From assembly GCF_000092645.1 (NCBI RefSeq), contig NC_014165.1, forward strand, positions 62,001 through 126,000: DNA of 64,000 nucleotides, read 5' to 3'. The DNA comes from Thermobispora bispora DSM 43833 (GTDB lineage: Bacteria; Actinomycetota; Actinomycetes; Streptosporangiales; Streptosporangiaceae). How positions within the stretch are numbered: the first letter of the stretch is position 1; each line of letters opens with the position of its first letter. The notes under the pieces were generated by a model that was given only the letters and a program-made list of their open reading frames with translations, did not search any database and was not told where the DNA came from. Below, piece after piece: positions 1 through 64,000 of the stretch. The translations under genes were made by a program, and so were the position numbers.

Positions 1-1186
1 CGGATACTTCGCCCCGGAGAGCGCGACCGGCATCGAGGCGGCGGCCGGCCGGTACCTCGACGGCACCCACCCTGACCTGGTCGTCCGCCGCGCGATCGAC
101 CTGGTCAGCGGCAAGCCGGCCAAGGGCGCCAACGTCGACCTCACCCTCGACGTCCAGGCGCAGCGGGTCGCGTACCGGCTGCTCAACGGCACGGGCAAGC
201 GCGGCGCGGTGGTGGCGCTCGACCCCAAGACCGGGGCGGTGCTCGCCATGGTCTCGTCGCCGTCGTACGACGCCAACCCGCTCGCCCAGCCGAACAAGGC
301 GAAGGTCAACGCGGCCTGGCAGAAGCTCAACAAGGACGACAACAAGCCGCTGATCAACCGGGCGATCGAGCAGACCTACCCGCCGGGTTCGACGTTCAAG
401 GTCGTCACCTCGGCCATGTTCCTCAGCGAGGACACCTCCCGGGACGAGAACACGGTCGTCGACGCCCCGGACGCGCTGCCGCTCCCCGGGGTGGTGCAAC
501 CGCTGCGCAACTACCGCGGCGAGTCGTGCGGTGGCCAGGCCACGATGCTGCGGGCGCTCGCCATCTCGTGCAACACGCCCTTCGCCAAGATCGGCATGGA
601 CCTCGGCTACGACCGGCTGAAGGAGCAGGCGGAGCGGTTCGGCGTGGGCAAGCCGCTGGAGATCCCGCTCTACGTGCAGCCGAGCGACATCGGCCCGCAG
701 GAGGACAAGGCCGCCCTCGCCCAGACCTCGATCGGGCAGCGGAGCAACCGGATGACCCCGCTGCAGATGGCCATGGTGGCCGCCGGGATCGCGAACAACG
801 GCACGGTCATGAAGCCGTACCTGATCAACAAGATCGTCGCCCCGGACGGCACCGAGCTCGAGGTCACCGAGCCGGAGGAGCTCACCGAGGCGGTGAGCCC
901 GGAGGTCGCGGCCGAGCTGACCAGGATGATGGTCGGCGTGGTGCAGCAGGGCACCGGCCGGGCCGCGCAGGTGCCCGGGATCACGGTGGCGGGCAAGACC
1001 GGAACCGCGGAGACCGGTCCGGGCCAGCCCTCGCACGCCTGGTTCATCTGCTTCGCCCCGGCCGAGGATCCCAAGGTCGCGGTAGCCGTCATCGTGGAGT
1101 CCGGTAGCGCGGGCAGCGACGCCACCGGTGGCGCGGTGGCGGCCCCGATCGCCCGCGAGGTCATACAGGCGGTGCTGGGACGGTGA
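1..1186 (+). CDS. pbpA: Penicillin-binding protein A (transpeptidase), C-terminal part
   Basis: The open frame runs in from the window edge, so the N-terminus (membrane anchor and dimerisation domain) is missing. The visible part is a class B PBP transpeptidase domain that cross-links peptidoglycan outside the membrane. All three active-site motifs are present in order: STFK with the acyl-enzyme serine at 389-400, SCN at 566-574 and KTG at 995-1003. The stop overlaps the GTG start of the next gene by four bases, so pbpA and the kinase are translationally coupled. This is the usual actinobacterial pbpA-pknA-pknB arrangement, in which the kinases regulate wall growth. Confidence 0.95.
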   Translation, partial: GYFAPESATGIEAAAGRYLDGTHPDLVVRRAIDLVSGKPAKGANVDLTLDVQAQRVAYRLLNGTGKRGAVVALDPKTGAVLAMVSSPSYDANPLAQPNKAKVNAAWQKLNKDDNKPLINRAIEQTYPPGSTFKVVTSAMFLSEDTSRDENTVVDAPDALPLPGVVQPLRNYRGESCGGQATMLRALAISCNTPFAKIGMDLGYDRLKEQAERFGVGKPLEIPLYVQPSDIGPQEDKAALAQTSIGQRSNRMTPLQMAMVAAGIANNGTVMKPYLINKIVAPDGTELEVTEPEELTEAVSPEVAAELTRMMVGVVQQGTGRAAQVPGITVAGKTGTAETGPGQPSHAWFICFAPAEDPKVAVAVIVESGSAGSDATGGAVAAPIAREVIQAVLGR

Positions 1187-2589
1187 ACCCCGACACGGTT
1201 CTCGGCGGCCGATACCGGCTGATCTCCCGCATCGCGGCCGGCGGGATGGGGGAGGTCTGGCGGGCGCTGGACGAGTCGCTGGGCCGTGAGGTGGCGGTGA
1301 AGGTGATGCACAGCCACGTCGCCGCCGACCCGTCGTTCCGCACCCGGTTCCGCACCGAGGCCCGGATCACCGCGGCGCTCACCGACCCGGGGATCGCCCA
1401 GGTCTACGACTACGGGGAGTCGGACAGCGTCGCCTACCTGGTCATGGAGCTGGTGCACGGCGAGCCGCTCGCCGCGATCCTCTCCCGGAACGGCGCCCTC
1501 GACCCCCAGGTCACGCTCGACATCATCGAGCAGGCCGCCAAGGGCCTGTACGCGGCGCACCGCAACGGGGTCATCCACCGGGACATCAAGCCCGGCAACC
1601 TGCTCGTCACCGAGGACGGCCAGGTCAAGATCACCGATTTCGGGATCGCCCGGGCCCTGGAGGCCGCCCGGCTGACCCGGACCGGGACCGTGCTCGGCAC
1701 CGCGCAGTACGTGAGCCCGGAGCAGGCGTCCGGCAGCGAGCTCACCCCGGCGAGCGACATCTACTCGCTCGGCGTCGTCGCGTACGAGTGCCTCGCCGGC
1801 CGCCCGCCGTTCACCGCGGACACCCCGGTCGCGCTGGTCCTCAAGCACATCAACACCCCGCCGCCGCCCCTGCCCGAAACGGTGCCGCAGGCGGTGCGGG
1901 ATCTCGTCTCCGCCATGCTCGCCAAGGATCCGGCGGCCCGCCCGGCCGACGGCGCCGAGCTCGCCCGCCGGGTGCGCGCGCTGCGCGCCACGCTCACCGG
2001 GGAGCCGGCCCGCCGGCTGGGCGCGCTCACCGATCCCAGCGGCTTCCCCGTCGCCCGGACCGCGGGGTTACCCCCGCAGGAGCCGCGGGACCTGCCCACG
2101 ACGAAACCCGAGCTTCCCGAGACCGCCGCCGCCGGCCCCGGCCCGGGGAGCGGGCGCAGGACCGGCCGCAGGCCGGTGATCATCGGGGGCGTGGTGGCGG
2201 GCTGTGCCCTCGCCGCGGTCATCGGGGTGCTCGCCCCCCGGTTCACCGAGTCCGCCGTCGAGCCGCCCCGGGAGCGGCCGGCCTCGCCGACCCCGGAGGT
2301 CTCCCCCACCCCGGTGCAACCGTCCAGGTCACCGGCGGTCCGGCCGACCCAGAGGGTGGTTCAGGTGCCGTCGGCGACACCTTTTCCTACGCCGTCGGCT
2401 ACGGTTATCACGTCGGCGCCGGCGACCTGGACGCCTACCCCGTCCGCGTCACCGACCCCTAGTCTTAGTCAAACGCCACCCTCGACTCCGACTCACCAAC
2501 CCACGGACACCGCGGCTCCGACGGCCTCCCCGACCGAGACGAGCCCTCCGGACGACGAGGGGACCGACGAGAAGGGGGTCGATGATTGA
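1183..2589 (+). CDS. pknA: Ser/Thr protein kinase, PknA-like
   Basis: A 468-residue Hanks-type kinase. The glycine-rich loop (GGMGEV) is near residue 20, the ATP-anchoring Lys is K40 in VAVKVM, the catalytic HRD Asp is D134 in HRDIKPGN, and DFG follows. A single transmembrane helix lies at about residues 331-352. Beyond it is an extracellular Pro/Ser/Thr-rich tail of roughly 115 residues with no PASTA repeats, which is typical of PknA rather than PknB. The GTG start overlaps the pbpA stop. It sits between pbpA and the PASTA kinase and is expected to phosphorylate division and wall-synthesis proteins. Confidence 0.92.
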   Translation: MNPDTVLGGRYRLISRIAAGGMGEVWRALDESLGREVAVKVMHSHVAADPSFRTRFRTEARITAALTDPGIAQVYDYGESDSVAYLVMELVHGEPLAAILSRNGALDPQVTLDIIEQAAKGLYAAHRNGVIHRDIKPGNLLVTEDGQVKITDFGIARALEAARLTRTGTVLGTAQYVSPEQASGSELTPASDIYSLGVVAYECLAGRPPFTADTPVALVLKHINTPPPPLPETVPQAVRDLVSAMLAKDPAARPADGAELARRVRALRATLTGEPARRLGALTDPSGFPVARTAGLPPQEPRDLPTTKPELPETAAAGPGPGSGRRTGRRPVIIGGVVAGCALAAVIGVLAPRFTESAVEPPRERPASPTPEVSPTPVQPSRSPAVRPTQRVVQVPSATPFPTPSATVITSAPATWTPTPSASPTPSLSQTPPSTPTHQPTDTAAPTASPTETSPPDDEGTDEKGVDD

Positions 2590-2630
2590 CACCGGCGGCA
2601 CCAGATGAACGGCAAGGGACAGTGCAGAAC

Positions 2631-4478
2631 ATGATTCAGCCACGACTTCTCGGCGGACGCTATCAGCTCGAAAGCGTCGTGGGGCGTGGCGGCATGGCGG
2701 AGGTGTATCGCGCCCGGGACATCCGGCTCGACCGGATCGTCGCGATCAAGACGCTCCGCTCCGACCTCGCCAGGGACCACACTTTCCAGGCGCGGTTCCG
2801 GAGGGAGGCACAGTCCGCCGCTTCACTGAACCACCCTTCGATCATCGCCGTCTACGACACCGGCGAGGACGTGGTGGACGGCACGCCGGTGCCGTACATC
2901 GTCATGGAGTACGTGGAGGGCCGGACGCTCCGTGACGTGCTCCGCACCGAGCGCAAGGTGCTGCCGGAACGGGCGCTGGAGCTGACCGACGGCATCCTCC
3001 GGGCGCTGGACTACAGCCACCGCGGCGGCATCGTGCACCGGGACATCAAGCCGGCGAACGTCATGCTCACCAACAGCGGTGAGGTCAAGGTCATGGACTT
3101 CGGCATCGCCCGGGCGATGGCCGACTCCGCCGCCACCATGACCCAGACCGCCCAGGTGATCGGAACCGCCCAGTACCTGTCCCCCGAGCAGGCCCGCGGT
3201 GAGCGCGTCGACGCGCGCAGCGACATCTACTCCACCGGTTGCGTGCTCTACGAGCTGCTGACCGGCCAGCCGCCGTTCACGGGTGACTCGCCCGTCGCCA
3301 TCGCCTACCAGCACGTCCGAGAGGACCCGATCCCGCCGTCGCACATCGACCCGGAGATCCCCAAGTGGGCCGACGCCATCGTGCTCAAGGCGATGGCCAA
3401 GGACCCGTTCCAGCGTTACCAGAGCGCCGCCGAGATGCGGGCCGACATCCAGCGGGTGCTCTCCGGCCTGCCGGTCGACCCGCAGACGATGGCCCTTGCC
3501 ACCAGCTACCAGCAGTACGGCGGGGCGGCCGACCGCACCCGGACGATGACCGCGACCGACGTCCCGTCGGTGCAGGCGACCCAGGCCATCCCCGACTACG
3601 AGTACGGCCCGCCGGAGCGGAACGGCCGGTACGACCGGCGGCGCGGCGGCGGGAACACCGCGCTGAAGACCGCGCTGTGGATCGTGATCCCGCTCCTGAT
3701 CATCGGTGCGTTCATCGGCATCGGCTACGCGTTCCTCAGCCCCGGGTCGTCGGGCACGACCAAGGTCAAGGTGCCCCAGCTGGTGAACCAGACCAAGGAG
3801 GCCGCGGAGAAGGCGCTCACCGACCTGGGGCTCAAGGTCGCCTACGGCCCGGCCGAGTACCACGACGAGGTGCCGAAGAACTCGGTGATCCGCACCGAGC
3901 CCGCGGCCGACACCGAGGTCTCGCTGGGGGACACGGTCACGGTCATCCTCTCCAAGGGCCGGGAGCTGGTCTCGATCCCGACCGACATCATCGGCAAGAC
4001 GCCGGAGGAGGCGAAGGCCGAGCTGGAGGCCCTGGGCCTCAACGTGAGCATCGTGATGAAGACCGCGCCCGGCAAGCCGCAGGGCAAGGTGTACGACACC
4101 AACCCGAAGCCCGGCCAGCGGGTGGCGAAGGACACGCTGGTCCGGCTGTACGTGCCGCGGGAGCTCGCCCAGGTGCCGAGCGTGGTCGGCATCCCCGAGG
4201 ACGAGGCGCGCGCCACGCTGGAGGGGGCCGGCTTCAAGGTGAAGGTGGTCACCCGCAACAGCGACGTCCCCGTGGGGAACGTCATCGACCAGAGCCCGGC
4301 GCCCGGCACCAAGCTGCAGCCCGGCACCACGGTGACGCTGATCGTGTCGAGCGGCCCGGCGGTGCAGCAGAACCCCGATGACGGTCTGCCCACGGAGCCG
4401 CCGATGGACGACCTGCCCACGGACGACGGCGAGGACGACGGCGCCGGCATCGACCTGAACGGCGACCCGTTCGGGTGA
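2631..4478 (+). CDS. pknB: Ser/Thr protein kinase with PASTA repeats, PknB-like
   Basis: A 615-residue receptor kinase. The kinase domain spans about residues 8-270, with K40 in IAIKTL, catalytic D138 in HRDIKPAN, and DFG. A transmembrane helix lies near 349-369, followed by three extracellular PASTA repeats that bind muropeptides in this family (M. tuberculosis PknB has four). The C-terminus is Asp/Gly/Pro-rich. Start choice is uncertain: ATG 2631 has AAGGGA about 11 bases upstream, GTG 2622 is in frame but very close to it, and TTG 2586 would overlap the pknA stop. A hairpin terminator follows. Confidence 0.93.
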   Translation: MIQPRLLGGRYQLESVVGRGGMAEVYRARDIRLDRIVAIKTLRSDLARDHTFQARFRREAQSAASLNHPSIIAVYDTGEDVVDGTPVPYIVMEYVEGRTLRDVLRTERKVLPERALELTDGILRALDYSHRGGIVHRDIKPANVMLTNSGEVKVMDFGIARAMADSAATMTQTAQVIGTAQYLSPEQARGERVDARSDIYSTGCVLYELLTGQPPFTGDSPVAIAYQHVREDPIPPSHIDPEIPKWADAIVLKAMAKDPFQRYQSAAEMRADIQRVLSGLPVDPQTMALATSYQQYGGAADRTRTMTATDVPSVQATQAIPDYEYGPPERNGRYDRRRGGGNTALKTALWIVIPLLIIGAFIGIGYAFLSPGSSGTTKVKVPQLVNQTKEAAEKALTDLGLKVAYGPAEYHDEVPKNSVIRTEPAADTEVSLGDTVTVILSKGRELVSIPTDIIGKTPEEAKAELEALGLNVSIVMKTAPGKPQGKVYDTNPKPGQRVAKDTLVRLYVPRELAQVPSVVGIPEDEARATLEGAGFKVKVVTRNSDVPVGNVIDQSPAPGTKLQPGTTVTLIVSSGPAVQQNPDDGLPTEPPMDDLPTDDGEDDGAGIDLNGDPFG

Positions 4479-4555
4479 TCCGGGCCCGGCGGACGGGCCA
4501 CGGCGGTGACCCCTCCGGTCGCCGCCGGAGCGCCGTCCGCCGCTCGCCGAGCGCT

Positions 4556-4584
4556 CGCGGCCGCCCTGGTGCGGCCGCGTTTTC
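4556..4584 (+). terminator. Likely intrinsic terminator of the pbpA-pknA-pknB operon
   Basis: A perfect 9-bp stem (cgcggccgc / gcggccgcg, 4556-4564 and 4571-4579) with a six-base loop is followed directly by a T-rich run (tttt, then attt). It lies about 80 bases after the pknB stop. Confidence 0.6.
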
Positions 4585-4790
4585 ATTTCATCGGCCGGCG
4601 CCTCCCGGGGCGCGGGGGTGCGGCGGCCGGCGCACGCGGGCGGGCGACGCAAGGGGACGAGACGGATCGCCGGCGGACGCGCCGCCGGGAGAACCGCGTA
4701 CGGCGGCGCCGGTAGAACCGCGTCTGGCGGATGCGCCTCGCGGACCCGGGCGCGCGAGGCGGCGGGACGGCGGTATGCGCCCGGACATGG

Positions 4791-4833
4791 GTGAGGGCTT
4801 CCGCCACTCGGGGGCAATGGCGGAAGCCCTCAC
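4791..4833. terminator. Large perfect hairpin, probable bidirectional terminator
   Basis: A perfect 16-bp inverted repeat (gtgagggcttccgcca at 4791-4806, complement at 4818-4833) with an 11-base loop sits between convergent genes, just past the stop of the pabA-like gene. There is no U-tract of note, so termination activity is inferred. Confidence 0.55.
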
Positions 4834-4846
4834 CCGGTACGTCGTT

Positions 4847-5437
4847 TCAAAGGGGGCGAGTGTTACACATCTCGAGCCAATTTTTCAGAAGCCGATGACC
4901 GTGCTCGGAAGCGATCGATTCAGGGTGGAACTGGACGCCCTCGATCGGCGCGGTGCGGTGCCGTACCCCCATAATCACGCCGTCCGGGGTGACCGCGCTC
5001 ACCTCCAGCTCCGGGGGGACCGTCCCGGGCACGACCGCGAGCGAGTGGTACCGGGTCATGGTCACCGGGGACGGGAGCGAGCGGAACACCCCGCGGCCGT
5101 CGTGGAGGATCGGGCTGGTCCGGCCGTGCATGAGCTCGGGCGCCCGGGCCACGGTCGCGCCGTACGCCACCGCGATCGCCTGGTGGCCCAGGCACACGCC
5201 GAGCAGCGGAAGCCGGTGCTCCGCGGCGTGCCGGACCAGGGGCACGCTGATCCCGGCCGCCTCCGGGCTGCCCGGCCCCGGGGAGATGAGCACGCCGTCG
5301 AAGCCCGCGGTGTCGGTGAGGCCCACCCGGTCGCGCGGCCGTACGTCACAGTGGGCGCCGAGCCGACGGAGGTACTGGACGATCGTGTGGACGAAGCTGT
5401 CGTGGTTGTCCACCACGAGCACACGGGTCGCGGTCAT
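4847..5437 (-). CDS. pabA: Glutamine amidotransferase, PabA/TrpG type
   Basis: A 196-residue class I glutamine amidotransferase that supplies ammonia for aminodeoxychorismate or anthranilate synthesis. The N-terminus has VDNHDSF, the nucleophile elbow is GVCLGHQAI, and the His-Glu pair is in FHPES. ATG 5437 is preferred because GGAAGG lies just upstream and the family normally begins a few residues before the VDNxDSF motif; a longer frame reaches 5533. No chorismate-binding partner subunit is in the window, so folate versus tryptophan cannot be settled. In actinobacteria a gene annotated trpG or pabA commonly sits beside pknB and crgA. Confidence 0.9.
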   Translation of the reverse strand: MTATRVLVVDNHDSFVHTIVQYLRRLGAHCDVRPRDRVGLTDTAGFDGVLISPGPGSPEAAGISVPLVRHAAEHRLPLLGVCLGHQAIAVAYGATVARAPELMHGRTSPILHDGRGVFRSLPSPVTMTRYHSLAVVPGTVPPELEVSAVTPDGVIMGVRHRTAPIEGVQFHPESIASEHGHRLLKNWLEMCNTRPL

Positions 5438-5589
5438 ACGCCTTCCGGTGGCGGGAGGAGTGCCGGACTCCCCACTATAGGAAGGGAACGCGGGACGCCG
5501 TCCCCACCGCGTACCGTCCCTGCCCCGCACCACGCCGGACAGCGGTTACGCTACTGACCGAAGACCGCAGGCCTATCAGGAGAGATCCC

Positions 5590-5835
5590 GTGCCCAAGTC
5601 GAAGGTTCGCAAGAAGGCCGTCTACACGCCGCCGAAGCGGGCGCAGGCGGTGAAGACGAGCCCGCGCTGGCTCGCCCCCCTCATGGTCACCTGCTGGATC
5701 GTCGGCATCCTCTGGATCGCGGTCTACTACATCGCGCCGCAGACGCCGGGCATCGAGACGCTGGGCAACTGGAACCTGCTGGTCGGTTTCGGCCTCATCA
5801 TCCTGGGCGTGATCCTCTCCACGAGGTGGCGCTGA
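5590..5835 (+). CDS. crgA: Cell division protein CrgA
   Basis: An 81-residue protein with a basic N-terminus (MPKSKVRKK) and two transmembrane helices at about residues 31-51 and 61-78, the standard CrgA architecture. CrgA is a small divisome membrane protein that interacts with FtsZ, FtsQ and PBPs in actinobacteria. The GTG start has AGGAGAG upstream. Its place next to the pabA-like gene and the PASTA kinases matches the conserved near-origin cluster. Confidence 0.93.
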   Translation: MPKSKVRKKAVYTPPKRAQAVKTSPRWLAPLMVTCWIVGILWIAVYYIAPQTPGIETLGNWNLLVGFGLIILGVILSTRWR

Positions 5836-5879
5836 GCCGCCCAAGATGGCGGTTTCCAGAGGCCGGCTTTCCACAGCGA

Positions 5880-5911
5880 TTATCCACAGGCTGTGAATGA
5901 TCGACAGCCTG
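5880..5911. promoter_or_regulatory. DnaA box and adjoining inverted repeat
   Basis: TTATCCACA at 5880-5888 is a perfect consensus DnaA box. It runs into an 8-bp inverted repeat (caggctgt 5887-5894, acagcctg 5904-5911) between the convergent crgA and rhomboid genes. The repeat may serve as a terminator. A single box in a near-origin region is not itself an origin. Confidence 0.5.
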
Positions 5912-5942
5912 GCGTGTCACTCAAGCGGCGGTAAGCGCACGG

Positions 5943-6803
5943 TCACCGGAAGAGCGCCAGCGGGTACGGCGGGAGCAGCGTGACGGCGCAGATCAGCGCC
6001 GCCAGCACCGCCACCGCAACCGCGGACTGGACGAGGGTGCGGTGCCGCTCGGGCGCGTAGACGAGGCCGGCGGCCACGACGGTGCCGGTCACCAGCCCGC
6101 CGAGGTGGCCCTGCCAGCTGATGCCCGGGACCACGAACGTGATCAGCACGTTGATCCCGATCAGCCAGAGCACGCCGCGCACGTCGGTGCCGAGCCGCCG
6201 GGCGACCACGAACAGCGCGCCGAACAGGCCGTAGATCGCCCCCGAGGCGCCGAGCGCCGCCACGCCGAAGAGGTAGATCGCGACCGACCCGCCGAGGGCG
6301 GAGAGCAGGTAGAGCGCGGCGAACCGCGCCGAGCCGAGCAGGCGCTCCAGATCCGGGCCGATCACGTAGAGCGCCCACATGTTGAAGAGGATGTGCCAGA
6401 AGGACGGCGGCGGGGCGTGCAGGAACGCGCTGGTGATCAGCCGCCACCACTCGCCCTGGTACACCCCGATGGACCACATCCCGTAGGCGCTGATCACCCG
6501 CTCGGGGTCGAGCACCTCGGCCACGTACGCGAGCAGGTTGATCGCGAGCAGGGTCCAGCTCACGCGCGCCGTGGTGACCGGGGCACCGCCGAACACCGTG
6601 CGGGCCCGCCGTACCGTGCGGTTGCCCTCCTGGACGCAGTCGAGGCACTGGTAGCCGACGGCCGCCTCGCGCATGCAGTCCGGGCAGATGCTCCGGTCGC
6701 AGCGCTGGCAGCGGACGTAGGTCTCGCGATCCGGGTGGCGGTAGCAGGTCGGTACCGCCGCCCCGGGGGGATGCGGTGGGCTCGGCGGTGGCTGGGAGGT
6801 CAT
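5943..6803 (-). CDS. Rhomboid family intramembrane serine protease
   Basis: A 286-residue protein. Residues about 12-55 form a Cys/His-rich zinc-binding segment (CYRHPDR, CQRCDR, CPDC, CLDC), as in many actinobacterial rhomboids. Six transmembrane helices follow. The catalytic Ser is in GASGAIYG and the partner His in GHLGG, so the dyad looks intact. Substrates are unknown. ATG 6803 has GGAAGGA five bases upstream. It is transcribed in the same direction as the cyclophilin gene upstream, with 65 bases between them. Confidence 0.9.
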   Translation of the reverse strand: MTSQPPPSPPHPPGAAVPTCYRHPDRETYVRCQRCDRSICPDCMREAAVGYQCLDCVQEGNRTVRRARTVFGGAPVTTARVSWTLLAINLLAYVAEVLDPERVISAYGMWSIGVYQGEWWRLITSAFLHAPPPSFWHILFNMWALYVIGPDLERLLGSARFAALYLLSALGGSVAIYLFGVAALGASGAIYGLFGALFVVARRLGTDVRGVLWLIGINVLITFVVPGISWQGHLGGLVTGTVVAAGLVYAPERHRTLVQSAVAVAVLAALICAVTLLPPYPLALFR

Positions 6804-6868
6804 GGAGTCCTTCCAAGACGGGTCGCTGACGCCAGCCTATAAGCCGATGGCGCCCGGCAGGCGTTCCC

Positions 6869-7399
6869 TCAGGATCGCTCGATGGTGACCTCTTCGATCA
6901 CCGCGTCCTGGAGCGGGCGGTCCCGGTGGTCCGTGGGGGTCCGCGCGATCGAGTCGACCACCTCGGTGCCCTCGATCACCTCGCCGAAGATCGTGTGGTT
7001 CCGGTCGAGGTGCGGCTGCGGTGCCACGGTGATGAAGAACTGCGAGCCGTTGGTGCCGCGGCCGCGCCACTTCCCGGCGTTCGCCATGGCGACCAGGTAC
7101 GGCCGGTCGAACCGGTTCTTGTCGTGGATCTCGTCGTCGAACATGTACCCGGGGCCGCCGGTCCCCTGCCCGATCGGGTCCCCGCCCTGGATCATGAACC
7201 CGTCGATGACCCGGTGGAAGATCGTCCCGTTGTAGAGCGGGGTGGTCATCCGCTCCCCGGTCGCCGGGTGCCGCCACTCCCGGGTGCCCTCGGCGAGCTC
7301 GACGAAATTGCGCACCGTGTTGGGCGCCTTGTCCGGGAAGAGCTTGATGCGGATCGTGCCGTGATTGGTACGCAGATTGGCGATCAGAGTCTCGGCCAC
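6869..7399 (-). CDS. Peptidyl-prolyl cis-trans isomerase, cyclophilin type
   Basis: A 176-residue cytoplasmic cyclophilin with no signal peptide. Family motifs are visible: FHRVIDGFMIQGGDP (catalytic Arg), GSQFFIT and NHTIFGEV. It catalyses proline isomerisation in protein folding. GTG 7399 is chosen over the longer frame to 7480 because AAAGGGGG lies eight bases upstream and the encoded N-terminus (MAETLIANL) fits the family. A homologous gene lies in the same near-origin neighbourhood in other actinobacteria. Confidence 0.92.
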   Translation of the reverse strand: MAETLIANLRTNHGTIRIKLFPDKAPNTVRNFVELAEGTREWRHPATGERMTTPLYNGTIFHRVIDGFMIQGGDPIGQGTGGPGYMFDDEIHDKNRFDRPYLVAMANAGKWRGRGTNGSQFFITVAPQPHLDRNHTIFGEVIEGTEVVDSIARTPTDHRDRPLQDAVIEEVTIERS

Positions 7400-7573
7400 G
7401 GACGGCGCCCCCTTTGGGTGACTGGCGTTAGTTATCCGTCTCACAGGGTATCGAGCGGTCGCAACCGGAGCCGCGACCATCCAGAGGAGATGGGGGCCGG
7501 GCAGGCCCCGTCCGCAAGGGAGGCGATTTCGTCGATGCGCACGTCAATGGGGCGGGGAGGACGCCGGGAGAGC

Positions 7574-8017
7574 ATGCTGAACCCCCAGGACCTGATGGGC
7601 CGCGTGCGGAGCGCGGCCAAGAAGGCCGGCGTCCGGATGACGCCGGTGGCCGGTACGGCACGCGATGTCGCGGCACAGCGGATCGAGGACGCGCGGCTGT
7701 GGGCGGCGCCCAAGCTCGACCAGGCGGCCCACTCGGTGGAGGAGCAGATCGCCCCGGTGGTGAGCGCGTTCCTCACCGAGCTCGCCAGGCGGCTGGAGAG
7801 CACGGCACCGAAGAAGACCCGCCGCTGGCCGCTCGCCGCCCTGTGCACCGGCGCCGCGATCGGCGCCATAGGCGTGGCCATGTACCGCGGCAACGCCAAG
7901 CGCTGGGCGGAGTCCGTACGGGACACCGTCCGGGGCGTGGAGCAGCCGACCACCGACTGGTCGCAGGAGCGGACCGGCTCGATGCAGCAGGGCGCGGAGC
8001 AGACGCGGAGGCCGTGA
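7574..8017 (+). CDS. Small membrane-associated helical protein (DUF5324-like)
   Basis: A 147-residue protein. It has an amphipathic Ala/Glu/Arg-rich N-terminal half (TARDVAAQRIEDAR, APKLDQAA, VEEQIAPVV), a single transmembrane helix (WPLAALCTGAAIGAIGVAMY) near residues 92-111, and a polar tail. The pattern resembles actinobacterial DUF5324-type proteins found near the origin; that is recognition from memory, not a search. ATG 7574 is preceded by GGGAGAG. The last 245 bases overlap, tail to tail, the open frame of the phosphatase gene on the other strand. Confidence 0.72.
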   Translation: MLNPQDLMGRVRSAAKKAGVRMTPVAGTARDVAAQRIEDARLWAAPKLDQAAHSVEEQIAPVVSAFLTELARRLESTAPKKTRRWPLAALCTGAAIGAIGVAMYRGNAKRWAESVRDTVRGVEQPTTDWSQERTGSMQQGAEQTRRP

Positions 8018-9641
8018 GCCGGAGCGCGGTGCCGCGCGGTGGCCTCGGGCCGGGGATCGGGGCCCGGGCCGGCATGACCCGGGCGACGAGCATGCACGTG
8101 TCGTCCCGGGGGTTGCTCGGCTCCAGGACGCCCATCACCGCGGCGAGCCGGTCGGCGGGCCGGGCGCGCACCGCGTCGGCGATTGCCGTGCAGAGCACGT
8201 CCAGTCCTTCGGCGAGGTCGCGGCCCGGGCGTTCGATGAGCCCGTCGGTGAACATCACCACCAGGTCGTCCGGCTCGAGCCGTACCCGGTCGCAGCAGTA
8301 GGTGACCTGCTGGGACACGCCGAGCATCATCCCGGTGTGGAACAGCGGCCTCACCGTGTCCCCGCGGACCAGCAGGATCGGCGGGTGACCGGCGTGGGCC
8401 CAGGTGAACGTCCGGTCCGTGCTCCGGTAGTGGGCGACCACGGCCGTGGCGATCACATCGGGCCGCATGCGCTGCAGCAGCCGGTTGAGCACCACGAGGA
8501 TCTCGCCCGGGTCGTGCTGCGCGAACGCGAGCCCGGTGATGGCGTGGCGGAGCTTGGCCATCGCGGAGGCGGCGGGCAGGCCGTGCCCGGCGACGTCGCC
8601 GACGGCGAGCAGCACCTCTTCGTCGCTCACGTGGATCGCCTGGTACCAGTCGCCGCCGAGCGGCTCCATCTGCGCGGGCAGGTAGCGGACCGCCACCTCC
8701 AGATCGGCCTCGGGGAACGGCTCGTTCTGGACGGGCATGATGATGTGCTGCAGCTCGGCGGTGAGCTGTGACTCCTCTTCGAGCCGCTGCCGTACGTCGG
8801 CGAGCTGGTCGGCGGTGCGCTGCCAGTGGGTGATGTCCTGCAGCACGCCGTGGACCTCGATCGGCCGGCCCCGGATGTCCCGCCGCGCCTCGATGCACGC
8901 CCGGATGAGCCGCAGCCCGTCGGGGACGCGGATGCGGACCTCGAACTCGCACGGCCCGTCGGTCTCGGTGAGCATGGCGATCGCCTGGTCGAAGATCACC
9001 AGGTCGTCGGGGTGGACGATGGCGCGGTACTCCTGCAGGTCGAGCGGCCCGTCGTCCGGGTCCCGGCCGTGGATGGCGTAGAGCTGGGGCGACCAGATGA
9101 TCTCGCCGCTGTACAGCCCCCAGTGGACCCAGCCGAGGTTCCCCAGGCGCTCGGTGTGCCGCAGCCGCATGGCCAGCCGCTCTTCTTCGTCGAGGCGGGT
9201 CCACGAGATCAGCAGGCCGTCGCCGATGCGGGCCACCCGGATCGCGTAGTTGGCGTGGCGGACCACGCCGTCCTCGCTCTCGCTGTGCTCGTAGCGGGCG
9301 ATCTCCTCGGCCTTCCCGCTCTCCATGACCCGGAGCATGCACTCCCAGACCTCGGTGTCGCCGATCTCCGGGTTGTCCTGGCGCATGAGCCGGCCGGGCT
9401 GCGCCAGCCCGATCAGCCTGGCGGTGTTCATGGCCGTGGGGCTGGCCGCCCGCAGCTCGAAGTCGACGATCTCCCCGGACTCGTTCCGGATCGGTGTGGC
9501 CCAGACGGCGCGGTCGGCGATGGCGTCCAGGAACTCCTGGGCCAGGGTGCCGGCGCTCGTCTCCGCTGAGCGCCCGGGGAAGCCGAAGGTGGGGGCCCAT
9601 GCCCCTTGGGCCGGGCGCCTGGGAACGCGATCACCTGACAT
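7773..9641 (-). CDS. PAS-domain PP2C (SpoIIE/RsbU-type) phosphatase
   Basis: A 622-residue protein: N-terminal sensor with two PAS-like segments (about 20-150 and 165-290), a short coiled linker, then a SpoIIE phosphatase domain (about 310-540). Metal-binding acidic motifs are present: GGDWYQA, VGDVAGHG, FTDGLIER and DDTCMLV. In this family it would dephosphorylate an anti-sigma antagonist. ATG 9641 has GGGAGAGGTAGGA upstream. The recognised domain ends near 8030; the remaining ~80 Arg/Ser/Pro-rich codons are antisense to the gene at 7574-8017. The tail may be real, or the true stop may have been lost to a frameshift. Confidence 0.85.
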   Translation of the reverse strand: MSGDRVPRRPAQGAWAPTFGFPGRSAETSAGTLAQEFLDAIADRAVWATPIRNESGEIVDFELRAASPTAMNTARLIGLAQPGRLMRQDNPEIGDTEVWECMLRVMESGKAEEIARYEHSESEDGVVRHANYAIRVARIGDGLLISWTRLDEEERLAMRLRHTERLGNLGWVHWGLYSGEIIWSPQLYAIHGRDPDDGPLDLQEYRAIVHPDDLVIFDQAIAMLTETDGPCEFEVRIRVPDGLRLIRACIEARRDIRGRPIEVHGVLQDITHWQRTADQLADVRQRLEEESQLTAELQHIIMPVQNEPFPEADLEVAVRYLPAQMEPLGGDWYQAIHVSDEEVLLAVGDVAGHGLPAASAMAKLRHAITGLAFAQHDPGEILVVLNRLLQRMRPDVIATAVVAHYRSTDRTFTWAHAGHPPILLVRGDTVRPLFHTGMMLGVSQQVTYCCDRVRLEPDDLVVMFTDGLIERPGRDLAEGLDVLCTAIADAVRARPADRLAAVMGVLEPSNPRDDTCMLVARVMPARAPIPGPRPPRGTALRLTASASAPRPAASSRSAPATSRWSAAPRPGRCPVRTPPSAWRCRGTWPRLWRRSRRRCTGRRAASGGSSSVPCSPAAWRAR

Positions 9642-10453
9642 GAAAGGTCCTACCTCTCCCAAGCGCCATCCGAAAGCACCGCCCACTGTTCGCTCCCATC
9701 CGCCGGTGGTGACGTGCTGGGTCACCCGATGAGACCTCATGGGAGAAATGCACCTTCTTTCCGCCGGGAGTCCTATGTCTGCCTCTGGGGCCAGCTTCGT
9801 ACGGCGAAGCCCGCGGCAAAACCGCGGGACGTACAACCGCAGGTAGATAAACCGCCAGATTCCCCACACCGCCTCGCAGGCTCGGCGGAGCAGGTGCCCC
9901 GCCGATCGAACGGGTCTGGTTCGCCCCGGCGGGTCCGCGCCGCCCCGGCGGGTCCGCGCCGTCACGGCGTCCAGTGGACCCGCGCTCCGGACGGCCGCTC
10001 CGCGGACCGCCCGTCCCGAGGCCGGAACCCCGCCCGCCGCCCGCGGCTCCAGCCTGCGGAAACGGCGGGCACCCCGCGTTTGGGCCGCCGAAAAATCCGG
10101 TGAGTTTGTCGGTCGCGCTTGTTACGGTGCGATCCGTGTCGCCACGCGTGCCGTACCCCGACGAGGAGAAGCGCCGCACCGGCGTGAACCGCCGCCGCGG
10201 CCCGGTGCCCCGCGGGCACGTGCTCCTCGCCGGGCCCCTGGACCGTCCGCCCGGTTGACCCCTCCCACCGCGGCCGTACGGCCCGCGGCCGGCGCGGGCG
10301 CGCCCGGATCCGACCGGCCCGCCGCGCGGACGGCCGCGCCGTGCGGATGACGCGGTGTGCGCCGCATGGATGACCGGGGCGACTCGCGCCGGTGTGCACT
10401 AAACCCGACCACGCAACCTGTTGACCGTTCGACCACGCGGGCGATCGACCACG
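9642..10453. other. 812-bp intergenic region between divergent genes
   Basis: No convincing gene: the open frames here are short, Arg/Pro-rich and lack ribosome sites. It must hold the promoters of the phosphatase (leftward) and the MFS exporter (rightward). A 19-bp perfect tandem duplication lies at 9922-9959. Confidence 0.5.
9922..9959. repeat. Perfect tandem duplication of a 19-bp unit
   Basis: The unit cgccccggcgggtccgcgc occurs twice in direct succession (9922-9940, 9941-9959). It looks like recent slippage in non-coding DNA. Confidence 0.8.
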
Positions 10454-11785
10454 ATGAGCAGACGTCTTCTCTCTTGCCTTCGCCGGCGCATGCGGGCACG
10501 GAACCGGCGGACGTCCGGCCTCGGCCAGGACCTCGGCATCCTCCGGGACCGGCGCTTCACCCTCATGCTCGCCGCCCGGATGTTCTCCGCGCTCGGCCTC
10601 GCGTTCGCGCCGGTGGCCCTGGCGTTCGGCGTGCTCGAGCTGCCGGGCGCGACCGCGGCGACACTGTCCCTCGTCCTCGCCGCCGAGTCGACGCCGATGG
10701 TGCTCTTCATGCTCGTCGGCGGGGTGATCGCGGACCGCATGCCCCGCGACCGGGTGATGATGGCCGGCGAGACGTTCAACGCGATCGGGTACTTCTCCCT
10801 CGGCGCGATGCTGCTCACCGGGTGGGCCCCGGTCCCCGCCCTGGCGGCGGCTGCCGCGTTCAGCGGGATCGCCAGCGCCATCGTGGTCCCCGCCATGACC
10901 GGGATCGTGCCCGACGTCGTCCCCGCCGCCCGGCTGCAGACCGCCAACGCGCTGCTGGGGCTGGTCACCAACGTCTCCCGGATCGCCGGGCTGGTGCTGA
11001 GCGGGGCCGCCGTGGCCCTGCTCGGCGGTGGCTGGGCGCTCGTCGCGAGCGGGGCCATGTTCGCCGCCGCGGCCGTGCTGATCGCGCTGCTCCGCCTCAC
11101 GCCCGCCGAACGCGCGGAGAACGGCTCCGGCTCGATCATCGCTGACCTGCGCCTGGGGTGGCGCGAGTTCGCCTCCCGGCAGTGGCTGTGGGTCGTGGTC
11201 GCGCAGTTCTCCATCGTCGTGATGGCGGTGAACGCCGCCCACGGCGTCCTCGGCCCGCTCATCGCCAAGGAGCACCTGGGCGGTGCCCCTGCCTGGTCGG
11301 TGTTCCTCACCGGCGAGGCGGTCGGCATGCTCACCGGGGTGCTCATCGCCATGCGGATCCGGCCCCAGCGGCCCGTCCTGATCACCGCGCTGCTCGCCAT
11401 CCCCAGCGCCCTGCCGTACCTGCTGCTCGGCGGCGGCGCCCCGCTGTGGGCCGTGGTCGCCGGGGCGTTCGTGCTGGGGGTCTCCTTCGACGTCCTCGGC
11501 GTGCTGTGGAACACCACCATGCAGCGGGAGATCCCGCCCGAGGCCCTGTCGCGGGTGAGCTCCTACGACGCGCTGGGCTCGCTGATGTTCGGCCCGATCG
11601 GGCTGCTCGTGGCCGGACCGGCCGCGCTCATGATCGGCCCACGGCCGGCGCTCATCGGGTGCGCCGTGATCATCGTCGCGGTCTCCCTCGTCGCGGTGCT
11701 CTTCCCGGGGGTGCGCGGGCTGCGCGCCCCGGCGCCCGCCCCGGCCGCGGCGGCCGATGGGAGCGTCACCGCACCGGCCCAGTGA
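10454..11785 (+). CDS. MFS transporter (MFS_3/EntS-like exporter)
   Basis: A roughly 443-residue major facilitator with 12 predicted helices. The loop 2-3 signature region reads GGVIADRMPRDRV, and an Ala/Pro-rich cytoplasmic tail follows the last helix. The sequence type is the MFS_3 group, which includes enterobactin and drug exporters; the substrate cannot be told. Start is uncertain: ATG 10454 lacks a clear ribosome site, TTG 10421 and ATG 10490 are in frame. The next gene encodes a second, separate MFS protein of the same group. Confidence 0.82.
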   Translation: MSRRLLSCLRRRMRARNRRTSGLGQDLGILRDRRFTLMLAARMFSALGLAFAPVALAFGVLELPGATAATLSLVLAAESTPMVLFMLVGGVIADRMPRDRVMMAGETFNAIGYFSLGAMLLTGWAPVPALAAAAAFSGIASAIVVPAMTGIVPDVVPAARLQTANALLGLVTNVSRIAGLVLSGAAVALLGGGWALVASGAMFAAAAVLIALLRLTPAERAENGSGSIIADLRLGWREFASRQWLWVVVAQFSIVVMAVNAAHGVLGPLIAKEHLGGAPAWSVFLTGEAVGMLTGVLIAMRIRPQRPVLITALLAIPSALPYLLLGGGAPLWAVVAGAFVLGVSFDVLGVLWNTTMQREIPPEALSRVSSYDALGSLMFGPIGLLVAGPAALMIGPRPALIGCAVIIVAVSLVAVLFPGVRGLRAPAPAPAAAADGSVTAPAQ

Positions 11786-12109
11786 CCTGCCACCGCGGCG
11801 GTCCCCGGATGAAGGACGGCTTAGGCCCAGCCGCCTGCCGTCGGGGTGGTCCCTTGATGAAGGAGGCTCGGCCGGGCCGGTCCAGCGGCCTGCCGCAGGA
11901 GCGGTCTCCCGGTCGAGGAGGGCTCAAGCGGGGCGGTCCCCTTATGAAGGGAGGGCTCGGCCGGGCCGGCCGGCGGCCTGCGGCCGGGCGATGCCGTAAG
12001 GAGGAGGGACCGGGAGGAGGTCCCCGCCCTCGGGGCCTCCGGGCAAACCGGGCGGAACGCGTCGGGTCATCCCATGGGTAGAGTTGCTGCCCGGTACCGG
12101 GGAGGTGAC
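11786..12109 (+). repeat. Degenerate direct repeats between two MFS genes
   Basis: Three to four diverged copies of a unit of about 50-70 bases. Each carries a GGTCCC, then ATGAAGG or GAGGAGG, then GCTCGGCCGGGCCGG and GGCCTGC core (copies near 11799, 11845, 11900, 11935). Short start-codon-like ATGAAGGs are part of the repeat, not genes. The segment ends in the promoter and ribosome site of the next gene. Confidence 0.55.
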
Positions 12110-13369
12110 ATGGCGGGGGTACAGGAGCGGCTGCGACGGGTCGCGCTCGACACCCGCCCGCTGAGCTTCGCGCCCTACCGGCGGCTCCTCGTCGGCCAGG
12201 GCGTCTCCTTCATCGGCTTCCAGCTCACCGCGGTCGCGGTGAGCGGCCAGGTGTACGCGATCAGCGGCTCGTCGCTGTGGGTCGGCATGCTCGGCCCGGT
12301 GAGCCTCGTCCCGCTGGTCGTGTTCGGCCTCTGGGGCGGCGCGTTCGCCGACGCGATCGAGCGGCGCCGGCTCCTCCTCATCGGGTCGGTGATCTCCTGG
12401 TCCGCGACGGTCGCGCTGCTCCTCCACGCCTGGTCCGGGCTGAACAGCGTGCCCGTGGTGCTCGCCGCGGTGGCCGTCCAGTCGATCGGCTTCGCGATCA
12501 CCTCGGCGACGCGCGGCGCGATCATCCCCCGGCTCCTGCCCACCGAGCGGGTGGCCGCGGCCAACACGCTCAACTTCATGGTGAGCAACTTCGGCACGGT
12601 GGTCGGCCCGCTCCTCGCCGGCGCCGTGCTCCACTTCGGCGGGTTCGCCCTCGCCTACCTGCTCGACGCGATCCTCTTCGGCGCCGGTTTCTACGCCGCG
12701 GTACGGCTCCCGCGCATCGAACCCCTCGGGGAGATCTCCCGGCCCGGGCTGCGCTCGGTGCTCGACGGGCTCCGGTACATCGCCACCCAGCCGATCGTGC
12801 TGATGTCCTTCGTGGTGGACATCATCGCCATGGCGCTCGCCATGCCGCGGGCGCTCTTCCCGGAGATGACCGCGGAGCGGTTCGGCGGCTCCTCCGTGGC
12901 CTTCGGCTGGCTCTCCGCCTCGATCGCCATCGGTTCGGTCACGGCCGCGCTGTTCTCCGGCTGGGTCGGCCGGGTCCGCCGCCAGGGGGTCGCGCTCACC
13001 CTCGTGATCGCGCTCTGGGGCCTGGCGGTGGCCGCCGCGGCGTTCGCCCGGCCGCTGTGGCTGGTGGTCACCCTGCTCGCCATCGCCGGCGCCGCCGACC
13101 TCGCCTCGGCGGTCTGGCGGCAGACCATCCTCCAGACGTACGCGCCCGACGAGCTGCGCGGCCGCATGCAGGGGGTGTTCATGGTCGTGGTGGCCGGCGG
13201 CCCGCGGCTCGGCGACCTGCGGGCCGGCGCGATGGCGAGCGCGTACGGGCTGGTGACCGCCTGGGCGCTCGGCGGGCTGCTCTGCACGGTGCTCGTCCTC
13301 ATCGTCGGGTTCGCGGTCTCCTCGTTCCGGCGGTACGACGCGTTCGCGCGGCGGCAAGAGACCGGGTGA
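12110..13369 (+). CDS. MFS transporter (MFS_3/EntS-like exporter)
   Basis: A 419-residue major facilitator with 12 predicted helices. A basic N-terminal stretch (RRVALDTRPLS) precedes helix 1, and the loop 2-3 region reads GGAFADAIERRRL. ATG 12110 is chosen over ATG 12074 because GGGGAGGTGA lies immediately upstream. It is a paralogue-class protein of the preceding exporter, but the two are clearly diverged and separated by a repeat-rich spacer. Substrate is unknown. Confidence 0.87.
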   Translation: MAGVQERLRRVALDTRPLSFAPYRRLLVGQGVSFIGFQLTAVAVSGQVYAISGSSLWVGMLGPVSLVPLVVFGLWGGAFADAIERRRLLLIGSVISWSATVALLLHAWSGLNSVPVVLAAVAVQSIGFAITSATRGAIIPRLLPTERVAAANTLNFMVSNFGTVVGPLLAGAVLHFGGFALAYLLDAILFGAGFYAAVRLPRIEPLGEISRPGLRSVLDGLRYIATQPIVLMSFVVDIIAMALAMPRALFPEMTAERFGGSSVAFGWLSASIAIGSVTAALFSGWVGRVRRQGVALTLVIALWGLAVAAAAFARPLWLVVTLLAIAGAADLASAVWRQTILQTYAPDELRGRMQGVFMVVVAGGPRLGDLRAGAMASAYGLVTAWALGGLLCTVLVLIVGFAVSSFRRYDAFARRQETG

Positions 13370-14171
13370 GCGTGGCGGGAGAACGGCCGGCCGTGGTGCA
13401 GGGGCGGGGTGAGCCCTCGTAGATCCGGGCCCTCCATCGGGCCGCCCGGGCGGCCGCGCCCTGGGGTGGGGCGACCCGCCGAGCCGGTCGAGCCGCCCGG
13501 CCAGGGCGGCCGCGTCACCCGCCACGGCGACGTCCGGCACCGCGGGATGGGAGCGCGCGGCCGGCGTGACCCGCGAATCGCATCACTCTGGTGAGAATGC
13601 GGTGAATTCCCGTGAACGGATAGCGCGGTGAACCGGGAGGCGGCAATAATTCCTTCACCAGCCGGTCGCCATCACGGAACCGGGAACTCGCGTTTATGAA
13701 AAAAATTCGGAATCTCGGAATCAGTCGATGTGCGTGGAGATCGCTATAGGGATAAAATAGACATTTCACCCCAGAGGTTCGCGGTTCGCCCGGCCCGGGC
13801 GGGGTCCCAGGGAGGGCGAGGCACGTATCACCACCGCATCAGCGGCCCGTCATTCATCATGTGGTGAATATCACAAGCAGATCTGCCGGTCGTGCCAAGC
13901 GGTCTATTCGGTAGCGCTCCGGTTCGGATCATGCACCCAACGCATACGATGTCGTTCACCTGCTGTGTCGCAGGTCACAGGGCGTGACCGCCTGATGTGG
14001 CGCATCCCACAATCCGGCTTTCCGGATGTATCATGCGTCACACGGGTCGCCGTACGGCATGTGCGCGGTGCACTTTATGCTTCCCCCATCCTTATGAGAG
14101 CGGATAGCGCACCCATCTTCGGAGAAGGGCCGTAAGCGCCCGGCAGCGCCTCTGAGACCGGGAGGTGGGCG
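13370..14171. other. 802-bp intergenic region with an AT-richer core
   Basis: No gene is supported. From about 13600 to 14080 the base composition drops well below the surroundings, with A-runs (ttatgaaaaaaatt near 13695). This probably holds the promoter of the PAS-protein gene at 14172. No riboswitch or RNA gene was recognised. Confidence 0.45.
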
Positions 14172-15542
14172 ATGAGCCTCCAAAGAGTGGCCGTCCCCAA
14201 TGGTGTAGAGCAAAAAGTCGGAGCCGATGAGCTCTTCTTCTCGACCACGGACCGGCAGGGCCGTATTCGCAGCGGGAATTCGGTCTTCGCCCGGATCTCG
14301 CAATTCTCGATCGAGGAGCTCGTCGGGTCCCCGCACAACATCGTGCGCCATCCGGAAATGCCGGCCGGTGTTTTCCGGCTGATCTGGGACCGGCTGTACG
14401 CCGACCGGCCGGTGGGCACCTATGTGAAGAACCTCGCCAGGGACGGGAGCAGCTACTGGGTCTTCGCCACCGTCACCCCCCTGGGGACGGACGGCTACCT
14501 CTCGGTCCGCATGGCGCCGCGCACCCCGCTCTTCACCACCGTGCAGCGGATCTACGAGTACGTGCTCGAGGCCGAGCGGGAGGCGGCCGAGCGCGACGGG
14601 CTGAACCGGCGCGAGGTCGCCCGGCTCGGTAAGGAGCGGCTCGAGGAGATGCTGCGCCGGCTCGGGTTCCACTCCCACGATGAGTTCCTCGCCGAGGCGC
14701 TCTCCGGTGAGGTCGCCGCCCGCGGCCGCATGGCGTCGGGCACCTACGCCCGGCCCTGGGCCGAAGGGGCCATCGCCGAGGTGCTGAGCAGCTCGGGTGC
14801 GCTGGAGGAGATCCTCGCCTCCCTGGTGCAGCGGCTCGACAGCTACCGGACGCTCAGCGAGCGGCTCGAGCGGGCGTCCACCAACGTGCTCGACATCGCC
14901 CGCCGCCTCGAGCGCACAGTCGACACCGCCCAGGCCGCGTCGGCCCGCGTGGCCGACACCGCACCGGTGCTCCACAACGTCGCCCGGGTGATGGCCACGC
15001 CGGCGCGCACGGCCGTGGCCGAGCTGGAGCAGCTCGGGCCGCGGCTGCGGGAGCTGCGCGGCTACCTCACCGAGCTGCGGTTCCGCATCGCGCTGGCCAG
15101 CCTGCACAACGACATGGTCGCCGCCTTCGCCGCCGAGGTGGCCGACGGCGCCGCGCCGGCCAGCTCGCTCAGCGAGGTGCCCCACCTCTGCGACACCATG
15201 CACGACAGCGTCCTGGAGATGTCGGCCAAGATGCAGGAGGTCAACCGGACGCTGCACGACGTCGTCGCCGAGGTCAACCTGGCGAGCGAGCGGCTGCAGG
15301 ACTTCTACCGGTTCCTCGGGCAGTGGCGGATTCTCGTGGTCCGGCGCGGGGCGGAGCGCACGCTCGCCGACCTGGTGCAGCCGATCGACGAGGAGTTCGC
15401 CGCGAGCTGGAGCGGCATGGACATGCTGCGCGACCTGGTCCGCGAGTTCCAGGCCGCGATCGCGCGCTTCGACGTGGACGCGGTGGAGGCGCAGCTCACC
15501 CGGATCCGGTCGGCGGCCGCCGCGTCGCGCGCGCTGGTCTGA
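14172..15542 (+). CDS. Aer-like PAS domain protein with helical C-terminus
   Basis: A 456-residue soluble protein. Residues about 15-120 form a PAS domain of the energy-taxis (Aer) type: a GRIRSGNSVFARISQ core, then SPHNIVRHPEMP, then SYWVFATVTPL. The Aer family binds FAD here to sense redox. The remaining ~330 residues are largely alpha-helical, with heptad-like Leu/Ala/Glu patterns, but I see no MCP signalling hairpin and no HAMP or membrane segment. ATG 14172 has GGGAGGTGGGCG upstream. No che, flagellar or pilus gene is in the window, so the output is unknown. Confidence 0.82.
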   Translation: MSLQRVAVPNGVEQKVGADELFFSTTDRQGRIRSGNSVFARISQFSIEELVGSPHNIVRHPEMPAGVFRLIWDRLYADRPVGTYVKNLARDGSSYWVFATVTPLGTDGYLSVRMAPRTPLFTTVQRIYEYVLEAEREAAERDGLNRREVARLGKERLEEMLRRLGFHSHDEFLAEALSGEVAARGRMASGTYARPWAEGAIAEVLSSSGALEEILASLVQRLDSYRTLSERLERASTNVLDIARRLERTVDTAQAASARVADTAPVLHNVARVMATPARTAVAELEQLGPRLRELRGYLTELRFRIALASLHNDMVAAFAAEVADGAAPASSLSEVPHLCDTMHDSVLEMSAKMQEVNRTLHDVVAEVNLASERLQDFYRFLGQWRILVVRRGAERTLADLVQPIDEEFAASWSGMDMLRDLVREFQAAIARFDVDAVEAQLTRIRSAAAASRALV

Positions 15543-15767
15543 TCCCAGCCGGGTGGCCGGACGGCTGCCGGTGCCTTCGGTGGGCCGCCGAGGGCCGGTG
15601 CACGGCGTGGCGGCGTGCGCCTAGGCCGGGCCGGCCGCGGAGCGACCGGCGGTGGAGCGGGCCAGAGGCGCTCGGCGTCATGGGCGGGCCCGGGGCCCCG
15701 CCGGGCAGCGGCGGGAGGCGGGGCTGAGCCCGCTGATCAGAAGGGGAACCTCGTCGCTCGCGGCGCA

Positions 15768-17189
15768 TCAGCGGGGAAGGCCGCCCGGCTGCAGCCGGGG
15801 CGAGCTCGCCGCGGCCACCGTCTCGAGCAGGCGGGGGGCCAGCGCCGCGGCCTGCGCCCGGATCTCCGGGATCGCCGTGGTCTCGTACCGGAGGCCGCGC
15901 AGGGGCGGGCCGAGGGTGAAGATCCGGTCGCTGGGCCGCCCCGTGGCGTCGAGCACCGCGCCGTCCTCATCGGCGTCCACGCCCAGGTGGAGCCGGTCGG
16001 GGCGGGCCAGGCCGGCGGCGAACAGCCGGCGGTAGAGCGGGTTCCCGGAGAGCGGGCTGGACGGGCCGCTGGCGTTGACGATCCGGTCCACGACGAGGTC
16101 GCGGGTGCGGCCGTTCGCGCCCGTCACCCGGGCGGTCAGCAGCTCACCCTCGGCGGTGACGCCGGTGAGCGTGCCCCGCAGCACGTGGAGCCGGCCGCTG
16201 CTCCGGAGCTCGGCGATCCGCGCTGCGGCGGCCGGGGGCAGCCGATGGCGGTGCACCTCCCAGTAGCGCGCCACCGAGCGGAGGAACCGCCGCTGGTCGT
16301 CGTGGCCGAGCCGGGCCCACAGCCGGGGGATGTGCGGGCGCAGGCCGTCCACCACCGCCTGCCACTCGCCGCCGTTGTCACGGACCGCGCGGCGTACGGC
16401 GCGCACCAGCTCGGCGAGCCGGAGCGGGCCGTCGGGCAGGTCCGTCGGGACCGGCGCCGGCGGGGGACATCGATGCGGCCGGGGCAGCAGGCCGTGCCGG
16501 GAGATCGCGTGGACGACCGCGTCGGAGCGGGCCCGGGTGGCGGTGAGCGCGACGTCGATCATGGTCAGCCCGGTGCCGATCACGAGCACCGCGCGGCCGC
16601 CGCGGATCCGGCCGAGCGCCCCAGGCTCCCACGGGTCGGCGATGTAGCGGTGCCCCGCCGCCGCGGCCACCGGCCAGTCCGCGGTGGGCAGGTTGCCGGT
16701 GGCGAGCACCACGGCGTCGGCGTCGACCCCGGTGCCGTCGGAGAGCGCCACCCGCACCGGCCCGCGCGGTCCCGGCACGTGCAGCTCGGACGCCGTGCCG
16801 GTCACCCGGGCCAGCCGCCCGTACGGCCACGCCTCGGCGACCGCGGTGTCGAGGACATGGCACAGGTAGCGGCCGTACACCTGGCGGGGCAGGAAGTCGG
16901 AGCCGGCGACCTCCAGCCCGATGGTCCGGGCCCAGCGGAGCAGGTGGCCCGGGTCGTCCGGGAAGGCGCTCATCTTGTCCGCGCACGCGTTGAGCAGGTG
17001 CAGGGGGTCATCGGTGGCGTAGGCCTGACCGACCCCGTGCCTGCCGTACCGGTCGATCACCACGACCCGCATCGGGACGCCGTGGGATCGGCTGAGGCGG
17101 AGCAGGTGCACCGCCGTCAACGTACCGCTCGCCCCGCCCCCGACGATCGCGATCACGGGGACGTCCGTTTCGCCGCGTAGCTTGGCCAC
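15768..17189 (-). CDS. FAD/NAD(P)-binding oxidoreductase (NAD_binding_9 type)
   Basis: A 473-residue flavoprotein. The N-terminal dinucleotide motif GGGASG lies at about residues 17-22, HLLNACADKMSAFPDDP follows at about 64-80, and a second nucleotide-binding stretch (VIGTGLTMIDVALT) is near residue 205. This arrangement fits the FAD-NAD(P)-binding family often annotated as a lysine/ornithine monooxygenase-like or YdhS-like protein. The reaction is unknown. The GTG start 17189 has only a closely spaced GGAG. It stands alone, divergent from nothing obvious, with a 330-bp gap before it. Confidence 0.82.
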   Translation of the reverse strand: MAKLRGETDVPVIAIVGGGASGTLTAVHLLRLSRSHGVPMRVVVIDRYGRHGVGQAYATDDPLHLLNACADKMSAFPDDPGHLLRWARTIGLEVAGSDFLPRQVYGRYLCHVLDTAVAEAWPYGRLARVTGTASELHVPGPRGPVRVALSDGTGVDADAVVLATGNLPTADWPVAAAAGHRYIADPWEPGALGRIRGGRAVLVIGTGLTMIDVALTATRARSDAVVHAISRHGLLPRPHRCPPPAPVPTDLPDGPLRLAELVRAVRRAVRDNGGEWQAVVDGLRPHIPRLWARLGHDDQRRFLRSVARYWEVHRHRLPPAAAARIAELRSSGRLHVLRGTLTGVTAEGELLTARVTGANGRTRDLVVDRIVNASGPSSPLSGNPLYRRLFAAGLARPDRLHLGVDADEDGAVLDATGRPSDRIFTLGPPLRGLRYETTAIPEIRAQAAALAPRLLETVAAASSPRLQPGGLPR

Positions 17190-17519
17190 GACTCCACGCT
17201 AATCCATAATTCCTACCGTTCATATAGGTAAAGCTGAGAAATCTCCGCGGGCCGGCCGGGTCCATCGCCATGGGGCTCGCCGGCGCCATCCGGCCGGCGT
17301 GGCCCGGGGGTGGTGCCCGGCCCGGGCGTGGGCACGGTCGGGGACGCCGCCGTCACCCCGCAGGGCCTCGGCCGGCGCGAGCTGACGGCCGGGACGAGCG
17401 CGGGCGGCCGCAACCCCGCCCACCGGCCGGGACCGTGGCCGGCCCCACGCGCCGGGGGCGGACCTCGGCGGCCAGGGCGGAACACGGACGGCCGGTCGCC
17501 CGGGCCGGGGTCCGGCGGG
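17190..17519. other. 330-bp intergenic region
   Basis: No gene is supported. The first ~40 bases are AT-rich (cataattcctaccgttcatatagg) and likely hold the promoter of the leftward oxidoreductase gene. The rest is GC-rich. Confidence 0.4.
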
Positions 17520-18668
17520 TCAGGTGAGCAGGGCGTGCGCGACGCCGATCAGGGCGCCGCCCGCGATGAGCCAGGCGTGGTGGATCCGGGTCCGCCACAG
17601 CAGCCCGAGGGCGGCCACGGCGACGGCGAGCGTGAGCGGGTCCACGACGGCCTGGCGGGCCAGCTCGGCGGAGACCCCGGCCATCAAGGCGAGCGAGGCG
17701 GCGTTGACCCCGTCGAGCAGGGCGCCGGTCCAGGCGCGGGACCGCAGCCGGTCCGTGAGCCGGGTGAGCAGCCCGACGAAGACGAACGACGGCAGGAAGA
17801 TCGCCACCGTGGCGAGGAAGGCCCCGAGCGGGCCGGCGACGAGGTAGCCGACGAAGGTCGCGGTGGTGAACAGCGGGCCCGGGGTGACCTGGCCGATGGC
17901 GACGGCGTCGAGCAGCTGCCGCTCGGTGATCCAGCCGAGCCGGTCCACGAAGTCACCGTCGAGGAAGGCGAGCAGCACGTAGCCGCTGCCGTACAGCACC
18001 GCGCCGATCTTGAGCATGGTGAGGAAGAGCTGGGCGAGATCGGCGCCGTCGGCGGCGGGGAACCCCGGCCGGGCGGTGAGGAGCAGCGGCGCGCTCACCA
18101 GGGCGTGCCGCCCGCCCGGAGACGGCGGATGACGGATCAGATGGGCGAGCCCGGCGACGGCGCCGCCGCCGAACAGCAGCACCAGCTCGTTCACCCCGAG
18201 CAGGTAGCCGGCGAGCACGCCGGCCGCCAGCACGCCGAGCCAGACGCCCTTGATGACCGTGCGCACCAGGCCGGCCAGGGCGTGCGCGATGATCGCGACG
18301 ACCACCGGGGTCACCCCGTACAGCACGCCCGCCACCGCCGGCGTGCCGCCGTACCGGACGTACGCCCAGGCGAGCGCGGTCACGATCAGCGCCGCGGGCA
18401 GGATGAAGCACACCCCGGCGGTGATCAGCCCGCGCCAGCGGCCCCGATCGAAGCCGAGGTGGATCGCCAGCTCGGTGGAGTTCGGGCCGGGGATCAGGTT
18501 CGTGGCCCCGATGAGGTCGGCGAAGCGCTGGTCGGTGACCCAGCCGCGGCGCCGGACCACCTCGTCGCGCATCATCGCGATGTGCGCGGCCGGCCCGCCG
18601 AAGGCGATGGTGCCGAGGCGCAGGAAGACCAGCGCCACTTCCTTGATCGTCCCGTTCCTCCTCCGCAT
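17520..18668 (-). CDS. chrA: Chromate transporter family protein (ChrA)
   Basis: A 382-residue membrane protein with two homologous chromate-transport halves in one chain. Each half carries the family signature: FGGPAAHIAMMRDEV with GPNSTELA in the N-half, and YGSGYVLLAFLDGDF with TPGPLFTTATFVGY in the C-half. Family members efflux chromate using membrane potential or take up anions. ATG 18668 is chosen because it directly precedes the first conserved helix; the frame continues to 18959 as GC-rich noise. There is no strong ribosome site and no chrB regulator nearby. Confidence 0.9.
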   Translation of the reverse strand: MRRRNGTIKEVALVFLRLGTIAFGGPAAHIAMMRDEVVRRRGWVTDQRFADLIGATNLIPGPNSTELAIHLGFDRGRWRGLITAGVCFILPAALIVTALAWAYVRYGGTPAVAGVLYGVTPVVVAIIAHALAGLVRTVIKGVWLGVLAAGVLAGYLLGVNELVLLFGGGAVAGLAHLIRHPPSPGGRHALVSAPLLLTARPGFPAADGADLAQLFLTMLKIGAVLYGSGYVLLAFLDGDFVDRLGWITERQLLDAVAIGQVTPGPLFTTATFVGYLVAGPLGAFLATVAIFLPSFVFVGLLTRLTDRLRSRAWTGALLDGVNAASLALMAGVSAELARQAVVDPLTLAVAVAALGLLWRTRIHHAWLIAGGALIGVAHALLT

Positions 18669-18977
18669 CGCGGCGCGCCGGTGCGCGGGCCGCGGCCGTC
18701 TCCGCGGTCCGGCCGTTCGATGGCGGCCGGTCCCCCGGGCCGGGTCCGGCTCGCCCACGCCCTCACCGTAGCCCGGCGCGCCGAACCGGGACCGGCGATC
18801 GGCCGGATGCGCCGGGCGCGCACCCGTAAAACGCCATGGCGACCGGCACCATGTTCGGTGGTCACCGGCCGACAGCGGCCAGGCGATGCCTTTGCCACCG
18901 ATCCGGGCCTGGGGCCGGCACCGGCCGTGATGCCTCGTCGCCGCGCTGCGATGCGCCACTCCCCGCCGGTGACGGGG
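18669..18977. other. 309-bp spacer between chrA and the sugar ABC operon
   Basis: No gene is supported. It lies downstream of the ABC operon and upstream of chrA, so it should hold a terminator and the chrA promoter. No convincing hairpin with a T-tract was seen. Confidence 0.35.
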
Positions 18978-19865
18978 TCACTTGCCGATGCCCGCGGTCA
19001 GCCCGCTGAGCAGCTGGCGGCGGCCCACCGCGTACAGGATCAGGATCGGGAGCGTGGTGAGCACCACCGAGGCGAGCACGGCAGGCACGTTCACGCTGTA
19101 CTGCCCCTGGAACGTCCACAGCGCCAGCGGCAGCGTGCGCTTGTCCGGGCTCTGGGTGAGGATCAGCGGCAGCAGGAACCCGTTCCAGATCGTCAGCGCG
19201 TTGTAGATCGTCACCGTCACCACGGCCGGCCGGGTGAGCGGCAGGGCCAGGCGCCAGAGCATCTTCATCTCACCCGCGCCGTCGATCCGCATCGACTCGA
19301 ACAGCTCCTTGGGCACGTCGCGGATGAAGTTGGAGAGCACCAGCACCGAGAGCGGGATCGCGAAGGCGATCGACGGCAGGATGAGCGCGGTGAGCGAGTC
19401 GTACAGCCGCAGCTTGATGATGATCAGATAGATGGGGATGACGGCCGCCTGCAGCGGGATGGCCAGCCCCATGAGGAAGAGCGAGTTCACCAGCCGGAGG
19501 AAGCGGCTGGCCGCGCCGGCCCGGACGATCGCGTACGCCGCCATGAACGAGAACGCGACCGCGGGGACCACCGCGCCGACCGCGACGATGACGCTGTTGC
19601 GGAAGTAGCGCGGGAAGTCGGACTCGATCACCAGCCGGTAGTTGTCCAGGACCGGCTCGGTGGGCGGCAGCAGCGGGTTGGTCGCGTAGTAGTTGGCCTG
19701 CGTCTTGAAGCTGGTGATCACGATCCAGTAGATCGGCACGATCACCACGAGCAGCCACAGCCAGGCGACCGCGCCGCCGATCCAGTTGGGCCGCTCCCCC
19801 ACGCCCTGGCGGCGCGACCGGGGGCGGGAGGCGGTTCTCGGGGCGGGCTTGCTCGTCGCGATCAT
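18978..19865 (-). CDS. Sugar ABC transporter permease, MalG type
   Basis: A 295-residue inner-membrane permease with six predicted helices and the EAA-loop signature that contacts the ATPase (ESMRIDGAGEMKMLWRLALP). The ATG start overlaps the stop of the MalF-type gene by four bases (ATGA), and GAAGGGG lies upstream. It is last in a three-gene importer operon: binding protein, MalF-like, MalG-like. No ATPase gene is adjacent. In actinomycetes such CUT1 importers often share the ATPase MsiK encoded elsewhere, which would fit here. Confidence 0.93.
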   Translation of the reverse strand: MIATSKPAPRTASRPRSRRQGVGERPNWIGGAVAWLWLLVVIVPIYWIVITSFKTQANYYATNPLLPPTEPVLDNYRLVIESDFPRYFRNSVIVAVGAVVPAVAFSFMAAYAIVRAGAASRFLRLVNSLFLMGLAIPLQAAVIPIYLIIIKLRLYDSLTALILPSIAFAIPLSVLVLSNFIRDVPKELFESMRIDGAGEMKMLWRLALPLTRPAVVTVTIYNALTIWNGFLLPLILTQSPDKRTLPLALWTFQGQYSVNVPAVLASVVLTTLPILILYAVGRRQLLSGLTAGIGK

Positions 19866-20788
19866 GAGGCCCCTTCGAGCTGGCTGGCACCCGGGTCCCG
19901 GCCGCCGATCCGGCGCAGCAGCAGCGCCAGGACCAGGCCCAACAGGACGAGGACGACGGCGATCGCGCTGGCCGGCCCCATGAGGTTGGCCTGGAAGCCG
20001 CGCTTGTACATCTCCAGGGCGAGCACCCGGGTGGCGTCACCCGGCCCGCCCTCGGTCAGCACGAAGATCAGGTCGAAGAACGTCAGCGAGCCGACGACCA
20101 TGAGCGTGGACGAGGTGATGATCGTGTACTTGAGCTGCGGCAGCGTGATGCTGAAGAACTTCCGGATCCGGCCCGCCCCGTCGATCTCGGCCGCCTCGTA
20201 CAGGGAGCGCGGGATCTGCCGCACGCCGCCCTGGTAGATCAGCGCGTGGAACGGGATGAACTGCCAGGACACCGTGAAGATCACCACGCCGAAGGCGAGC
20301 ACGGGCTCGCCGAGCCAGTCCTGCACGAGCAGGTCGACGCCGAGCCCGGCGCCGAGCCCGAAGTTCGGGTCGAGCAGCGCCTTGTAGGTGATGGCGATCG
20401 CCGCCGAGCTGAGCAGCAGCGGGATGAAGTACAGCACGGCCAGCACCTCGCGGTAGCGCTGGTGCCCGGCGAGGAACACCCCGATGAGGATGCTGGCCGG
20501 CGTCTGCACCAGCCAGGAGAACGCCATCACCAGGAAGGTCACCCACAGCGCGTGCGGCAGGCCGGGGTCGGTGAGCACCTCCCGCCAGCTCGTCAGCCCC
20601 GTCCACCGGATCTCGCCCAGCCCGTCCCAGGACGTGAAGCTGAGCGCCAGGACCCCGATCAGCGGGACCACGCCGAAGGCGACGAACACCGCGAGGGCCG
20701 GCAGTGCGAGCCAGCCGAGGCCGCCGCCGGCCGATCCCCGGCCGGCGGCGGCCTGCGGCGTCAGGGTGGAGCGCGCGATCCTGCTCAC
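19862..20788 (-). CDS. Sugar ABC transporter permease, MalF type
   Basis: A 308-residue permease with an Ala/Gly-rich N-terminus, six predicted helices and an EAA loop (YEAAEIDGAGRIRKFFSITLP). The GTG start overlaps the stop of the binding-protein gene by four bases (GTGA), and its own stop overlaps the MalG-type start. The tight coupling implies stoichiometric synthesis of the heterodimeric channel. Confidence 0.93.
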   Translation of the reverse strand: MSRIARSTLTPQAAAGRGSAGGGLGWLALPALAVFVAFGVVPLIGVLALSFTSWDGLGEIRWTGLTSWREVLTDPGLPHALWVTFLVMAFSWLVQTPASILIGVFLAGHQRYREVLAVLYFIPLLLSSAAIAITYKALLDPNFGLGAGLGVDLLVQDWLGEPVLAFGVVIFTVSWQFIPFHALIYQGGVRQIPRSLYEAAEIDGAGRIRKFFSITLPQLKYTIITSSTLMVVGSLTFFDLIFVLTEGGPGDATRVLALEMYKRGFQANLMGPASAIAVVLVLLGLVLALLLRRIGGRDPGASQLEGAS

Positions 20789-22131
20789 TTGCCGATGACC
20801 GCGTTCATGTTGTCCACGAACTGCTGCGGCGAGATCGACAGCTGGAACAGCTTGGCGATGTTGTCCAGCAGCACCTCGGCCGCGGTGGGGCTGAGCGCCT
20901 GGTCCCAGGACTGAGCGAACGACTTGGCGTTGCTCGCGATGCCGTACACGAAGTTGAGGAACTCGGCGTCCTTGGAGTTCGCGAAGAACTTGTCGACGCC
21001 CTTGACGATCGGCACGCCGCCGGTCTCGACCCAGCCCTTCTGCTCCTCCTCGTCGAGCACGCCGGTGGCGAAGAACTTCTTGGCGATCTCCTTCTGCTCG
21101 GGGGTCGCCGCGGAGGAGATCGACAGGTACTGGCCGGGGTTGCCCACCGTGTTGCTCGGGTCGCCCTTGCCCCCTTCGACCGGCGGGAAGTTCATGAAGC
21201 CGAGCGCGCCGCTGGAGACGAAGTCACCGCCTTCGGCCGCCTGGATGCCGTACGACCAGCTCCCGTGGAGCATCATCGCGGCCTTGCCGGTGTACAGCAG
21301 CGCCTGGTCGGCGTTGGAGTCCGCGGTGATCGAGGAGAAGCCCTTGACGAACCCGCCCGCCTTGATGAGCTCCTGGATCTTGGTGAGGGCATCGAGAGCC
21401 GCCGGGTGCGACCAGGCGTCCTTCTCGCCGTCGAACACCGCCTGGAACACCTCGGGGCCGCCGATCCGGTCGAAGAGGAACTCCAGCCACATCATGCTGG
21501 TCCACCGGGACTGCCCGCCGAGGGAGAACGGGGCGATGCCGTGGGCGTTGAACTTCGGCACCAGCGCCATGATGTCGCCCCACGACTGCGGCGGCTCCAC
21601 GCCGACCTTCTCGAAGACCCGCTTGTTGTAGAAGAGGACGATCGGCTGCACCGTCTCGCACGGCATCGCGTAGATCCGGCCGTCGATCGTCGCCGCGCCG
21701 AACGAGGACGGGAAGAGCCGGTCCTTGACCTCGGGGTGCTCCTCGAACCAGGAGGTGAGGTCCTCCACCTGGCCCGCCTGCACGTAGCTGCGGAGCGTCC
21801 CGCCGCCCCAGCCCCAGATGATGGTCGGGGCCTGGCCCGCGCCGATGGCCGTCTTGATCTTCGTCTTGTAGGCGTCGTTCTGGAAGGTGGTCGGCTCGAT
21901 CTGCCCGCCCGGGTTGGCCTTGTTGAACCGCTCGACGGCGCCCATGCGCACGCCCTCCTGCGGCTGGCCCGACAGGAACCAGTAGGTGGCCTTGGCACCG
22001 CCCCCTCCGCCACCCGGGCTGCTGCCCGTCCCGGTGGGGCCGGAGGTGCCGCAGGCGGCCAAGGTAGCGCCGAGCGGAAGGCCGATGGAGAGGCCGAGGA
22101 ACGAACGGCGGGTGAAGGTCCTGGACTCCAC
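20785..22131 (-). CDS. Sugar ABC transporter substrate-binding lipoprotein
   Basis: A 448-residue extracellular solute-binding protein (SBP family 1). The N-terminus has a twin-arginine motif (TRRSFLGLS), a hydrophobic core and a lipobox (LAAC) near residue 27, so it is probably Tat-exported and lipid-anchored. A Gly-rich linker follows. The body has the usual sequence type of CUT1 oligosaccharide binders; the actual sugar cannot be read from sequence. GTG 22131 is the only start that gives a full signal peptide. It is first in the operon and preceded by a candidate LacI-family operator. Confidence 0.92.
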   Translation of the reverse strand: MESRTFTRRSFLGLSIGLPLGATLAACGTSGPTGTGSSPGGGGGGAKATYWFLSGQPQEGVRMGAVERFNKANPGGQIEPTTFQNDAYKTKIKTAIGAGQAPTIIWGWGGGTLRSYVQAGQVEDLTSWFEEHPEVKDRLFPSSFGAATIDGRIYAMPCETVQPIVLFYNKRVFEKVGVEPPQSWGDIMALVPKFNAHGIAPFSLGGQSRWTSMMWLEFLFDRIGGPEVFQAVFDGEKDAWSHPAALDALTKIQELIKAGGFVKGFSSITADSNADQALLYTGKAAMMLHGSWSYGIQAAEGGDFVSSGALGFMNFPPVEGGKGDPSNTVGNPGQYLSISSAATPEQKEIAKKFFATGVLDEEEQKGWVETGGVPIVKGVDKFFANSKDAEFLNFVYGIASNAKSFAQSWDQALSPTAAEVLLDNIAKLFQLSISPQQFVDNMNAVIGK

Positions 22132-22612
22132 GCTGGTCTCCGTACGTGTGTGCCGGGTCCGGTCCGGTGTGGTGCGGCGGAAGTGACCGGCGGTGGCGGC
22201 CGCGGCACCTCGCCGCCACCGGCCGATCCTCCGCGGGTCAGCAGGCGAAACATTTCGGCGTGCTGCCGTGTGGCACGCAATCTAGGTAGTGGCGGCAGCG
22301 CTGTCAAGGGTCTGCAATCTTTGTCTAGATCCCGGTCTGGGGGCGGGGAAAGCGCTGATCATTCGGTGCTGATCAGGCATTTCGCCATGGGAGAAGCCCT
22401 CTGGATGCCGGTCTTGCGGGTCCCGAAAAGCAGCCGAAAATTTTCGCCAGGGACGGCCGTATCCGCGCAGGCCCCGGCCGTACCGGGCCGCGCCCGGACC
22501 GTCCGGCCACGGGGCGTGCGCGGCCGGTGGGCCGCCCCGCGAAACCCGGTGAAAGATTCACGGCCCGGCCGCCCGTCCCGCGCCGGCCGCCACGGCGGTA
22601 ACCTCCCTGCTC
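22132..22612. other. Divergent intergenic region upstream of sugar importer and GT87-like gene
   Basis: No gene is supported. It holds the candidate operator at 22246-22257. It also holds a direct repeat of gctgatca (22354-22361 and 22368-22375, 14-base period, opposite-strand reading tgatcagc), which may be a second regulator site. Confidence 0.5.
22246..22257. promoter_or_regulatory. Candidate LacI-family operator
   Basis: cgaaacatttcg is a near-perfect palindrome (one central mismatch), resembling the CGAAACGTTTCG-type sites of LacI-family sugar repressors. It lies 115 bases upstream of the binding-protein start. No LacI-type gene is in the window, so assignment is by motif only. Confidence 0.45.
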
Positions 22613-23980
22613 GTGACCGACGGCGACAAGACCAGGGTGCGGCCGCCCGCCTGGGCGTGGGCGCTCGCCCTGGTGGTCATCGCGGCGGCGACCGCGCCTC
22701 TCATCCACCACTGGCTCACCAACCCCGAGGACCAGCGCCTGGTGGATTTGGAGGTCTACCGCGCGGGCGGGGCCGCGCTCCTGCTCGGCCGGCCGCTCTA
22801 CGAGGTGATCACCCCGGCGCCGCAGCTGCTGCCGTTCACCTACCCGCCGATCGCGGCCATGCTCGCCATGCCGTTCGCGATGCTGCCCTGGGCGGTCGCC
22901 CAGTGGGTGTGGACCCTCGGCATCGTCGCCGTGCTCGCCGTCACCGTCGCGGTTTGCTTCCGGCCCCTGGTCGCCGCGGCCACCGCGGCCCCGGCCGGGC
23001 CCCCGTGGTGGCGCCGGCTCATGCGGAGCGGGGCGGCCGTACCCCTGCTCATCGCGCTGCTCACCGCCGCGTGCGCCTACCTCATGCCGATCCGCGACCA
23101 GTTCCGGTTCGGGCAGGTCGGCGTGTTCCTCATGGCGCTGTGCGTGCTCGACTGCACGGTGCGCCGGCCGTGGTGGCCGCGCGGCATGCTCATCGGCCTC
23201 GCCACCGCGATCAAGCTCACCCCCGGGGTCTTCCTCATCTACCTCGCGATCACCGGCTTCCCCCGGCGGGACGGCGACCCCGAGCAGCGCCGGGCCCTCT
23301 ACATGGCGGTGTTCACCGCGGCCCTGCTCACCCTGCTGCCGTTCCTGCTCGTCTTCGACGACGCCCGGGACTACTGGTTCCGCGCCCTGCTCGACTCCGG
23401 CCGCGTCGGCGCCAACAACGCCACCACCAACCAGTCGCTGCGCGGCATGCTGCTCCGGCTGTACTGGCCCGCCCCGCTCACCACCGCGCTCTGGCTCGCC
23501 GCCGTCGCCGTGATCGGCTGGTACGGCTTCCGCCGGGCCCGCCGCGCCTACCGCGCCGGAGACCCCATGACCGGGATCGCGCTCACCGGGCTCATGGCCG
23601 TGCTGCTCTCCCCGGTGGCGTGGATCCACCACCTCGCCTGGCTGGTCGTGGCGCTCGCCGCGCTCGCCGGGACCGGCCGCGACCCGCGCCGGCTGCTCGC
23701 CGCCGCGGCCGTCTGGCTCTACTTCACGGTGCCCATCCCCTGGTGGGGCGTGTCGATCAAGGCGCTGGAGATCCCGGTGCTCAGCCCGGTGGTCGGCAAG
23801 CTCGTGCAGAACGGGTTCGGCCTCGGCGCCGTCGCCCTCGTCTGGGTGCTCGGCTCCGGCGTGCTCGACCGGCCGGCGCGCCGCCCCGCCGTACGCCCAA
23901 AGGCCCGGACGGAGGCCGCCGGGGAGAACGGGCCCGTGGGCACGGTCGAGGGCGGGGACCGGCGCAAGGCGGGGCGGTGA
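22613..23980 (+). CDS. Polyprenol-phosphate-dependent mannosyltransferase (GT87/DUF2029-like)
   Basis: A 455-residue integral membrane protein with about ten helices. The catalytic Asp of GT-C enzymes is in the first extracytoplasmic loop (LVDLEVYRAGG near residue 43), followed by FTYPPIAAML, a hallmark of the GT87 alpha-mannosyltransferases of actinobacteria (PimE-like). It probably transfers mannose from polyprenyl-phosphomannose to a lipoglycan or phosphatidylinositol mannoside. GTG 22613 fits the start of the first helix. The C-terminal tail is charged and cytoplasmic. Pathway partners are not adjacent. Confidence 0.82.
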   Translation: MTDGDKTRVRPPAWAWALALVVIAAATAPLIHHWLTNPEDQRLVDLEVYRAGGAALLLGRPLYEVITPAPQLLPFTYPPIAAMLAMPFAMLPWAVAQWVWTLGIVAVLAVTVAVCFRPLVAAATAAPAGPPWWRRLMRSGAAVPLLIALLTAACAYLMPIRDQFRFGQVGVFLMALCVLDCTVRRPWWPRGMLIGLATAIKLTPGVFLIYLAITGFPRRDGDPEQRRALYMAVFTAALLTLLPFLLVFDDARDYWFRALLDSGRVGANNATTNQSLRGMLLRLYWPAPLTTALWLAAVAVIGWYGFRRARRAYRAGDPMTGIALTGLMAVLLSPVAWIHHLAWLVVALAALAGTGRDPRRLLAAAAVWLYFTVPIPWWGVSIKALEIPVLSPVVGKLVQNGFGLGAVALVWVLGSGVLDRPARRPAVRPKARTEAAGENGPVGTVEGGDRRKAGR

Positions 23981-24073
23981 GGGCTGTCCGCAGCGGTAAA
24001 GGCTGTCCGCGGCGGAAGTATGGAGTGGACGGACCGGACACCCTCCACTCACCAGCTCAGATACCCTTTCCCC

Positions 24074-24994
24074 ATGGCGAAGCTCGCATATCTGGGGCCT
24101 CAGGGGACATTCTGTGAAGCCGCCCTGCGCCGCCTGCAGCCGGACGCCGAACGCATGCCCTGCCCCAACGTGGGCGCCGCGCTCGACGCGGTACGCAACG
24201 GCGAGGCCGACGGGGCCGTTGTCCCCATGGAGAACTCGGTGGAAGGCGCGATCACCGAGACCCTCGACGAGCTCGCCTGGGGGGCGCCGCTGCTCATCAC
24301 CGGGGAGTACCTGCTGCCGGTCGAGTTCTCCCTCCTGGCCCGGCCGGGGACCGAACTCGGGCAGATCAAGCGCATCCTCACCCACCCCGCCGCGCACACC
24401 CAGTGCCGCGGGTTCATCGAGAAGGAGCTCCCCGGCGCCGTCGTGATCGCCGCGTCGTCCACCGCGGCGGCCGCGCAGGAGGTCGCGTCCCCCGCCTCGC
24501 CGTACGACGCCGCGATCAGCCCGGCGATCGCCGGCGAGTACTACGGCCTGGTCGAGCTCGCCAGCAACATCGGCGACCGGAAGGACACCGTGACCCGGTT
24601 CGTCCAGGTGAGCCCGCCCGGCCGGCTGCCCGAGCCCACCGGCGCCGACCGCACCTCGCTCGTCGCCTTCCTCCGCGACGACCACCCGGGCGCCCTCCTG
24701 GAGATGCTGAGCGAGTTCGCGGTGCGCGGGGTCAACCTCTCCCGCATCGAGTCCCGGCCCACCGGTGACGGCATCGGCCGGTACTTCTTCCACTTCGACT
24801 GTGAGGGCCACATCGCCGACGCCCGGGTCGGCGAGGCGATCTCCGGCCTGTACCGGCTCTGCTCCGGGGTGCGCTTCCTCGGCAGCTACCCGCGGGCCGA
24901 CCGGGTCGCTCCGAAGATCAAGCCCGGCACCACCGACACCGACTTCGAGACGGCCGCGGAATGGCTCGCCCGCATCCGCGCCGGCCAGGTGTGA
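24074..24994 (+). CDS. pheA: Prephenate dehydratase
   Basis: A 306-residue enzyme converting prephenate to phenylpyruvate for phenylalanine synthesis. The catalytic domain spans about 1-180 (LGPQGTF at the N-terminus, KDTVTRF containing the essential TRF motif). A C-terminal ACT domain (about 195-275, with the ESRP phenylalanine-binding motif) allows feedback inhibition. There is no fused chorismate mutase. ATG 24074 is selected; no Shine-Dalgarno is visible and gataccct lies ~13 bases upstream, so the mRNA may be leaderless. Confidence 0.95.
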   Translation: MAKLAYLGPQGTFCEAALRRLQPDAERMPCPNVGAALDAVRNGEADGAVVPMENSVEGAITETLDELAWGAPLLITGEYLLPVEFSLLARPGTELGQIKRILTHPAAHTQCRGFIEKELPGAVVIAASSTAAAAQEVASPASPYDAAISPAIAGEYYGLVELASNIGDRKDTVTRFVQVSPPGRLPEPTGADRTSLVAFLRDDHPGALLEMLSEFAVRGVNLSRIESRPTGDGIGRYFFHFDCEGHIADARVGEAISGLYRLCSGVRFLGSYPRADRVAPKIKPGTTDTDFETAAEWLARIRAGQV

Positions 24995-25438
24995 GGCCCG
25001 CGGCCCGGATGTGAGCCCCGCGCCGGGGTGTGAGCTCCCCGGCCCCGGGATGAGGTCTGCGGTCTGGGTGTGTTTCACGGCCTTGGTGCGCGGCCGCGGC
25101 CCGGGCTCGCGGGTCGCGGCCGGAGTGTGTGGGTCGCAGCCGGAGTGTGCGGGGCGCGGCCCGGGGTCGCGGGCAGCGCGGCGCACGCGCGGGGATCGGC
25201 GCACTGAGGGGATGCCGTCGGCGGCGAGCTCCGGCAGTTGCGCACGCGCGGGGCTCGGGCTCAGGTTCGTGGATCTTCGCGCGACCCGGTGCGCGGCTCG
25301 CCGGGGAACGTCACTCGGGAGTGCGGTTCTTCACGCGGGCCGAGGATCTCCGACCGGGCGCGGCCGGTTGGATCACGGCCCGGTGACCCTTTCCACGGGT
25401 GACGGCGTGGGCCGTACGGCTCCGGTAGCCTTTGATCC
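24995..25438 (+). other. 444-bp spacer of degenerate short repeats ending in the serS promoter
   Basis: No gene is supported. From about 25000 to 25170 a 20-28-base motif (ggcccggg/tgtgag/gctc variants) recurs in diverged form. The last ~15 bases hold a probable promoter of serS. Confidence 0.45.
25426..25431 (+). promoter_or_regulatory. Probable -10 element of a leaderless serS transcript
   Basis: TAGCCT ends seven bases before the GTG start of serS and no Shine-Dalgarno precedes the start. This is the usual geometry of leaderless actinobacterial mRNAs. No clear -35 was identified. Confidence 0.45.
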
Positions 25439-26704
25439 GTGATTGACCTGCGTACCCTTCGCGAGGACCCGGACAGACTGCGGGCGTCGCAGCGCGCTCG
25501 CGGCGAGGACGAAACGGTCGTCGACCGGCTGCTCTCGCTCGACGAGCGCCGCCGCACCGCGCTCACCCGTTTCGAGTCGCTCCGTGCCGAGCAGAAGCGG
25601 CTCGGCAAGTCGGTGTCGCGGGCCTCGGGGGACGAACGGCAGGCGCTGCTCGATCGGGCCAAGGAGCTCGCCGCGGAGGTGAAGGCCGCCGAGGCCGAGG
25701 CGGAGGCGCTCGGTCAAGAGCTCGACGAGCTGCTCATGACCGTGCCGAACATCGTCGAGGAGGGCGCGCCCCAGGGCGGCGAGGACGACTTCGTCGTGCT
25801 GGAGCACGTCGGCGAGCCGCCCACCTTCGACTTCACGCCCCGCGACCACGTCGAGCTCGGCGAACTCCTCGGCGCCATCGACATCGACCGGGGCGCCAAG
25901 GTCTCGGGGGCCCGGTTCTACTACCTGACCGGCGCAGGCGCGCGGCTCGTGCACGGCCTGCTCACCATGGCCATGCACCAGGCCATCGAGGCCGGCTTCA
26001 CCCCGGTGATCCCGCCGGTGCTGGTGAAGCCCGAGGCGATGGCGGGAACCGGCTTCCTCGGCGCGCACTCGGCCGAGGTCTACCGGCTCGAGGCCGACGA
26101 CCTCTACCTGGTCGGCACCAGCGAGGTCTCCCTCGCCGCCTACCACGCCGACGAGATCCTCGACGCCGCCGCGCTGCCGCTGCGCTACGCCGGCTGGTCG
26201 TCGTGCTTCCGGCGCGAGGCCGGGTCGTACGGCAAGGACACCCGGGGCATCATCCGCGTCCACCAGTTCGACAAAGTGGAGATGTTCTCCTTCTGCCGGC
26301 CCGAGGACGCCCACGAGGAGCACCTCCGGCTGCTCGGCTGGCAGAAGCAGATGCTCGACAAGATCGAGGTTCCGTACCGGGTCGTGGACATCGCGACCGG
26401 CGACCTCGGCACCTCGGCGGCGCGGAAGTACGACTGCGAGGCCTGGCTGCCGTCCCAGGGCCGGTACCGGGAGCTCACCTCCACGTCGAACTGCACGGAC
26501 TTCCAGGCCCGGCGGCTGCGCGTCCGCTACCGCGACGAGGACGGCACCACCCGGCACGTGGCCACCCTCAACGGGACCCTGGCCACCACCCGGTGGATCG
26601 TCGCCATCCTAGAGAACCACCAGCAGCGCGACGGCTCGGTCGTGGTGCCCAAGGCCCTGCGCCCGTACGTGGGGCTCGACGTGCTCGAGCCGGTCTCCCG
26701 CTGA
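25439..26704 (+). CDS. serS: Seryl-tRNA synthetase
   Basis: A 421-residue class II synthetase. The N-terminal ~110 residues form the antiparallel coiled-coil arm that holds the long variable arm of tRNA-Ser. The catalytic core shows TSEVSLA, motif 2 ([15 protein letters not shown]) and motif 3 ([16 protein letters not shown]). Length is standard. It starts with GTG and probably lacks a leader. A tRNA-Ser gene lies 6 kb downstream. Confidence 0.97.
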
Positions 26705-27299
26705 CCAGGGCGCTCGTCCGCTGACCCGGTCGGCCCCTGCGGTTCCGCTGACCGGCCGGGTTGATCGGCCGCCGGGCGCCGATCGGCCGGGTGGCCATCC
26801 TCCCGGCCGTACCGGGAGGTTCACCTCACGCGCCCTGCTCCGCCGGCGGCCGGCCCTGCTCCGCCGGCGGCCGGGATGCTCCGCTGACCGGGGAATGAGC
26901 CGGTGGCGTGGTCGCCGCGCCGGGGCGCAGCTTGGGTGCGGATGAGGTCGTGCGCCGATGGCGGCCCGCTGCCCTGGGGAACCGCCCGCGCGGTGCCGTG
27001 CGGCCAGGCGCGCGGTGGTCATATGCGGAGGGCCGTCCCGGCCGGGGCGTCGTTCCGGGGCGTCGCCCGTCGCCGCAGCGGTGCGTCGCGTTCACGCGAT
27101 ACGCCGGCGGCCGGCCGGAGCGTACGCGGAGCCCTGCGGCCGGTGCCATCCTCCGGTCGTCCCGCTCGACCGCCGTGGCATGGGCTTTCCTATGCCCAGC
27201 TTTGGCTGTCCCTCGGTGGCGGGCCCGCCGCGGGCGGTGAACACGCGAAGAGGCGGCACCCGCTGATCGCGGATCCCGCCTCATCTGGCTGTTGCGAGG
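26705..27299. other. 595-bp gap between convergent serS and cspA
   Basis: No gene is supported. The start (26700-26890) repeats gctgacc/gctccgccggcggccgg motifs. The end near 27251-27280 has short inverted segments (aggcgg/ccgcct) that could terminate cspA. Confidence 0.4.
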
Positions 27300-27503
27300 T
27301 CAGATGCCCCGGACGTTCGACGCCTGCGGGCCCTTCGGGCTGGAGACGATGTCGAACTCTACGCGCTGGCCGTCCTCGAGGTTGCGGTAGCCGCTCCCGA
27401 TGATCGCCGAGAAGTGCACGAAGACGTCCGGCTCGCCGCCGTCAGGGGCGATGAAGCCGAAGCCCTTGTCGGGGTTGAACCACTTGACGGTCCCCTGAGC
27501 CAT
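27300..27503 (-). CDS. cspA: Cold-shock protein, CspA family
   Basis: A 67-residue single OB-fold nucleic-acid chaperone. RNP1 (KGFGFIA) and RNP2 (VFVHFSAI) are intact, and the N-terminus is GTVKWFN. ATG 27503 has a perfect AAGGAG six bases upstream; the longer frame to 27584 is its 5' untranslated region. The ~200-base AT-richer upstream stretch (27510-27700) could carry the regulated leader usual for this family. Confidence 0.96.
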
Positions 27504-27733
27504 TCGATTCTCCTTGTGAAACTGGATTTCTGGGGACCACACCGCGCGGACCCCGGTGTCGTACAGCTCCCCGGGGTGGTGCACAGTAACACTGGTTCAC
27601 TACGGGAACAGCTAATACAACTCACTGATTAAAACACGGAACCGGCCCGGGATGTTCCACCCGGCGCCGATTCCCCGGGCGGCGACCCCGTGAGGCCGGG
27701 GTACGGCCGCGGTGGGGCACACTGGTACCTGCC

Positions 27734-28543
27734 ATGACCCTCCCCCGCCTCGTCGCCACCGACCTCGACGGGACGGCGCTGCGCTCGGACGGCACCATCT
27801 CCGCCCGGACGGCCGCCGCCTTCGCCCGCGTCGAGAAGGCCGGTGCCACGCTCGTCTTCGTCACCGGCCGCCCGCCCCGCTGGATGCACGAGGTCGCGGG
27901 AGCCGTACGCCATCACGGGCTCGCGATCTGCGCCAACGGCGCGATCACCTACGACCTGCACAACGAGGAGGTCGTCGAGGCGCACCTGATCGAGCCCGGC
28001 ATCCTCGAGGAGTGCGTCCACCGGCTGCGGACCCACCTGCCCGAGCTGCGGTTCTCCGCCGAGTACGAGAACCACTTCGGGTACGAGCCCGGCTTCCGGA
28101 TCGGCGTCCTCGACTCCCGGCACAACGCGGGGGCGCAGCTGAAGCTCTCCACGCTCACCAGCCGGCCGTGCGCCAAGCTGCTCGCCCAGCACCCGTACCT
28201 GCCCTCGGACGAGCTGTACCGGCGGACGCTCGACCTCGTCGGCGACCTGGTGACCCCGACGTACTCGAGCGATTCGGAGACGCGGGCGCTGATCGAGATG
28301 AGCGCGCACGGGGTGACCAAGGCGACCGCGCTCGCCGCGTTCGCCGCCGGGCACGGGATCGACGCCGCCGAGGTGGTGGCGTTCGGCGACATGCCGAACG
28401 ACGTGCCCATGCTCACCTGGGCGGGCAGGTCGTACGCGGTCGCCAACGCGCACCCCGAGGTGTTGGCCGCCGTCGACCACGTCACGGCGGCCAACAACGA
28501 GGACGGGGTGGCCCTGGTGCTGGAGGAGCTGTTCCCCGAGTGA
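27734..28543 (+). CDS. HAD-superfamily phosphatase, Cof type (class IIB)
   Basis: A 269-residue hydrolase. Motif I is DLDGTAL (nucleophile Asp near residue 10), motif II VTGRP, motif III Lys in GVTKATAL, and motif IV GDMPNDVPM. The C2B cap domain lies at about residues 85-195. The family dephosphorylates sugar phosphates and nucleotides; the substrate is unknown. The gene is one of the conserved neighbours of serS in actinobacteria. Confidence 0.9.
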   Translation: MTLPRLVATDLDGTALRSDGTISARTAAAFARVEKAGATLVFVTGRPPRWMHEVAGAVRHHGLAICANGAITYDLHNEEVVEAHLIEPGILEECVHRLRTHLPELRFSAEYENHFGYEPGFRIGVLDSRHNAGAQLKLSTLTSRPCAKLLAQHPYLPSDELYRRTLDLVGDLVTPTYSSDSETRALIEMSAHGVTKATALAAFAAGHGIDAAEVVAFGDMPNDVPMLTWAGRSYAVANAHPEVLAAVDHVTAANNEDGVALVLEELFPE

Positions 28544-28560
28544 GCCCGCGAAGGTAGCCG

Positions 28561-29100
28561 TCAGAGGTAGGGACCGCCGCCGCCCCGGTGGTGGTCCTCC
28601 TGGTGGGACTGCTGCTGGTGCGTCCCACCACCCGGGAGCGCACGCCGCATCTGCTCGAGCTGGGCGCGAGCGGCCATCTGCTGCGCGAAGAGCGTGGTCT
28701 GAATGCCGTGGAAGAGGCCCTCCAGCCAGCCGACGAGCTGAGCGTGCGCGATGCGGAGCTCGGCCTCGGTCGGCGGGGAGTCGGGGTCGTCGCTGAACGG
28801 CAGCGAGAGCCGCTCCAGCTCCTCCACCAGCTCGGGCGCGAGCCCTTCCTGCAGCTCCTTGATCGAGCTCTCGTGGATCTCCTTGAGGCGCTTACGGCTC
28901 GCCTCGTCGAGGGGAGCGGCGCGGACCTCCTCCAGCAGCTGGCGGATCATGCTGCCGATCCGCATCACCTTGGCAGGCTGCTCGACCATGTCCGCGACGG
29001 ACCGCTCTTCCCGCTCACTTTGGCGGCTGTCGCCGCCGGCGACCGACATGCCCTGCGGTCCGACGACGACGATCTGGGGGGCACCCTCGTCTGCACTCAT
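28561..29100 (-). CDS. bpa: Bacterial proteasome activator Bpa/PafE
   Basis: A 179-residue, mainly helical protein. Disordered ends flank a four-helix core of about residues 35-150 (LLEEVRAAPLDEASRKRL, LIGWLEGLFHGIQTTLFAQQ region). It ends in GPYL, the equivalent of the C-terminal GQYL motif with which Bpa rings dock onto the 20S proteasome and open its gate independently of ATP. The presence implies a Pup-proteasome-type genome. No proteasome gene is in the window. ATG 29100 is the only good start. Confidence 0.88.
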   Translation of the reverse strand: MSADEGAPQIVVVGPQGMSVAGGDSRQSEREERSVADMVEQPAKVMRIGSMIRQLLEEVRAAPLDEASRKRLKEIHESSIKELQEGLAPELVEELERLSLPFSDDPDSPPTEAELRIAHAQLVGWLEGLFHGIQTTLFAQQMAARAQLEQMRRALPGGGTHQQQSHQEDHHRGGGGPYL

Positions 29101-29178
29101 TGATCGTTTACACTCCCGACTGGCTTCGCTGGCTCGGGCCCTGGATCACGAATTCCGGCTCACGAATTCCAAATTAGC

Positions 29179-30141
29179 TCACCGCACCAGCAGGATCTTT
29201 CCGACATGCTCACTCGCTTCAAGCATGCGGTGGGCGCGTGCCGCCTCCTGCAGCGGGACCTCCGCGTGCACCACCGGGCGGATCCTGCCGGCGCCGATCA
29301 ACGGCCATACGTGCTCCACCACCTCACGGCAGATCACGGCCTTCTCCGCCACCGGGCGGGCCCGCAGGCCGCTGGCGTGCACCGATGCGCGCTTGGCGAG
29401 CAGCGTGCCGAGGTTCAGCTCGCCCCTGGTGCCGCCCTGGAGCCCGATGACGACGAGCCGGCCGCCGGTGGCGAGGGCCGCGATGTTCCGCGGGAGATAT
29501 GCGGCCCCGATTATGTCGAGAATCACATCGGCCTGGCCCGCGAATCGCTCGGCGAAATCCTCCACCCGGTAGTTGACGCCGTCGTCCGCGCCGAGCTCGA
29601 AACAGCGCTGCAGTTTCTCCGCCGACCCGGCGGTCACCAGCACCCGGGCGCCCCGGGCCTTGGCGAGCTGGATCGCGAACGTGCCGATGCCGCTCCCGCC
29701 GCCGTGGACCAGCAGGGTCTCGCCCTCCCGCAGCCCGGCGGTCATGAACACGTTCGACCAGACCGTGCAGGCGACCTCGGGGAACGCCGCCGCCTCGGTG
29801 AGCGAGACACCGTCCGGGATCGGCATCACCTGCTGGTACGGCACGGCCACCCGCTCCGCGTAGCCGCCGCCGGCGAGCAGGGCGCAGACCCGGTCGCCGA
29901 CCGAGAACCCCTCGACGTTCTCCCCGATCTCCGCGATCACGCCCGAGCATTCCAGCCCGGGAATCTCCGAGGCGCCCGGTGGCGGCGGATAAAGGCCCTG
30001 CCGCTGCAGCACGTCGGCCCGGTTCACCGCCGACGCGGCGACCTCGATGACGACCTCACCCGGGGCGGGGTGCGGATCCGGCATTTCCTGCCAGGTCAAT
30101 ACCTCCGGGCCCCCGTGTTCCGGAATCACGATCGCGCGCAT
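29179..30141 (-). CDS. NAD(P)H:quinone oxidoreductase, zinc-free MDR family
   Basis: A 320-residue medium-chain dehydrogenase of the quinone oxidoreductase/PIG3 type. The N-terminal GroES-like domain has NRADVLQRQGLYPPPPG, and the nucleotide-binding motif is GGGSGIG near residue 150. The structural-zinc cysteine lobe of alcohol dehydrogenases is absent. ATG 30141 matches the family N-terminus (MRAIVIPEHGGPEVL). TACGTT sits seven bases upstream and no ribosome site is seen, so it may be leaderless. Confidence 0.92.
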   Translation of the reverse strand: MRAIVIPEHGGPEVLTWQEMPDPHPAPGEVVIEVAASAVNRADVLQRQGLYPPPPGASEIPGLECSGVIAEIGENVEGFSVGDRVCALLAGGGYAERVAVPYQQVMPIPDGVSLTEAAAFPEVACTVWSNVFMTAGLREGETLLVHGGGSGIGTFAIQLAKARGARVLVTAGSAEKLQRCFELGADDGVNYRVEDFAERFAGQADVILDIIGAAYLPRNIAALATGGRLVVIGLQGGTRGELNLGTLLAKRASVHASGLRARPVAEKAVICREVVEHVWPLIGAGRIRPVVHAEVPLQEAARAHRMLEASEHVGKILLVR

Positions 30142-30253
30142 GGGTCTTAACGTAGCGCGCACCGAACCTGGCGGTTGACCGCATTCACCGCATTCCGCCA
30201 CGCTAATCTGCTCGGTGATTGCTGACCGATAACCCGTCCCGAGGGGGTACCCG

Positions 30254-32884
30254 GTGGCGAGGCGAGATCGTGAAGATCCCCATCTCGAAGACCAGCTCGC
30301 GTGGTTAGACGCGATCAAGGAAATGCCGGACGAGGTGGAGATCACGATCACCTCCCCTTTCTCCGCGCCTGCCCCGTCCCCTCAGGACACCCAGGAAATC
30401 GCCTCGCCGTACCCGAAAGATCCTTGGCAGTTCGTCCCTAAAGACCCGCTTTCCGGGTCGCTGTTCCGCGGCACCGCCGATACCCCGTACGGCACGGTAC
30501 CGGCAAGCGGCGAGGCCCGTGAGGGCACCGCGGAGAGCGGCATTCCGGGTGCGGCGGACCGTGCGGGCGCCGGCGGTGCGGCCCCGGCCGGGGAACCGGT
30601 TCCGGGCCCCGGGCCGGGCGGTGATGCGGGGTATCCGGATGCGGGTGTGGGCAGCGCCCTCGGGCCTGCCGCCGGCGGTGCGGCCGGCCTTGCTTCCGGC
30701 CCCGTGGCGGGCTCTGTTTCGGGCCCGGCGGCCGGTCCTGCTTCCGGTCCCGCGGCCGGTCCTGCTTCGGGCCCGGCGGCCGGCGCGGAGAGCGCGACGC
30801 CGCCTCGGGCCGGCGCGCCCGCGGGTGACCCGGCGACCGGGCCGGTCACCGGGCTGTCCGGGGACCGTGTGCTCGGTGAGCCGGGCGGCGCGGCGGTCCC
30901 GAGCGGCTCCGCGGCTGAGCAGCGGCATGAGCGAGGCGCTGAACCCGGTGATCCGGCCGGATCGGTGGACGAGGGCTCGCCGGGCGGTACGGCGGAGCGC
31001 GGCGCTGACGCGCTGAGCGGTCCGCTGAGCGGGGCCGCGGCCGGCCCGGGCGCCGGGCCGTTGAGCGATGAGGCCGGCGGCGCCGGTGGGACGGGCACCG
31101 GTGACACCGGGATCGGAACCGGCGGCACCGACCGGACGGGCACCGGGGGTACCGAGTGGACCGGCGGCGGAACCGGCGTCCGCGGCGGCGCTGAGCAGAT
31201 CGGCACCGGAATCGGTGCCGGCCGTGACGCTGATCAGATCGGCGCCGGGACCGGGGTCGGCGGTGGTGCCGATCCGATCGGTGCCGGTGGCACGGATGAG
31301 CCAGTGTCCGGGGCGCGGTCGCTGCTCGACGCCGCCCTGCCGTTGCCGCCGAAGCCTCCCGAGCGGTCCTTCTCCTGGTTCAGCGGCCCGGTGCAGCCTG
31401 CCGAGGAGGGCGGCCGGCGCGAGCCCGGCCAGGAGCGGAAGGATGAGCCCGTGACGGGGGCGGCGGAGGGTCTGGCGGTGCCGCGGGACGGCGGCGCCCC
31501 CGGTGCTGCGCCTGCTCCGGCCGGGGCAGCAGGGGTGGAGCAGACCGCGGAGCCAGTTTCGGCGGACGAGCCGACCCGGGCCTGGTTCACCTCCGGCACC
31601 TTCGCCGAGACCATGCCGGTCGAACCTCCGGCCGAGGCCGCCTCCGGCTCGGCGGGCACCCCGGCGGAGTTCCCGGCGGCCGCGCCCGCCATGCCGCCGA
31701 TCACCGGGCCCGGCACGCCGCCCGCCACCGGGACGGTGGGAAGCTCGGTGGGCTCCGATGGTCCCGGCGTGAGTCAGCCGTCCTCGTCGGTCCCGCCGGG
31801 CGACCCCGCCGAGCCGTATGCCCCGGGTGCGCAGACCGGGGCCGCCGCCGAGCGGGAGCCGTACCAGACTGGGCGGCGCGCGGCCTCCTCCGGCGTGCCG
31901 CTTTCCGGGAGCGGCCGGCCGAGCGCGGAGAGCCTCGACCCGGACACCCTGCTCAAGGGCCGGAAGAAGGGCCCGAGCCGCGGGTGGCGCCGGGCGGTGT
32001 ACACGATGTCCGGCGGGCTGATCAACCCGGGTGAGCCACCGGACGTCCGGCGGCGCCATGAGCTCATCGCCCGTGCCCGCACCCCCGTCGCCGGTGGGCA
32101 CCATCGCGTCGCCGTGCTCAGCCTGAAGGGCGGGGTCGGCAAGACCACCACGACCGTCGGGCTCGGCGCCACGCTCGCGCAGGTGCGCGGCGACCGGGTG
32201 ATCGCCGTCGACGCCAACCCCGACCGCGGCACGCTCTCCGACAAGGTCGAGCTGGAGACCTCGGCGACCGTGCGGGACCTGCTGAACGAGCGGGCACAGG
32301 TGAAGAGGTATGCCGACATCCGGGCGTTCACCTCGCAGACCCCGTCGCGGCTGGAGATCCTCGCCTCCGACCGGGACCCCTCGGTGTCCGAGGCGTTCAG
32401 CGGGGAGGACTACCAGGCCGTCGCCGAGGTGCTGGAGAACTTCTACTCGATCTGCATCACCGACTGCGGCACCGGCCTGCTGCACTCGGCCATGTCCGGG
32501 GTGCTCCGGCTCGCCGACCAGATCGTGCTGGTGAGCTCGCCGTCCGTCGACGGGGCGAGGGCGGCGTCGGCGACCCTGGACTGGCTGGAGGCCCACGGGT
32601 ACGGCGATCTGGTGCGGGCCGCCACGGTGGTGCTCTGCAACGTGCGGCCGCGGTCCAAGTCGAAGGTGGATCTCAAGAAGCTGCAGGAGCACTTCGCCGC
32701 GCGGTGCCGGGCCGTCGTCCGCGTGCCGTACGACCCGCACCTGGAGGAAGGGGCGGAGATCGACCTGGAGCGGTTGCAGCAGGCGACGCGGGATGCCTAC
32801 CTTGAACTCGCCGCCTGTGTGGGCGACGGCTTCGCCGGTCCGCGGTCGCAGCGCGGCCTCTCCCCGGCCCTGCAGCCGTCGTGA
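30254..32884 (+). CDS. MinD/ParA-like ATPase with long low-complexity N-terminus
   Basis: An 876-residue protein. Residues about 1-60 are ordered and charged, about 70-560 are Gly/Ala/Pro/Ser/Thr-rich with short repeats (AAGPASGP, GTGGTD), and about 570-860 form a P-loop ATPase of the MinD/ParA/SIMIBI class. The deviant Walker A is KGGVGKTTTT near residue 625; VIAVDANPDRGTLSD and ITDCGTGL follow. This layout resembles the actinobacterial MinD-like proteins with Pro/Ala-rich N-termini, such as ESX-1 EspI. No type VII secretion gene is visible, so the role is open. GTG 30254 has GAGGGGG upstream. Confidence 0.8.
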   Translation: MARRDREDPHLEDQLAWLDAIKEMPDEVEITITSPFSAPAPSPQDTQEIASPYPKDPWQFVPKDPLSGSLFRGTADTPYGTVPASGEAREGTAESGIPGAADRAGAGGAAPAGEPVPGPGPGGDAGYPDAGVGSALGPAAGGAAGLASGPVAGSVSGPAAGPASGPAAGPASGPAAGAESATPPRAGAPAGDPATGPVTGLSGDRVLGEPGGAAVPSGSAAEQRHERGAEPGDPAGSVDEGSPGGTAERGADALSGPLSGAAAGPGAGPLSDEAGGAGGTGTGDTGIGTGGTDRTGTGGTEWTGGGTGVRGGAEQIGTGIGAGRDADQIGAGTGVGGGADPIGAGGTDEPVSGARSLLDAALPLPPKPPERSFSWFSGPVQPAEEGGRREPGQERKDEPVTGAAEGLAVPRDGGAPGAAPAPAGAAGVEQTAEPVSADEPTRAWFTSGTFAETMPVEPPAEAASGSAGTPAEFPAAAPAMPPITGPGTPPATGTVGSSVGSDGPGVSQPSSSVPPGDPAEPYAPGAQTGAAAEREPYQTGRRAASSGVPLSGSGRPSAESLDPDTLLKGRKKGPSRGWRRAVYTMSGGLINPGEPPDVRRRHELIARARTPVAGGHHRVAVLSLKGGVGKTTTTVGLGATLAQVRGDRVIAVDANPDRGTLSDKVELETSATVRDLLNERAQVKRYADIRAFTSQTPSRLEILASDRDPSVSEAFSGEDYQAVAEVLENFYSICITDCGTGLLHSAMSGVLRLADQIVLVSSPSVDGARAASATLDWLEAHGYGDLVRAATVVLCNVRPRSKSKVDLKKLQEHFAARCRAVVRVPYDPHLEEGAEIDLERLQQATRDAYLELAACVGDGFAGPRSQRGLSPALQPS

Positions 32885-33028
32885 CCGGTGAGTATGAGAC
32901 GGATCGTCCTGGTGAGCCCGGAGGTTACGGGTTTGCGGATGGGATGAGTCCGGATTATGGTCGCGGCACCGCCGGTGTGGTGCCACACTATGGTGCGTGG
33001 AACGCCCCTCACGGGCGGTACGTGTCAA

Positions 33029-33117
33029 GGAGAGCTCGCCTAGTGGACGATGGCGGCGGTCTTGAAAACCGCTAGGCCGGGTGACCGGCCTCGTGGGTTC
33101 GAATCCCACGCTCTCCG
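33029..33117 (+). tRNA. tRNA-Ser (anticodon TGA)
   Basis: An 89-base cloverleaf with a seven-pair acceptor stem (ggagagc / gctctcc), an anticodon stem gcggt/accgc with anticodon TGA at 33063-33065, a long variable arm (gccgggtgaccggcc region) as in class II tRNAs, and a T arm containing GGTTCGAATCC. CCA is not encoded. The last 58 bases are also the left attachment repeat, so this functional tRNA is a hybrid of chromosomal 5' part and element-supplied 3' part. Confidence 0.96.
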
Positions 33118-33120
33118 CTC
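33060..33120 (+). repeat. attL, 61-bp attachment repeat
   Basis: Identical over all 61 bases to 45931-45991, offset 12,871. It begins in the anticodon loop (tcttgaaaac) and ends three bases past the tRNA. Crossover in or near the anticodon stem-loop is usual for tRNA-targeting tyrosine integrases. Confidence 0.93.
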
Positions 33121-33130
33121 TGCTCAACGA

Positions 33131-33180
33131 AACGGCGTCTGACCAGCGGTTTCGCACCGGTCAGGCGCCGTTGATCGTTT
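33131..33180 (+). terminator. Terminator of tRNA-Ser, inside the element's left end
   Basis: A 14-bp stem with one G-U pair (33131-33144 / 33159-33172) is followed by gatcgttt. A near-identical copy lies at the same distance after attR (46002-46051), so the tRNA keeps a terminator whether or not the element is integrated. Confidence 0.7.
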
Positions 33181-33333
33181 CCGGGGCATGCAGCCATGCG
33201 CCACCGTGGGCACCCCTCGGCCGCTGGTCGCGGGATATTCGCGGGATGGATCATGGCGTGTATCCCCAGGTCACCCGGCGGAAACGAACAGGGTCCCGGG
33301 ATGACCGGGACCCTGTTCCGATATCGCATGCCC

Positions 33334-34704
33334 TCACATTCTCAGGGCGTCCTCGATCCTTTGGCTGGCGATCTCTGCGCCGCCGTCGATGCACTTGGCG
33401 TAGACCCTCAAAAGCACGTCCACCCCGTGCCCCGCGCGTTCGGCTACCTCTGGAGCTGATACGCCGGCGTTGAGCCATAGGGAGACGGCTGCGTGCCGTA
33501 GGTCGTAGGGCCGTGCCGCGAGCGGGGAGGCGACCTGTTCCGGGGGCAGGGCCAAGATCCTGGCCTGTTGCCATGCCTCGCAATAGGTCGCGATGGAGAC
33601 CACACCGCCCCGCGATGTGCGGAACAGGCGCCCGTCATCATGGACGCCGAACTCGTCGACGTGCTCGCGCAAGATTGCGACAAGCTCGGGAGGGATGGGG
33701 ACAGTGCGGCCTTCACCCTGGGCGCGGTGTTTCAGACCGCGGTCATCGTGCGCTTCTCCGGTGTCAGTCCATCGCCTGTTGGCCTGTGGCTTGGACCTGG
33801 AGATGATCAATCGACCCCAGCCTGACTCTGGCAGATGGCAGTCCTGTAGGCGGAGGCCGAGTGCTTCGGCGGGCCGAAGGCCGGCGAAGTAAAGGCAGGC
33901 GAAAAAGGCCCGCAGATGCCGGCCACGGTCCGGACGTCCTACGTACGTCACGGCGGTGAGCAGTTCCCGGGCTTGCGTGGGGTTGACGACGACCCGCCGG
34001 TCGACGACCTCGCGGACTTTCGGAGGTCTCCACGCCTTCACCTTGTCCAGCGGGTTAGAGGGCAGCTCTTCTAGATCCACGGCGTACTGAAGGACGTTGT
34101 AGAAGACCGCCCGTTTGCGGGCGATCGTGGTCGGTGCCGCGGGTGTGCCATCGAGCCGGAGCGTCAGCGCGTCGAGGCCAAGCCGTACATTCCGCACCTT
34201 CCCCAGCTCGGCCAGGGGCAGCGAGTGCCGTTCAAGCCAAGCCACTGCAGCCGCTACGTCTGCGGGACGGGGCAGGTGCCGCGCTACCGGGGGTAGGACA
34301 TATTGCCGCAGCGCTTTCCTCAAGAGCGCGAGATCCGGCTTGCCGGGAGCGTCCTCGTCGACGAGTGCAGGTGTCACCGTTGCGAGAGCATCGGTGAGGC
34401 TGTCCCGGGTCTTCGCTGCGGCGTGGGGCCATTTCATGTCAACGTAGGCCACGACGAAGGAGAACCAGGTCACGGCCTGCTTGACCTTGACCATCGAGAC
34501 CGGGAGCCCTGTTTCCACGTCGAAGGGCTCGCCCCGCTTGGCCGCCTGCCGCAGTTCCGAGAGGAAGTGCTCGGCCAGCGCCTTCGTCCGCCGTGATCGA
34601 GACCGTTGACGCCCGGCCACTGTCCAGCGGACCTCGTATGAGGGCGTCTTGCTCGACTTGTTCCGGCGGATTCCCCAGAACTTGACATCGGTAGAGGTGT
34701 TCAT
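33334..34704 (-). CDS. int: Tyrosine recombinase (AICE integrase)
   Basis: A 456-residue integrase adjacent to attL. A SAM-like core-binding domain is at about 90-200 and the catalytic domain at about 240-450. Catalytic residues are visible: Arg in AGLRPAEALGL, LRH in YDLRHAAVSLW, His in RAGHGVDV, and the Tyr nucleophile in LLRVYAKC. It should recombine attP with the tRNA-Ser gene. ATG 34704 overlaps the xis stop (ATGA), so the two are co-translated. The longer frame to 35127 lies inside rep and is discarded. Confidence 0.95.
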   Translation of the reverse strand: MNTSTDVKFWGIRRNKSSKTPSYEVRWTVAGRQRSRSRRTKALAEHFLSELRQAAKRGEPFDVETGLPVSMVKVKQAVTWFSFVVAYVDMKWPHAAAKTRDSLTDALATVTPALVDEDAPGKPDLALLRKALRQYVLPPVARHLPRPADVAAAVAWLERHSLPLAELGKVRNVRLGLDALTLRLDGTPAAPTTIARKRAVFYNVLQYAVDLEELPSNPLDKVKAWRPPKVREVVDRRVVVNPTQARELLTAVTYVGRPDRGRHLRAFFACLYFAGLRPAEALGLRLQDCHLPESGWGRLIISRSKPQANRRWTDTGEAHDDRGLKHRAQGEGRTVPIPPELVAILREHVDEFGVHDDGRLFRTSRGGVVSIATYCEAWQQARILALPPEQVASPLAARPYDLRHAAVSLWLNAGVSAPEVAERAGHGVDVLLRVYAKCIDGGAEIASQRIEDALRM

Positions 34705-34892
34705 GCCACCTCGCGGAGGGACTCCAGCCAGGCCATCAGGTCGCTGCGCCAGATGCGGAGTTCGCCGTTGGGGAGTTTGATGCACCGGGGTGCGCAGCCG
34801 AGCTCGCGCCAGCGGTAGAAGGTGCGGCGGGAGACGCCGCCGAGCTCGGCGAGTACCTCGGGCACGGTCAGGAGCCGGTCGTTGCGCGTCAT
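34701..34892 (-). CDS. xis: Excisionase / MerR-like HTH protein
   Basis: A 63-residue helix-turn-helix protein of the HTH_17 type (LTVPEVLAELGGVSRRTFYRWRELG), followed by a beta-wing reading CIKLPNGELRIWRSDL. In AICEs such proteins are the recombination directionality factors that drive excision with Int. Both ends overlap the neighbouring genes by four bases (rep upstream, int downstream). Confidence 0.9.
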   Translation of the reverse strand: MTRNDRLLTVPEVLAELGGVSRRTFYRWRELGCAPRCIKLPNGELRIWRSDLMAWLESLREVA

Positions 34893-36274
34893 CGGGCATC
34901 ACCCCCCACCGCTGACGGCATAGGCACGCCCGTGATGGCGGCGGCGAGGAGGGCGTCCCCGGCGGAGAGGCCTTGGCCGGCGTACTGCCAGTGCGCGATG
35001 ACGAGGACGGTGTCCTCGTCGAAGAGCGGGAGCCGTCCCACGCTGATCTGCTCGTCGCGCTTGTGCGCGGCCCGCGCCTCGCGGAGGGCACCGAGGGTGG
35101 TGGAGTAGCGGCGGGACTTGGTGGCAAAGTGGCCGCGGAATCCGAGCATGTGCGCCCACTGGGTCAGCCGGAGGCAGGCCAGCTCATCGAGGGCGCCGAG
35201 GCGGAGGCATTCGGCGATCAGCCGCCGGGCGTGGTCGCGGACCGGCAGGGCGGCCAAATCGGCGGTGGGCAGGATGCGCTGGTCGAGGGTGCCGACGCAT
35301 TCGGCGGCCTTGGTGGCGTACTTGGTGGCGTACTTGGCGATGTAACCGGCGACGGCTTGTGCGGTCAGCTCGCCGTCCATGCTGATCGGGCGGATGTCGA
35401 GCTGGTCGCCCCACCGCAGAACCCGTTCGGGCTGGCCGTCGAGGGCGGGGATGGTGGCGGTGACGGCGGAGGCGGCGTGCCGTACGGCCTCACCGAGCAG
35501 GTCCAGGGTGGCCCACGCGGGGGGTGGTGAGGTGGGGCCGTCCGGACCGTCGAGGCGGATGACGGCGTGGAAGTGGACGACGCCGCGCCGCTGGTATTCG
35601 GCGACCTTGGCGAAGGACACCATGAGCTGGTCGCGCATGGCGCGCGGGGCAAGGCCGCCGAGCTTTGCCAGGTGCCGGCGGAGGGCCAGGGTGAAGCGCC
35701 GCCACAGTTCGGGGGCGAGGGCGTTGAACAGCACTGAGCCGGTGTAGTCGTAGCAGTCCGGGCACAGCGGCTCACCAAGGCGCGCATCGTCGGAGCCGTG
35801 GCGGGCGGTGCAGGACATGACGCGCCCGTGCGGGCAGGTGGCGGCGTCGCGGCGCGGGTGGCAGGGCAGGACGGTGCCGTTGTTCTCCCGGCGGGTGTGC
35901 ACCGGCCCGAAGGACGGGGCGGTGAGGGTGACGAACAGGCACGGGTGCGACGTGACCGTTTCGGGGACGCCTTTGCCGCCGATGAGTCCGGCGCGGATTA
36001 GGTGGTAGGTGTCGGCGCGGTAGGTCTCGGCGCAGGAAGGGCAGCGGGAGGCGCGCCGGGTCTTGCACGGGACGCGCAGCACGCCGTCGGGTTCGGTGCT
36101 GGTGCTGTAGCGGTGGAGGAGCCGGCCGGTGGCGCGGTCGTAGTGCTCGACGGTGCCGCGCAGGTGGACCGGCCGGCGGCAGCCGCCGGTACGGCGGATT
36201 TGGGCGGCCCACCGGGCGTATTGCGGGTCGTGGAGCCGGGTGATGAGTCCGGCCAGGGCGTGGGCGGTTGGCAT
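34889..36274 (-). CDS. Replication initiator, RepSA-like rolling-circle type
   Basis: A 461-residue HUH-type initiator as in pSAM2 RepSA. Visible motifs are FVTLTAPSFG (motif 1), VVHFHAVIRLDG (the HUH metal-binding motif 2) and AGYIAKYATKYATK (motif 3 with the probable nicking Tyr). Paired Cys near residues 77-80 (CPSC) and 165-172 (CPDC) may bind zinc. It would nick a double-strand origin so the excised circle can replicate. ATG 36274 has a GAAGGGA upstream. A perfect 14-bp inverted repeat lies just upstream. Confidence 0.88.
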   Translation of the reverse strand: MPTAHALAGLITRLHDPQYARWAAQIRRTGGCRRPVHLRGTVEHYDRATGRLLHRYSTSTEPDGVLRVPCKTRRASRCPSCAETYRADTYHLIRAGLIGGKGVPETVTSHPCLFVTLTAPSFGPVHTRRENNGTVLPCHPRRDAATCPHGRVMSCTARHGSDDARLGEPLCPDCYDYTGSVLFNALAPELWRRFTLALRRHLAKLGGLAPRAMRDQLMVSFAKVAEYQRRGVVHFHAVIRLDGPDGPTSPPPAWATLDLLGEAVRHAASAVTATIPALDGQPERVLRWGDQLDIRPISMDGELTAQAVAGYIAKYATKYATKAAECVGTLDQRILPTADLAALPVRDHARRLIAECLRLGALDELACLRLTQWAHMLGFRGHFATKSRRYSTTLGALREARAAHKRDEQISVGRLPLFDEDTVLVIAHWQYAGQGLSAGDALLAAAITGVPMPSAVGGDAR

Positions 36275-36317
36275 GATGGGGTGGTCCCTTCCGTGCTGTT
36301 GGGTGCGGTGTGGGATG

Positions 36318-36366
36318 GCCCCCGACGTGACGGACGTCTTGGCGGATGTGTGGTCACGTCGGGGGC
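36318..36366. repeat. Perfect 14-bp inverted repeat upstream of rep
   Basis: gcccccgacgtgac (36318-36331) and its exact complement (36353-36366) flank a 21-base loop. It lies between the small zinc-ribbon gene and rep on the operon transcript. It could be an attenuating hairpin or part of the double-strand origin; it has no T-tract. Confidence 0.6.
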
Positions 36367-36390
36367 GCTGCGATCACCAGGGGTCGGCAG

Positions 36391-36507
36391 TCAGCAGAGG
36401 CCGAGGCCCTGGCAGTGCGGGCAGGTGTCGCCGTAGCTATCGAGGCCAGTGCCGCCGCAGTGGCAGCACTGCCACCGCCGAGGCGGGATCAGGGCGAGTT
36501 CGGTCAT
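36391..36507 (-). CDS. Very small zinc-ribbon protein
   Basis: A 38-residue protein with two CxxC knuckles of the DnaJ zinc-finger type (CCHCGGTG and CPHCQGLG), so it very likely binds zinc. The ATG overlaps the stop of the upstream gene (ATGA), which supports it as a real, coupled cistron. Such tiny CxxCxGxG proteins occur in AICE transfer operons. Function unknown. Confidence 0.7.
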   Translation of the reverse strand: MTELALIPPRRWQCCHCGGTGLDSYGDTCPHCQGLGLC

Positions 36508-36680
36508 CGGGCCCACCTGCATTCGGCGCGCTGGGGGGCGGTGTCGACGATGACGCGCCAGGTGTGCGGGCGTCGGCGGATCGGGGTGATGGGCGAGATT
36601 CGGCCGACCGGCAGGATCGTGCGGATCTTGCTGAGGGTGTAGGCGATTTCGGCGTTGGTTCCTTCGATGTGGATGCGCAT
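36504..36680 (-). CDS. Small AICE protein of unknown function
   Basis: A 58-residue basic protein (MRIHIEGTNAEIAYTL). ATG 36680 is chosen because AAAGGAG lies eight bases upstream; the frame extends to 36698 without a ribosome site. It is coupled at its end to the zinc-ribbon gene. No family is recognised. Confidence 0.68.
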   Translation of the reverse strand: MRIHIEGTNAEIAYTLSKIRTILPVGRISPITPIRRRPHTWRVIVDTAPQRAECRWAR

Positions 36681-36694
36681 GGTCGTGACTCCTT

Positions 36695-37426
36695 TCATGG
36701 GGCGTCGGGTGTGCTGCGCAGGGTGCGCAGCAGGTCGGAGGCGAGCTGGTTGGACACGCCCAGGTGGGCGCGGAGCTGGTCGCGGGTGATGGGTTTGCCG
36801 TGCTTGGCGCGGTGTTCGTCGGCCACGCGCCGGGCGAAGTCGACCAGCGCCGGGGACGGTCCCCGAGTGCCGTCCTTGCCGTGCTGACCGGCCCGGACGA
36901 GCGCCGGGGCCGGGGACGATGTGCCACCGGTCGGGGACGACGCCTCACTGGTCGGGGACGAGGCCGGGACGGTCGCGGACCCGGGGTCGGTGACCGGTGA
37001 GGACGCCGGGACGGCGGAGGGGACGAGGCGTGGACCAGAGGCGCGGCGCTCCAGCATGGAGACCGCGATGAGGAAGGCCCCGGCGGGGGTTCCGGCGGTC
37101 AGCCGGCCCCACAGGGTCGGTTCGGCCTGGTGGAGGTTTGCGGCCAGGGACAGGGCGATGCCGGCGACGAGGACGATGGTCGGCCAGGAGACCAGGCCGC
37201 GCTGGGTGCGTCCGGTTTTCTTGTCCCGCTGGCGTTCCCGGGCGGCCATGACGCAGGTCAGGTCGACGCAGACGGCCACGGCCCAGGACATCCACCCGGT
37301 TTGGCCGCTTTCTGCGGCGGTGTCGCGGATGTGGGTGAAGCTGCCTGCTCCGGCGATGGCGGCCAGGACGACGACCGGGCCGGTGTCGGCCAGCCGTACG
37401 GCCAGGCGGGACAAGATGCTGTTCAC
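36695..37426 (-). CDS. DUF2637-type membrane protein of the AICE
   Basis: A 243-residue protein. Four predicted transmembrane helices lie in the first ~130 residues (VVVLAAIAGAGSFTHI, WMSWAVAVCVDLTCVM, WPTIVLVAGIALSLAANL, PAGAFLIAVSMLE), followed by a Ser/Pro/Thr-rich linker and a C-terminal helical HTH-like segment (ITRDQLRAHLGVSNQLASDLLRTL). This matches the DUF2637 proteins of Streptomyces plasmids and AICEs, thought to aid intermycelial spread. GTG 37426 has AAAGGAGGG upstream. Confidence 0.8.
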   Translation of the reverse strand: MNSILSRLAVRLADTGPVVVLAAIAGAGSFTHIRDTAAESGQTGWMSWAVAVCVDLTCVMAARERQRDKKTGRTQRGLVSWPTIVLVAGIALSLAANLHQAEPTLWGRLTAGTPAGAFLIAVSMLERRASGPRLVPSAVPASSPVTDPGSATVPASSPTSEASSPTGGTSSPAPALVRAGQHGKDGTRGPSPALVDFARRVADEHRAKHGKPITRDQLRAHLGVSNQLASDLLRTLRSTPDAP

Positions 37427-37458
37427 GTAGGGTTTCCCTCCTTTCTGCGGTGGTGTGG

Positions 37459-38841
37459 TCAGGCGGCGATCTGGGGGTTTTCGCTCGCGGGGGCAAGGTC
37501 GTGGCCGAGGCCGGAGGTGGCGACCTGCGCCCATGAGGGGGTGAGGTGGGCGTAGGCGGTGGCGACCTGTTCGGCCACTGCGGTGGAGACGTAGCCGGAG
37601 CGGGCGCGGTACCAGCGGCCGTCGCTGCCGGTCACGACCGCGACGCCGGGCAGCTCGGGCGGGATGGACCGGGCGGCGACCAGGGCGTCGGGGTCGAGGT
37701 CGCCGAGGGTCATCACCGCGGTTTCCGGATCGTTGACGCGGTGGCAGACCCTGCCGCCGATCTGGGCGCGCAGCGCGGTCACGCCGGGGCCGAGGTCGGA
37801 GCCGATTCGCTGGCCGGACAGCACCAGGTGTATGCCGAAGGCGCGGCCGAGCTGGGCGATCCGCAGCAGGGCGGTAGCCGTACGGGTGACCTGGTCTTTT
37901 TCCGCCTTGTCGGCGGTCAGGAACAGTTCGGCGATCTCGTCGACCATCACCACGACCGGGATCGGCCGTGAGGCGTCCGGCAGTTGCCAGATGTCGCGGA
38001 CCGCAAGCCAGCGGCAGGCCAGCATCCGGGCGCCCATGACCCCGATCAGGTCGGCCAGAAGATCCAGGCACTCCCCGCGTGTGGTGGCGAGCGCGGTCAA
38101 CCTCGGCGTGTACGGCGACAGCTCCACCCCGCCTTTGAGGTCGAAGCCGACCAGGGCGACCGGTTGCGGGGCCAGGCCGACGATGAGCGCGTTGATCAGG
38201 TTCGACTTGCCCGATTGGGTCGCGCCCGCGTTCATCCAGTGCGGGATGAGCCGGAAATCCATCCGCCACGGGGCGCCGGTCTCCAGCACCCCCACCACCG
38301 GGCGGAGCAGGTCCTCGGCCCGCCACCCGTCCGGAGGCTCAACCGGAGCGACGGCGGGGATGACGTGTGCCAAAGGGTCGCGGTTGATCCCCTGCAGGGT
38401 GACCCGGCCGGGCCGGGAGCCGACCACGCGCACCGCCTCGATGCGCCAGGCGTGCGCGAGCCGGTCGCATACCTTGGCGTAGTCCTCGGGGATCTGCCCG
38501 TCGAGCAGGTGGAAGGTGACGCGGAAGCCGTGCCGCGTGGGCCGGGGCAGGCCCATCCACGGCTTGGTGTCGACGGCGACCCGTTGAAGGCGCCGCTTGA
38601 CGCGGACTACCCCGGTCGAGGAGACCAGGCCCGGCACGGTGGTGAACCACCAGCGGTTGCGCTTTTTGGTCAGACCGCAGCCGGAGGCCACGTGCCGCCA
38701 GGACCAGCGCAGCCATACTGCTTTGCACGGGAAGCCGAACAGGTACCAGTACGAGACCGGCGCCCACTGCCGCCAGCAGACCAGCACGAGCACCAAGGCA
38801 ACGGCGAGCAGAACGGGCCGAGGCACAGGCGGCAAGGGCAT
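37459..38841 (-). CDS. FtsK/SpoIIIE-type DNA translocase (TraB/TraSA-like)
   Basis: A 460-residue conjugation ATPase. Two N-terminal transmembrane helices (VLLAVALVLVLVCW, SYWYLFGFPC) precede the motor domain, with Walker A GATQSGKSN near residue 205 and Walker B VVVMVDEIAEL near 305. In AICEs one such hexameric protein moves double-stranded DNA between mycelia, with no relaxase or type IV machinery. The ATG overlaps the stop of the upstream gene. The long extension of the frame to 39228 is antisense noise. Confidence 0.92.
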   Translation of the reverse strand: MPLPPVPRPVLLAVALVLVLVCWRQWAPVSYWYLFGFPCKAVWLRWSWRHVASGCGLTKKRNRWWFTTVPGLVSSTGVVRVKRRLQRVAVDTKPWMGLPRPTRHGFRVTFHLLDGQIPEDYAKVCDRLAHAWRIEAVRVVGSRPGRVTLQGINRDPLAHVIPAVAPVEPPDGWRAEDLLRPVVGVLETGAPWRMDFRLIPHWMNAGATQSGKSNLINALIVGLAPQPVALVGFDLKGGVELSPYTPRLTALATTRGECLDLLADLIGVMGARMLACRWLAVRDIWQLPDASRPIPVVVMVDEIAELFLTADKAEKDQVTRTATALLRIAQLGRAFGIHLVLSGQRIGSDLGPGVTALRAQIGGRVCHRVNDPETAVMTLGDLDPDALVAARSIPPELPGVAVVTGSDGRWYRARSGYVSTAVAEQVATAYAHLTPSWAQVATSGLGHDLAPASENPQIAA

Positions 38842-39176
38842 CAGCCCACCCCCGCTCCGGCCGACCCCGCCGGAATGATGGACCGCGCTCGGTAGGCGAT
38901 GCCCCACCTGCCGGCCTGCTCCCAGATGGAGGCGGCCAGACCGACCGGGACCACCTCGTCCCCCGGAGCGATCTGCGGTTCGGGGGTGACGTAGACCTTG
39001 ACCAGCTCCATTCGGCCGGCTTCGTCCTCGACCAGGAGCGTGACCTCGTAGATCGGGTTGCCGTCGCGGTCCCGCTTGATCTCGCCGGTCTCCTTGCTTA
39101 CCAGGCGGGGCCGGGGTGCCTTCGCGCACGAGATGCGCAGCATGGAGACATCGACGGGGATGGGAATGGTGCGCAT
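38841..39176 (-). CDS. AICE protein of unknown function, first gene of the transfer operon
   Basis: A 111-residue protein with a mixed alpha/beta pattern and a stretch LVSKETGEIKRDRDGNPIYEV typical of beta-hairpin SCO-type AICE proteins that precede traB. ATG 39176 has AAAGGAG six bases upstream. Its stop overlaps the translocase start. A regulatory role similar to replication activators is possible but not shown. Confidence 0.72.
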   Translation of the reverse strand: MRTIPIPVDVSMLRISCAKAPRPRLVSKETGEIKRDRDGNPIYEVTLLVEDEAGRMELVKVYVTPEPQIAPGDEVVPVGLAASIWEQAGRWGIAYRARSIIPAGSAGAGVG

Positions 39177-39201
39177 GATCGACTCCTTTCTGACGCGTAC
39201 C

Positions 39202-39261
39202 ACTTGGCATCCATGGTGTTCTTAGCATTCCAAGTTGTCAAGGACTGCTAGGGCTACTTGG
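39202..39261. promoter_or_regulatory. Candidate operator of the KorSA-like repressor (three ACTTGG sites)
   Basis: ACTTGG occurs at 39202-39207 and 39256-39261 and in reverse (CCAAGT) at 39230-39235, within the 138-bp gap between the divergent transfer operon and the GntR gene. Such an arrangement suits autorepression plus control of the operon, as KorSA does in pSAM2. Confidence 0.5.
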
Positions 39262-39314
39262 TTGGCGCGAGGGCCGAGGTGTGCTGAACTTGTATGCGGA
39301 GAGGGAGACAAAGG

Positions 39315-39695
39315 ATGATCGAGAAGACCGGTCGGCCTGCTTACATGCAGATCGCCGACGAGCTACGCCGGCAGATCCGCAGCGGGTCGCTGCCGCCGGG
39401 TACGGCTCTGCCCTCGATCACCCAGCTCTGCCGCCGCTACGACGTCTCGGCGAGCGTCGTCAAAGCCGCGATCAGCGTGCTCCGCACCGAAGGGCTGATC
39501 GTCGGACAGCAAGGAAAAGGCGTGTTCGTCCGCGACCCAGGAAGCGCGGCCGGGCGGGAGGTCGCCGAGACTTCGGAGATCATGGAGCAGCTCGTCGAGA
39601 TCCGCGCCACGCTCCGGGATCTGAGGGAGCGGGTGGCTGATCTTGAGTCCGCAGTCTTCCAAGAGCCGAAGCGATCTGGTGAACGCGGCAAGTGA
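39315..39695 (+). CDS. GntR-family regulator, KorSA-like
   Basis: A 126-residue protein. Residues 1-75 form a GntR winged helix (YMQIADELRRQIRSGSLPPG, then LCRRYDVSASVVKAAISVL), and the tail is a coiled coil (EIMEQLVEIRATLRDLRERV) instead of a ligand-binding domain. The divergent position at the head of the transfer operon is that of KorSA, the pSAM2 repressor that keeps the element integrated. ATG 39315 has GAGGGA eight bases upstream. Confidence 0.85.
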   Translation: MIEKTGRPAYMQIADELRRQIRSGSLPPGTALPSITQLCRRYDVSASVVKAAISVLRTEGLIVGQQGKGVFVRDPGSAAGREVAETSEIMEQLVEIRATLRDLRERVADLESAVFQEPKRSGERGK

Positions 39696-39768
39696 TCTCT
39701 TCGAGTTCGGCGCGGATCGACTGCAGGTCAGCGATGATCCGCCGGGTGATTTCGTCGTTTATGTTCAC
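39580..39768 (-). CDS. Possible small coiled-coil protein antisense to the GntR gene end
   Basis: A 62-residue frame from GTG 39768 with a perfect AAGGAG four bases upstream. The N-terminal half is amphipathic (INDEITRRIIADLQSIRAEL). The 3' 116 bases overlap the GntR gene tail to tail. The ribosome site and composition favour a real gene; the antisense part and lack of a known family argue for caution. Confidence 0.42.
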   Translation of the reverse strand: MNINDEITRRIIADLQSIRAELEEITCRVHQIASALGRLRTQDQPPAPSDPGAWRGSRRAAP

Positions 39769-39960
39769 GACGCTCCTTGATGAGGCGATTCGGTGCTTCC
39801 TCACTTCGGGATACCGCTAGTTCACCGTGATCCGGGCCTTTTCTGTATCACGCACCCTTAACTAAGCTTCTTCACACCGTCTCATCATCGGTTTACACGA
39901 ACGTTTTCACACGCACGACCCCGAGCCCCGCCCTGAAAAGGGCAAACGCGAAAGGATGCG

Positions 39961-40998
39961 ATGAAGTCGACCCAGCGGCCCGGCTGGATACCCTCCCGGC
40001 TTCGGGAACACCGTGAAGCGCACGGACTGACCCTTGAGGCTGCGGGTGATCTGCTTCGGGAGACGGCGCGCCGTCATGGCTTGGCCGTGCCGGCAGCCAA
40101 CTTCCAAACCCTGTGGGGTCACGAGAACGGCTCGATATACCCCGGACCGCATTACCGGCGCGCCTACTGCCTGATGTATCGCGCCACCGAGCCCCAGCTT
40201 GGATTTCGGCCGCCCTTACCCGGCGAAACGGAAAAGGCGGAAATTATGATTTCCGATCTGCCCGCTCCCAGCGATCCCGCGGCCGATGAGGCCGCCGCTA
40301 AGGTCATCGAGGAGGCGGTGGCCAAGGCATCCGTGGGCGGCATCCAGCCCGACAACCCACAGCAAGTCGCCTTGCGCAACCGCATCGTCGACGCCTGGCG
40401 CAGGCGGCACGGCGGCGGCAGCCCGAGGCCGATCCTGACCCTGGTCGGCGGCTACGCCGGATCGGGCAAGACGGAGTTCTCCCGCTTCCTGTCCGACATC
40501 ACCGGATGGGCGTTCCTGGACAAGGACTCCCTCACCCGGTCGATGACGGAGCGCCTGCTCGTCTCGCTCGGTGGCGATCCTAACGACCGGCACAGTGAGC
40601 TGTACCTGACGGAGGTCCGCCCGCTGGAGTACCGGTTCCTGATGGAAGCCGCATGGGACAACCTCAACGCGGGCACCTCGGCCATCTTGTCCGCCCCGTT
40701 CATCGCCGAGCTCAACGATGAGGCGTGGTTCAAGCGGTTGGAGAACCGGTGCGCGGCCAAGGGCATCGACCTCGCCGCGATCTGGGTTCGCTGCGATGCC
40801 GAGTCCATGCGCGAGTACATCGAGTTCCGAGGGGCCGCCCGAGACGCCTGGAAGCTCGCCAACTGGGAGACATACCTTGCGGGGCTCGATCTCGAGGAAA
40901 GCCCGCCCACGGTGCACATCACCGTGGACAACCGGCTGGGTTCGGCGATCACCCTTGCCGACCAGACTCGACAGACGCTCAAGCGGATTCTGTCGTGA
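39961..40998 (+). CDS. HTH-P-loop kinase fusion (XRE-like plus AAA_33/zeta-like)
   Basis: A 345-residue protein. Residues about 10-75 resemble an XRE-type helix-turn-helix (LREHREAHGLTLEAAGDLL, NFQTLWGHENG). After a linker, a P-loop kinase domain of the AAA_33/zeta-toxin class starts near 155: Walker A GGYAGSGKTEFSR, then LDKDSLTRSMTERLL, and a lid-like Arg-rich segment (EYIEFRGAARDAW). It may phosphorylate a small molecule or RNA end. ATG 39961 has AAAGGA. It is translationally coupled to the next P-loop gene (GTGA). Similar pairs occur as AICE accessory genes. Confidence 0.75.
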   Translation: MKSTQRPGWIPSRLREHREAHGLTLEAAGDLLRETARRHGLAVPAANFQTLWGHENGSIYPGPHYRRAYCLMYRATEPQLGFRPPLPGETEKAEIMISDLPAPSDPAADEAAAKVIEEAVAKASVGGIQPDNPQQVALRNRIVDAWRRRHGGGSPRPILTLVGGYAGSGKTEFSRFLSDITGWAFLDKDSLTRSMTERLLVSLGGDPNDRHSELYLTEVRPLEYRFLMEAAWDNLNAGTSAILSAPFIAELNDEAWFKRLENRCAAKGIDLAAIWVRCDAESMREYIEFRGAARDAWKLANWETYLAGLDLEESPPTVHITVDNRLGSAITLADQTRQTLKRILS

Positions 40999-41621
40999 GC
41001 GCCCCGCCCGTCGGTGTTGGTTTGTACGGCCCGCCCTGCAGCGGCAAGAGCACCATCACCACCGCCCTGCACCAGCTCGACCCCCGATTCCGGCTGCTGC
41101 GCAAACTCAAGGTCGGCACCGGCCGAGCCGACGAGTACGACATGGTCACCGCCGAGCAGCTCGACCAGCTGCGCCGCGCCGGCCGCCTTCTGGTCCAGAC
41201 CTACCGCTACGGGAACATCTACGCCGTCGACCGGCGCCAGATCGAGGACATGAGCTCCGCCGGGCACGCGCCGGTCGTGCATATGGGGAACATCGCCGAC
41301 TTGCGTCGTCTGGTCGGCCGTACCCCGGACGCATGGCTGCGCGTGCTGCTGTGGGTGCCCCGCGAGGTGACCGAGCGGCGATCCAAAGACCGCGGTGACA
41401 CCGACACTGCCGAGCGCCTGAGGGCATGGGATGAGACCCTTGCCGACCTGACCGCCAACACCGACGAGGCGTTCTTTCACCTGCGGCTGTGCACCGATCG
41501 CCTGGACGCCGAGGCCGCCGCGAAGGAGATCATCACCGCCTTCCACGCGCTCACGAAGGCGGCTGAGCCTCGTACAGCGGGAGGCCGCCAGGAAGACGCG
41601 CCGGCACGCCGCAAGGAATGA
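40995..41621 (+). CDS. P-loop nucleotide kinase-like protein
   Basis: A 208-residue protein beginning with a Walker A (LYGPPCSGKSTIT) right at the N-terminus, then a guanylate-kinase-like middle (DEYDMVTAEQLDQLRRAGRLL, YRYGNIYAVDRRQIE, HMGNIADLRRL) and an Arg-rich lid (VTERRSKDRGD). The C-terminal 20 residues are disordered. The GTG start overlaps the stop of the HTH-kinase gene, so the two act together or in sequence. Substrate unknown. Confidence 0.72.
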   Translation: MSAPPVGVGLYGPPCSGKSTITTALHQLDPRFRLLRKLKVGTGRADEYDMVTAEQLDQLRRAGRLLVQTYRYGNIYAVDRRQIEDMSSAGHAPVVHMGNIADLRRLVGRTPDAWLRVLLWVPREVTERRSKDRGDTDTAERLRAWDETLADLTANTDEAFFHLRLCTDRLDAEAAAKEIITAFHALTKAAEPRTAGGRQEDAPARRKE

Positions 41622-41778
41622 GATCCGTACGCCACCAGGTGCCGCACCCGACACACCGGGCACCACTCGGAATGTCCTCACCGGGCGGAGACCAGCAGAC
41701 CTCATGATGAGCGCACCTCGCCACGGCCGCCCCTCGAGCACTGACGGCGCGCCGGATGCTGGGGAAGCCCTTCCCTGG

Positions 41779-42075
41779 TCATCGTGCTTGCCCTAGAAGG
41801 ATCTTCATCCACAGCTGTTCTGCCTCGGCGGCGCGAGTCCATTCGCTCTCGTGCACCAGCACCTCGTCTGAGCGGTAGAAACGCCGGATGAACCGCAAGC
41901 CGCCAGCCTGGCACAGCTCATAGACGATCGGCTGACAGTCGCAGGTGTGACCGCGGACCCGGATGCGGTCGGCACGCGGCCGGCTCTCGCGCCACTTCAC
42001 CCGCGTGTAGCCCTTCTGCGGCGCCGCCGGATGAAGGCCGGGACAGCTTTCAAGAAGCTCCGCAAGGTCATCCAC
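41779..42075 (-). CDS. Hypothetical protein of the AICE
   Basis: A 98-residue protein with a conserved-looking CDCQPIVYELC segment and basic/aromatic patches (RFIRRFYRSDEVLVHESEW). GTG 42075 starts four bases after the upstream gene's stop, with GAGGTGA upstream. It is second of a two-gene leftward unit divergent from the second GntR gene. No family recognised. Confidence 0.62.
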   Translation of the reverse strand: MDDLAELLESCPGLHPAAPQKGYTRVKWRESRPRADRIRVRGHTCDCQPIVYELCQAGGLRFIRRFYRSDEVLVHESEWTRAAEAEQLWMKILLGQAR

Positions 42076-42079
42076 CCGG

Positions 42080-42328
42080 TCACCTCGGCCGGCCCTTCGC
42101 CCCCTGCTCAGCGGCCAGCCGCGCGGCGATCTTCGCCTGTCTCTCCAGCTCGACCACCAGGGCGGATGCGTCGTCACCGCACACCGTCTGTTCCAGCCCG
42201 GCGTTCAACTGCTCGTAGCTCAGCGACGTGCCGCGTCGCGTGGCGTACCAAGCCCCTGGACCGGCTTCACTCGCGCCGCGCCAGATCACCCAGCCCGGGT
42301 ACTTGGCTGCTATCTGCTCAAGATCCAT
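42080..42328 (-). CDS. Hypothetical protein of the AICE
   Basis: An 82-residue protein with Trp/Tyr-rich N-half (YPGWVIWRGASEAGPGAWYATRR) and a helical C-half. This type is common next to GntR/HTH regulators in actinobacterial genomes, where it probably accompanies the regulator; function unknown. ATG 42328, GGGTAGCTGA just upstream. The intergenic operator at 42415-42430 is shared with the GntR gene. Confidence 0.68.
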   Translation of the reverse strand: MDLEQIAAKYPGWVIWRGASEAGPGAWYATRRGTSLSYEQLNAGLEQTVCGDDASALVVELERQAKIAARLAAEQGAKGRPR

Positions 42329-42386
42329 TCAGCTACCCGATCCATCCCATCAAGCAGACGCCATACCTGAGGTCAATGTAGCTAAA

Positions 42387-42430
42387 TACGTACATACGCG
42401 CAATCGGATGCACCTATGCTGCTACGTAGC
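42387..42430. promoter_or_regulatory. Promoter and palindromic operator of the second GntR gene
   Basis: TATGCT (42415-42420) is a plausible -10. It abuts the perfect 10-bp palindrome gctacgtagc (42421-42430), ten bases before the ATG. A second TACGTA lies at 42387-42392. No Shine-Dalgarno precedes the ATG, so the mRNA may be nearly leaderless and the repressor would sit on its own start site. Confidence 0.5.
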
Positions 42431-42439
42431 TTCGGCGCT

Positions 42440-42859
42440 ATGACGATCGATCCCAGCGCCGACCGCCCGGTCTACAAGCAGCTCGCCGACCTGATCCGGG
42501 CGCGCATCCAGTCGGGGGAGTACCGCCCCGGTCAGCGCCTCCCAGCCGAGAACGATTTCGTCGCCGAGTACGGCATTTCGCGTGACTCGGTGCGCCGTGC
42601 CATGGCCGTACTGAGGGGAGAGGGATTGATCGTGACGGAACTGCGCGGCTCACGCGTCCGCGAGGTCGGGGAGGCCGTCACCGTCTCGATTTCACCGGGT
42701 ACTCAGGTCGCCGCCCGCATGCCCACCGAGCCCGAGCGCAAGCAACTCGGGATTGCCGAAGGCGTCCCCATCCTGATCATCACCGAGCCGGACGGTGAGA
42801 CCCGCAAGCTCCCTGCAGACCGCACCATCATCGAGGCGAGCAAAGAACAGCAGGGTTAA
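42440..42859 (+). CDS. GntR-family regulator (second in the element)
   Basis: A 139-residue protein with an N-terminal GntR winged helix (VYKQLADLIRARIQSGEYRPGQ, FVAEYGISRDSVRRAMAVL). A short beta-rich C-terminal part (IAEGVPILIITEPDGETRKLP) reads like a truncated UTRA-type domain. It is divergent from a pair of hypothetical genes. ATG 42440 is used; the frame extends eight codons upstream. It probably regulates the divergent pair and itself. Confidence 0.82.
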   Translation: MTIDPSADRPVYKQLADLIRARIQSGEYRPGQRLPAENDFVAEYGISRDSVRRAMAVLRGEGLIVTELRGSRVREVGEAVTVSISPGTQVAARMPTEPERKQLGIAEGVPILIITEPDGETRKLPADRTIIEASKEQQG

Positions 42860-43338
42860 GACGGCGGCAGGAGCCCTCGAAAGCCTCCAGCGTCACCCAC
42901 CCGGTACCACAAGGAGCGCGCGAAACCGCATTCGTCTACGTCACTCCGCCAAGCCGAGCCTAGCCGCAGCGCGGAGCCTGCCGGATGAGAACTTTCTCTA
43001 CGTCGTCAAGCCGCCGCTTCGCGGCGGGAAAAGGACCCGCGGCACCCGAGAGAACGGGGAAGAGCTCAGCGCGGTCCGATGCGCCACTCAAACCCACGGT
43101 CGGCCAACTGCACGCGCCGAGCTGAGCCACCCTTGGGCCGCGAGCCCCGCCTTCGGCGGGCGTGCGGCCTCTCCGGGCCGAACCCGCCTCGGCGGGCGCG
43201 CCTCGTCCACAGGCGCGCGCAGCATTGTCGGCCTGGACATTGGGGCTCCGCCCCAAACCCCGGGGCCTCCGGCTCCGGGAAGCCCTCAAGATCATGAAGA
43301 AGCGTTCAGATTGTGCCCATGGGTGTGGGGGAGAGGCC

Positions 43339-43530
43339 CTGATCTTCCCGCCCGCCATCGACCCGGGCAAAGCCCAGCAGACCGGCTTCTACGGGTCAAG
43401 CCCGGCTGTGCAGGCAGGGCAACCGGCGCGCGTGGAAGGTCACGGGGGCAGGTACACGCGAAGCCGGGCTTGACCCTTCGTCACCGGCCTGCTGCCCCGG
43501 GGGCGGGTCGACGGCAGACGGGAAGATCAG
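43339..43530. repeat. Large imperfect inverted repeat, 69-bp arms
   Basis: Arms 43339-43407 and 43462-43530 are complementary without gaps at about 50 of 69 positions, with perfect blocks at the outer end (ctgatcttcccg), in the middle (cagcag, ccgg) and at the inner end (gggtcaagcccggct). The loop is 54 bases. Not coding. Confidence 0.72.
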
Positions 43531-43593
43531 AGATAGGTGCCGCACCTGGCGCGCGCATGCCGGGACCACTTGATGGCGTTCGCTTGGATCAGA

Positions 43594-43663
43594 GGATCAT
43601 CCCCGCGTGCGTGGGGAGCACGAGTAGCTTTTCGGCTGTATAGGCGTCGATAGGGATCATCCC
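43594..43663. CRISPR. Solitary type I-E-like CRISPR repeat-spacer unit (remnant)
   Basis: 43594-43621 has the hallmarks of an actinobacterial type I-E repeat: ggatcat, then a CCCCGCG/CGTGGGG hairpin, then agcac. After exactly 32 bases a second repeat begins (ggatcatccc, 43654-43663) and then diverges. No cas gene is in the window. One repeat and a half is weak evidence, but the sequence, hairpin and spacing all fit. Confidence 0.5.
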
Positions 43664-44206
43664 GGTAAATTGTGCGCAATGGTGGGTTGGTGGCGACCAG
43701 CCAGTCCGGGTTGGAGTGGACGTCGGCGTCTGTCTGCAGGTGCTGCAGGCATGTTGGTGAAGATGGCGTCGCCGGTGCGGAGCGCTTATCGGCCCTTGGG
43801 CGAGGTCGGCGCGTCGAAATTTTTGGCCACGTTGTACAACTAGATTCAACGTACGGACAACGGCCTGCTCCTCAGCCTCCCTGCCCACGGCACGCCAACC
43901 ACGCAATCGTCGGTCATCCAGCTACGGGCGGCCGAAGACAAGGCGCAGCAACAGCCTACCTCGCCAGCCTCGAACGCGTCTGGGCGATCGCACGGCCGCT
44001 CGGTGATTCGAACGGCTCCGCGCACTGCTCATGATCGAAAGCAACTCTTCTTCCCGTCGTCAAGGGCGGCGCTCCGGGCCTCCACGCGGCCAATCGTCCG
44101 CTTGGCGGTCGGGTATACGGCCTGGGACCGGGGCCCTGCCGCCGACGGCTCCGGGTCGCGCTGGACGTACGCACCATCAGTGACCCTAAGGGAGGTTGCG
44201 GAACCC

Positions 44207-44236
44207 TTGCCGTTGCATTCATGCCGCCTTTACGAT
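44207..44236 (+). promoter_or_regulatory. Candidate promoter of the cargo gene
   Basis: TTGCCG (44207-44212) and TACGAT (44231-44236) are separated by 18 bases, about 85 bases before the start codon of the AT-rich gene. By inspection only. Confidence 0.35.
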
Positions 44237-44322
44237 CTGCCATGCTGCGGCTGATCACCATGAGTGGTCAGGGGCGATTCGAGAGTTCATAAGGAACAGG
44301 GCCACGGTGAAAGGAGGTTGCG

Positions 44323-45603
44323 TTGGAAGCTCTAGGAGAGAATCGATCAATCTCGTTAGAGACCGACGAAATATCTACAATTTCCCAAGCCCTAAATCTG
44401 AAGTATGTGGCTACCGTTGATAATTTCCTGACCTTCGAGTCGATGGATACCGGAGTATTTCGTCGGCGAGAAGTCGCAATTCCTTTGAGTGTAGCATCTG
44501 CGATTCTTCAGGCCCTCAAGCGTGGAGCTCAGAGGATGGAGGACTGTGAGGGGTGGATTGATCCGCAAAGGGGATTCGCTGAATTTGAAATCCGGCAAGA
44601 GGGAATTGGTATGTTCAGGCGGGGGAATTTTGAAAAATTAAAGTTCGAGACTCGGCCCTGTATACATAGCCACGAGAATGATCCTCCATCAGTATACGAC
44701 GAAGTCCGCAACATAATTTATCCAGTTATTAGGGTTACATCGAGCGATGGGACTACTTGTATTGAGATATCACCCAACTCTCCTCTTTGCACTCCGCTCC
44801 TACCTTTAGATGATGATGGCCGCCCAGCTCGGGTTCAGACTCTGAAGATCTTTCTTGCAGGACCGACTGAGAAGCTGGAGCTGCTACGAAGGTCTCGTGA
44901 GCTAGCGAATTCTTTTCTATTTGAGTTAAATGTGCGCCATGGGTCACACTATTCTCTACGTTCTAGGGTAGTGGGCCCCTCACGTCCTCGACGTGCTGTA
45001 AGGACTCATGACACAGTCAGATTTCCGAGAACGCGAGTCCCTAACAATGTTGCTACATTATTCTCTATTCCCAGTGAATTCGGAATACGTAACAATTATA
45101 CATTAGCTTATTTGTCCTACTATCAGATCTTAGAGTATTATCTTCCTATTGTGCATAGGCGGGATACTATAGAAAGAGTACGCAGAATTCTACGGTCGTT
45201 AGATTTTGATGAAGAAGAAGATTTCTCTGTATTGCAGATAGTGACCTCCGTTGAGCGTTCGCATGGTGCAAGTGAGATTGATCAATTGCGAACGCTTATA
45301 GAAAAATGTGTACCTGAAAGTAAGTTGAAGGAATTTTTTTCGCTTGACCATAACGGCCATTTTGGTAAGCGTGGGCCGATATCTGGGGTTCCTGCTATCT
45401 ATCCCACGAGCGGGGAGTCTTTAGCTTCTCAGGTGGCAAAGCGGATCTACAAGTTGCGCAATAGAATTGTGCACGCGAAAGATGATGCCCGCTATTCTGA
45501 ATCCACGGTACTATTGCCGTTCAGTCATGAGGCAATGCAACTTTATCCCGACATAGAACTCCTGCGACTCCTGGCGATTGAGGTAATTGTAAGTAACCAA
45601 TAG
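44323..45603 (+). CDS. AT-rich cargo gene with C-terminal HEPN-type motif (possible ApeA-like antiviral protein)
   Basis: A 426-residue cytoplasmic protein. TTG 44323 is set by a perfect AAAGGAGG five bases upstream. Residues about 1-230 look beta-rich. The C-terminal part (about 240-420) is helical and contains R379-N-R-I-V-H384 in YKLRNRIVHAKDD, the R-N-x3-H form of the HEPN RNase motif, as in ApeA-like HEPN proteins. Base composition is strikingly AT-rich (some lines near 35% GC), with many codons unused by neighbours, a sign of recent transfer. It lies at the far end of the element from int, the usual cargo position. HEPN nuclease function is inference. Confidence 0.68.
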   Translation: MEALGENRSISLETDEISTISQALNLKYVATVDNFLTFESMDTGVFRRREVAIPLSVASAILQALKRGAQRMEDCEGWIDPQRGFAEFEIRQEGIGMFRRGNFEKLKFETRPCIHSHENDPPSVYDEVRNIIYPVIRVTSSDGTTCIEISPNSPLCTPLLPLDDDGRPARVQTLKIFLAGPTEKLELLRRSRELANSFLFELNVRHGSHYSLRSRVVGPSRPRRAVRTHDTVRFPRTRVPNNVATLFSIPSEFGIRNNYTLAYLSYYQILEYYLPIVHRRDTIERVRRILRSLDFDEEEDFSVLQIVTSVERSHGASEIDQLRTLIEKCVPESKLKEFFSLDHNGHFGKRGPISGVPAIYPTSGESLASQVAKRIYKLRNRIVHAKDDARYSESTVLLPFSHEAMQLYPDIELLRLLAIEVIVSNQ

Positions 45604-46290
45604 CTGTCACTTGCTAGCTGGACAGCTGCCGCAGGTCAGTCATGGGAACGCATGCCTTCCCGCTTCGTGGATCGATCACGTTGGGACAGCGGTGGTGACA
45701 GCGAGCTCAGCGCAACTGGCACACTATGGCGACCGTCGTAGCGCTATGCATGATACGGACCACGTGGTGGCCGATGTGCTGGAGGCCATGGAGATCCTGC
45801 ACAACGGGATTGATCGTGGATTAGCGCGTTCCCCGCAGCGAGGGATATGTGCGGGATGATTTCTTATGCCAGCCCATCGCTTAGGGTTGAGCCGCAGATC
45901 AAGGCGGGGCGGATGGAGGGATCGTAGTGCTCTTGAAAACCGCTAGGCCGGGTGACCGGCCTCGTGGGTTCGAATCCCACGCTCTCCGCTCAGCCCGACG
46001 AAACGGCGTCTGACCTGCGGTTTCGCCCCGGTCAGGCGCCGTTGATCGTTTAGGGCGTGTGCAGCCGTAGGCCAGCATGGGCAATCATCGGCCGCTGGTC
46101 GCGGCATGATTCGCCTTTCAGGCGCGTCGGGCCATCTAGAGCCCGGTGCGAGGATCCATGGCGGTACAGAATTACGCGAGCCCTGAGTTCTGGCCCTAGA
46201 GAGCCGGAAAGCGCCCATCCGATTAGAGCTCGGTCGTTTTTTCGACGACGAGCGAGGGCTGCACTGTGGGCGCGATCCACTCCCCACCGT
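45604..46290. other. Right junction of the element and adjoining non-coding DNA
   Basis: Holds ~320 bases of unassigned DNA after the cargo gene, then attR, then ~115 bases similar to the element's left end, then ~180 bases without features. An 82-codon frame at 45611-45859 has no support. Confidence 0.5.
45931..45991 (+). repeat. attR, 61-bp attachment repeat
   Basis: Perfect copy of 33060-33120: the tRNA-Ser(UGA) 3' part from the anticodon loop on. The 5' tRNA half is absent, so this is not a functional tRNA. Immediately downstream (45992-46106) the sequence remains about 80% identical, ungapped, to 33121-33235, including the terminator hairpin. Confidence 0.93.
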
Positions 46291-46851
46291 TCAGGCCTCG
46301 CCCTTGCCGGTGTCGAGGAAGTCCAGGACGTTGAACAACACCGTGCGGGTGATGGTCAGGCCGCGCAGGTCGGCCCCCTGGAGGATGAGGCCGAGGGCGA
46401 GGTCGATCGGATCGGTCTCAGTAAGGACCGAGATCTTTCTTCCGCCTCTAATCACACGCACCCGCACGAGCGGTTCCTGGTCGGCGCCGCGGAGCTCCTC
46501 GACGTTCCTCTTAATGGCGAGATAGCTGTAGCGCCGGTCGCCGAGCTTGATGTGCAGAGCGCGATCCTCTTTGCCTAGGGCGCGGCGGTTCTGGGTGAGC
46601 TCCGCCTGCTCATCGCCCACGACCAGGCATGACCGCTTGCCGAGGGGCACCAATCCTTCCCGGTCCATGTCCGGATCGGTCACCCACGCCTGCGGCAGTG
46701 TGGCCGATGACAGGTCCGCGCGTTTGGTGGTCCGACCGACCGTCACGGTCACTTCCCCGTACGGCCCGGCCTTCCCTGTCAGCGCCAGGTGGAAGTCGCG
46801 CTTCTCCTTCCGGCGCAGTCGCTTAAGGGTGAGATCGAACTCGAGGCTCAT
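46291..46851 (-). CDS. Hypothetical protein
   Basis: A 186-residue protein with alternating charged and beta-like segments (DFHLALTGKAGPYGEVTVTVGR, HIKLGDRRYSYLAIKRNV) and a helical end. ATG 46851 has only a weak ribosome site. It stands alone just outside attR in a zone of gene fragments, so it may be left over from an older mobile element. No family recognised. Confidence 0.62.
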   Translation of the reverse strand: MSLEFDLTLKRLRRKEKRDFHLALTGKAGPYGEVTVTVGRTTKRADLSSATLPQAWVTDPDMDREGLVPLGKRSCLVVGDEQAELTQNRRALGKEDRALHIKLGDRRYSYLAIKRNVEELRGADQEPLVRVRVIRGGRKISVLTETDPIDLALGLILQGADLRGLTITRTVLFNVLDFLDTGKGEA

Positions 46852-47302
46852 AAGGCAACACCTAGCGTGACATCACCTGAGCGGCGGCCTTCGGCCTTCC
46901 CGCCGACGCAAAGCACACCGGTCGTTGTCAGTCCTGCTGCCGACATGTCGCAGTCTCGCCGCATCACCGTGAAGGAGCACCATGCGCCCGTCGCGCCGAG
47001 ATCATGACCCCGTCGCTGACACTAACGCCGCTGCCGGCCGGCTGATATGAGATCCGTCATTTTCGGGCGAGCGCTGCGCTGACCTCGTGCGAGCCGTGTC
47101 CCCGGTGACCGGGAGCCGAGGAATGATCTTCCAGCGATCCGCCCACTGGAGCCGCACTCCAGCGGCCACCGCAGCGCTACGCATGGGTCCCGGAGCCCGG
47201 GGCCTGCTCTCGCCGCCCCTGTCTTTGTCAACGTGCCGCCGCGTAGCGAGGTCACACTGGTCTCGCCTACGCCTGGGCCGACATCGAGCGGGCCGCTGCT
47301 GG
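46852..47302. other. 451-bp gap without recognisable features
   Basis: Short frames only, none with a ribosome site or protein-like composition. Part of the debris zone to the right of the element. Confidence 0.4.
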
Positions 47303-47698
47303 TCAGGTACGTGTCAGCACGCGGGTCACGCCGGCGACGACGGCCGTGGCGAGCACCCACCCGAGCAGGATCAGCACCGATGCCACCCACTGGCCCAGGC
47401 CCTGGTGTTTGAACGCGCTCTCCTGGCCGAGGTTGATGATCGGCAACAGCACGTCGGCCGCGTACAGCACCGGGTGGTAGTGGGGATGCTCACCCGGCTT
47501 GATGGGCTCGGGACGGTGGTGGGCGAAGAAGACGCTCCCCGCGGCCAGCAGCGTGAGCATCCACAGCGCGGCTCGTCCCGGCCGGTAGCCGTAACCGACC
47601 ATTCCGTCGAGCAGGTACCCGAACACCCTGGCGTACCAGGGGCGGGAGGCGCGGTAGTGGCGATGCTTGGCCAGCAGCACCCGCCGGGCAAGGTCCGC
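47303..47698 (-). pseudogene. C-terminal fragment of a membrane-associated oxidoreductase-like protein
   Basis: About 130 codons encode ADLARRVLLAKHRH, then two transmembrane helices (ALWMLTLLAAGSVFF and WVASVLILLGWVLATAV) separated by a conserved-looking LYAADVLLPIINLGQE loop. This pattern is the C-terminus of large actinobacterial membrane proteins often labelled membrane-associated oxidoreductase. A TAG at 47699-47701 closes the frame upstream and the expected N-terminal domain is absent, so it is a truncated remnant. Confidence 0.6.
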
Positions 47699-47777
47699 CT
47701 ACCCGGCGCCCGCATCGCGTCATCTTGCGAGGGGCTTCGGCTTTCGGCCTTCGTCGAGCTCGTGCTCGCCGGTGCCG

Positions 47778-48017
47778 GCTATGGCCGCGCACCGTTCTGG
47801 GCGATCAGGCGGTCGGCCAGCAACCATACCGAGGTGAACGGGTTGCGGTCGGTCAGGCGCTTCCCGGCCTCGTGGTTCTCGGCGAGCCGCCGGGCGCGCC
47901 GCCGTGCGACGTCATAGTGCTGCAGGAGAGGGTCCGGGCGGAAGTCCTTGCCGTCGCGGCGGTAGCCGCAGCATGCCCCGTGCCTCTCCAGCAGTTCGCA
48001 CGCCGCCCGCCGGTGCC
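47778..48017 (-). pseudogene. Coding fragment of unknown origin
   Basis: An 80-codon stretch with no start codon reads as natural protein: ACELLERHGACCGYRRDGKD, a basic helix, then NPFTSVWLLADRLIAQ before a TAG stop. Codon use favours this frame. The 5' part is missing or disrupted. Family not identified. Confidence 0.4.
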
Positions 48018-48123
48018 GTGCCGGGCCTCGTGGCCACGCGGCCGACGTCGCCGTCCGGGGTCTCAGCGCATGCGGCGCATCCGGTGCCGCATGCTGGCTC
48101 GTGACGGGCGGACCGGCGTCGCT

Positions 48124-48858
48124 TCAGCGCGCCTGCGACGGGGGTTCGAGCCCGAGGAGGCGGATAAGGCCGCCGAACATGTCGTTGAAGAGCGGCTCGA
48201 TGTCGTCGATGGCGAAGTCGAGGTGTTTGTTCACGGCCATGGTGAGCACGCCGTAGATCTGCCGCCAGCAGGTGATCATCAGGTAGACGACCCCGACGGG
48301 GAGGTCCGGGGTGATCGCGTCCCGGTAGGTCTTGAGCTGGTCGCGGAGCTCGGGGGCGATCTCCTCGTCCGCCGGGTACGTCAGCACGCCCTGCCGCCAG
48401 AGGCGGCCGAAGAGCCGGCCGTACATGCCGCCGAGCTCCTCCGAGATCAGCCGGGGGATCCTCTCGCCGGAGCCGGCGATCATGGGGTAGGTGGCGCCGA
48501 AGACCAGGTTGAACCCTTCCCGGTTGGCCACCGACCAGTCCAGCACGGCCTTGGTGCTGGCGTAGAGCTGGGCGGCGATGTCGTCCTCGTCCTGACGCTC
48601 CACCGCCTCCCGCACCTCACGCATCAGCTCTTCCGTGAGGTCTCGGTAGAGGGCCTGGATCAGGCCCTTCTTGCCGTCGTAGTAGCGGTACAGGGCGGGT
48701 GGGCTGACCCCTACCTTGCGGGCGACGGCGGTAAGCGTGAAGCCTTCGAGACCCTCGGCGGCGATCTCGCGGGCGGCGGCCATGACGTCCCGCATGAGCT
48801 GCTGGCGTAGCCTCTCCCGCCTGGTGACCCCAGCGGCATTTTCGGCCGCTTCGCTCAC
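48124..48858 (-). CDS. TetR-family transcriptional regulator
   Basis: A 244-residue regulator. The HTH is at about 25-70 (AAREIAAEGLEGFTLTAVARKVGVSPPALYRYYDGKKGL), and the C-terminal TetR_C-like domain is helical (YLMITCWRQIYGVLTMAVN). The GTG start 48858 has GGGAGG upstream. The ligand and targets are unknown; no obvious partner gene is divergent from it except the DUF6232-like gene 511 bases away. Confidence 0.9.
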   Translation of the reverse strand: MSEAAENAAGVTRRERLRQQLMRDVMAAAREIAAEGLEGFTLTAVARKVGVSPPALYRYYDGKKGLIQALYRDLTEELMREVREAVERQDEDDIAAQLYASTKAVLDWSVANREGFNLVFGATYPMIAGSGERIPRLISEELGGMYGRLFGRLWRQGVLTYPADEEIAPELRDQLKTYRDAITPDLPVGVVYLMITCWRQIYGVLTMAVNKHLDFAIDDIEPLFNDMFGGLIRLLGLEPPSQAR

Positions 48859-49369
48859 TCGCCCTCCCTGACCATAAACACCTCGTCTCAGCCGTCGGGG
48901 TCCACCTTATGCCGCTCTCTGACCCGTATGCCGGGAGAGGCGTATACCGATCTGGTTGAACCACTTGCGCTGAAGAGTAATTGCTGAGTTAATTGGCTTC
49001 ACGGGCGCGTGACGCCCGGTACCGGAGCGCATCCGCAGGGGCCCCTTGGTGACGGCGCGGCAGGCGGCGGGGAGGCCGGCGAGCGCACCGCAGCCGCCTG
49101 GTCGAGCAGGCGATTCCTGCAGGTAGGGCCGAGGCCGACCGGTGGACGGCCATCGGCGGCGAGCCCGGCGTTCACCGGCGCGCGGATCCACTCGCTACGC
49201 CTGGTGGCGCCGTACGGGTGACCGAGATCGGGCACTTCCCCCGACCGTCGACGTGCCGATACCCGGCAAAAGACGCCGAACGTTTCATTCACTCCGCAGC
49301 GCGGTGACCGTTGCCGCTGAGGCTTGCGCAGCCTCATCCCTCGTCGAGCTCAGACCGAAAGGGGGGTCA
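48859..49369. other. 511-bp divergent intergenic region
   Basis: No gene is supported. It should contain promoters for tetR (leftward; AT-rich patch 48950-48995 with agagtaattgctgagttaatt) and for the DUF6232-like gene. The patch is a plausible TetR operator area but no clear palindrome was found. Confidence 0.4.
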
Positions 49370-49885
49370 ATGGCGACCGGTTATTGGACAGTGCGTGTAA
49401 GAATTGATGACGGTTGGCTGTGGATAGGCAACGAGGCCTTCCCGTTACGCCATATATCCCACGTCGGACAGCGCACGCTCGAAGTGGACCGGCAGGCCGC
49501 CTGGCGGAGGTTCGGGAAACTCGCCGGGATCAGCCTGCTGCTCTTCGTCCCCTTGATAGCCATCGCGGGTGACGTCTTCACCATTGTGCTGCTCGCCGTG
49601 CTGACGGCGCTCCTGTGGTGGCTGCTGTCCCGGCTGCACAAGCCGGCGCTGTACGGGCTGGTCATCCACGTCGGGGGCACCCGCCGTGATGCCCTCTGGA
49701 CCGCGGTGAAGAGCGAGCTCGACCACCTCGTGCGCGAGATCACCCGGGCGATCGGCCGGCCGGACGCCGTGAAGACGACTTTTTACGTCGAACACGCCGT
49801 CCAGGGGGATTACCTTCGGCGGTACGGGGCCGGAGGCCACGGCGAGCAGCAGCACTTGGGCTTGGCCGGCGGCACGGCGGGCTGA
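49370..49885 (+). CDS. DUF6232-like membrane protein
   Basis: A 171-residue protein. The N-terminal ~45 residues are beta-rich (VRIDDGWLWIGNEAFPLRHISHV), followed by two closely spaced transmembrane helices (about 55-95, LAGISLLLFVPLIAIAGDVFTIVLLAVLTALLWWLL) and a cytoplasmic domain with VIHVGGTRRDALWT. The order fits the actinobacterial DUF6232 family (recognised from memory). ATG 49370 has AAAGGGGGG upstream. Function unknown. Confidence 0.75.
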   Translation: MATGYWTVRVRIDDGWLWIGNEAFPLRHISHVGQRTLEVDRQAAWRRFGKLAGISLLLFVPLIAIAGDVFTIVLLAVLTALLWWLLSRLHKPALYGLVIHVGGTRRDALWTAVKSELDHLVREITRAIGRPDAVKTTFYVEHAVQGDYLRRYGAGGHGEQQHLGLAGGTAG

Positions 49886-50105
49886 TGAGCAACGGTGACC
49901 GCGAGATCCGTCATGGGCGTGCACGCATCGGCGAGCGGGTGCCCGGAGGCACCCGCGACCTCACCGGCGGCGGGCGGCGCTTCGGCGCGAACCCGCCGGC
50001 CTCGCCGGCGTCTGCGGCATCTCCGCCGCCCGCCGGGCAGGGGCCGGCGTCCGCTCCGGCAGCGCCGCGGCCCGCGAAGGGCCGGTGGCCGCCGGCGAGG
50101 GAGGC

Positions 50106-50270
50106 CGGCCGCTCGGACCGCTGGCCGGGTTCGGTGCGGCGCTGTCGGGCCTTCTGGGCTGCGTGGGTTTCCTGCACGGTCACTCGTGGTGATGGCCTCC
50201 CGCCGTCCTCGCCGTGACGCTGGGCGTCCTGGCGGCGATGCTCCGCTGGCTGCACTCGGGTTCTCCCTGA
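50106..50270 (+). pseudogene. Decayed two-helix membrane protein with in-frame TGA
   Basis: The frame encodes LAGFGAALSGLLGCVGFLHG, then HSW, a TGA at 50190-50192, and then WPPAVLAVTLGVLAAMLRW before a final TGA. Two membrane helices on either side of one in-frame stop suggest a Trp-to-stop mutation in a small gene. The upstream part is not recoverable in one frame. Confidence 0.4.
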
Positions 50271-50722
50271 GCGCGGCCGGGCCCGGAAACGGCGGGTGAC
50301 GCGCGGGGGCCGCCACCCGGCCATCCGGCGAATCGCCCCTTCGCCACTACCCTTCCGCCATTCACCTCGCGCGCCCCGGTCCTCCGGCGGCGGAGAACCG
50401 ATCGGCGATCAAGCCGTGTTTATCCTCAGGCGCGGATTATGTGCCGAGGATTCCTGGCTTGTGCCGCAAGATCCGGTATTCCGGTCGCCGTCCGGGCCGG
50501 GGCGCGCGAGGTGATCTTCCCTGGTACGGCGGGGCGGGGGACGGCCACGGGGCGCCCGCCGGTGCGCACCCCGCGGTGCGGAACGCCCGATTTTCCGATT
50601 ACCGCGACGGTCGTCTGGATATGCCGGCCGCTGCGCCCGGCCCATGGCCGGAGTAAGTTTTCCACCGTCGTAGGCGCGCAAGCCGGCCATAAGTCTCGAT
50701 AACCGTCAAATAGCCTCCGCCG

Positions 50723-50774
50723 TTATCCCCAAGCGTTGGATAAAGCTGTGAATAAGAACGTGCCCTGTGGATAA
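50723..50774. promoter_or_regulatory. Cluster of four DnaA-box-like sites
   Basis: Within 52 bases: TTATCCCCA (50723-50731), a reversed TTATCCAA core (50736-50743), reversed TTATTCACA (50747-50755) and a reversed perfect TTATCCACA (50766-50774). They lie in AT-richer non-coding DNA 400 bases upstream of a kinase gene. Confidence 0.6.
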
Positions 50775-51179
50775 AACCTTGGCGCATTCCGTTGCGCGGC
50801 CGCGCACCACCGCTCAGGGCCGGCTCCCCCGGCCGTCAGCCGGCCGGGGCGTCCCACCGTACCGTGCGATGACGCCCGTCCCGGCCGGTACGGCACGGCG
50901 CACGCCGAGCCGGGACAATCAAGATCACATTTGCCCCGCTGGAGATGATCAAGAAAGTGGCCGGTCCCAGCGTGCCGTGCGTTCCGGTCCGCCGCAATGC
51001 CGGGAATATGGCGGGCCGTACCGCGGCCGCCCGAGGAAATCTGCTCACGCTAGCACCGCGTCCCGGCCATCGGGAAATCACAACGGCCGACTGTAACCAT
51101 TAGGACACCGAGTTCACTCTCCGCGGGGATTTGGCGGATTATGGTGATCGCCGCCTAATACCCACGGGAGAGGGGGGCA

Positions 51180-53207
51180 ATGGCTACGGGTGAGGCGTCG
51201 CTAGGAAGTCAGTACGTCCTCCTGGACGAGATCGGCGCCGGTGCCATGGGCGCGGTCTGGCGTGCCCGGCACCGGGAGACGGGTGAGCTCGTGGCGGTGA
51301 AGCTGCTGCGGGACGGTCTCACCGGCGACCAGGAGCTCGTCATGCGCTTCGTCCAGGAGCGCAACGTCATGCGGTCCCTCCGCCACCCCAACATCGTCAC
51401 GGTCCGCGACTTCGTCATCGAAGGCGACCGCCTCGCCATGGTGATGGACCTCGTCGAGGGCGGTAGCCTGCAGGCGCTGCTCCGGCGGCACGGCACACTG
51501 CCCCCGGCCGAGGCGGCGCGGATGATGGCCGAGGTCGCCGACGCGCTCGCCGCCGCGCACGCCGCCGGCGTGGTGCACCGCGACGTCAAACCGGCCAACA
51601 TCCTGATCGAGCAGGCCACCGGGCGGGTCCGGCTCACCGACTTCGGCGTGGCCCGCATCGTGTACGGCCCGGGCCTCACCCAGAGCACCGCGATCATCGG
51701 CACGCCGATGTACCTGGCGCCGGAGACGGCGATGGGCGAGAAGCCCACGCCCGCGGTGGACGTGTACGCGATCGGCCTGATCCTCTACCAGCTCCTCGCC
51801 GGCCGGCCGCCGTTCATCGGCGACCACCCCGTGGCCCTGATCAAGCAGCACTCGTCCGCCGCGCCCCGGCGGCTGCCCGGGATGCCCGACGCCCTCTGGT
51901 CGCTCATCGCACGCTGCGCGGCGAAGAACCCGGCCGACCGCCCCACCGCCGCCCAGGTGGCCGCGGAGCTCCGCCGGGCGATGCCGGCGCTGGCCGGGCT
52001 GCCTCCGCTGCCCCCGGTTCCGTGGGACGCCGACCCGTCGATCACCTCCGAGCCTCTTCCGGCGTCCGCCGCCGGCCCGGCTCCCGCGGTCCAGCGGCCG
52101 GGCGGGGCGCCCGGGACCGGCCGGCCCGGCGGCATGCCCGGCGCCGCCGGGATGCCCGTTCCCCCCGGCACGGCCGACACCGCCCCCGGCGGGACCGGCG
52201 GCACGTTACCCAAGGGCGGCAAGCAGGCCGCGGGCGTTCCGGTCCCCGGCTTCATCGGGGTGCCGGGCGCGGGCGGCGGCACGGGCGCGGGTTCCGCCGG
52301 TGCCCCGGCCACCGGCTCCGGTGGTGCGGCGGGTACGGGCCCGGCCGGTGTCCTCGCCACCGGTTCCGGTGGTGTGCCGCAGGTGGGCTCCACCGGTGTC
52401 CCGGGGCTGCCGGGCGCCGCCTCGCGCTGGAGCGCCAAGAAGCGGTGGCTGCTCGCCGGGACGAGCACCGCGGCCGCCGGGGCCGTGGTGCTGTCGGTGG
52501 TCTTCTTCGCCCCGTGGCGGTCCGACGGCGAGGCGCACACCAGGGCCCTCGGCTCGGCGTCCCCGGGCGCGCTGGCCACGGCGATGGACTCCGCCTCCGC
52601 CTACCCGGACGACGGTGACCGCGACCCGGTGCCCACCCCGGCGTGGGAGGACCAGGCACGGCGGTCGCCGTCCCCGAAGGCGACCACCGCCCGGCCGTCC
52701 CCGAGCCTGACCGAGGTCCCCCGGCCCGTGGTGCCGCCGCCGACCACGCAGCCCCGGCAGACCACGGCCCCGCGGCCGCAGCAGTCGAAGACCGCCCAGC
52801 CGCGGAAGACCAGGGTCGTCCAGCCGGAGCCGAAGGCCACCACGGTCAAGGCCGATGAGCCTCCGCCGTCGCTGAACTGGCAGTGCCGGTCCTGGTTCGA
52901 CACGGGCCAGGGCGTGCAGATGTCCCCGTGCATGGCGATGGTGGGCGACACCTTCTACCTCCTGGGCCGGGTCCAAGGGTCCAGCGCCGCGAAGTGGGAC
53001 ATCCTCGTCGGCCTGTTCGACTCCGACAACGACGTCTTCGTCTCCAAGACCTTCACCTGCCTGAACGGCACCGCGCCGTACGAGTGCGGGCCGTTCACGG
53101 TCAAGGTCCCGCGCAAGGGAGTCAAGACCGACGTCCGCCAGCGCTGGCGCAAGTCGGGCACCCCCTCCTTCGGCGGCGGCGTGGAGAGCCCGTGGATCCT
53201 CTGGTGA
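51180..53207 (+). CDS. Transmembrane Ser/Thr protein kinase with Cys-containing extracellular domain
   Basis: A 675-residue Hanks-type kinase. The glycine loop is GAGAMGAV, the ATP Lys is K41, and the catalytic Asp is D135 in HRDVKPAN. The juxtamembrane region (about 285-415) is Gly/Pro/Ala-rich with GTGSGG-type repeats. One transmembrane helix lies at about 423-443, then a Pro/Thr/Ser stalk. The final ~100 residues form an ordered extracellular domain with four Cys (CRSW, SPCM, FTCL, YECG) likely forming two disulfides. No PASTA repeats. ATG 51180 follows GGGAGAGGGGG. Ligand unknown. Confidence 0.9.
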   Translation: MATGEASLGSQYVLLDEIGAGAMGAVWRARHRETGELVAVKLLRDGLTGDQELVMRFVQERNVMRSLRHPNIVTVRDFVIEGDRLAMVMDLVEGGSLQALLRRHGTLPPAEAARMMAEVADALAAAHAAGVVHRDVKPANILIEQATGRVRLTDFGVARIVYGPGLTQSTAIIGTPMYLAPETAMGEKPTPAVDVYAIGLILYQLLAGRPPFIGDHPVALIKQHSSAAPRRLPGMPDALWSLIARCAAKNPADRPTAAQVAAELRRAMPALAGLPPLPPVPWDADPSITSEPLPASAAGPAPAVQRPGGAPGTGRPGGMPGAAGMPVPPGTADTAPGGTGGTLPKGGKQAAGVPVPGFIGVPGAGGGTGAGSAGAPATGSGGAAGTGPAGVLATGSGGVPQVGSTGVPGLPGAASRWSAKKRWLLAGTSTAAAGAVVLSVVFFAPWRSDGEAHTRALGSASPGALATAMDSASAYPDDGDRDPVPTPAWEDQARRSPSPKATTARPSPSLTEVPRPVVPPPTTQPRQTTAPRPQQSKTAQPRKTRVVQPEPKATTVKADEPPPSLNWQCRSWFDTGQGVQMSPCMAMVGDTFYLLGRVQGSSAAKWDILVGLFDSDNDVFVSKTFTCLNGTAPYECGPFTVKVPRKGVKTDVRQRWRKSGTPSFGGGVESPWILW

Positions 53208-53605
53208 TGGGCCGGCACCGCCGCGGGTGAGCCCTCCCATTCCGGTCCGGCCTGGCGGCGCCGTTCCTCACCCGTGCCGGGAGTCCACGCCGTCCCGCCC
53301 CGGTTCGGAGGGCAGCGCCGCTCCACGCTGAGCCGGGAGGGCGACGCCGTCCCGTGCCCTGCGGAGCGAGAGCCGTACCACCACGGTCCTGGGAGACCCG
53401 CGGTCCGAGCCGGTCACCCGCGGCACGGGCACTCCGCCGCGGGCCGGGCGGGCGCACGAGGCCGCGATCAGGCGTGCCGTCGCCAGCGTGGGTATACGCC
53501 TGCTGAGAGGGTGCGGTGCACCCGCACCGTGTGGGTGATCGAACGCCGCTGACCGACCCCGGAAAGAAGCGCAGATCGAGCCCGACGCGGAGAGGGGGGA
53601 GCGGC
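53208..53605. other. 398-bp gap
   Basis: No gene is supported. GC-rich non-coding DNA between two co-directional genes, ending with the strong ribosome site of the next gene (agagggggga). Confidence 0.4.
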
Positions 53606-54439
53606 ATGCCCGAGTCCACGGACGCCAGCGTGTACTTCATCGGCAACGCCACGACGATCATCCGGTGCAACGGGTTCACCCTGCTGACCGACCCGAACTT
53701 CCTCCACCGCGGCCAGCAGGCGCGGCTCGGCTGGGGCATCCGCACCCGCCGCCGCACCGAGCCCGCGATGAGCGTGGCGGACCTGCCCCCGGTGGACCTC
53801 GTCGTGCTCTCGCACCTGCACGGCGACCACTGGGACGAGATCGCCGAGCGGGGCCTCGACCCGTACGTGCCGATCGTCACCACCCCGCACGCGGCGGACG
53901 TGCTCCGCGGCCGCGGGTTCGGCAACGCGATCGGCCTGGAGACCTGGCAGACCTACCAGGTGCACCGGAACTCGGGCGTGCTCTCCATCACCGCGGTGCC
54001 GGCGCGGCACGCGCCCGGCCCGCTGGACCGGCTGCTGCCGCCGGTCATGGGCAGCGTGCTCGACTTCTGCCGTGGCGACGACCTCGACCTGCGCCTGCAC
54101 ATCAGCGGGGACACGGTCCTCGACCCCTGCCTCGCCGAGATCCCGCGCCGGTTCCCGGAGATCGACGCCGCGATCGTCCACCTGGGCGGCACGCGGATCT
54201 TCCGGGTCCTGGTGTCGATGGACGGCGTGCAGGGGGCCGAGTGGCTGCAGCTGATCAAGCCGGAGGTCGCCCTGCCGGTGCACTACGACGACTACGAGGC
54301 GTTCACCTCGCCGCTCAGCGAGTTCCAGCACCATGTGCGCCGGCTCGGGCTCACCCACGCGGTGCACTACCTCATGCGCGGTGAGACCTGCCGGCTGCCG
54401 CTGCGCACCCGGCCGCGCCCGGTCGCGCGGCCCAGGTGA
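53606..54439 (+). CDS. Metallo-beta-lactamase-fold hydrolase (UlaG/L-ascorbate-lactonase-like)
   Basis: A 277-residue cytoplasmic protein. The metal-binding motif HLHGDHWD is near residue 72. Further ligands are plausible in RHAPGP, ISGDT and VHYDDYEAF. The class is the MBL-fold group often annotated as UlaG-like. No signal peptide, so not a beta-lactamase. ATG 53606 is chosen for its GAGGGGGGAG ribosome site; the frame extends to 53516 without support. Substrate unknown. Confidence 0.85.
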   Translation: MPESTDASVYFIGNATTIIRCNGFTLLTDPNFLHRGQQARLGWGIRTRRRTEPAMSVADLPPVDLVVLSHLHGDHWDEIAERGLDPYVPIVTTPHAADVLRGRGFGNAIGLETWQTYQVHRNSGVLSITAVPARHAPGPLDRLLPPVMGSVLDFCRGDDLDLRLHISGDTVLDPCLAEIPRRFPEIDAAIVHLGGTRIFRVLVSMDGVQGAEWLQLIKPEVALPVHYDDYEAFTSPLSEFQHHVRRLGLTHAVHYLMRGETCRLPLRTRPRPVARPR

Positions 54440-54604
54440 TCCGGTACGGCACGGCCGGGAGGCCCAAGCGCCGGCCGAACGGGGACACGCTCCGGCAGAT
54501 CGGGGACAAGCGCCGGCAGCGGAGGGGAAAGCGGTGGCCGGCCGGTGAAGATCACGGCGAGGCCGCGGGCACGGCGGGGCCGGCCTGCCGTACCGGGCCG
54601 GACC

Positions 54605-55495
54605 TCAGAGCTGGTTGAGCAGCCAGCGGGGACCGGCGACGAGCGCGCCGAGCGCGGTGACCCGTTCCCGGAGCGCGCGGTCCGCGGTGACCACGAGCAC
54701 CCGCTCCCAGGGCTTGCGCTCGCGGACCGCCTGGACGATCGCGTCGTCCCCGCTGCCGTTCGCGACCACCACGCTGAGGTTCGTGCCGTGCGCCTCGGGG
54801 TCGGCGGCCACGGCGGCCGCGCCTTCGAGCACCACGACGATGCGGGGGAACCAGCGGGCCAGTTCGGGGAGGCCGTCGGGTGTCTCGCGCAGCCCTTCGG
54901 TGGCGAGCGGCTGCACCTCGTTGAGCAGCCGGTTGGCGGCGCGCGCCCGGTCCTTCCACCACAGCTCCTCGGGGCGGGAGCCGATGATGTTCGCCACGTC
55001 GAGGACGAGGACGAGCGGGCTGAGCGCGGGCCGCAGCTTCGGCCACGAGTCGGCGAACCCCGGGTGGAGCGGCTTCGAGGCGACCTCGTCGGCGGCCACC
55101 CAGCGCAGGTCGACGCTCTCGCCGTTCGCCGGGGCCGCGTCGAGCATGCCCGCCGCCTCGGCGATCACCGTCTGGAAGGACCAGCCGCCGTGGTCGTCGA
55201 CGTAGATGCCCTGGACCCGGAAGAGGTCGGTGGAGAGCACCGTCTCCTCGCGTACCTCGCGCAACGCTCCGGATATCGCGTCCTCATGGCTGTCGAGCGC
55301 GCCGCCGGGCAGGGCCCAGGTGCCCCCGTGGTGGGTCCACCAGGAGCGCTTCTGCAATAAGACGTACGGCATGCCGTCGAGTGTGTGGTGGACGGCGAGC
55401 AGGCCGGTCGCCCCGTGGATGCCCCAGTGCTGATGACCACGCGCGCACAGCGCCCAACCGTCGCCGTCCTTCGCCGCCATGACCTCATCCTGCAC
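54605..55495 (-). CDS. Nudix hydrolase fused to a NYN/PIN-like domain
   Basis: A 296-residue two-domain protein. Residues about 20-150 are a Nudix domain with a perfect GX5EX7REVREET box (G66 on). Residues about 160-296 begin with LVLDVANIIGSRP, carry acidic positions (DDAIV, VTADRAL) and have the NYN/PIN-like RNase layout. Nudix enzymes cleave nucleoside diphosphate derivatives; PIN-type domains cut RNA. The pairing suggests RNA end or cofactor-capped RNA processing, which is inference. Start GTG 55495 or ATG 55480 (RBS GGATGAGG close to the latter). Confidence 0.82.
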   Translation of the reverse strand: MQDEVMAAKDGDGWALCARGHQHWGIHGATGLLAVHHTLDGMPYVLLQKRSWWTHHGGTWALPGGALDSHEDAISGALREVREETVLSTDLFRVQGIYVDDHGGWSFQTVIAEAAGMLDAAPANGESVDLRWVAADEVASKPLHPGFADSWPKLRPALSPLVLVLDVANIIGSRPEELWWKDRARAANRLLNEVQPLATEGLRETPDGLPELARWFPRIVVVLEGAAAVAADPEAHGTNLSVVVANGSGDDAIVQAVRERKPWERVLVVTADRALRERVTALGALVAGPRWLLNQL

Positions 55496-55523
55496 TCATC
55501 CGGCGCCGTCATCCAGATATGGA

Positions 55524-55775
55524 TCACCACTCGGCGAGCGGTCTATGCACCCCTGCGGCGAGGTCGTAGAGGATCGCTCCATCCGCGAGCCGGATCACCT
55601 GGATCTGCGTGGCGAGCCCGATGTCCCTGAGCCGGAGGGCGGCTTCCTGCGCCAGGGCGCTGAAGTGGTAGCGGTCGGCCGCCGGCGCCTCCGGGCCCGG
55701 GCGAATCGAGCGCACTTCGAAACGGTCCGGTGGCCAAACCGGAGGGAGCGGATCAAGGTGCAGCCAGCCAGACAT
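55524..55775 (-). CDS. Small hypothetical protein
   Basis: An 83-residue protein (MSGWLHLDPLPPVWPPDRF) with an alpha/beta C-half (TQIQVIRLADGAILYDLA). ATG 55775 has AGGAGA three bases upstream. Directly upstream of the Nudix-NYN gene on the same strand, so possibly in one operon. No family recognised. Confidence 0.6.
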   Translation of the reverse strand: MSGWLHLDPLPPVWPPDRFEVRSIRPGPEAPAADRYHFSALAQEAALRLRDIGLATQIQVIRLADGAILYDLAAGVHRPLAEW

Positions 55776-55960
55776 GTTTCTCCTGTCGCGCTTTTCGAGA
55801 TAAGGAGTCGGCCTGGAAGAAGGGTAGCCGTGGCGGTGCCGTGATGGTGCCGTTGACCGATTGTTATGTACCGGTAAGCGATCCGGCTGTGGCAAGGACG
55901 GGGTACCCGTTACGGTGAGGTGCTGTTCACTCTGATTCCCCTCGTCACAGGAGAATCAGG

Positions 55961-56077
55961 ATGTCATATGCCGACACGCCCGCTTCCTGCCGGCCGGAGG
56001 AGCGGGCGTTTGATCTTTCTGACGGCTCGCCGCCGGCGAGGACGGCCGGCTCCGCCGGTTCGGCGGCCGAGCGCTGA
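55961..56077 (+). CDS. Candidate very small protein
   Basis: A 38-codon frame (MSYADTPASCRPEERAFDL) preceded by CAGGAG seven bases upstream of the ATG. The N-half has mixed composition with one Cys; the C-half is Ser/Ala/Pro-rich. No modification enzyme or partner gene is adjacent. It could be a real peptide or chance. Confidence 0.35.
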   Translation: MSYADTPASCRPEERAFDLSDGSPPARTAGSAGSAAER

Positions 56078-56392
56078 CGACGGCGCTGCCGGCTTCTCCC
56101 GCTCCCGGAACCATCCGGCGCGACCATCGCAGGTGGGGAGCGAGCCGACCGTCTGCGCGGCCACGACCCCTGGCACAGGAGCTCACTTCGGGTACGGCCC
56201 GCCGGATGCGATCGGGATTCGTGACCCCCGTGCGCATCGGCGGTGGCCCGGCCGGGGTCCGGCGGCAGCGGAGCCGCCTGAGCGCTGCCGTGGCCACGTG
56301 TTCCCCGGGCCAGGGCCGGTGATGGCGGCGGTGGCCCGGCGGTTCGCTGACCGCCGGCGGTGTCCGTCCCGGGACCGGTGGTGAAGGATTGA

Positions 56393-56420
56393 GGCCCCTG
56401 GCCGATATCGGTCAGGGGCC
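56393..56420 (-). terminator. Terminator hairpin of propeller gene 1
   Basis: ggcccctggcc (56393-56403) pairs with ggtcaggggcc (56410-56420) around a six-base loop, one G-U pair. Same family as the hairpins at 57810, 60837, 61835 and 63227. Confidence 0.6.
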
Positions 56421-56497
56421 GTGTTGCCGTGTGCGAGCGGTGAATTGTGCCCGTTCCCGACGGTGGCTCAGCGTTCATCGCCGATGCCGGCCGGTCG

Positions 56498-57562
56498 CTA
56501 CGGAACGTTGGCGATGGCTACCTCGATCGCATTGTTACCAACGCCCAGGGTGGCTTCCACGGTGTTGGTGGCGGTGTTGATCACGGACACGGTGGTGAGG
56601 TTGACCGCGTAGGCGCGGGTGCCGCCCAGGGTGACCGCCACTCCAAGCGGCTGGGTGCCGACTGGGACGGTGGTGATGACGCTGTTGCGCGCGACATCGA
56701 TCACCGAGACGTTGTTGGCGCCGGTGTTGGCGACGTAGGCGCGGGTACCGCCGGGCGTGACCGCCACCCCGAATGGCTGTGCGCCGACGGGGATGGTGGC
56801 GATGACGGTGTTGGTGGCGGTGTCGATCACCGACACGGTGCTGTTCGCCCTATTGGTGACGAGGACGCGCGTGCCACCGGGGGTCACCGCCACCCCGAAT
56901 GGCTGTGCGCCGACGGGGATGGTGGCGATGACGGTGTTGGTGGCGGTGTCGATCACCGACACGGTGTTGGAGCCGGTGTTGGCGACGTAGGCGCGGGTGC
57001 CACCGGGGGTGATCGCCACTCCCTGAGGTTCGTTTCCCACGGGGATGGTGGCGATGACGATGTTGGTGGCGGTGTCGATCACCGAGACGGTGCCGGCGCC
57101 CTGGTTGGTGACGTAGGCGCGGGTGCCACCGGGAGATACGGCCACGTCGTACGGAAGGGCGCCGACCGGGATGACGGCGATGACGCCGTTGGTGGCGGTG
57201 TCGATCACCGACACGGTGTTGGAGCCGTTGTTGGTGACGTAGACGCGAGTGCCGCCCGGGCTGGCCGCCACTCCGAGGGGTGCGTTTCCGACGGGGATGG
57301 TGGCGATGGTGGTGTTGCTGGCGACGTCGATCACCGACACGGTGTCGTCGTTCAGGTTCGTGACATAGGCCACCTGGCGTGCTTGGCGTGTCTGGTCGGC
57401 GGAGGCCGGAGCCGGCAGGGACGCGGTTGCGGTGAGGCCGGTGACGAGTGCCACCGCCGTGATCGCCGAGCGAAGCCGAGACCGCCTCACTCGTACCTGC
57501 GGCTGACCGGATATGCCGGTGCGGCGATTCGCCACTGTGGCTTTGATCCAGCGCGCGAGCAT
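56498..57562 (-). CDS. Secreted seven-bladed YVTN beta-propeller protein (copy 1)
   Basis: A 354-residue protein. The first ~60 residues are a long basic n-region and a Sec-type signal (ITAVALVTGLTATASLPAPASA). Then seven near-identical blades of ~42 residues follow, each VAYVTN-x-NTVSVIDTATN-x-IATIPVG-x-GVAVSPGGTR; the last blade is two residues shorter and ends VAIANVP. Seven blades close a toroid. Such YVTN/LVIVD propellers are surface or secreted binding modules; ligand unknown. ATG 57562 follows GGAGG. First of six tandem paralogues. Confidence 0.9.
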   Translation of the reverse strand: MLARWIKATVANRRTGISGQPQVRVRRSRLRSAITAVALVTGLTATASLPAPASADQTRQARQVAYVTNLNDDTVSVIDVASNTTIATIPVGNAPLGVAASPGGTRVYVTNNGSNTVSVIDTATNGVIAVIPVGALPYDVAVSPGGTRAYVTNQGAGTVSVIDTATNIVIATIPVGNEPQGVAITPGGTRAYVANTGSNTVSVIDTATNTVIATIPVGAQPFGVAVTPGGTRVLVTNRANSTVSVIDTATNTVIATIPVGAQPFGVAVTPGGTRAYVANTGANNVSVIDVARNSVITTVPVGTQPLGVAVTLGGTRAYAVNLTTVSVINTATNTVEATLGVGNNAIEVAIANVP

Positions 57563-57912
57563 TGAGACCTCCCATCGAGATGACGGTCTTCTTTTACGCG
57601 GGCACGGTGCGGTGATCCGATGTCGGCACACCTGGTTGGCTCACCTGGCCGAAAGGTTTGGACGATTGCTGGTTGGAATTCCGGCTGATCGGCCGATTTG
57701 CGCGCTGGCAGGAATCGAAAGGAATTCATTCGGATTTATCAGGGGTAGGCCAGGCAACTCTGCGTGGCCCGCTGGCCTCGGTGGCGGTCGGATCGGTGGA
57801 GTGCGTTAAGGCCCCTGGCCGGGACGGCAGGGGCCGTGTGGTCGGTGCGGTACGGTGTTCCGCTGTCTCCGGCAGGCGGTGGCTCATCGCCTGGTGCGAT
57901 GCCGGTGGGTCG
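57563..57912. other. Spacer between propeller copies 1 and 2
   Basis: Holds the leader of copy 1 (about 57563-57660) and the GGCCCCTG hairpin after copy 2 (57810-57835). No gene. Confidence 0.5.
57810..57835 (-). terminator. Terminator hairpin of propeller copy 2
   Basis: ggcccctg (57810-57817) / caggggcc (57828-57835), a member of the hairpin family shared by the cassettes. Confidence 0.6.
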
Positions 57913-58969
57913 CTACGGAACGTTGGCGATCGCCACGTAATCCGGATTGACACCCGCCCCCAGGGTGGCCTCCACGGTGTCGGTGGCGGTGTTGATCACC
58001 GATACGGTGCCCGAGTTGAAGTTGGCGACGTAAGCGCGGGTGCCACCGAGAGTGACCGCCACCCCGGTGGGCGAAGCGCCGGTGGGGATGGTGGTAATGA
58101 CGGTGTTGGTGGCGGTGTCGATCACCGTCACGTCGCCGGAGGTCTGGTTGGTGACGTAGGCGCGGGTGCCGCCCGGGGTGACCGCCACCTCCGACGGTCC
58201 GTCCCCGGCGGGGATGGTGGCGATGACGGTGTTCGTGGCGGTGTCGATCACCGATACGTTGTCGTCGCTTCGGTTCGTGACGTACGCGCGGGTGCCGCCC
58301 GGGCTGAACGCCACTCCCCGGGGTGCGTTTCCCACCGGGATGGTGGCGATGACGGTGTTGGTGGCGGTGTCGATCACCGAGACGTTGTCGTCAAGCTGGT
58401 TGGTGACGTAGACGCGGGTGCCCCCCCGGGCTGACCTTCACCCCGATGGGCCCGTTTCCGACCGGGATGGTGGCGATGACGGTGTTGGTGGCGGTGTCGA
58501 TCACCGATACGTTGTCGGAGCCCAGGTTGGTGACGTAGGCGCGGGTGCCGCCCGGGGTGATCGCCACATTGAAGGGTGTGACGCCGACCGGGATGGTGGC
58601 GATGACGCCGTTGGTCGCGGTGTCGATCACCGACACCGTGCGGGAACCCTGATTGACCACGAACACGCGGGTGCCGCCAGGGCTGGCCGCCACCCCGGTG
58701 GGTCCTAGCCCGACCGGGATCGTGGCGATGGTGGTGTTGCCGGCGACGTCGATCACCGACACGGTGTTGCCGTTCAGGTTGGTGACGTAGGCGACCTGGC
58801 GTGCTTGGCGGGTCTCGCCGGCGGAGACCGGGGTGGGCAGTGGCACGAGTACGGTGAGGCCGGTGACCAGGGCCGCGGTGATGGCCGAGCGGAGCCGGGA
58901 CCGCCGCACCCGTACCTGCGGCTGCCCGGACCTGCCGGTGCGGCGTCTCGTGAGCGAACGGATGAGCAT
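57913..58969 (-). pseudogene. Seven-bladed YVTN propeller, frameshifted at a C7 tract (copy 2)
   Basis: The start is ATG 58969 with GGAGGA upstream. Signal peptide and the first three blades are in one frame (to about 58428), and blades 4-7 in another (to 57913). The shift is at 58421-58427, seven Cs where the other blades have ccgccc; removing one C restores GGTR and an intact seven-blade protein of ~351 residues. It may be a real pseudogene, a phase-variable gene or a sequencing error. Confidence 0.82.
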
Positions 58970-59531
58970 GGAGTCCTCCATCGAGCCGACGGTCTCGTTG
59001 TACGGAATCGAGGCCGTAGGAATTCGGCGGCGGCACGCCGGATTTGCTCATCCGTCCGGCGGTTTTGCTCAGCGTTGATCGGAATTCCGGCCTATCGGTC
59101 AGGGCCGTCACACAGTCCGGGGACTTTTCTGGTCGCGTCTGCCATGAGCTCGGCCGATCGGATTTCCGGTGTTCCGGATTCAGTGGTGCGTTCTGGTGTG
59201 GTCACCTGACCGGCCGGACGCCCGGTGATAGCCGTCCCGGCCTTCCTCCGGGCGGCACACGCGGACCGCCTGCAGCCGTGCCGAGATCGTTGCCGGTGAG
59301 CTCGCGTGGCGAATGATTCGGTGTCCCCGTGCCGCGTTGACCGGACGGCGACGGATCTCGATGGTCTTCTCGCCGGCGCGGAGCGGACGCCGGCCCCGGC
59401 GCGCCGGTCCGGGGCCGGGCGGCTCGATATGCGGTGGTGCGGGCCGGCGCCGGCTCCGGCGGGTGGTGAGCACGGCGCCCGGTCGCGGAGCGCCGGGTCA
59501 CCCGGTGCGCCGGTCCCTCGCGGTGCCGGCG
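58970..59531. other. 562-bp spacer between propeller copies 2 and 3
   Basis: Includes the leader of copy 2 and unrelated GC-rich DNA. The hairpin before copy 3's stop differs from the common type (ggcgcc...ggcgcc segments near 59470-59510). No gene. Confidence 0.45.
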
Positions 59532-60593
59532 CTAGGGAACGGTGGCGATGGCCACGTCGCTCGGAACATTGCCCGCGGTCAGTGTGGCGATCACCGTGTT
59601 GGTCGCCGTGTCGATCACCGACACCGTGTCGGAGCTCTGATCGGCCACGAACACGCGGGTGCCGCCCGGCGTGACCGCCATCCCGACGGGCCCGAGCCCG
59701 ACGGGGATGGTGGCGATCACCGTGTTGGTCGCCGTGTCGATCACCGACACGGTGTTGGAGCCGGAGTTGCCCACGTAGGCCCGGGTGCCGCCCGGGGTGA
59801 TCACCACTGCGTTGGGCGCGTCCCCGACCGGGATGGTGTCGATGACGGTGTTGGTGGCCGTGTCGATCACCGACACGTCGTCGGAGGCCGCGTTGGTGAC
59901 GTAGACCCGGGTACCGCGGGGACTGATCGCGATCCCGCTGGGCGTGGTGCCGACCGGGATGGTGGCGATGACGGTGTTGGTGGCCGTGTCGATGACCGAC
60001 ACGTTGCCCGTGAACGCATTGGAGGCGTAGACACGGGTGCCGCACGGGGAGACGACGAGGTCGAACGATCCGATCCCGATCGGGACGGTGGCGATGACGG
60101 TGTTGGTCACGGTGTCGATGACCGACACGTCGTTGGAGAACGTGTTGCTGACGTAGGCGCGCCTGCCATCGAAGCTGATGGCCACATCGGCCGGTGACGT
60201 CCCGACCGGGATGGTGGCGATCACGGTGTTGGTGGCGGTGTCGATCACCGACACCGTGCCGGCGTTCTGATTGGCCACGTAGACCCGGGTGCCGCCGGGA
60301 CTCGCGTCCAGCCCGTTGGGCGCGGCCCCGACCGGGATGGTGGCGATGGTGGCGTAGGTGGCCACGTCGATCGCCGACACGGTGTTGTCCAGCCGGTTCG
60401 CGACGTAGGCGACCTGGCGCCCTTGCCGGGCCTCGCCCGCGGTGGCCGGGGCCGGCACGGGGGCGAGGGCGGCAAGACCGGTGGCGAGCGCCACCGCGGT
60501 GACGGCCGAGCGGAACCGGGCCCACCGCATCCGCCGGCCGCGCCCGCGGGTGCGGCCGTGTGCCCTCGCGGTTGTGCTCCAGCGAGTGAGCAT
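59532..60593 (-). CDS. Secreted seven-bladed YVTN beta-propeller protein (copy 3)
   Basis: A 353-residue protein with signal (VALATGLAALAPVPAPATA) and seven blades. It is the most diverged intact copy, with substitutions such as SAIDVATYATIAT in blade 1, FDGRR and SPCGTR in place of PGGTR in blades 2 and 3, and one Cys in blade 3. ATG 60593 follows GGGAGG. Its divergence suggests it is an older duplicate. Confidence 0.9.
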   Translation of the reverse strand: MLTRWSTTARAHGRTRGRGRRMRWARFRSAVTAVALATGLAALAPVPAPATAGEARQGRQVAYVANRLDNTVSAIDVATYATIATIPVGAAPNGLDASPGGTRVYVANQNAGTVSVIDTATNTVIATIPVGTSPADVAISFDGRRAYVSNTFSNDVSVIDTVTNTVIATVPIGIGSFDLVVSPCGTRVYASNAFTGNVSVIDTATNTVIATIPVGTTPSGIAISPRGTRVYVTNAASDDVSVIDTATNTVIDTIPVGDAPNAVVITPGGTRAYVGNSGSNTVSVIDTATNTVIATIPVGLGPVGMAVTPGGTRVFVADQSSDTVSVIDTATNTVIATLTAGNVPSDVAIATVP

Positions 60594-60957
60594 GAGACCT
60601 CCCATCGAGATGACGGTCTCCTTGTACGCGAGCGGCTCACGGCACCGTCGTATCGGCGCGCCGGATTTGCTCACCTGGAAACCGCTCCAGTGCATTCGTT
60701 GGCTGGAATCCCGGCCTACCGGTTGATCGCCGTCAACCGGAAAAGCGCGCATTGATAACCCGTGCGCGTCGCGGAACCAACGTCACCGGTTTATCGGCCG
60801 AATTGTGGATAAGCCGGGTGATGGCGGTGCAGAACGGGCCCCTGACCGGTGTGATCAGGGGCCGTTCCGCTGCAGGTGCGAGCGGCACCGGAGCCGGCCG
60901 ATGCGGGACGCGCCGGTCTCCCCACGGGTACGGCGTACCGCTGGGCCCGGCGGGTCG
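60594..60957. other. Spacer between propeller copies 3 and 4
   Basis: Leader of copy 3 and the hairpin after copy 4 (60837-60863). No gene. Confidence 0.5.
60837..60863 (-). terminator. Terminator hairpin of propeller copy 4
   Basis: ggcccctga (60837-60845) / tcaggggcc (60855-60863), perfect 9-bp stem. Confidence 0.6.
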
Positions 60958-61380
60958 CTAGGGAACCTCGGCGATGGCGATCTCGAACGGGCCATCCGGC
61001 AGGCTCAGGGTGGCGATCACGGTGTTGGTGGCGGTGTCGATCACGGACATGGAGTCGACGTTGCAGACGTAGGCGCGGGTGCCGCCCGCGGTGACGGCCA
61101 CCCCGAAGGGCTGCGTGCCGACCGGGACGGTGGCGATGACCGTGTTGGTGGTGATATCGACCACCGACACGGTGTCGTTGCCCTGGTTGGTGAGGTAGGC
61201 CACCTGGCGCCCCTGCCGTGCGTCGCCGGCGGAGGCCGGGGCCGGCAGGGACGCGAGTACGGCGAGGCCGGTGGCGAGCGCCGTGATGACCGAGCGGAAT
61301 CGCGACCACCGGACCCTGGCCTGGCCGGATGTGCCGGTACGGCGGTGCGCCGCCGTGGTCATGCTCCGCCGTGTGAGCAT
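60958..61380 (-). CDS. Two-blade YVTN protein, internally deleted paralogue (copy 4)
   Basis: A 140-residue protein: signal peptide (ITALATGLAVLASLPAPASA), one N-terminal blade (VAYLTNQGNDTVSVVDITT) and one C-terminal blade ending IAEVP. Compared with the siblings, five central blades (5 x 126 bases) are missing cleanly in frame. The C-terminal blade has a Cys (AYVCN) and lacks two loop residues. Two blades cannot close a ring alone, so it would need to oligomerise or be non-functional. ATG 61380 follows GGAGG. Confidence 0.85.
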   Translation of the reverse strand: MLTRRSMTTAAHRRTGTSGQARVRWSRFRSVITALATGLAVLASLPAPASAGDARQGRQVAYLTNQGNDTVSVVDITTNTVIATVPVGTQPFGVAVTAGGTRAYVCNVDSMSVIDTATNTVIATLSLPDGPFEIAIAEVP

Positions 61381-61922
61381 CGAGACCTCCTATCGAGATG
61401 TCGGTCTCGTTGTACGCGGAAATGGCGAGCGGATTTGTTTCCGGCACGCTCAATTGGCCCAGCCATCCGATGGATTTGCGGGATCGTGGCTCGTGATTCC
61501 GGCCGCTCGGCCTATCGCCGCCAATCGGTACAAGTGAGACGGATGGCGTGATCCATCTGCGGAATGGCCTTTCCCCGCTGGAACGTCAACGGGATTTCCG
61601 TACGGGGATGGAGAAAAGAAGTCGAGGCCCCGGCCGGTGCCGGCCAGGGCCCGCGTGCGAAGCGCGCGTCTCCCACCCCGCGGTGCGCGGGTTCGGTGGG
61701 CTCAGCGCCGATGTCCAAAGGTACGGCCGGCGGTGATGTGCTCCACGGGCTCTGTTCGGTCACCCGGAGCGTGAACCGCGCCGGTTTCCGTGTCCTCTCA
61801 GATCGGCGCGGCATCCGGGGACGGCAAGGGTCGTGGCCCCTGACCGCCGCGCATGCGCACCGGTCAGGGGCCTGGTCGTCGAGGATGCCTGGTCCCGGCG
61901 GTTGGGTACGGGTGCGGTACCG
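61381..61922. other. 542-bp spacer between propeller copies 4 and 5
   Basis: Leader of copy 4 and the hairpin after copy 5 (61835-61872). Short plus-strand frames lack support. Confidence 0.45.
61835..61872 (-). terminator. Terminator hairpin of propeller copy 5
   Basis: Perfect 12-bp stem ggcccctgaccg (61835-61846) / cggtcaggggcc (61861-61872). Confidence 0.6.
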
Positions 61923-62991
61923 CTACGGAACGTTGGCGATGGCCACATGGCTCGGAGCGTCACCCACGCCCAGGGTGGCTTCCACGGTGTTGGTGGCGGT
62001 GTTGATCACAGAGACGGTGTTCGAGCCGAAGTTGGTGACGTAGGCGCGGGTACCGCCGAGGGTGAACGCCACTAGGATCGGCGTTTCTCCGACCGGGATG
62101 GTGGCGATGACGGTGTTGGTGGCGGTGTCGATCACCGACACGTTGTCGGAGCCGAAGTTGGTGACGTAGGCGCGGGTTCCGCCAGGGGTGAACGCCACCT
62201 CCCAGGGATTAGTGCCGACGGGGATGGTGGCGATGACGGTGTTGGTGGCGGTGTCGATCACCGACACCGTGTTGTCACCGCTGTTGACGACGTAGGCGCG
62301 GGTGCCGCCGGGAGTGACCCCCATTCCGATGGGTTGGGTGCCGACCGGGATGGTGGTGACGACGGTGTTGGTGGCGGTGTCGATCACAGAGACGGTGTTC
62401 GAGCCGAAGTTGGCGACGTAGGCGCGGGTGCCGCCGGGGGTGACCGCCACCCCAACGGGCTCAACGCCGACCGGGATGGTGGCGATGACGGTGTTGGTGG
62501 CGGTGTCGATCACCGACACGTCGTTGGAGACCTGGTTGGTGACGTAGGCGCGGGTTCCGCCGGGAGAGACGGCCACGTCGTACGGAAGGGCGCCGACCGG
62601 GATGACGGCGATGACGCCGTTGGTGGCGGTGTCGATCACCGACACGGTGTCGCCGGTCTGGTTGACCACGTACACCCGGGTGCCGCCGGGACTGGCCGCC
62701 ACCCCGGTGGGCCCGTTTTCCGACCGGGATGGTGGCGACGGTGGTGTTGCCGGCGACGTCGATCACCGAAACGGTGCCTTCGCTCTGGTTGGTGACGTAG
62801 GCGACCTGGCGTGCCTGGCGGATCTCCTCGGCCGTGGCCGTGGTGGGCGGGGATGCGAGTGCGGTGAGGCCGGTGGCGAGCGCCACCGCGGTGATCGCCG
62901 AGCGCAGCCGGGTTCGCCGCACCCGTACCTGCGTCTGAGCGGATATGCCGGCGCGGCGTATCGCCGCGGTGTTGATCCAACGTGTGAGCAT
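61923..62991 (-). pseudogene. Seven-bladed YVTN propeller, frameshifted at a T4 tract (copy 5)
   Basis: The start is ATG 62991 with GGAGG upstream. The signal and half of blade 1 are in one frame; blades 2-7 continue in another to 61923. The shift is at 62716-62719, where gcccgttttccg replaces the gcccgtttccg seen at the same place in copy 2. Removing one T restores a seven-bladed protein of ~355 residues. As in copy 2, slippage, decay or sequencing error are all possible. Confidence 0.82.
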
Positions 62992-63304
62992 GGAGACCTC
63001 CCATCGAAATGACGGTCTCCTTGTACGCGGACACGGTGAGGCGATTCGATTTACGGCACGCTCAGTTGGCTCACCCGGCCGACGGTTTTGCATGATCGTT
63101 GATCACGTACCCGAATAATCACTCAATCCAGGTGCCGATCGCTCACCTGGAATGAATCCGAATTAATGCGTATTCAGGCCTGGTGAATGCGCGTTGCCTG
63201 GCAGAAGTCGGCGGTGAGCAGCGAAAGGCCCCTGGCCGATAGGGGGCAGGGGCCGTTCCGCCGGTGCGCGGCGGCTGAGCCGCCGTCGTGCCGCCGCCGG
63301 ATGG
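62992..63304. other. Spacer between propeller copies 5 and 6
   Basis: Leader of copy 5 with the conserved upstream block (about 63040-63095) and the hairpin of copy 6. No gene. Confidence 0.5.
63227..63254 (-). terminator. Terminator hairpin of propeller copy 6
   Basis: ggcccctg (63227-63234) / caggggcc (63247-63254). Confidence 0.6.
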
Positions 63305-64000
63305 CTATGGGACGTTGGCGATGGCGACCTCGGTCGGCGTGTTCCCCACGGTCAAGGTGGCCTCCACGGCGTTCGTGGCGGTGTTGATCACGGACACGGT
63401 GTCGCTGCCCGAGTCGGTGACGTAGGCGCGGGTGCCGCCGAGGGTGACGGCCACCCCGATGGGCCCGGTTCCGACCGGGACGGTGGTGATGACGGCATTG
63501 GTGGCGGTGTTGATCACCGACACGGTGTTGGAGCCCTGGTTGGCCACGTAGGCGCGGGTGCCTCCCGGGGTGACCGCCAATTGGTTGGGCGCGGTGCCGA
63601 CCGGGATGGTGGCGATCACGGTGTTGGTGATGGTGTCGATCACCGAGACCGTGTTGTCGATGGAGTTGGTGACGAGCACGCGGGTGCCTCCGGGAGACAC
63701 GGCCACATCGAAGGGATCAGCGCCGACCGGGATGACGGCGATCACGCCGTTGGTGGCGGTGTTGATCGCCGACACCGTGTCGGAGCCCAGATTGGTCACG
63801 TACACCCGGGTGCCGCCCGGGCTGGCCGCCACCCCCCTGGGCCCGTTGCCGACGGGGATGGTGGCGATGGTGGTGTTGGTGGCCACGTCGATCGCCGAGA
63901 CGGTGTTGTCGTCCTGGTTGGTGATGTAGGCGACTTGGCGGCCTTGCCGTGCGTCGCCGGCGGTGGCCGGGGCCGGCAGGGAGGCGAGTGCGGTGAGGCC
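63305..64000 (-). CDS. Secreted YVTN beta-propeller protein (copy 6), N-terminus beyond window
   Basis: The frame is open to the window edge. Visible are the end of the signal region (GLTALASLPAPATAG) and five blades, ending VAIANVP. Five is fewer than the seven of the full copies, so this may also be a variant with two blades removed; the start codon is outside the window. Confidence 0.85.
   Translation of the reverse strand, partial: GLTALASLPAPATAGDARQGRQVAYITNQDDNTVSAIDVATNTTIATIPVGNGPRGVAASPGGTRVYVTNLGSDTVSAINTATNGVIAVIPVGADPFDVAVSPGGTRVLVTNSIDNTVSVIDTITNTVIATIPVGTAPNQLAVTPGGTRAYVANQGSNTVSVINTATNAVITTVPVGTGPIGVAVTLGGTRAYVTDSGSDTVSVINTATNAVEATLTVGNTPTEVAIANVP

Follow-up and report, generated by a model that had tools for sequence, protein, structure and literature searches.

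An orphan type I-E CRISPR fragment in an integrative element of Thermobispora bispora is probably the relic of an array end

The integrative element and its repeat-spacer fragment

The window examined is a stretch of 64,000 nucleotides, positions 62001-126000 of the single contig (C1) that makes up the 4,189,976-bp genome of Thermobispora bispora; positions given without a prefix are those of the window. Identical 60-bp segments of a tRNA-Ser 3' end were found at 33059-33118 and 45931-45990. Between them Pfam matches placed genes for a tyrosine integrase, RepSA, an FtsK/SpoIIIE (FtsK/TraB) protein and two GntR proteins. Judged by this gene content and by the tRNA repeats, the region 33059-45990 is a predicted pSAM2-type AICE of about 12.9 kb, which bears out an earlier note on this DNA that had placed the CRISPR-like feature inside a mobile element. 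An open reading frame at 39961-40998 carries an AAA_33 P-loop domain and matches zeta toxin weakly. Near the right end of the AICE, a 426-aa open reading frame (44323-45603) matches the Pfam families MauJ and AbiJ_NTD5 below threshold and is possibly a defence gene.

The orphan CRISPR fragment lies inside the AICE, 2.3 kb from its right end. At 43594-43621 (- strand) is a full type I-E repeat, GGATCATCCCCGCGTGCGTGGGGAGCAC, exactly as the earlier note had described it, with 27/28 identity to the repeat of the genome's arrays. No other site in the window matched with up to 3 mismatches and none appeared in 100 shuffled sequences; about 4e-7 matches as close as this would be expected by chance. 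The arrays themselves define the unit. A conserved extra G stands before GGATCATCC in 213 of the 232 repeat copies, hence each array unit consists of 29 nt of repeat and 32 nt of spacer, and the intervals counted by a 28-nt repeat are 33 in 207/229 cases and 32 in 5/229. The orphan retains 28 of the 29 nucleotides, its 29th base (43593) being A where the arrays have the conserved G. On this unit the intact spacer, CTATCGACGCCTATACAGCCGAAAAGCTACTC, occupies 31 nt at 43622-43652 (- strand), with the phase and length seen in the arrays. The 32-bp interval reported earlier is recovered by assigning the G at 43653 to the spacer but becomes 31 nt under the 29-nt repeat. The partial second repeat reported with it is present and in phase, and comprises 11 bases (43653-43663, - strand; GGGATCATCCC on the + strand) rather than ten. 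Repeat homology ends at 43663/43664, and the probability of meeting such a partial repeat by chance within ±2 bases of phase is about 1.5e-6. The locus holds one full repeat and 11 bases of another, as against the two or more full repeats looked for in a functional array. One crRNA unit is complete in the retained piece, with its 8-nt handle, spacer and downstream hairpin. A search of Rfam gave no match for the feature.

On the other side of the full repeat, 32 bases (43562-43593, - strand) separate it from the flanking DNA. They suggest a further spacer whose outer repeat has been lost; alternatively, and as tentatively, the first 8 nt, GGGACCAC, may be a repeat stub and the remainder a shortened spacer. 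The stub agrees with the repeat sequence GGGAGCAC at 7/8 positions, a score equalled by 2.7% of shuffled sequences. Neither reading is proven, and on either the array would once have been longer.

Host arrays and the shared trailer

The genome repeat, GGATCATCCCCGCGTGCGCGGGGAGCAC, is present in over 230 copies in three arrays, A1 (C1:1730563-1735406), A1b (C1:1744836-1748036) and A2 (C1:2739986-2745996, on the opposite strand). A degenerate two-repeat mini-array at C1:2739531-2739619, without a recognisable leader, lies just upstream of the A2 leader. Among 233 genome sites within 3 mismatches of the repeat, the orphan was the only one outside the arrays and the mini-array. A complete operon, cas3-cse1-cse2-cas7-cas5-cas6e-cas1-cas2, is found between A1 and A1b. 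The comparison with chromosomal type I-E arrays that had been proposed earlier therefore has a clear outcome, namely a 27/28 match to the repeat of three arrays beside a complete cas operon. The orphan's repeat variant is shared, one further change apart, with the outermost repeat of A1b. The published genome of strain R51T was reported to contain six CRISPR loci (PMC3035289).

Some features of these regions were recorded in passing. Near the leader-distal end of A2 (C1:2745570-2745753) one spacer occurs four times in tandem, and across the arrays a further seven spacers are duplicated. The 3' part of a tRNA-Pro(GGG) gene (C1:1722830-1722948) is duplicated 2.6 kb downstream (1725444-1725561) with 86% identity, some 5 kb from the A1 trailer, and this is likely to be an old integration scar. 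When an attachment duplicate was sought for the tRNA-Val next to A2, just a 74% match turned up, beyond the gene.

The DNA beyond the extra 32 bases carries the argument for descent. A stretch of 555 bp (42991-43545, + strand) is homologous, at 85-86% identity, to the leader-distal flanks of both A1 (C1:1729996-1730546) and A2 (C1:2746031-2746576), and is referred to here as the trailer. The orphan copy is 86.3% identical to that of A2 and 85.1% to that of A1, while the A1 and A2 copies are 82.3% identical to each other. The homology starts at nearly the same place in all three and stops near the array in each. The mini-array, too, is flanked by part of this trailer, and an alignment of the four junctions holds as far as the first repeat, with the orphan alone having the extra 32 bases at 43562-43593. 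Homology of this kind with two large arrays, and in part with the mini-array, argues for an array end by descent and against insertion of a spacer by off-target action of Cas1-Cas2. The orphan array is accordingly a probable paralogue of A1 and A2, the two large arrays that share its chromosome and trailer.

Within the trailer is an imperfect palindrome of 192 bp (43339-43530), 67% self-complementary and ending in CTGATCTTCCCG and CGGGAAGATCAG. It is a dispersed repeat with copies elsewhere in the T. bispora genome and across the Streptosporangiaceae, some of them near AICE genes or tRNAs, and it is possibly a site of AICE replication or transfer. The best copies examined in relatives had no CRISPR repeats in their surroundings, out to about 1.5 kb. 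Forty relatives lacked the left part of the trailer, which among 41 genomes was thus found in T. bispora only. These two results indicate that the palindrome is a dispersed repeat in its own right and that the full trailer is private to these array ends. That array trailers share DNA with AICE-associated repeats is the unusual part of the case. Next to the trailer, a segment of 129 bp (42808-42936) that includes the end of the second GntR gene is 97.7% identical to C1:2931321-2931448, a likeness that suggests recent exchange. The latter segment adjoins another copy of the palindrome, and a fragment of an integrase gene lies about 1 kb from it.

The missing leader and the spacer content

The leaders of A1, A1b and A2 are mutually alike and are positioned on the GTGCTCC side of the repeats. 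The crRNA strand at the orphan is therefore the - strand, and a leader would be expected after 43664. No counterpart of the A1, A1b or A2 leaders was found there. Instead, 170 bp past the break at 43663/43664, there begins a decayed gene remnant (43835-44070, + strand) related to the C-terminal end of a helix-turn-helix regulator gene, with about 70% identity to a relative's locus in which an open reading frame of 243 aa is intact. The segment 44060-44159 resembles a short dispersed element of roughly 100 bp that is repeated in many genomes of the family. No sigma-70-like promoter was detected in 43300-44330, which is a weak test as actinobacterial promoters may be missed by it.

The hairpin that had been noted in the repeat pairs well on the + strand only, by virtue of a G-U pair; on the crRNA strand there is an A-C mismatch, and the folding energy is -8.9 kcal/mol where the consensus has -14.3 kcal/mol. 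The base concerned also stands in the outermost repeat of A1b, and an array of Nocardia suismassiliense that looks intact has this variant as its consensus, with an exact match in 12 of its 14 repeats. The mismatch alone is thus no proof of lost function and processing need not be abolished.

A protospacer for the intact spacer was sought, as had been proposed earlier, in phages, plasmids, family genomes and viral contigs, and none was found there. Phages and plasmids gave partial matches at chance level only, the 297 family genomes gave the spacer's own locus only at up to 3 mismatches, and two exact 18-mers of the spacer had no match in viral contigs. The intact spacer has 50% G+C compared to an array mean of 69%, and under 1% of the 229 array spacers are as low. 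For the possible second spacer (43562-43593) the matches were weak and partial (E 0.3-3), and several fell in tail or tape-measure genes of actinophages. It had 18 bases in common with two viral contigs, which were rejected as targets since they agreed at only 24 and 20 of the 32 positions overall. In the other direction, none of the 229 array spacers had a full-length match in the window, the AICE included.

Origin of the fragment and known systems

Taken together, these results indicate that the 70 bases are the trailer end of a decayed type I-E array, probably inert, carried by the tRNA-Ser AICE, and we give this reading a probability of roughly 0.86. The observations behind it are the repeat identity, the phase, the homology of the trailer, the missing leader and the location in the AICE. 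A collapsed array was one of the origins offered in the earlier note, and it is the one that agrees with a host repeat in correct phase, a host-type array flank, a truncated second repeat and a lost leader. Read on the - strand, the order would be the last 11 bases of a repeat, the 31-nt spacer, the full repeat, the probable second spacer and the trailer. The leader and the promoter-proximal units would have been cut away at 43663/43664, as their absence there indicates, and we infer a deletion or an illegitimate join as the cause. Entry into the AICE may have been by recombination or duplication via the trailer, the palindrome of which also lies near AICE genes in relatives. With no leader and no second full repeat, neither spacer acquisition nor efficient transcription would be expected, hence the fragment is most likely inert. 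The hardly decayed state of the full repeat and the survival of all parts of one crRNA unit count against a relic, and the genus Thermobispora is represented by one genome. The relic of an array end accounts for every feature tested.

The alternatives were weighed against the same evidence. The fragment could be a working mini-array borne by the AICE, in which read-through on the - strand gives one crRNA for the host Cas6e and Cascade to use against a rival element. The host has complete type I-E cas genes, the handle, spacer and downstream hairpin are all there, and such mini-arrays are known in viruses (PMC11656645). There is, however, no leader, no sigma-70-like promoter was found in 43300-44330 by the weak test described above, a single full repeat leaves the 5' cut undefined, the hairpin is weakened, and no protospacer was found in phages, plasmids, the 297 family genomes or, by the two 18-mers, viral contigs. 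The suggestion of an element-carried array served by host Cas proteins gained no positive support from this and is improbable. A wider scenario, in which arrays and AICEs exchange DNA via the shared trailer and palindrome, AICEs have copied array ends and the orphan still makes a guide or decoy RNA, is to be viewed with similar scepticism. Less probable again is an RNA anti-CRISPR, in which a transcribed single repeat would titrate Cas6e or Cas7 and shield the AICE from the host type I-E system. Solitary repeat units of phages and plasmids work in this manner (PMC10651486), and one full repeat of the host subtype is indeed present on a mobile element. The orphan repeat, however, is not solitary, having a phased partial repeat 31 nt away and an array trailer attached, an adjoining sigma-70-like promoter was not found in 43300-44330 (actinobacterial promoters may be missed), and none of the 229 host spacers has a full match in the AICE.

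It is very unlikely that Cas1-Cas2 inserted a spacer off target, at some repeat-like sequence of the AICE. Such an event duplicates the target site in full and leaves the spacer between the two copies. The genome does encode Cas1 and Cas2 and the spacer is of normal length, but a duplicated full target site is lacking, and the 27/28 repeat identity together with about 550 bp in common with two array trailers points to descent from an array; the earlier proposal of such an integration is rejected. A chance likeness or a piece of an unrelated conserved element, for which the GC-rich window and a dispersed palindrome 63 bp away might speak, can be dismissed given the expectation of about 4e-7 matches, their absence from shuffled sequences, the fact that the best palindrome copies examined in relatives have no repeats within about 1.5 kb, and the existence of the genomic arrays.

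An array can, if the relic reading is correct, be reduced to about one unit and still be recognised by its trailer. Checking for a trailer would be a useful control before such pieces are named RNA anti-CRISPRs or element-borne mini-arrays. A trailer common to four array ends, with an AICE-associated palindrome within it, also offers a way to test for the spreading or breaking of CRISPR arrays by integrative elements.

No directly relevant publication emerged from a literature search for AICEs that carry CRISPR arrays. The surrounding element has the tyrosine integrase, RepSA, FtsK/TraB, GntR and tRNA attachment repeats of pSAM2-type actinomycete elements but differs in its CRISPR fragment, which was seen in none of the relatives' loci inspected. 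As in the viral CRISPR mini-arrays (PMC11656645), few host-type repeats are found on a mobile element, whereas here no leader or promoter was detected, the second repeat is truncated and no protospacer was found in a related element. The solitary repeat units, or Racrs (PMC10651486), likewise place a single full repeat of the host's subtype on a mobile element, while the orphan adjoins an in-phase partial repeat and an array trailer and a promoter for it was not found. Decayed or orphan type I-E arrays have the same host-array repeat, host-type spacer length, degenerate leader-distal end and lack of adjacent cas genes; the orphan differs from these in being cut down to a single full repeat and spacer with a partial repeat, in residing in an AICE and in having kept the trailer of its parent family.

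Follow-up and report, generated by a model that had tools for sequence, protein, structure and literature searches.

A cargo gene at the end of an integrative and conjugative element of Thermobispora bispora encodes a candidate stand-alone HEPN-type defence protein

The AT-rich gene at positions 44323-45603 of the window (the 64,000-nt stretch of Thermobispora bispora DSM 43833 analysed here, NC_014165.1 positions 62,001 to 126,000, to which all coordinates refer unless a locus is named) probably encodes a stand-alone defence protein of the abortive-infection type, with a putative N-terminal sensor joined to a predicted HEPN RNase and carried as cargo of an actinomycete integrative and conjugative element (AICE). 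An anti-phage role is considered probable because relatives of the gene are found in the same AICE slot, in a BREX operon and beside restriction systems. The kind of defence protein is a known one, but the candidate family to which it is best assigned is new and lies within the MauJ/DzbB-type branch of HEPN domains.

Host element and cargo gene

The element possesses the gene content and the boundaries of an AICE: a tyrosine integrase, RepSA, an FtsK-type Tra protein, Spd, GntR regulators and tRNA-derived direct repeats. Its two 61-bp repeat copies are identical and bound it exactly, and from its sequence it is a complete-looking AICE. Its features are as follows.

33060-33120, + strand: attL, the 61-bp repeat over the 3' part of tRNA-Ser (33029-33118)
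33334-34680, - strand: tyrosine integrase (PF00589)
34889-36274, - strand: replication initiator RepSA (PF20199, E 1.9e-170)
36695-37450, - strand: SpdB-like/DUF2637 transfer protein (PF10935)
37459-38850, - strand: FtsK/SpoIIIE-type DNA translocase, TraSA-like (PF01580)
39294-39695, + strand: GntR regulator 1 (PF00392)
39961-40998, + strand: AAA_33 P-loop protein, conserved in AICEs of this type and a marker for them (PF13671)
42416-42859, + strand: GntR regulator 2 (PF00392), from which the cargo slot extends to attR
44309-44317, + strand: strong ribosome-binding site, GAAAGGAGG, a few nt 5' of the TTG
44323-45603, + strand: AT-rich cargo gene, 426 aa, intact ORF with TTG start
45931-45991, + strand: right end of the AICE (attR), where the second 61-bp copy lies in a truncated pseudo-tRNA-Ser

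The cargo gene is the last substantial gene before attR, 327 bp inside it and at the end opposite to the integrase. The initial annotation had placed it at the non-integrase end of a mobile element, had described an abrupt drop in GC and had seen a textbook ribosome site before the TTG start; all three hold. The gene has a GC content of 46% against about 68% for the remaining element. By codon position its GC is 0.55/0.41/0.42, compared with 0.72/0.55/0.90 in the element's rep gene, and at the third position the element's own genes range from 0.77 to 0.90 against 0.42 in the cargo gene. Comparison with the 60%-identical protein of Streptomyces huiliensis gave a dN of about 0.29 and a dS of about 4.8 (saturated), and indicates that the gene is under purifying selection. 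In the same comparison, dN is 0.44 for the N-terminal part and 0.20 for the HEPN part, so that the N-terminal part has evolved about twice as fast, the pattern expected of a sensor.

Two other features of the element deserve mention. The segment 45903-45989 is called a tRNA-Ser by ARAGORN, not by Rfam; only its 3' part is tRNA-derived, and it is a truncated pseudo-tRNA left by integration. The AAA_33 P-loop protein has matches in 86 of 346 genomes of the order and makes a useful marker for this type of AICE.

Domains, motif and predicted fold

The protein is divided into two domains, the second of which contains the predicted active site.

About residues 10-215: N-terminal alpha+beta domain (structure model)
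About residues 240-426: C-terminal HEPN-type domain (structure model)
45133-45135, + strand: E271 of helix 2, acidic and invariant, predicted to belong to the active site as well
45457-45474, + strand: RNRIVH (R379-H384), predicted catalytic HEPN motif (domain alignment)

RNRIVH lies exactly at R379-H384, where it was first noticed, and the models show the helical C-terminus and beta-rich N-terminus that had been proposed around it. In a 426-aa protein of this composition, RNxxxH is expected 0.04 times by chance and any Rx4H about 1.1 times. Since Rx4H is expected about once, the motif alone is weak evidence; it becomes meaningful because it is invariant in 16-17 homologues. P235, Y267, E271, R379 and H384 are invariant in an alignment of 16 proteins, and Y267, E271, R379, V383 and H384 in a domain alignment of 17 members; R379, H384 and E271 are kept in homologues of identity down to about 15%. 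The residue that follows the motif R is N in 14 of the 17 domains and C in three, so that Rx4-6H is conserved throughout with a polar residue after R, as in HEPN domains.

Confidence in the full-length model is high across the C-terminal part, and the domain-only model (residues 230-426, built from 17 sequences) has a pLDDT of 88 and a pTM of 0.84. In the model, RNRIVH stands at the end of core helix 3 (367-383), a loop and helix 4 come next, E271 sits in the long helix 2 (259-291), and three extra helices are inserted between helices 2 and 3. This agrees with the published description of the HEPN domain arrangement and with its rule of an acidic residue in helix 2 (PMC3710099). In VIA-align the best matches of the domain are all solved HEPN domains: AbiV (Z 7.3, 124 residues aligned), SO_3166 (Z 6.7, 115) and HepT (Z 6.0, 112). 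The next chain is unrelated and scores Z 3.6; Z values of 6-7 fall in the range where the tool warns of common helical arrangements, and only HEPN chains score there. The helical bundle sought at the C-terminus is thus predicted at residues 240-426, with HEPN proteins as its closest structures. Foldseek gave no significant match to the PDB with either the full-length or the domain model, nor to viral models with the domain model; since its E-values are not significant, the case for the HEPN fold rests on the motif and on the gap in Z that separates HEPN chains from the others. PDB sequences yielded no significant match, whether the query was the single protein or the alignment.

Two further matches were set aside. 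Helix-grip/START-like folds matched the N-terminal domain with Z up to 3.6, too weakly to name its fold, and an AbiJ_NTD5 match at residues 278-333 (E 0.0035), which lies within the HEPN helices, was regarded as fortuitous.

Distribution and possible domain swapping

The homologues are rare and patchy. Whole-genome searches of 347 genomes of the order found relatives in 6 besides this one, and in a set of 395 genomes drawn from the class the figure was 7. A pattern scan found the Streptomyces huiliensis homologue (60% identity) and a frameshifted one in Streptomyces sp. JHD 1 (66% in the better segment). Plasmid-borne relatives occur in one cyanobacterium and in Priestia. No homologue was found among phage records and viral contigs, and NCBIfam gave no match. 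The homologous genes have 47-60% GC inside loci of 63-74% GC; they are likewise GC-poor in their own loci, and low GC is thus a property of the family.

The N-terminal domains fall into several groups. The main group and the L017/L021 group have N-terminal domains that look related to each other (hhalign probability 88), and those of the L018/L012 group do not look related to the main group (probability about 10). That the domains of one subgroup fail to align with the main group would fit a single effector combined with different sensors.

Genomic neighbourhoods of the homologues

Homologues recur in AICEs, in a BREX operon and in restriction-modification (R-M) islands, with no common housekeeping context, an outcome that favours the defence role proposed at the outset. 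The L027 homologue stands inside a type 2 BREX operon, with pglX before it and brxC/pglY after it (pglW-pglX-[gene]-brxC/pglY-pglZ-brxD). A cytosine methylase, Vsr and a type IV enzyme are encoded in the region of the L015 homologue; the L017 homologue belongs to an AICE and has genes for a cytosine methylase, Vsr and type IV and type II restriction enzymes beside it. After the L018 homologue comes a gene for a TIR-domain protein that resembles ThsB and PDC-S66. For L003, L016 and L029 no defence context was present in the sequence seen, and the visible context of these three and of L031 is uninformative. The L027 homologue (9215-10540) is possibly an unrecognised BREX accessory gene.

At least seven other AICEs carry a homologue: backbone genes lie near it in the window, L002, L013, L014, L017, L018, L026 and L030, and in part in L032. 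The att repeats were identified in four, namely the window (61 bp), L002 (44 bp), L014 (46 bp) and L026 (46 bp), and in each the gene is close to the attachment site at the end far from the integrase. These four differ in integrase, target tRNA or backbone, and AICE, BREX and R-M contexts are intermixed in the domain tree, which together indicate that the gene has moved between elements.

The cargo slot in related AICEs

The slot, taken as the region downstream of the conserved P-loop gene, was surveyed in 20 related AICEs, and the genes scanned with PADLOC were chosen by us as large or AT-rich. Its contents include a type IIG system in L048 (L058 has a gene of the same length and start), type I R-M genes in L049 and L055, HmaB-HmaC-like genes in L050, a Lamassu-type LmuB in L056 and Rosmerta-type RmrA proteins in L047 and L059. 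A control of 10 genes outside elements gave three matches, two of them generic (a kinase and LolE) and the third a type IV enzyme from a locus for which attR was not found; since the slot genes were picked by the authors and the control also gave matches, the survey describes what these slots hold and does not serve as a statistical test. R-M and Abi genes have already been reported as AICE cargo, along with non-defence cargo and decay in half of AICE cargo (PMC9513070), the last two counting against a defence role. What the surveyed loci add to that report is the fixed end position of the cargo.

Several AT-rich slot genes have no PADLOC match and are further candidates for undescribed defence genes: L063:13072-15519, L054:15063-16325 and 17317-18300, and genes in L057 and L062. 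A gene for a HAD-type hydrolase-like protein (LFDLDNTL motif) is located just inside or near attR in L047, L048, L058, L059 and L061, and marks the outer edge of the slot in many such AICEs.

Proposed mechanism and significance

In the mechanism that we infer, the fast-evolving N-terminal alpha+beta domain would sense a signal linked to infection and, before triggering, would keep the C-terminal HEPN domain inactive. Once triggered, paired HEPN domains, with R379, N380, H384 and E271, would cut RNA without metal, and the cutting would lead to cell arrest or death and stop the growth of the phage. The RNase activity, dimerisation, autoinhibition, phage trigger and target RNA in this scheme are all predicted properties of the protein.

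The protein may instead serve the AICE itself, as an addiction toxin or as an entry-exclusion RNase acting against cells that lose the element or receive a rival one. Toxin-antitoxin addiction modules are known on AICEs (PMC9513070), and HEPN domains are the toxins of MNT-HEPN pairs, SO_3166 and HepT, two of the three closest structures, being of that kind. This is nevertheless unlikely: the cargo protein is about three times the size of the HepT toxin and has no evident paired antitoxin, only AICE backbone genes recurring beside the homologues seen, and one homologue lies inside a BREX operon, where element addiction makes little sense.

With these results a hypothetical cargo gene becomes a testable defence candidate with named predicted catalytic residues, and the space from the second GntR gene to attR of AICEs becomes a place to seek further actinobacterial defence genes. 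There is perhaps an even chance that the homologues together form an undescribed single-gene anti-phage family, in which a MauJ/DzbB-type HEPN RNase is combined with varied N-terminal sensors and is passed among AICEs, BREX operons and plasmids. Were this so, a HEPN RNase would be the predicted means by which DzbB acts, and the end slot of AICEs would be a systematic source of actinobacterial defence genes.

Comparison with known families

The closest profiles to the C-terminal domain are MauJ and DzbB, a component of the known anti-phage system Dazbog. The DzbB profile (PADLOC PDLC03836) is matched over positions 203-309 of 341 (E 3.7e-8), the matching stretch including the RNRIVH region, and it matches 15 of 16 homologues with a best value of 4.5e-17. 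In nearly all members the alignment covers only positions of about 185-315; the N-terminal domain shows no alignment to the profile, and the cargo protein does not qualify as a full-length DzbB. Dazbog includes a DUF262 protein that is needed for resistance (PMC10952713). The profile matches would also suit a split Dazbog-like system in which loss of the DUF262 sensor DzbA has left the effector half as a non-functional orphan. Such an origin is improbable, given the restricted alignment, the purifying selection on the gene and the lack of any PF03235 (GmrSD_N/DUF262) match in the whole genome, where control genomes were positive, or next to the homologues examined. The link drawn between an uncharacterised domain, known in databases as MauJ or DzbB, and HEPN RNases offers a concrete guess at how Dazbog acts.

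Pfam MauJ (PF17419) is homologous to the C-terminal domain and matches 15 of 16 family members (best 8e-8), one of them, on a Priestia plasmid, being named by NCBI as methylamine utilisation protein MauJ, but a metabolic role is most improbable, for the match is restricted to the HEPN-type domain, which is here joined to an N-terminal domain, and stays under the cut-off for the cargo protein (19.9 bits vs 28), and no methylamine genes were present at any locus in the feature tables seen, the contexts being mobile and defensive. The name probably reflects the shared domain. Its use for the homologue in question (L012:1716-3098, Priestia megaterium plasmid pB1.3), which is located near a gene for a CHAT-domain protein, looks like a misannotation.

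ApeA is a single-gene protein with an N-terminal domain and a C-terminal HEPN domain bearing an Rx4-6H motif, and the cargo protein has the same architecture. The initial annotation had pointed to ApeA-like HEPN proteins for comparison; its proposal of a foreign single-gene anti-phage RNase is supported as a prediction, as are the HEPN fold and motif, but ApeA is not the closest family, the domain being nearest to the MauJ/DzbB type. PF18739 matched the cargo protein with E 0.098 and 13.5 bits against a cut-off of 24.4, and matched 4 of 16 homologues, all weakly.

Among solved structures, the abortive-infection HEPN protein AbiV (PDB 9bj7) is the best match (Z 7.3, rmsd 4.0, 124 aligned), with 11% identity to the cargo domain; AbiV typically lacks the H of the motif (PMC3710099), which the cargo protein keeps. 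RnlA of RNase LS (PDB 6y2s, 6y2r, 6y2p) likewise joins N-terminal domains to a C-terminal HEPN RNase. Whole-chain alignment gave Z 3.2-3.4 with an rmsd of 15-17, so the arrangement is not shared, and RnlA is paired with the antitoxin RnlB, whereas none is seen beside the cargo gene. By these profile comparisons the cargo protein is neither ApeA nor DzbB, and is judged to share an effector domain of the DzbB/MauJ type.
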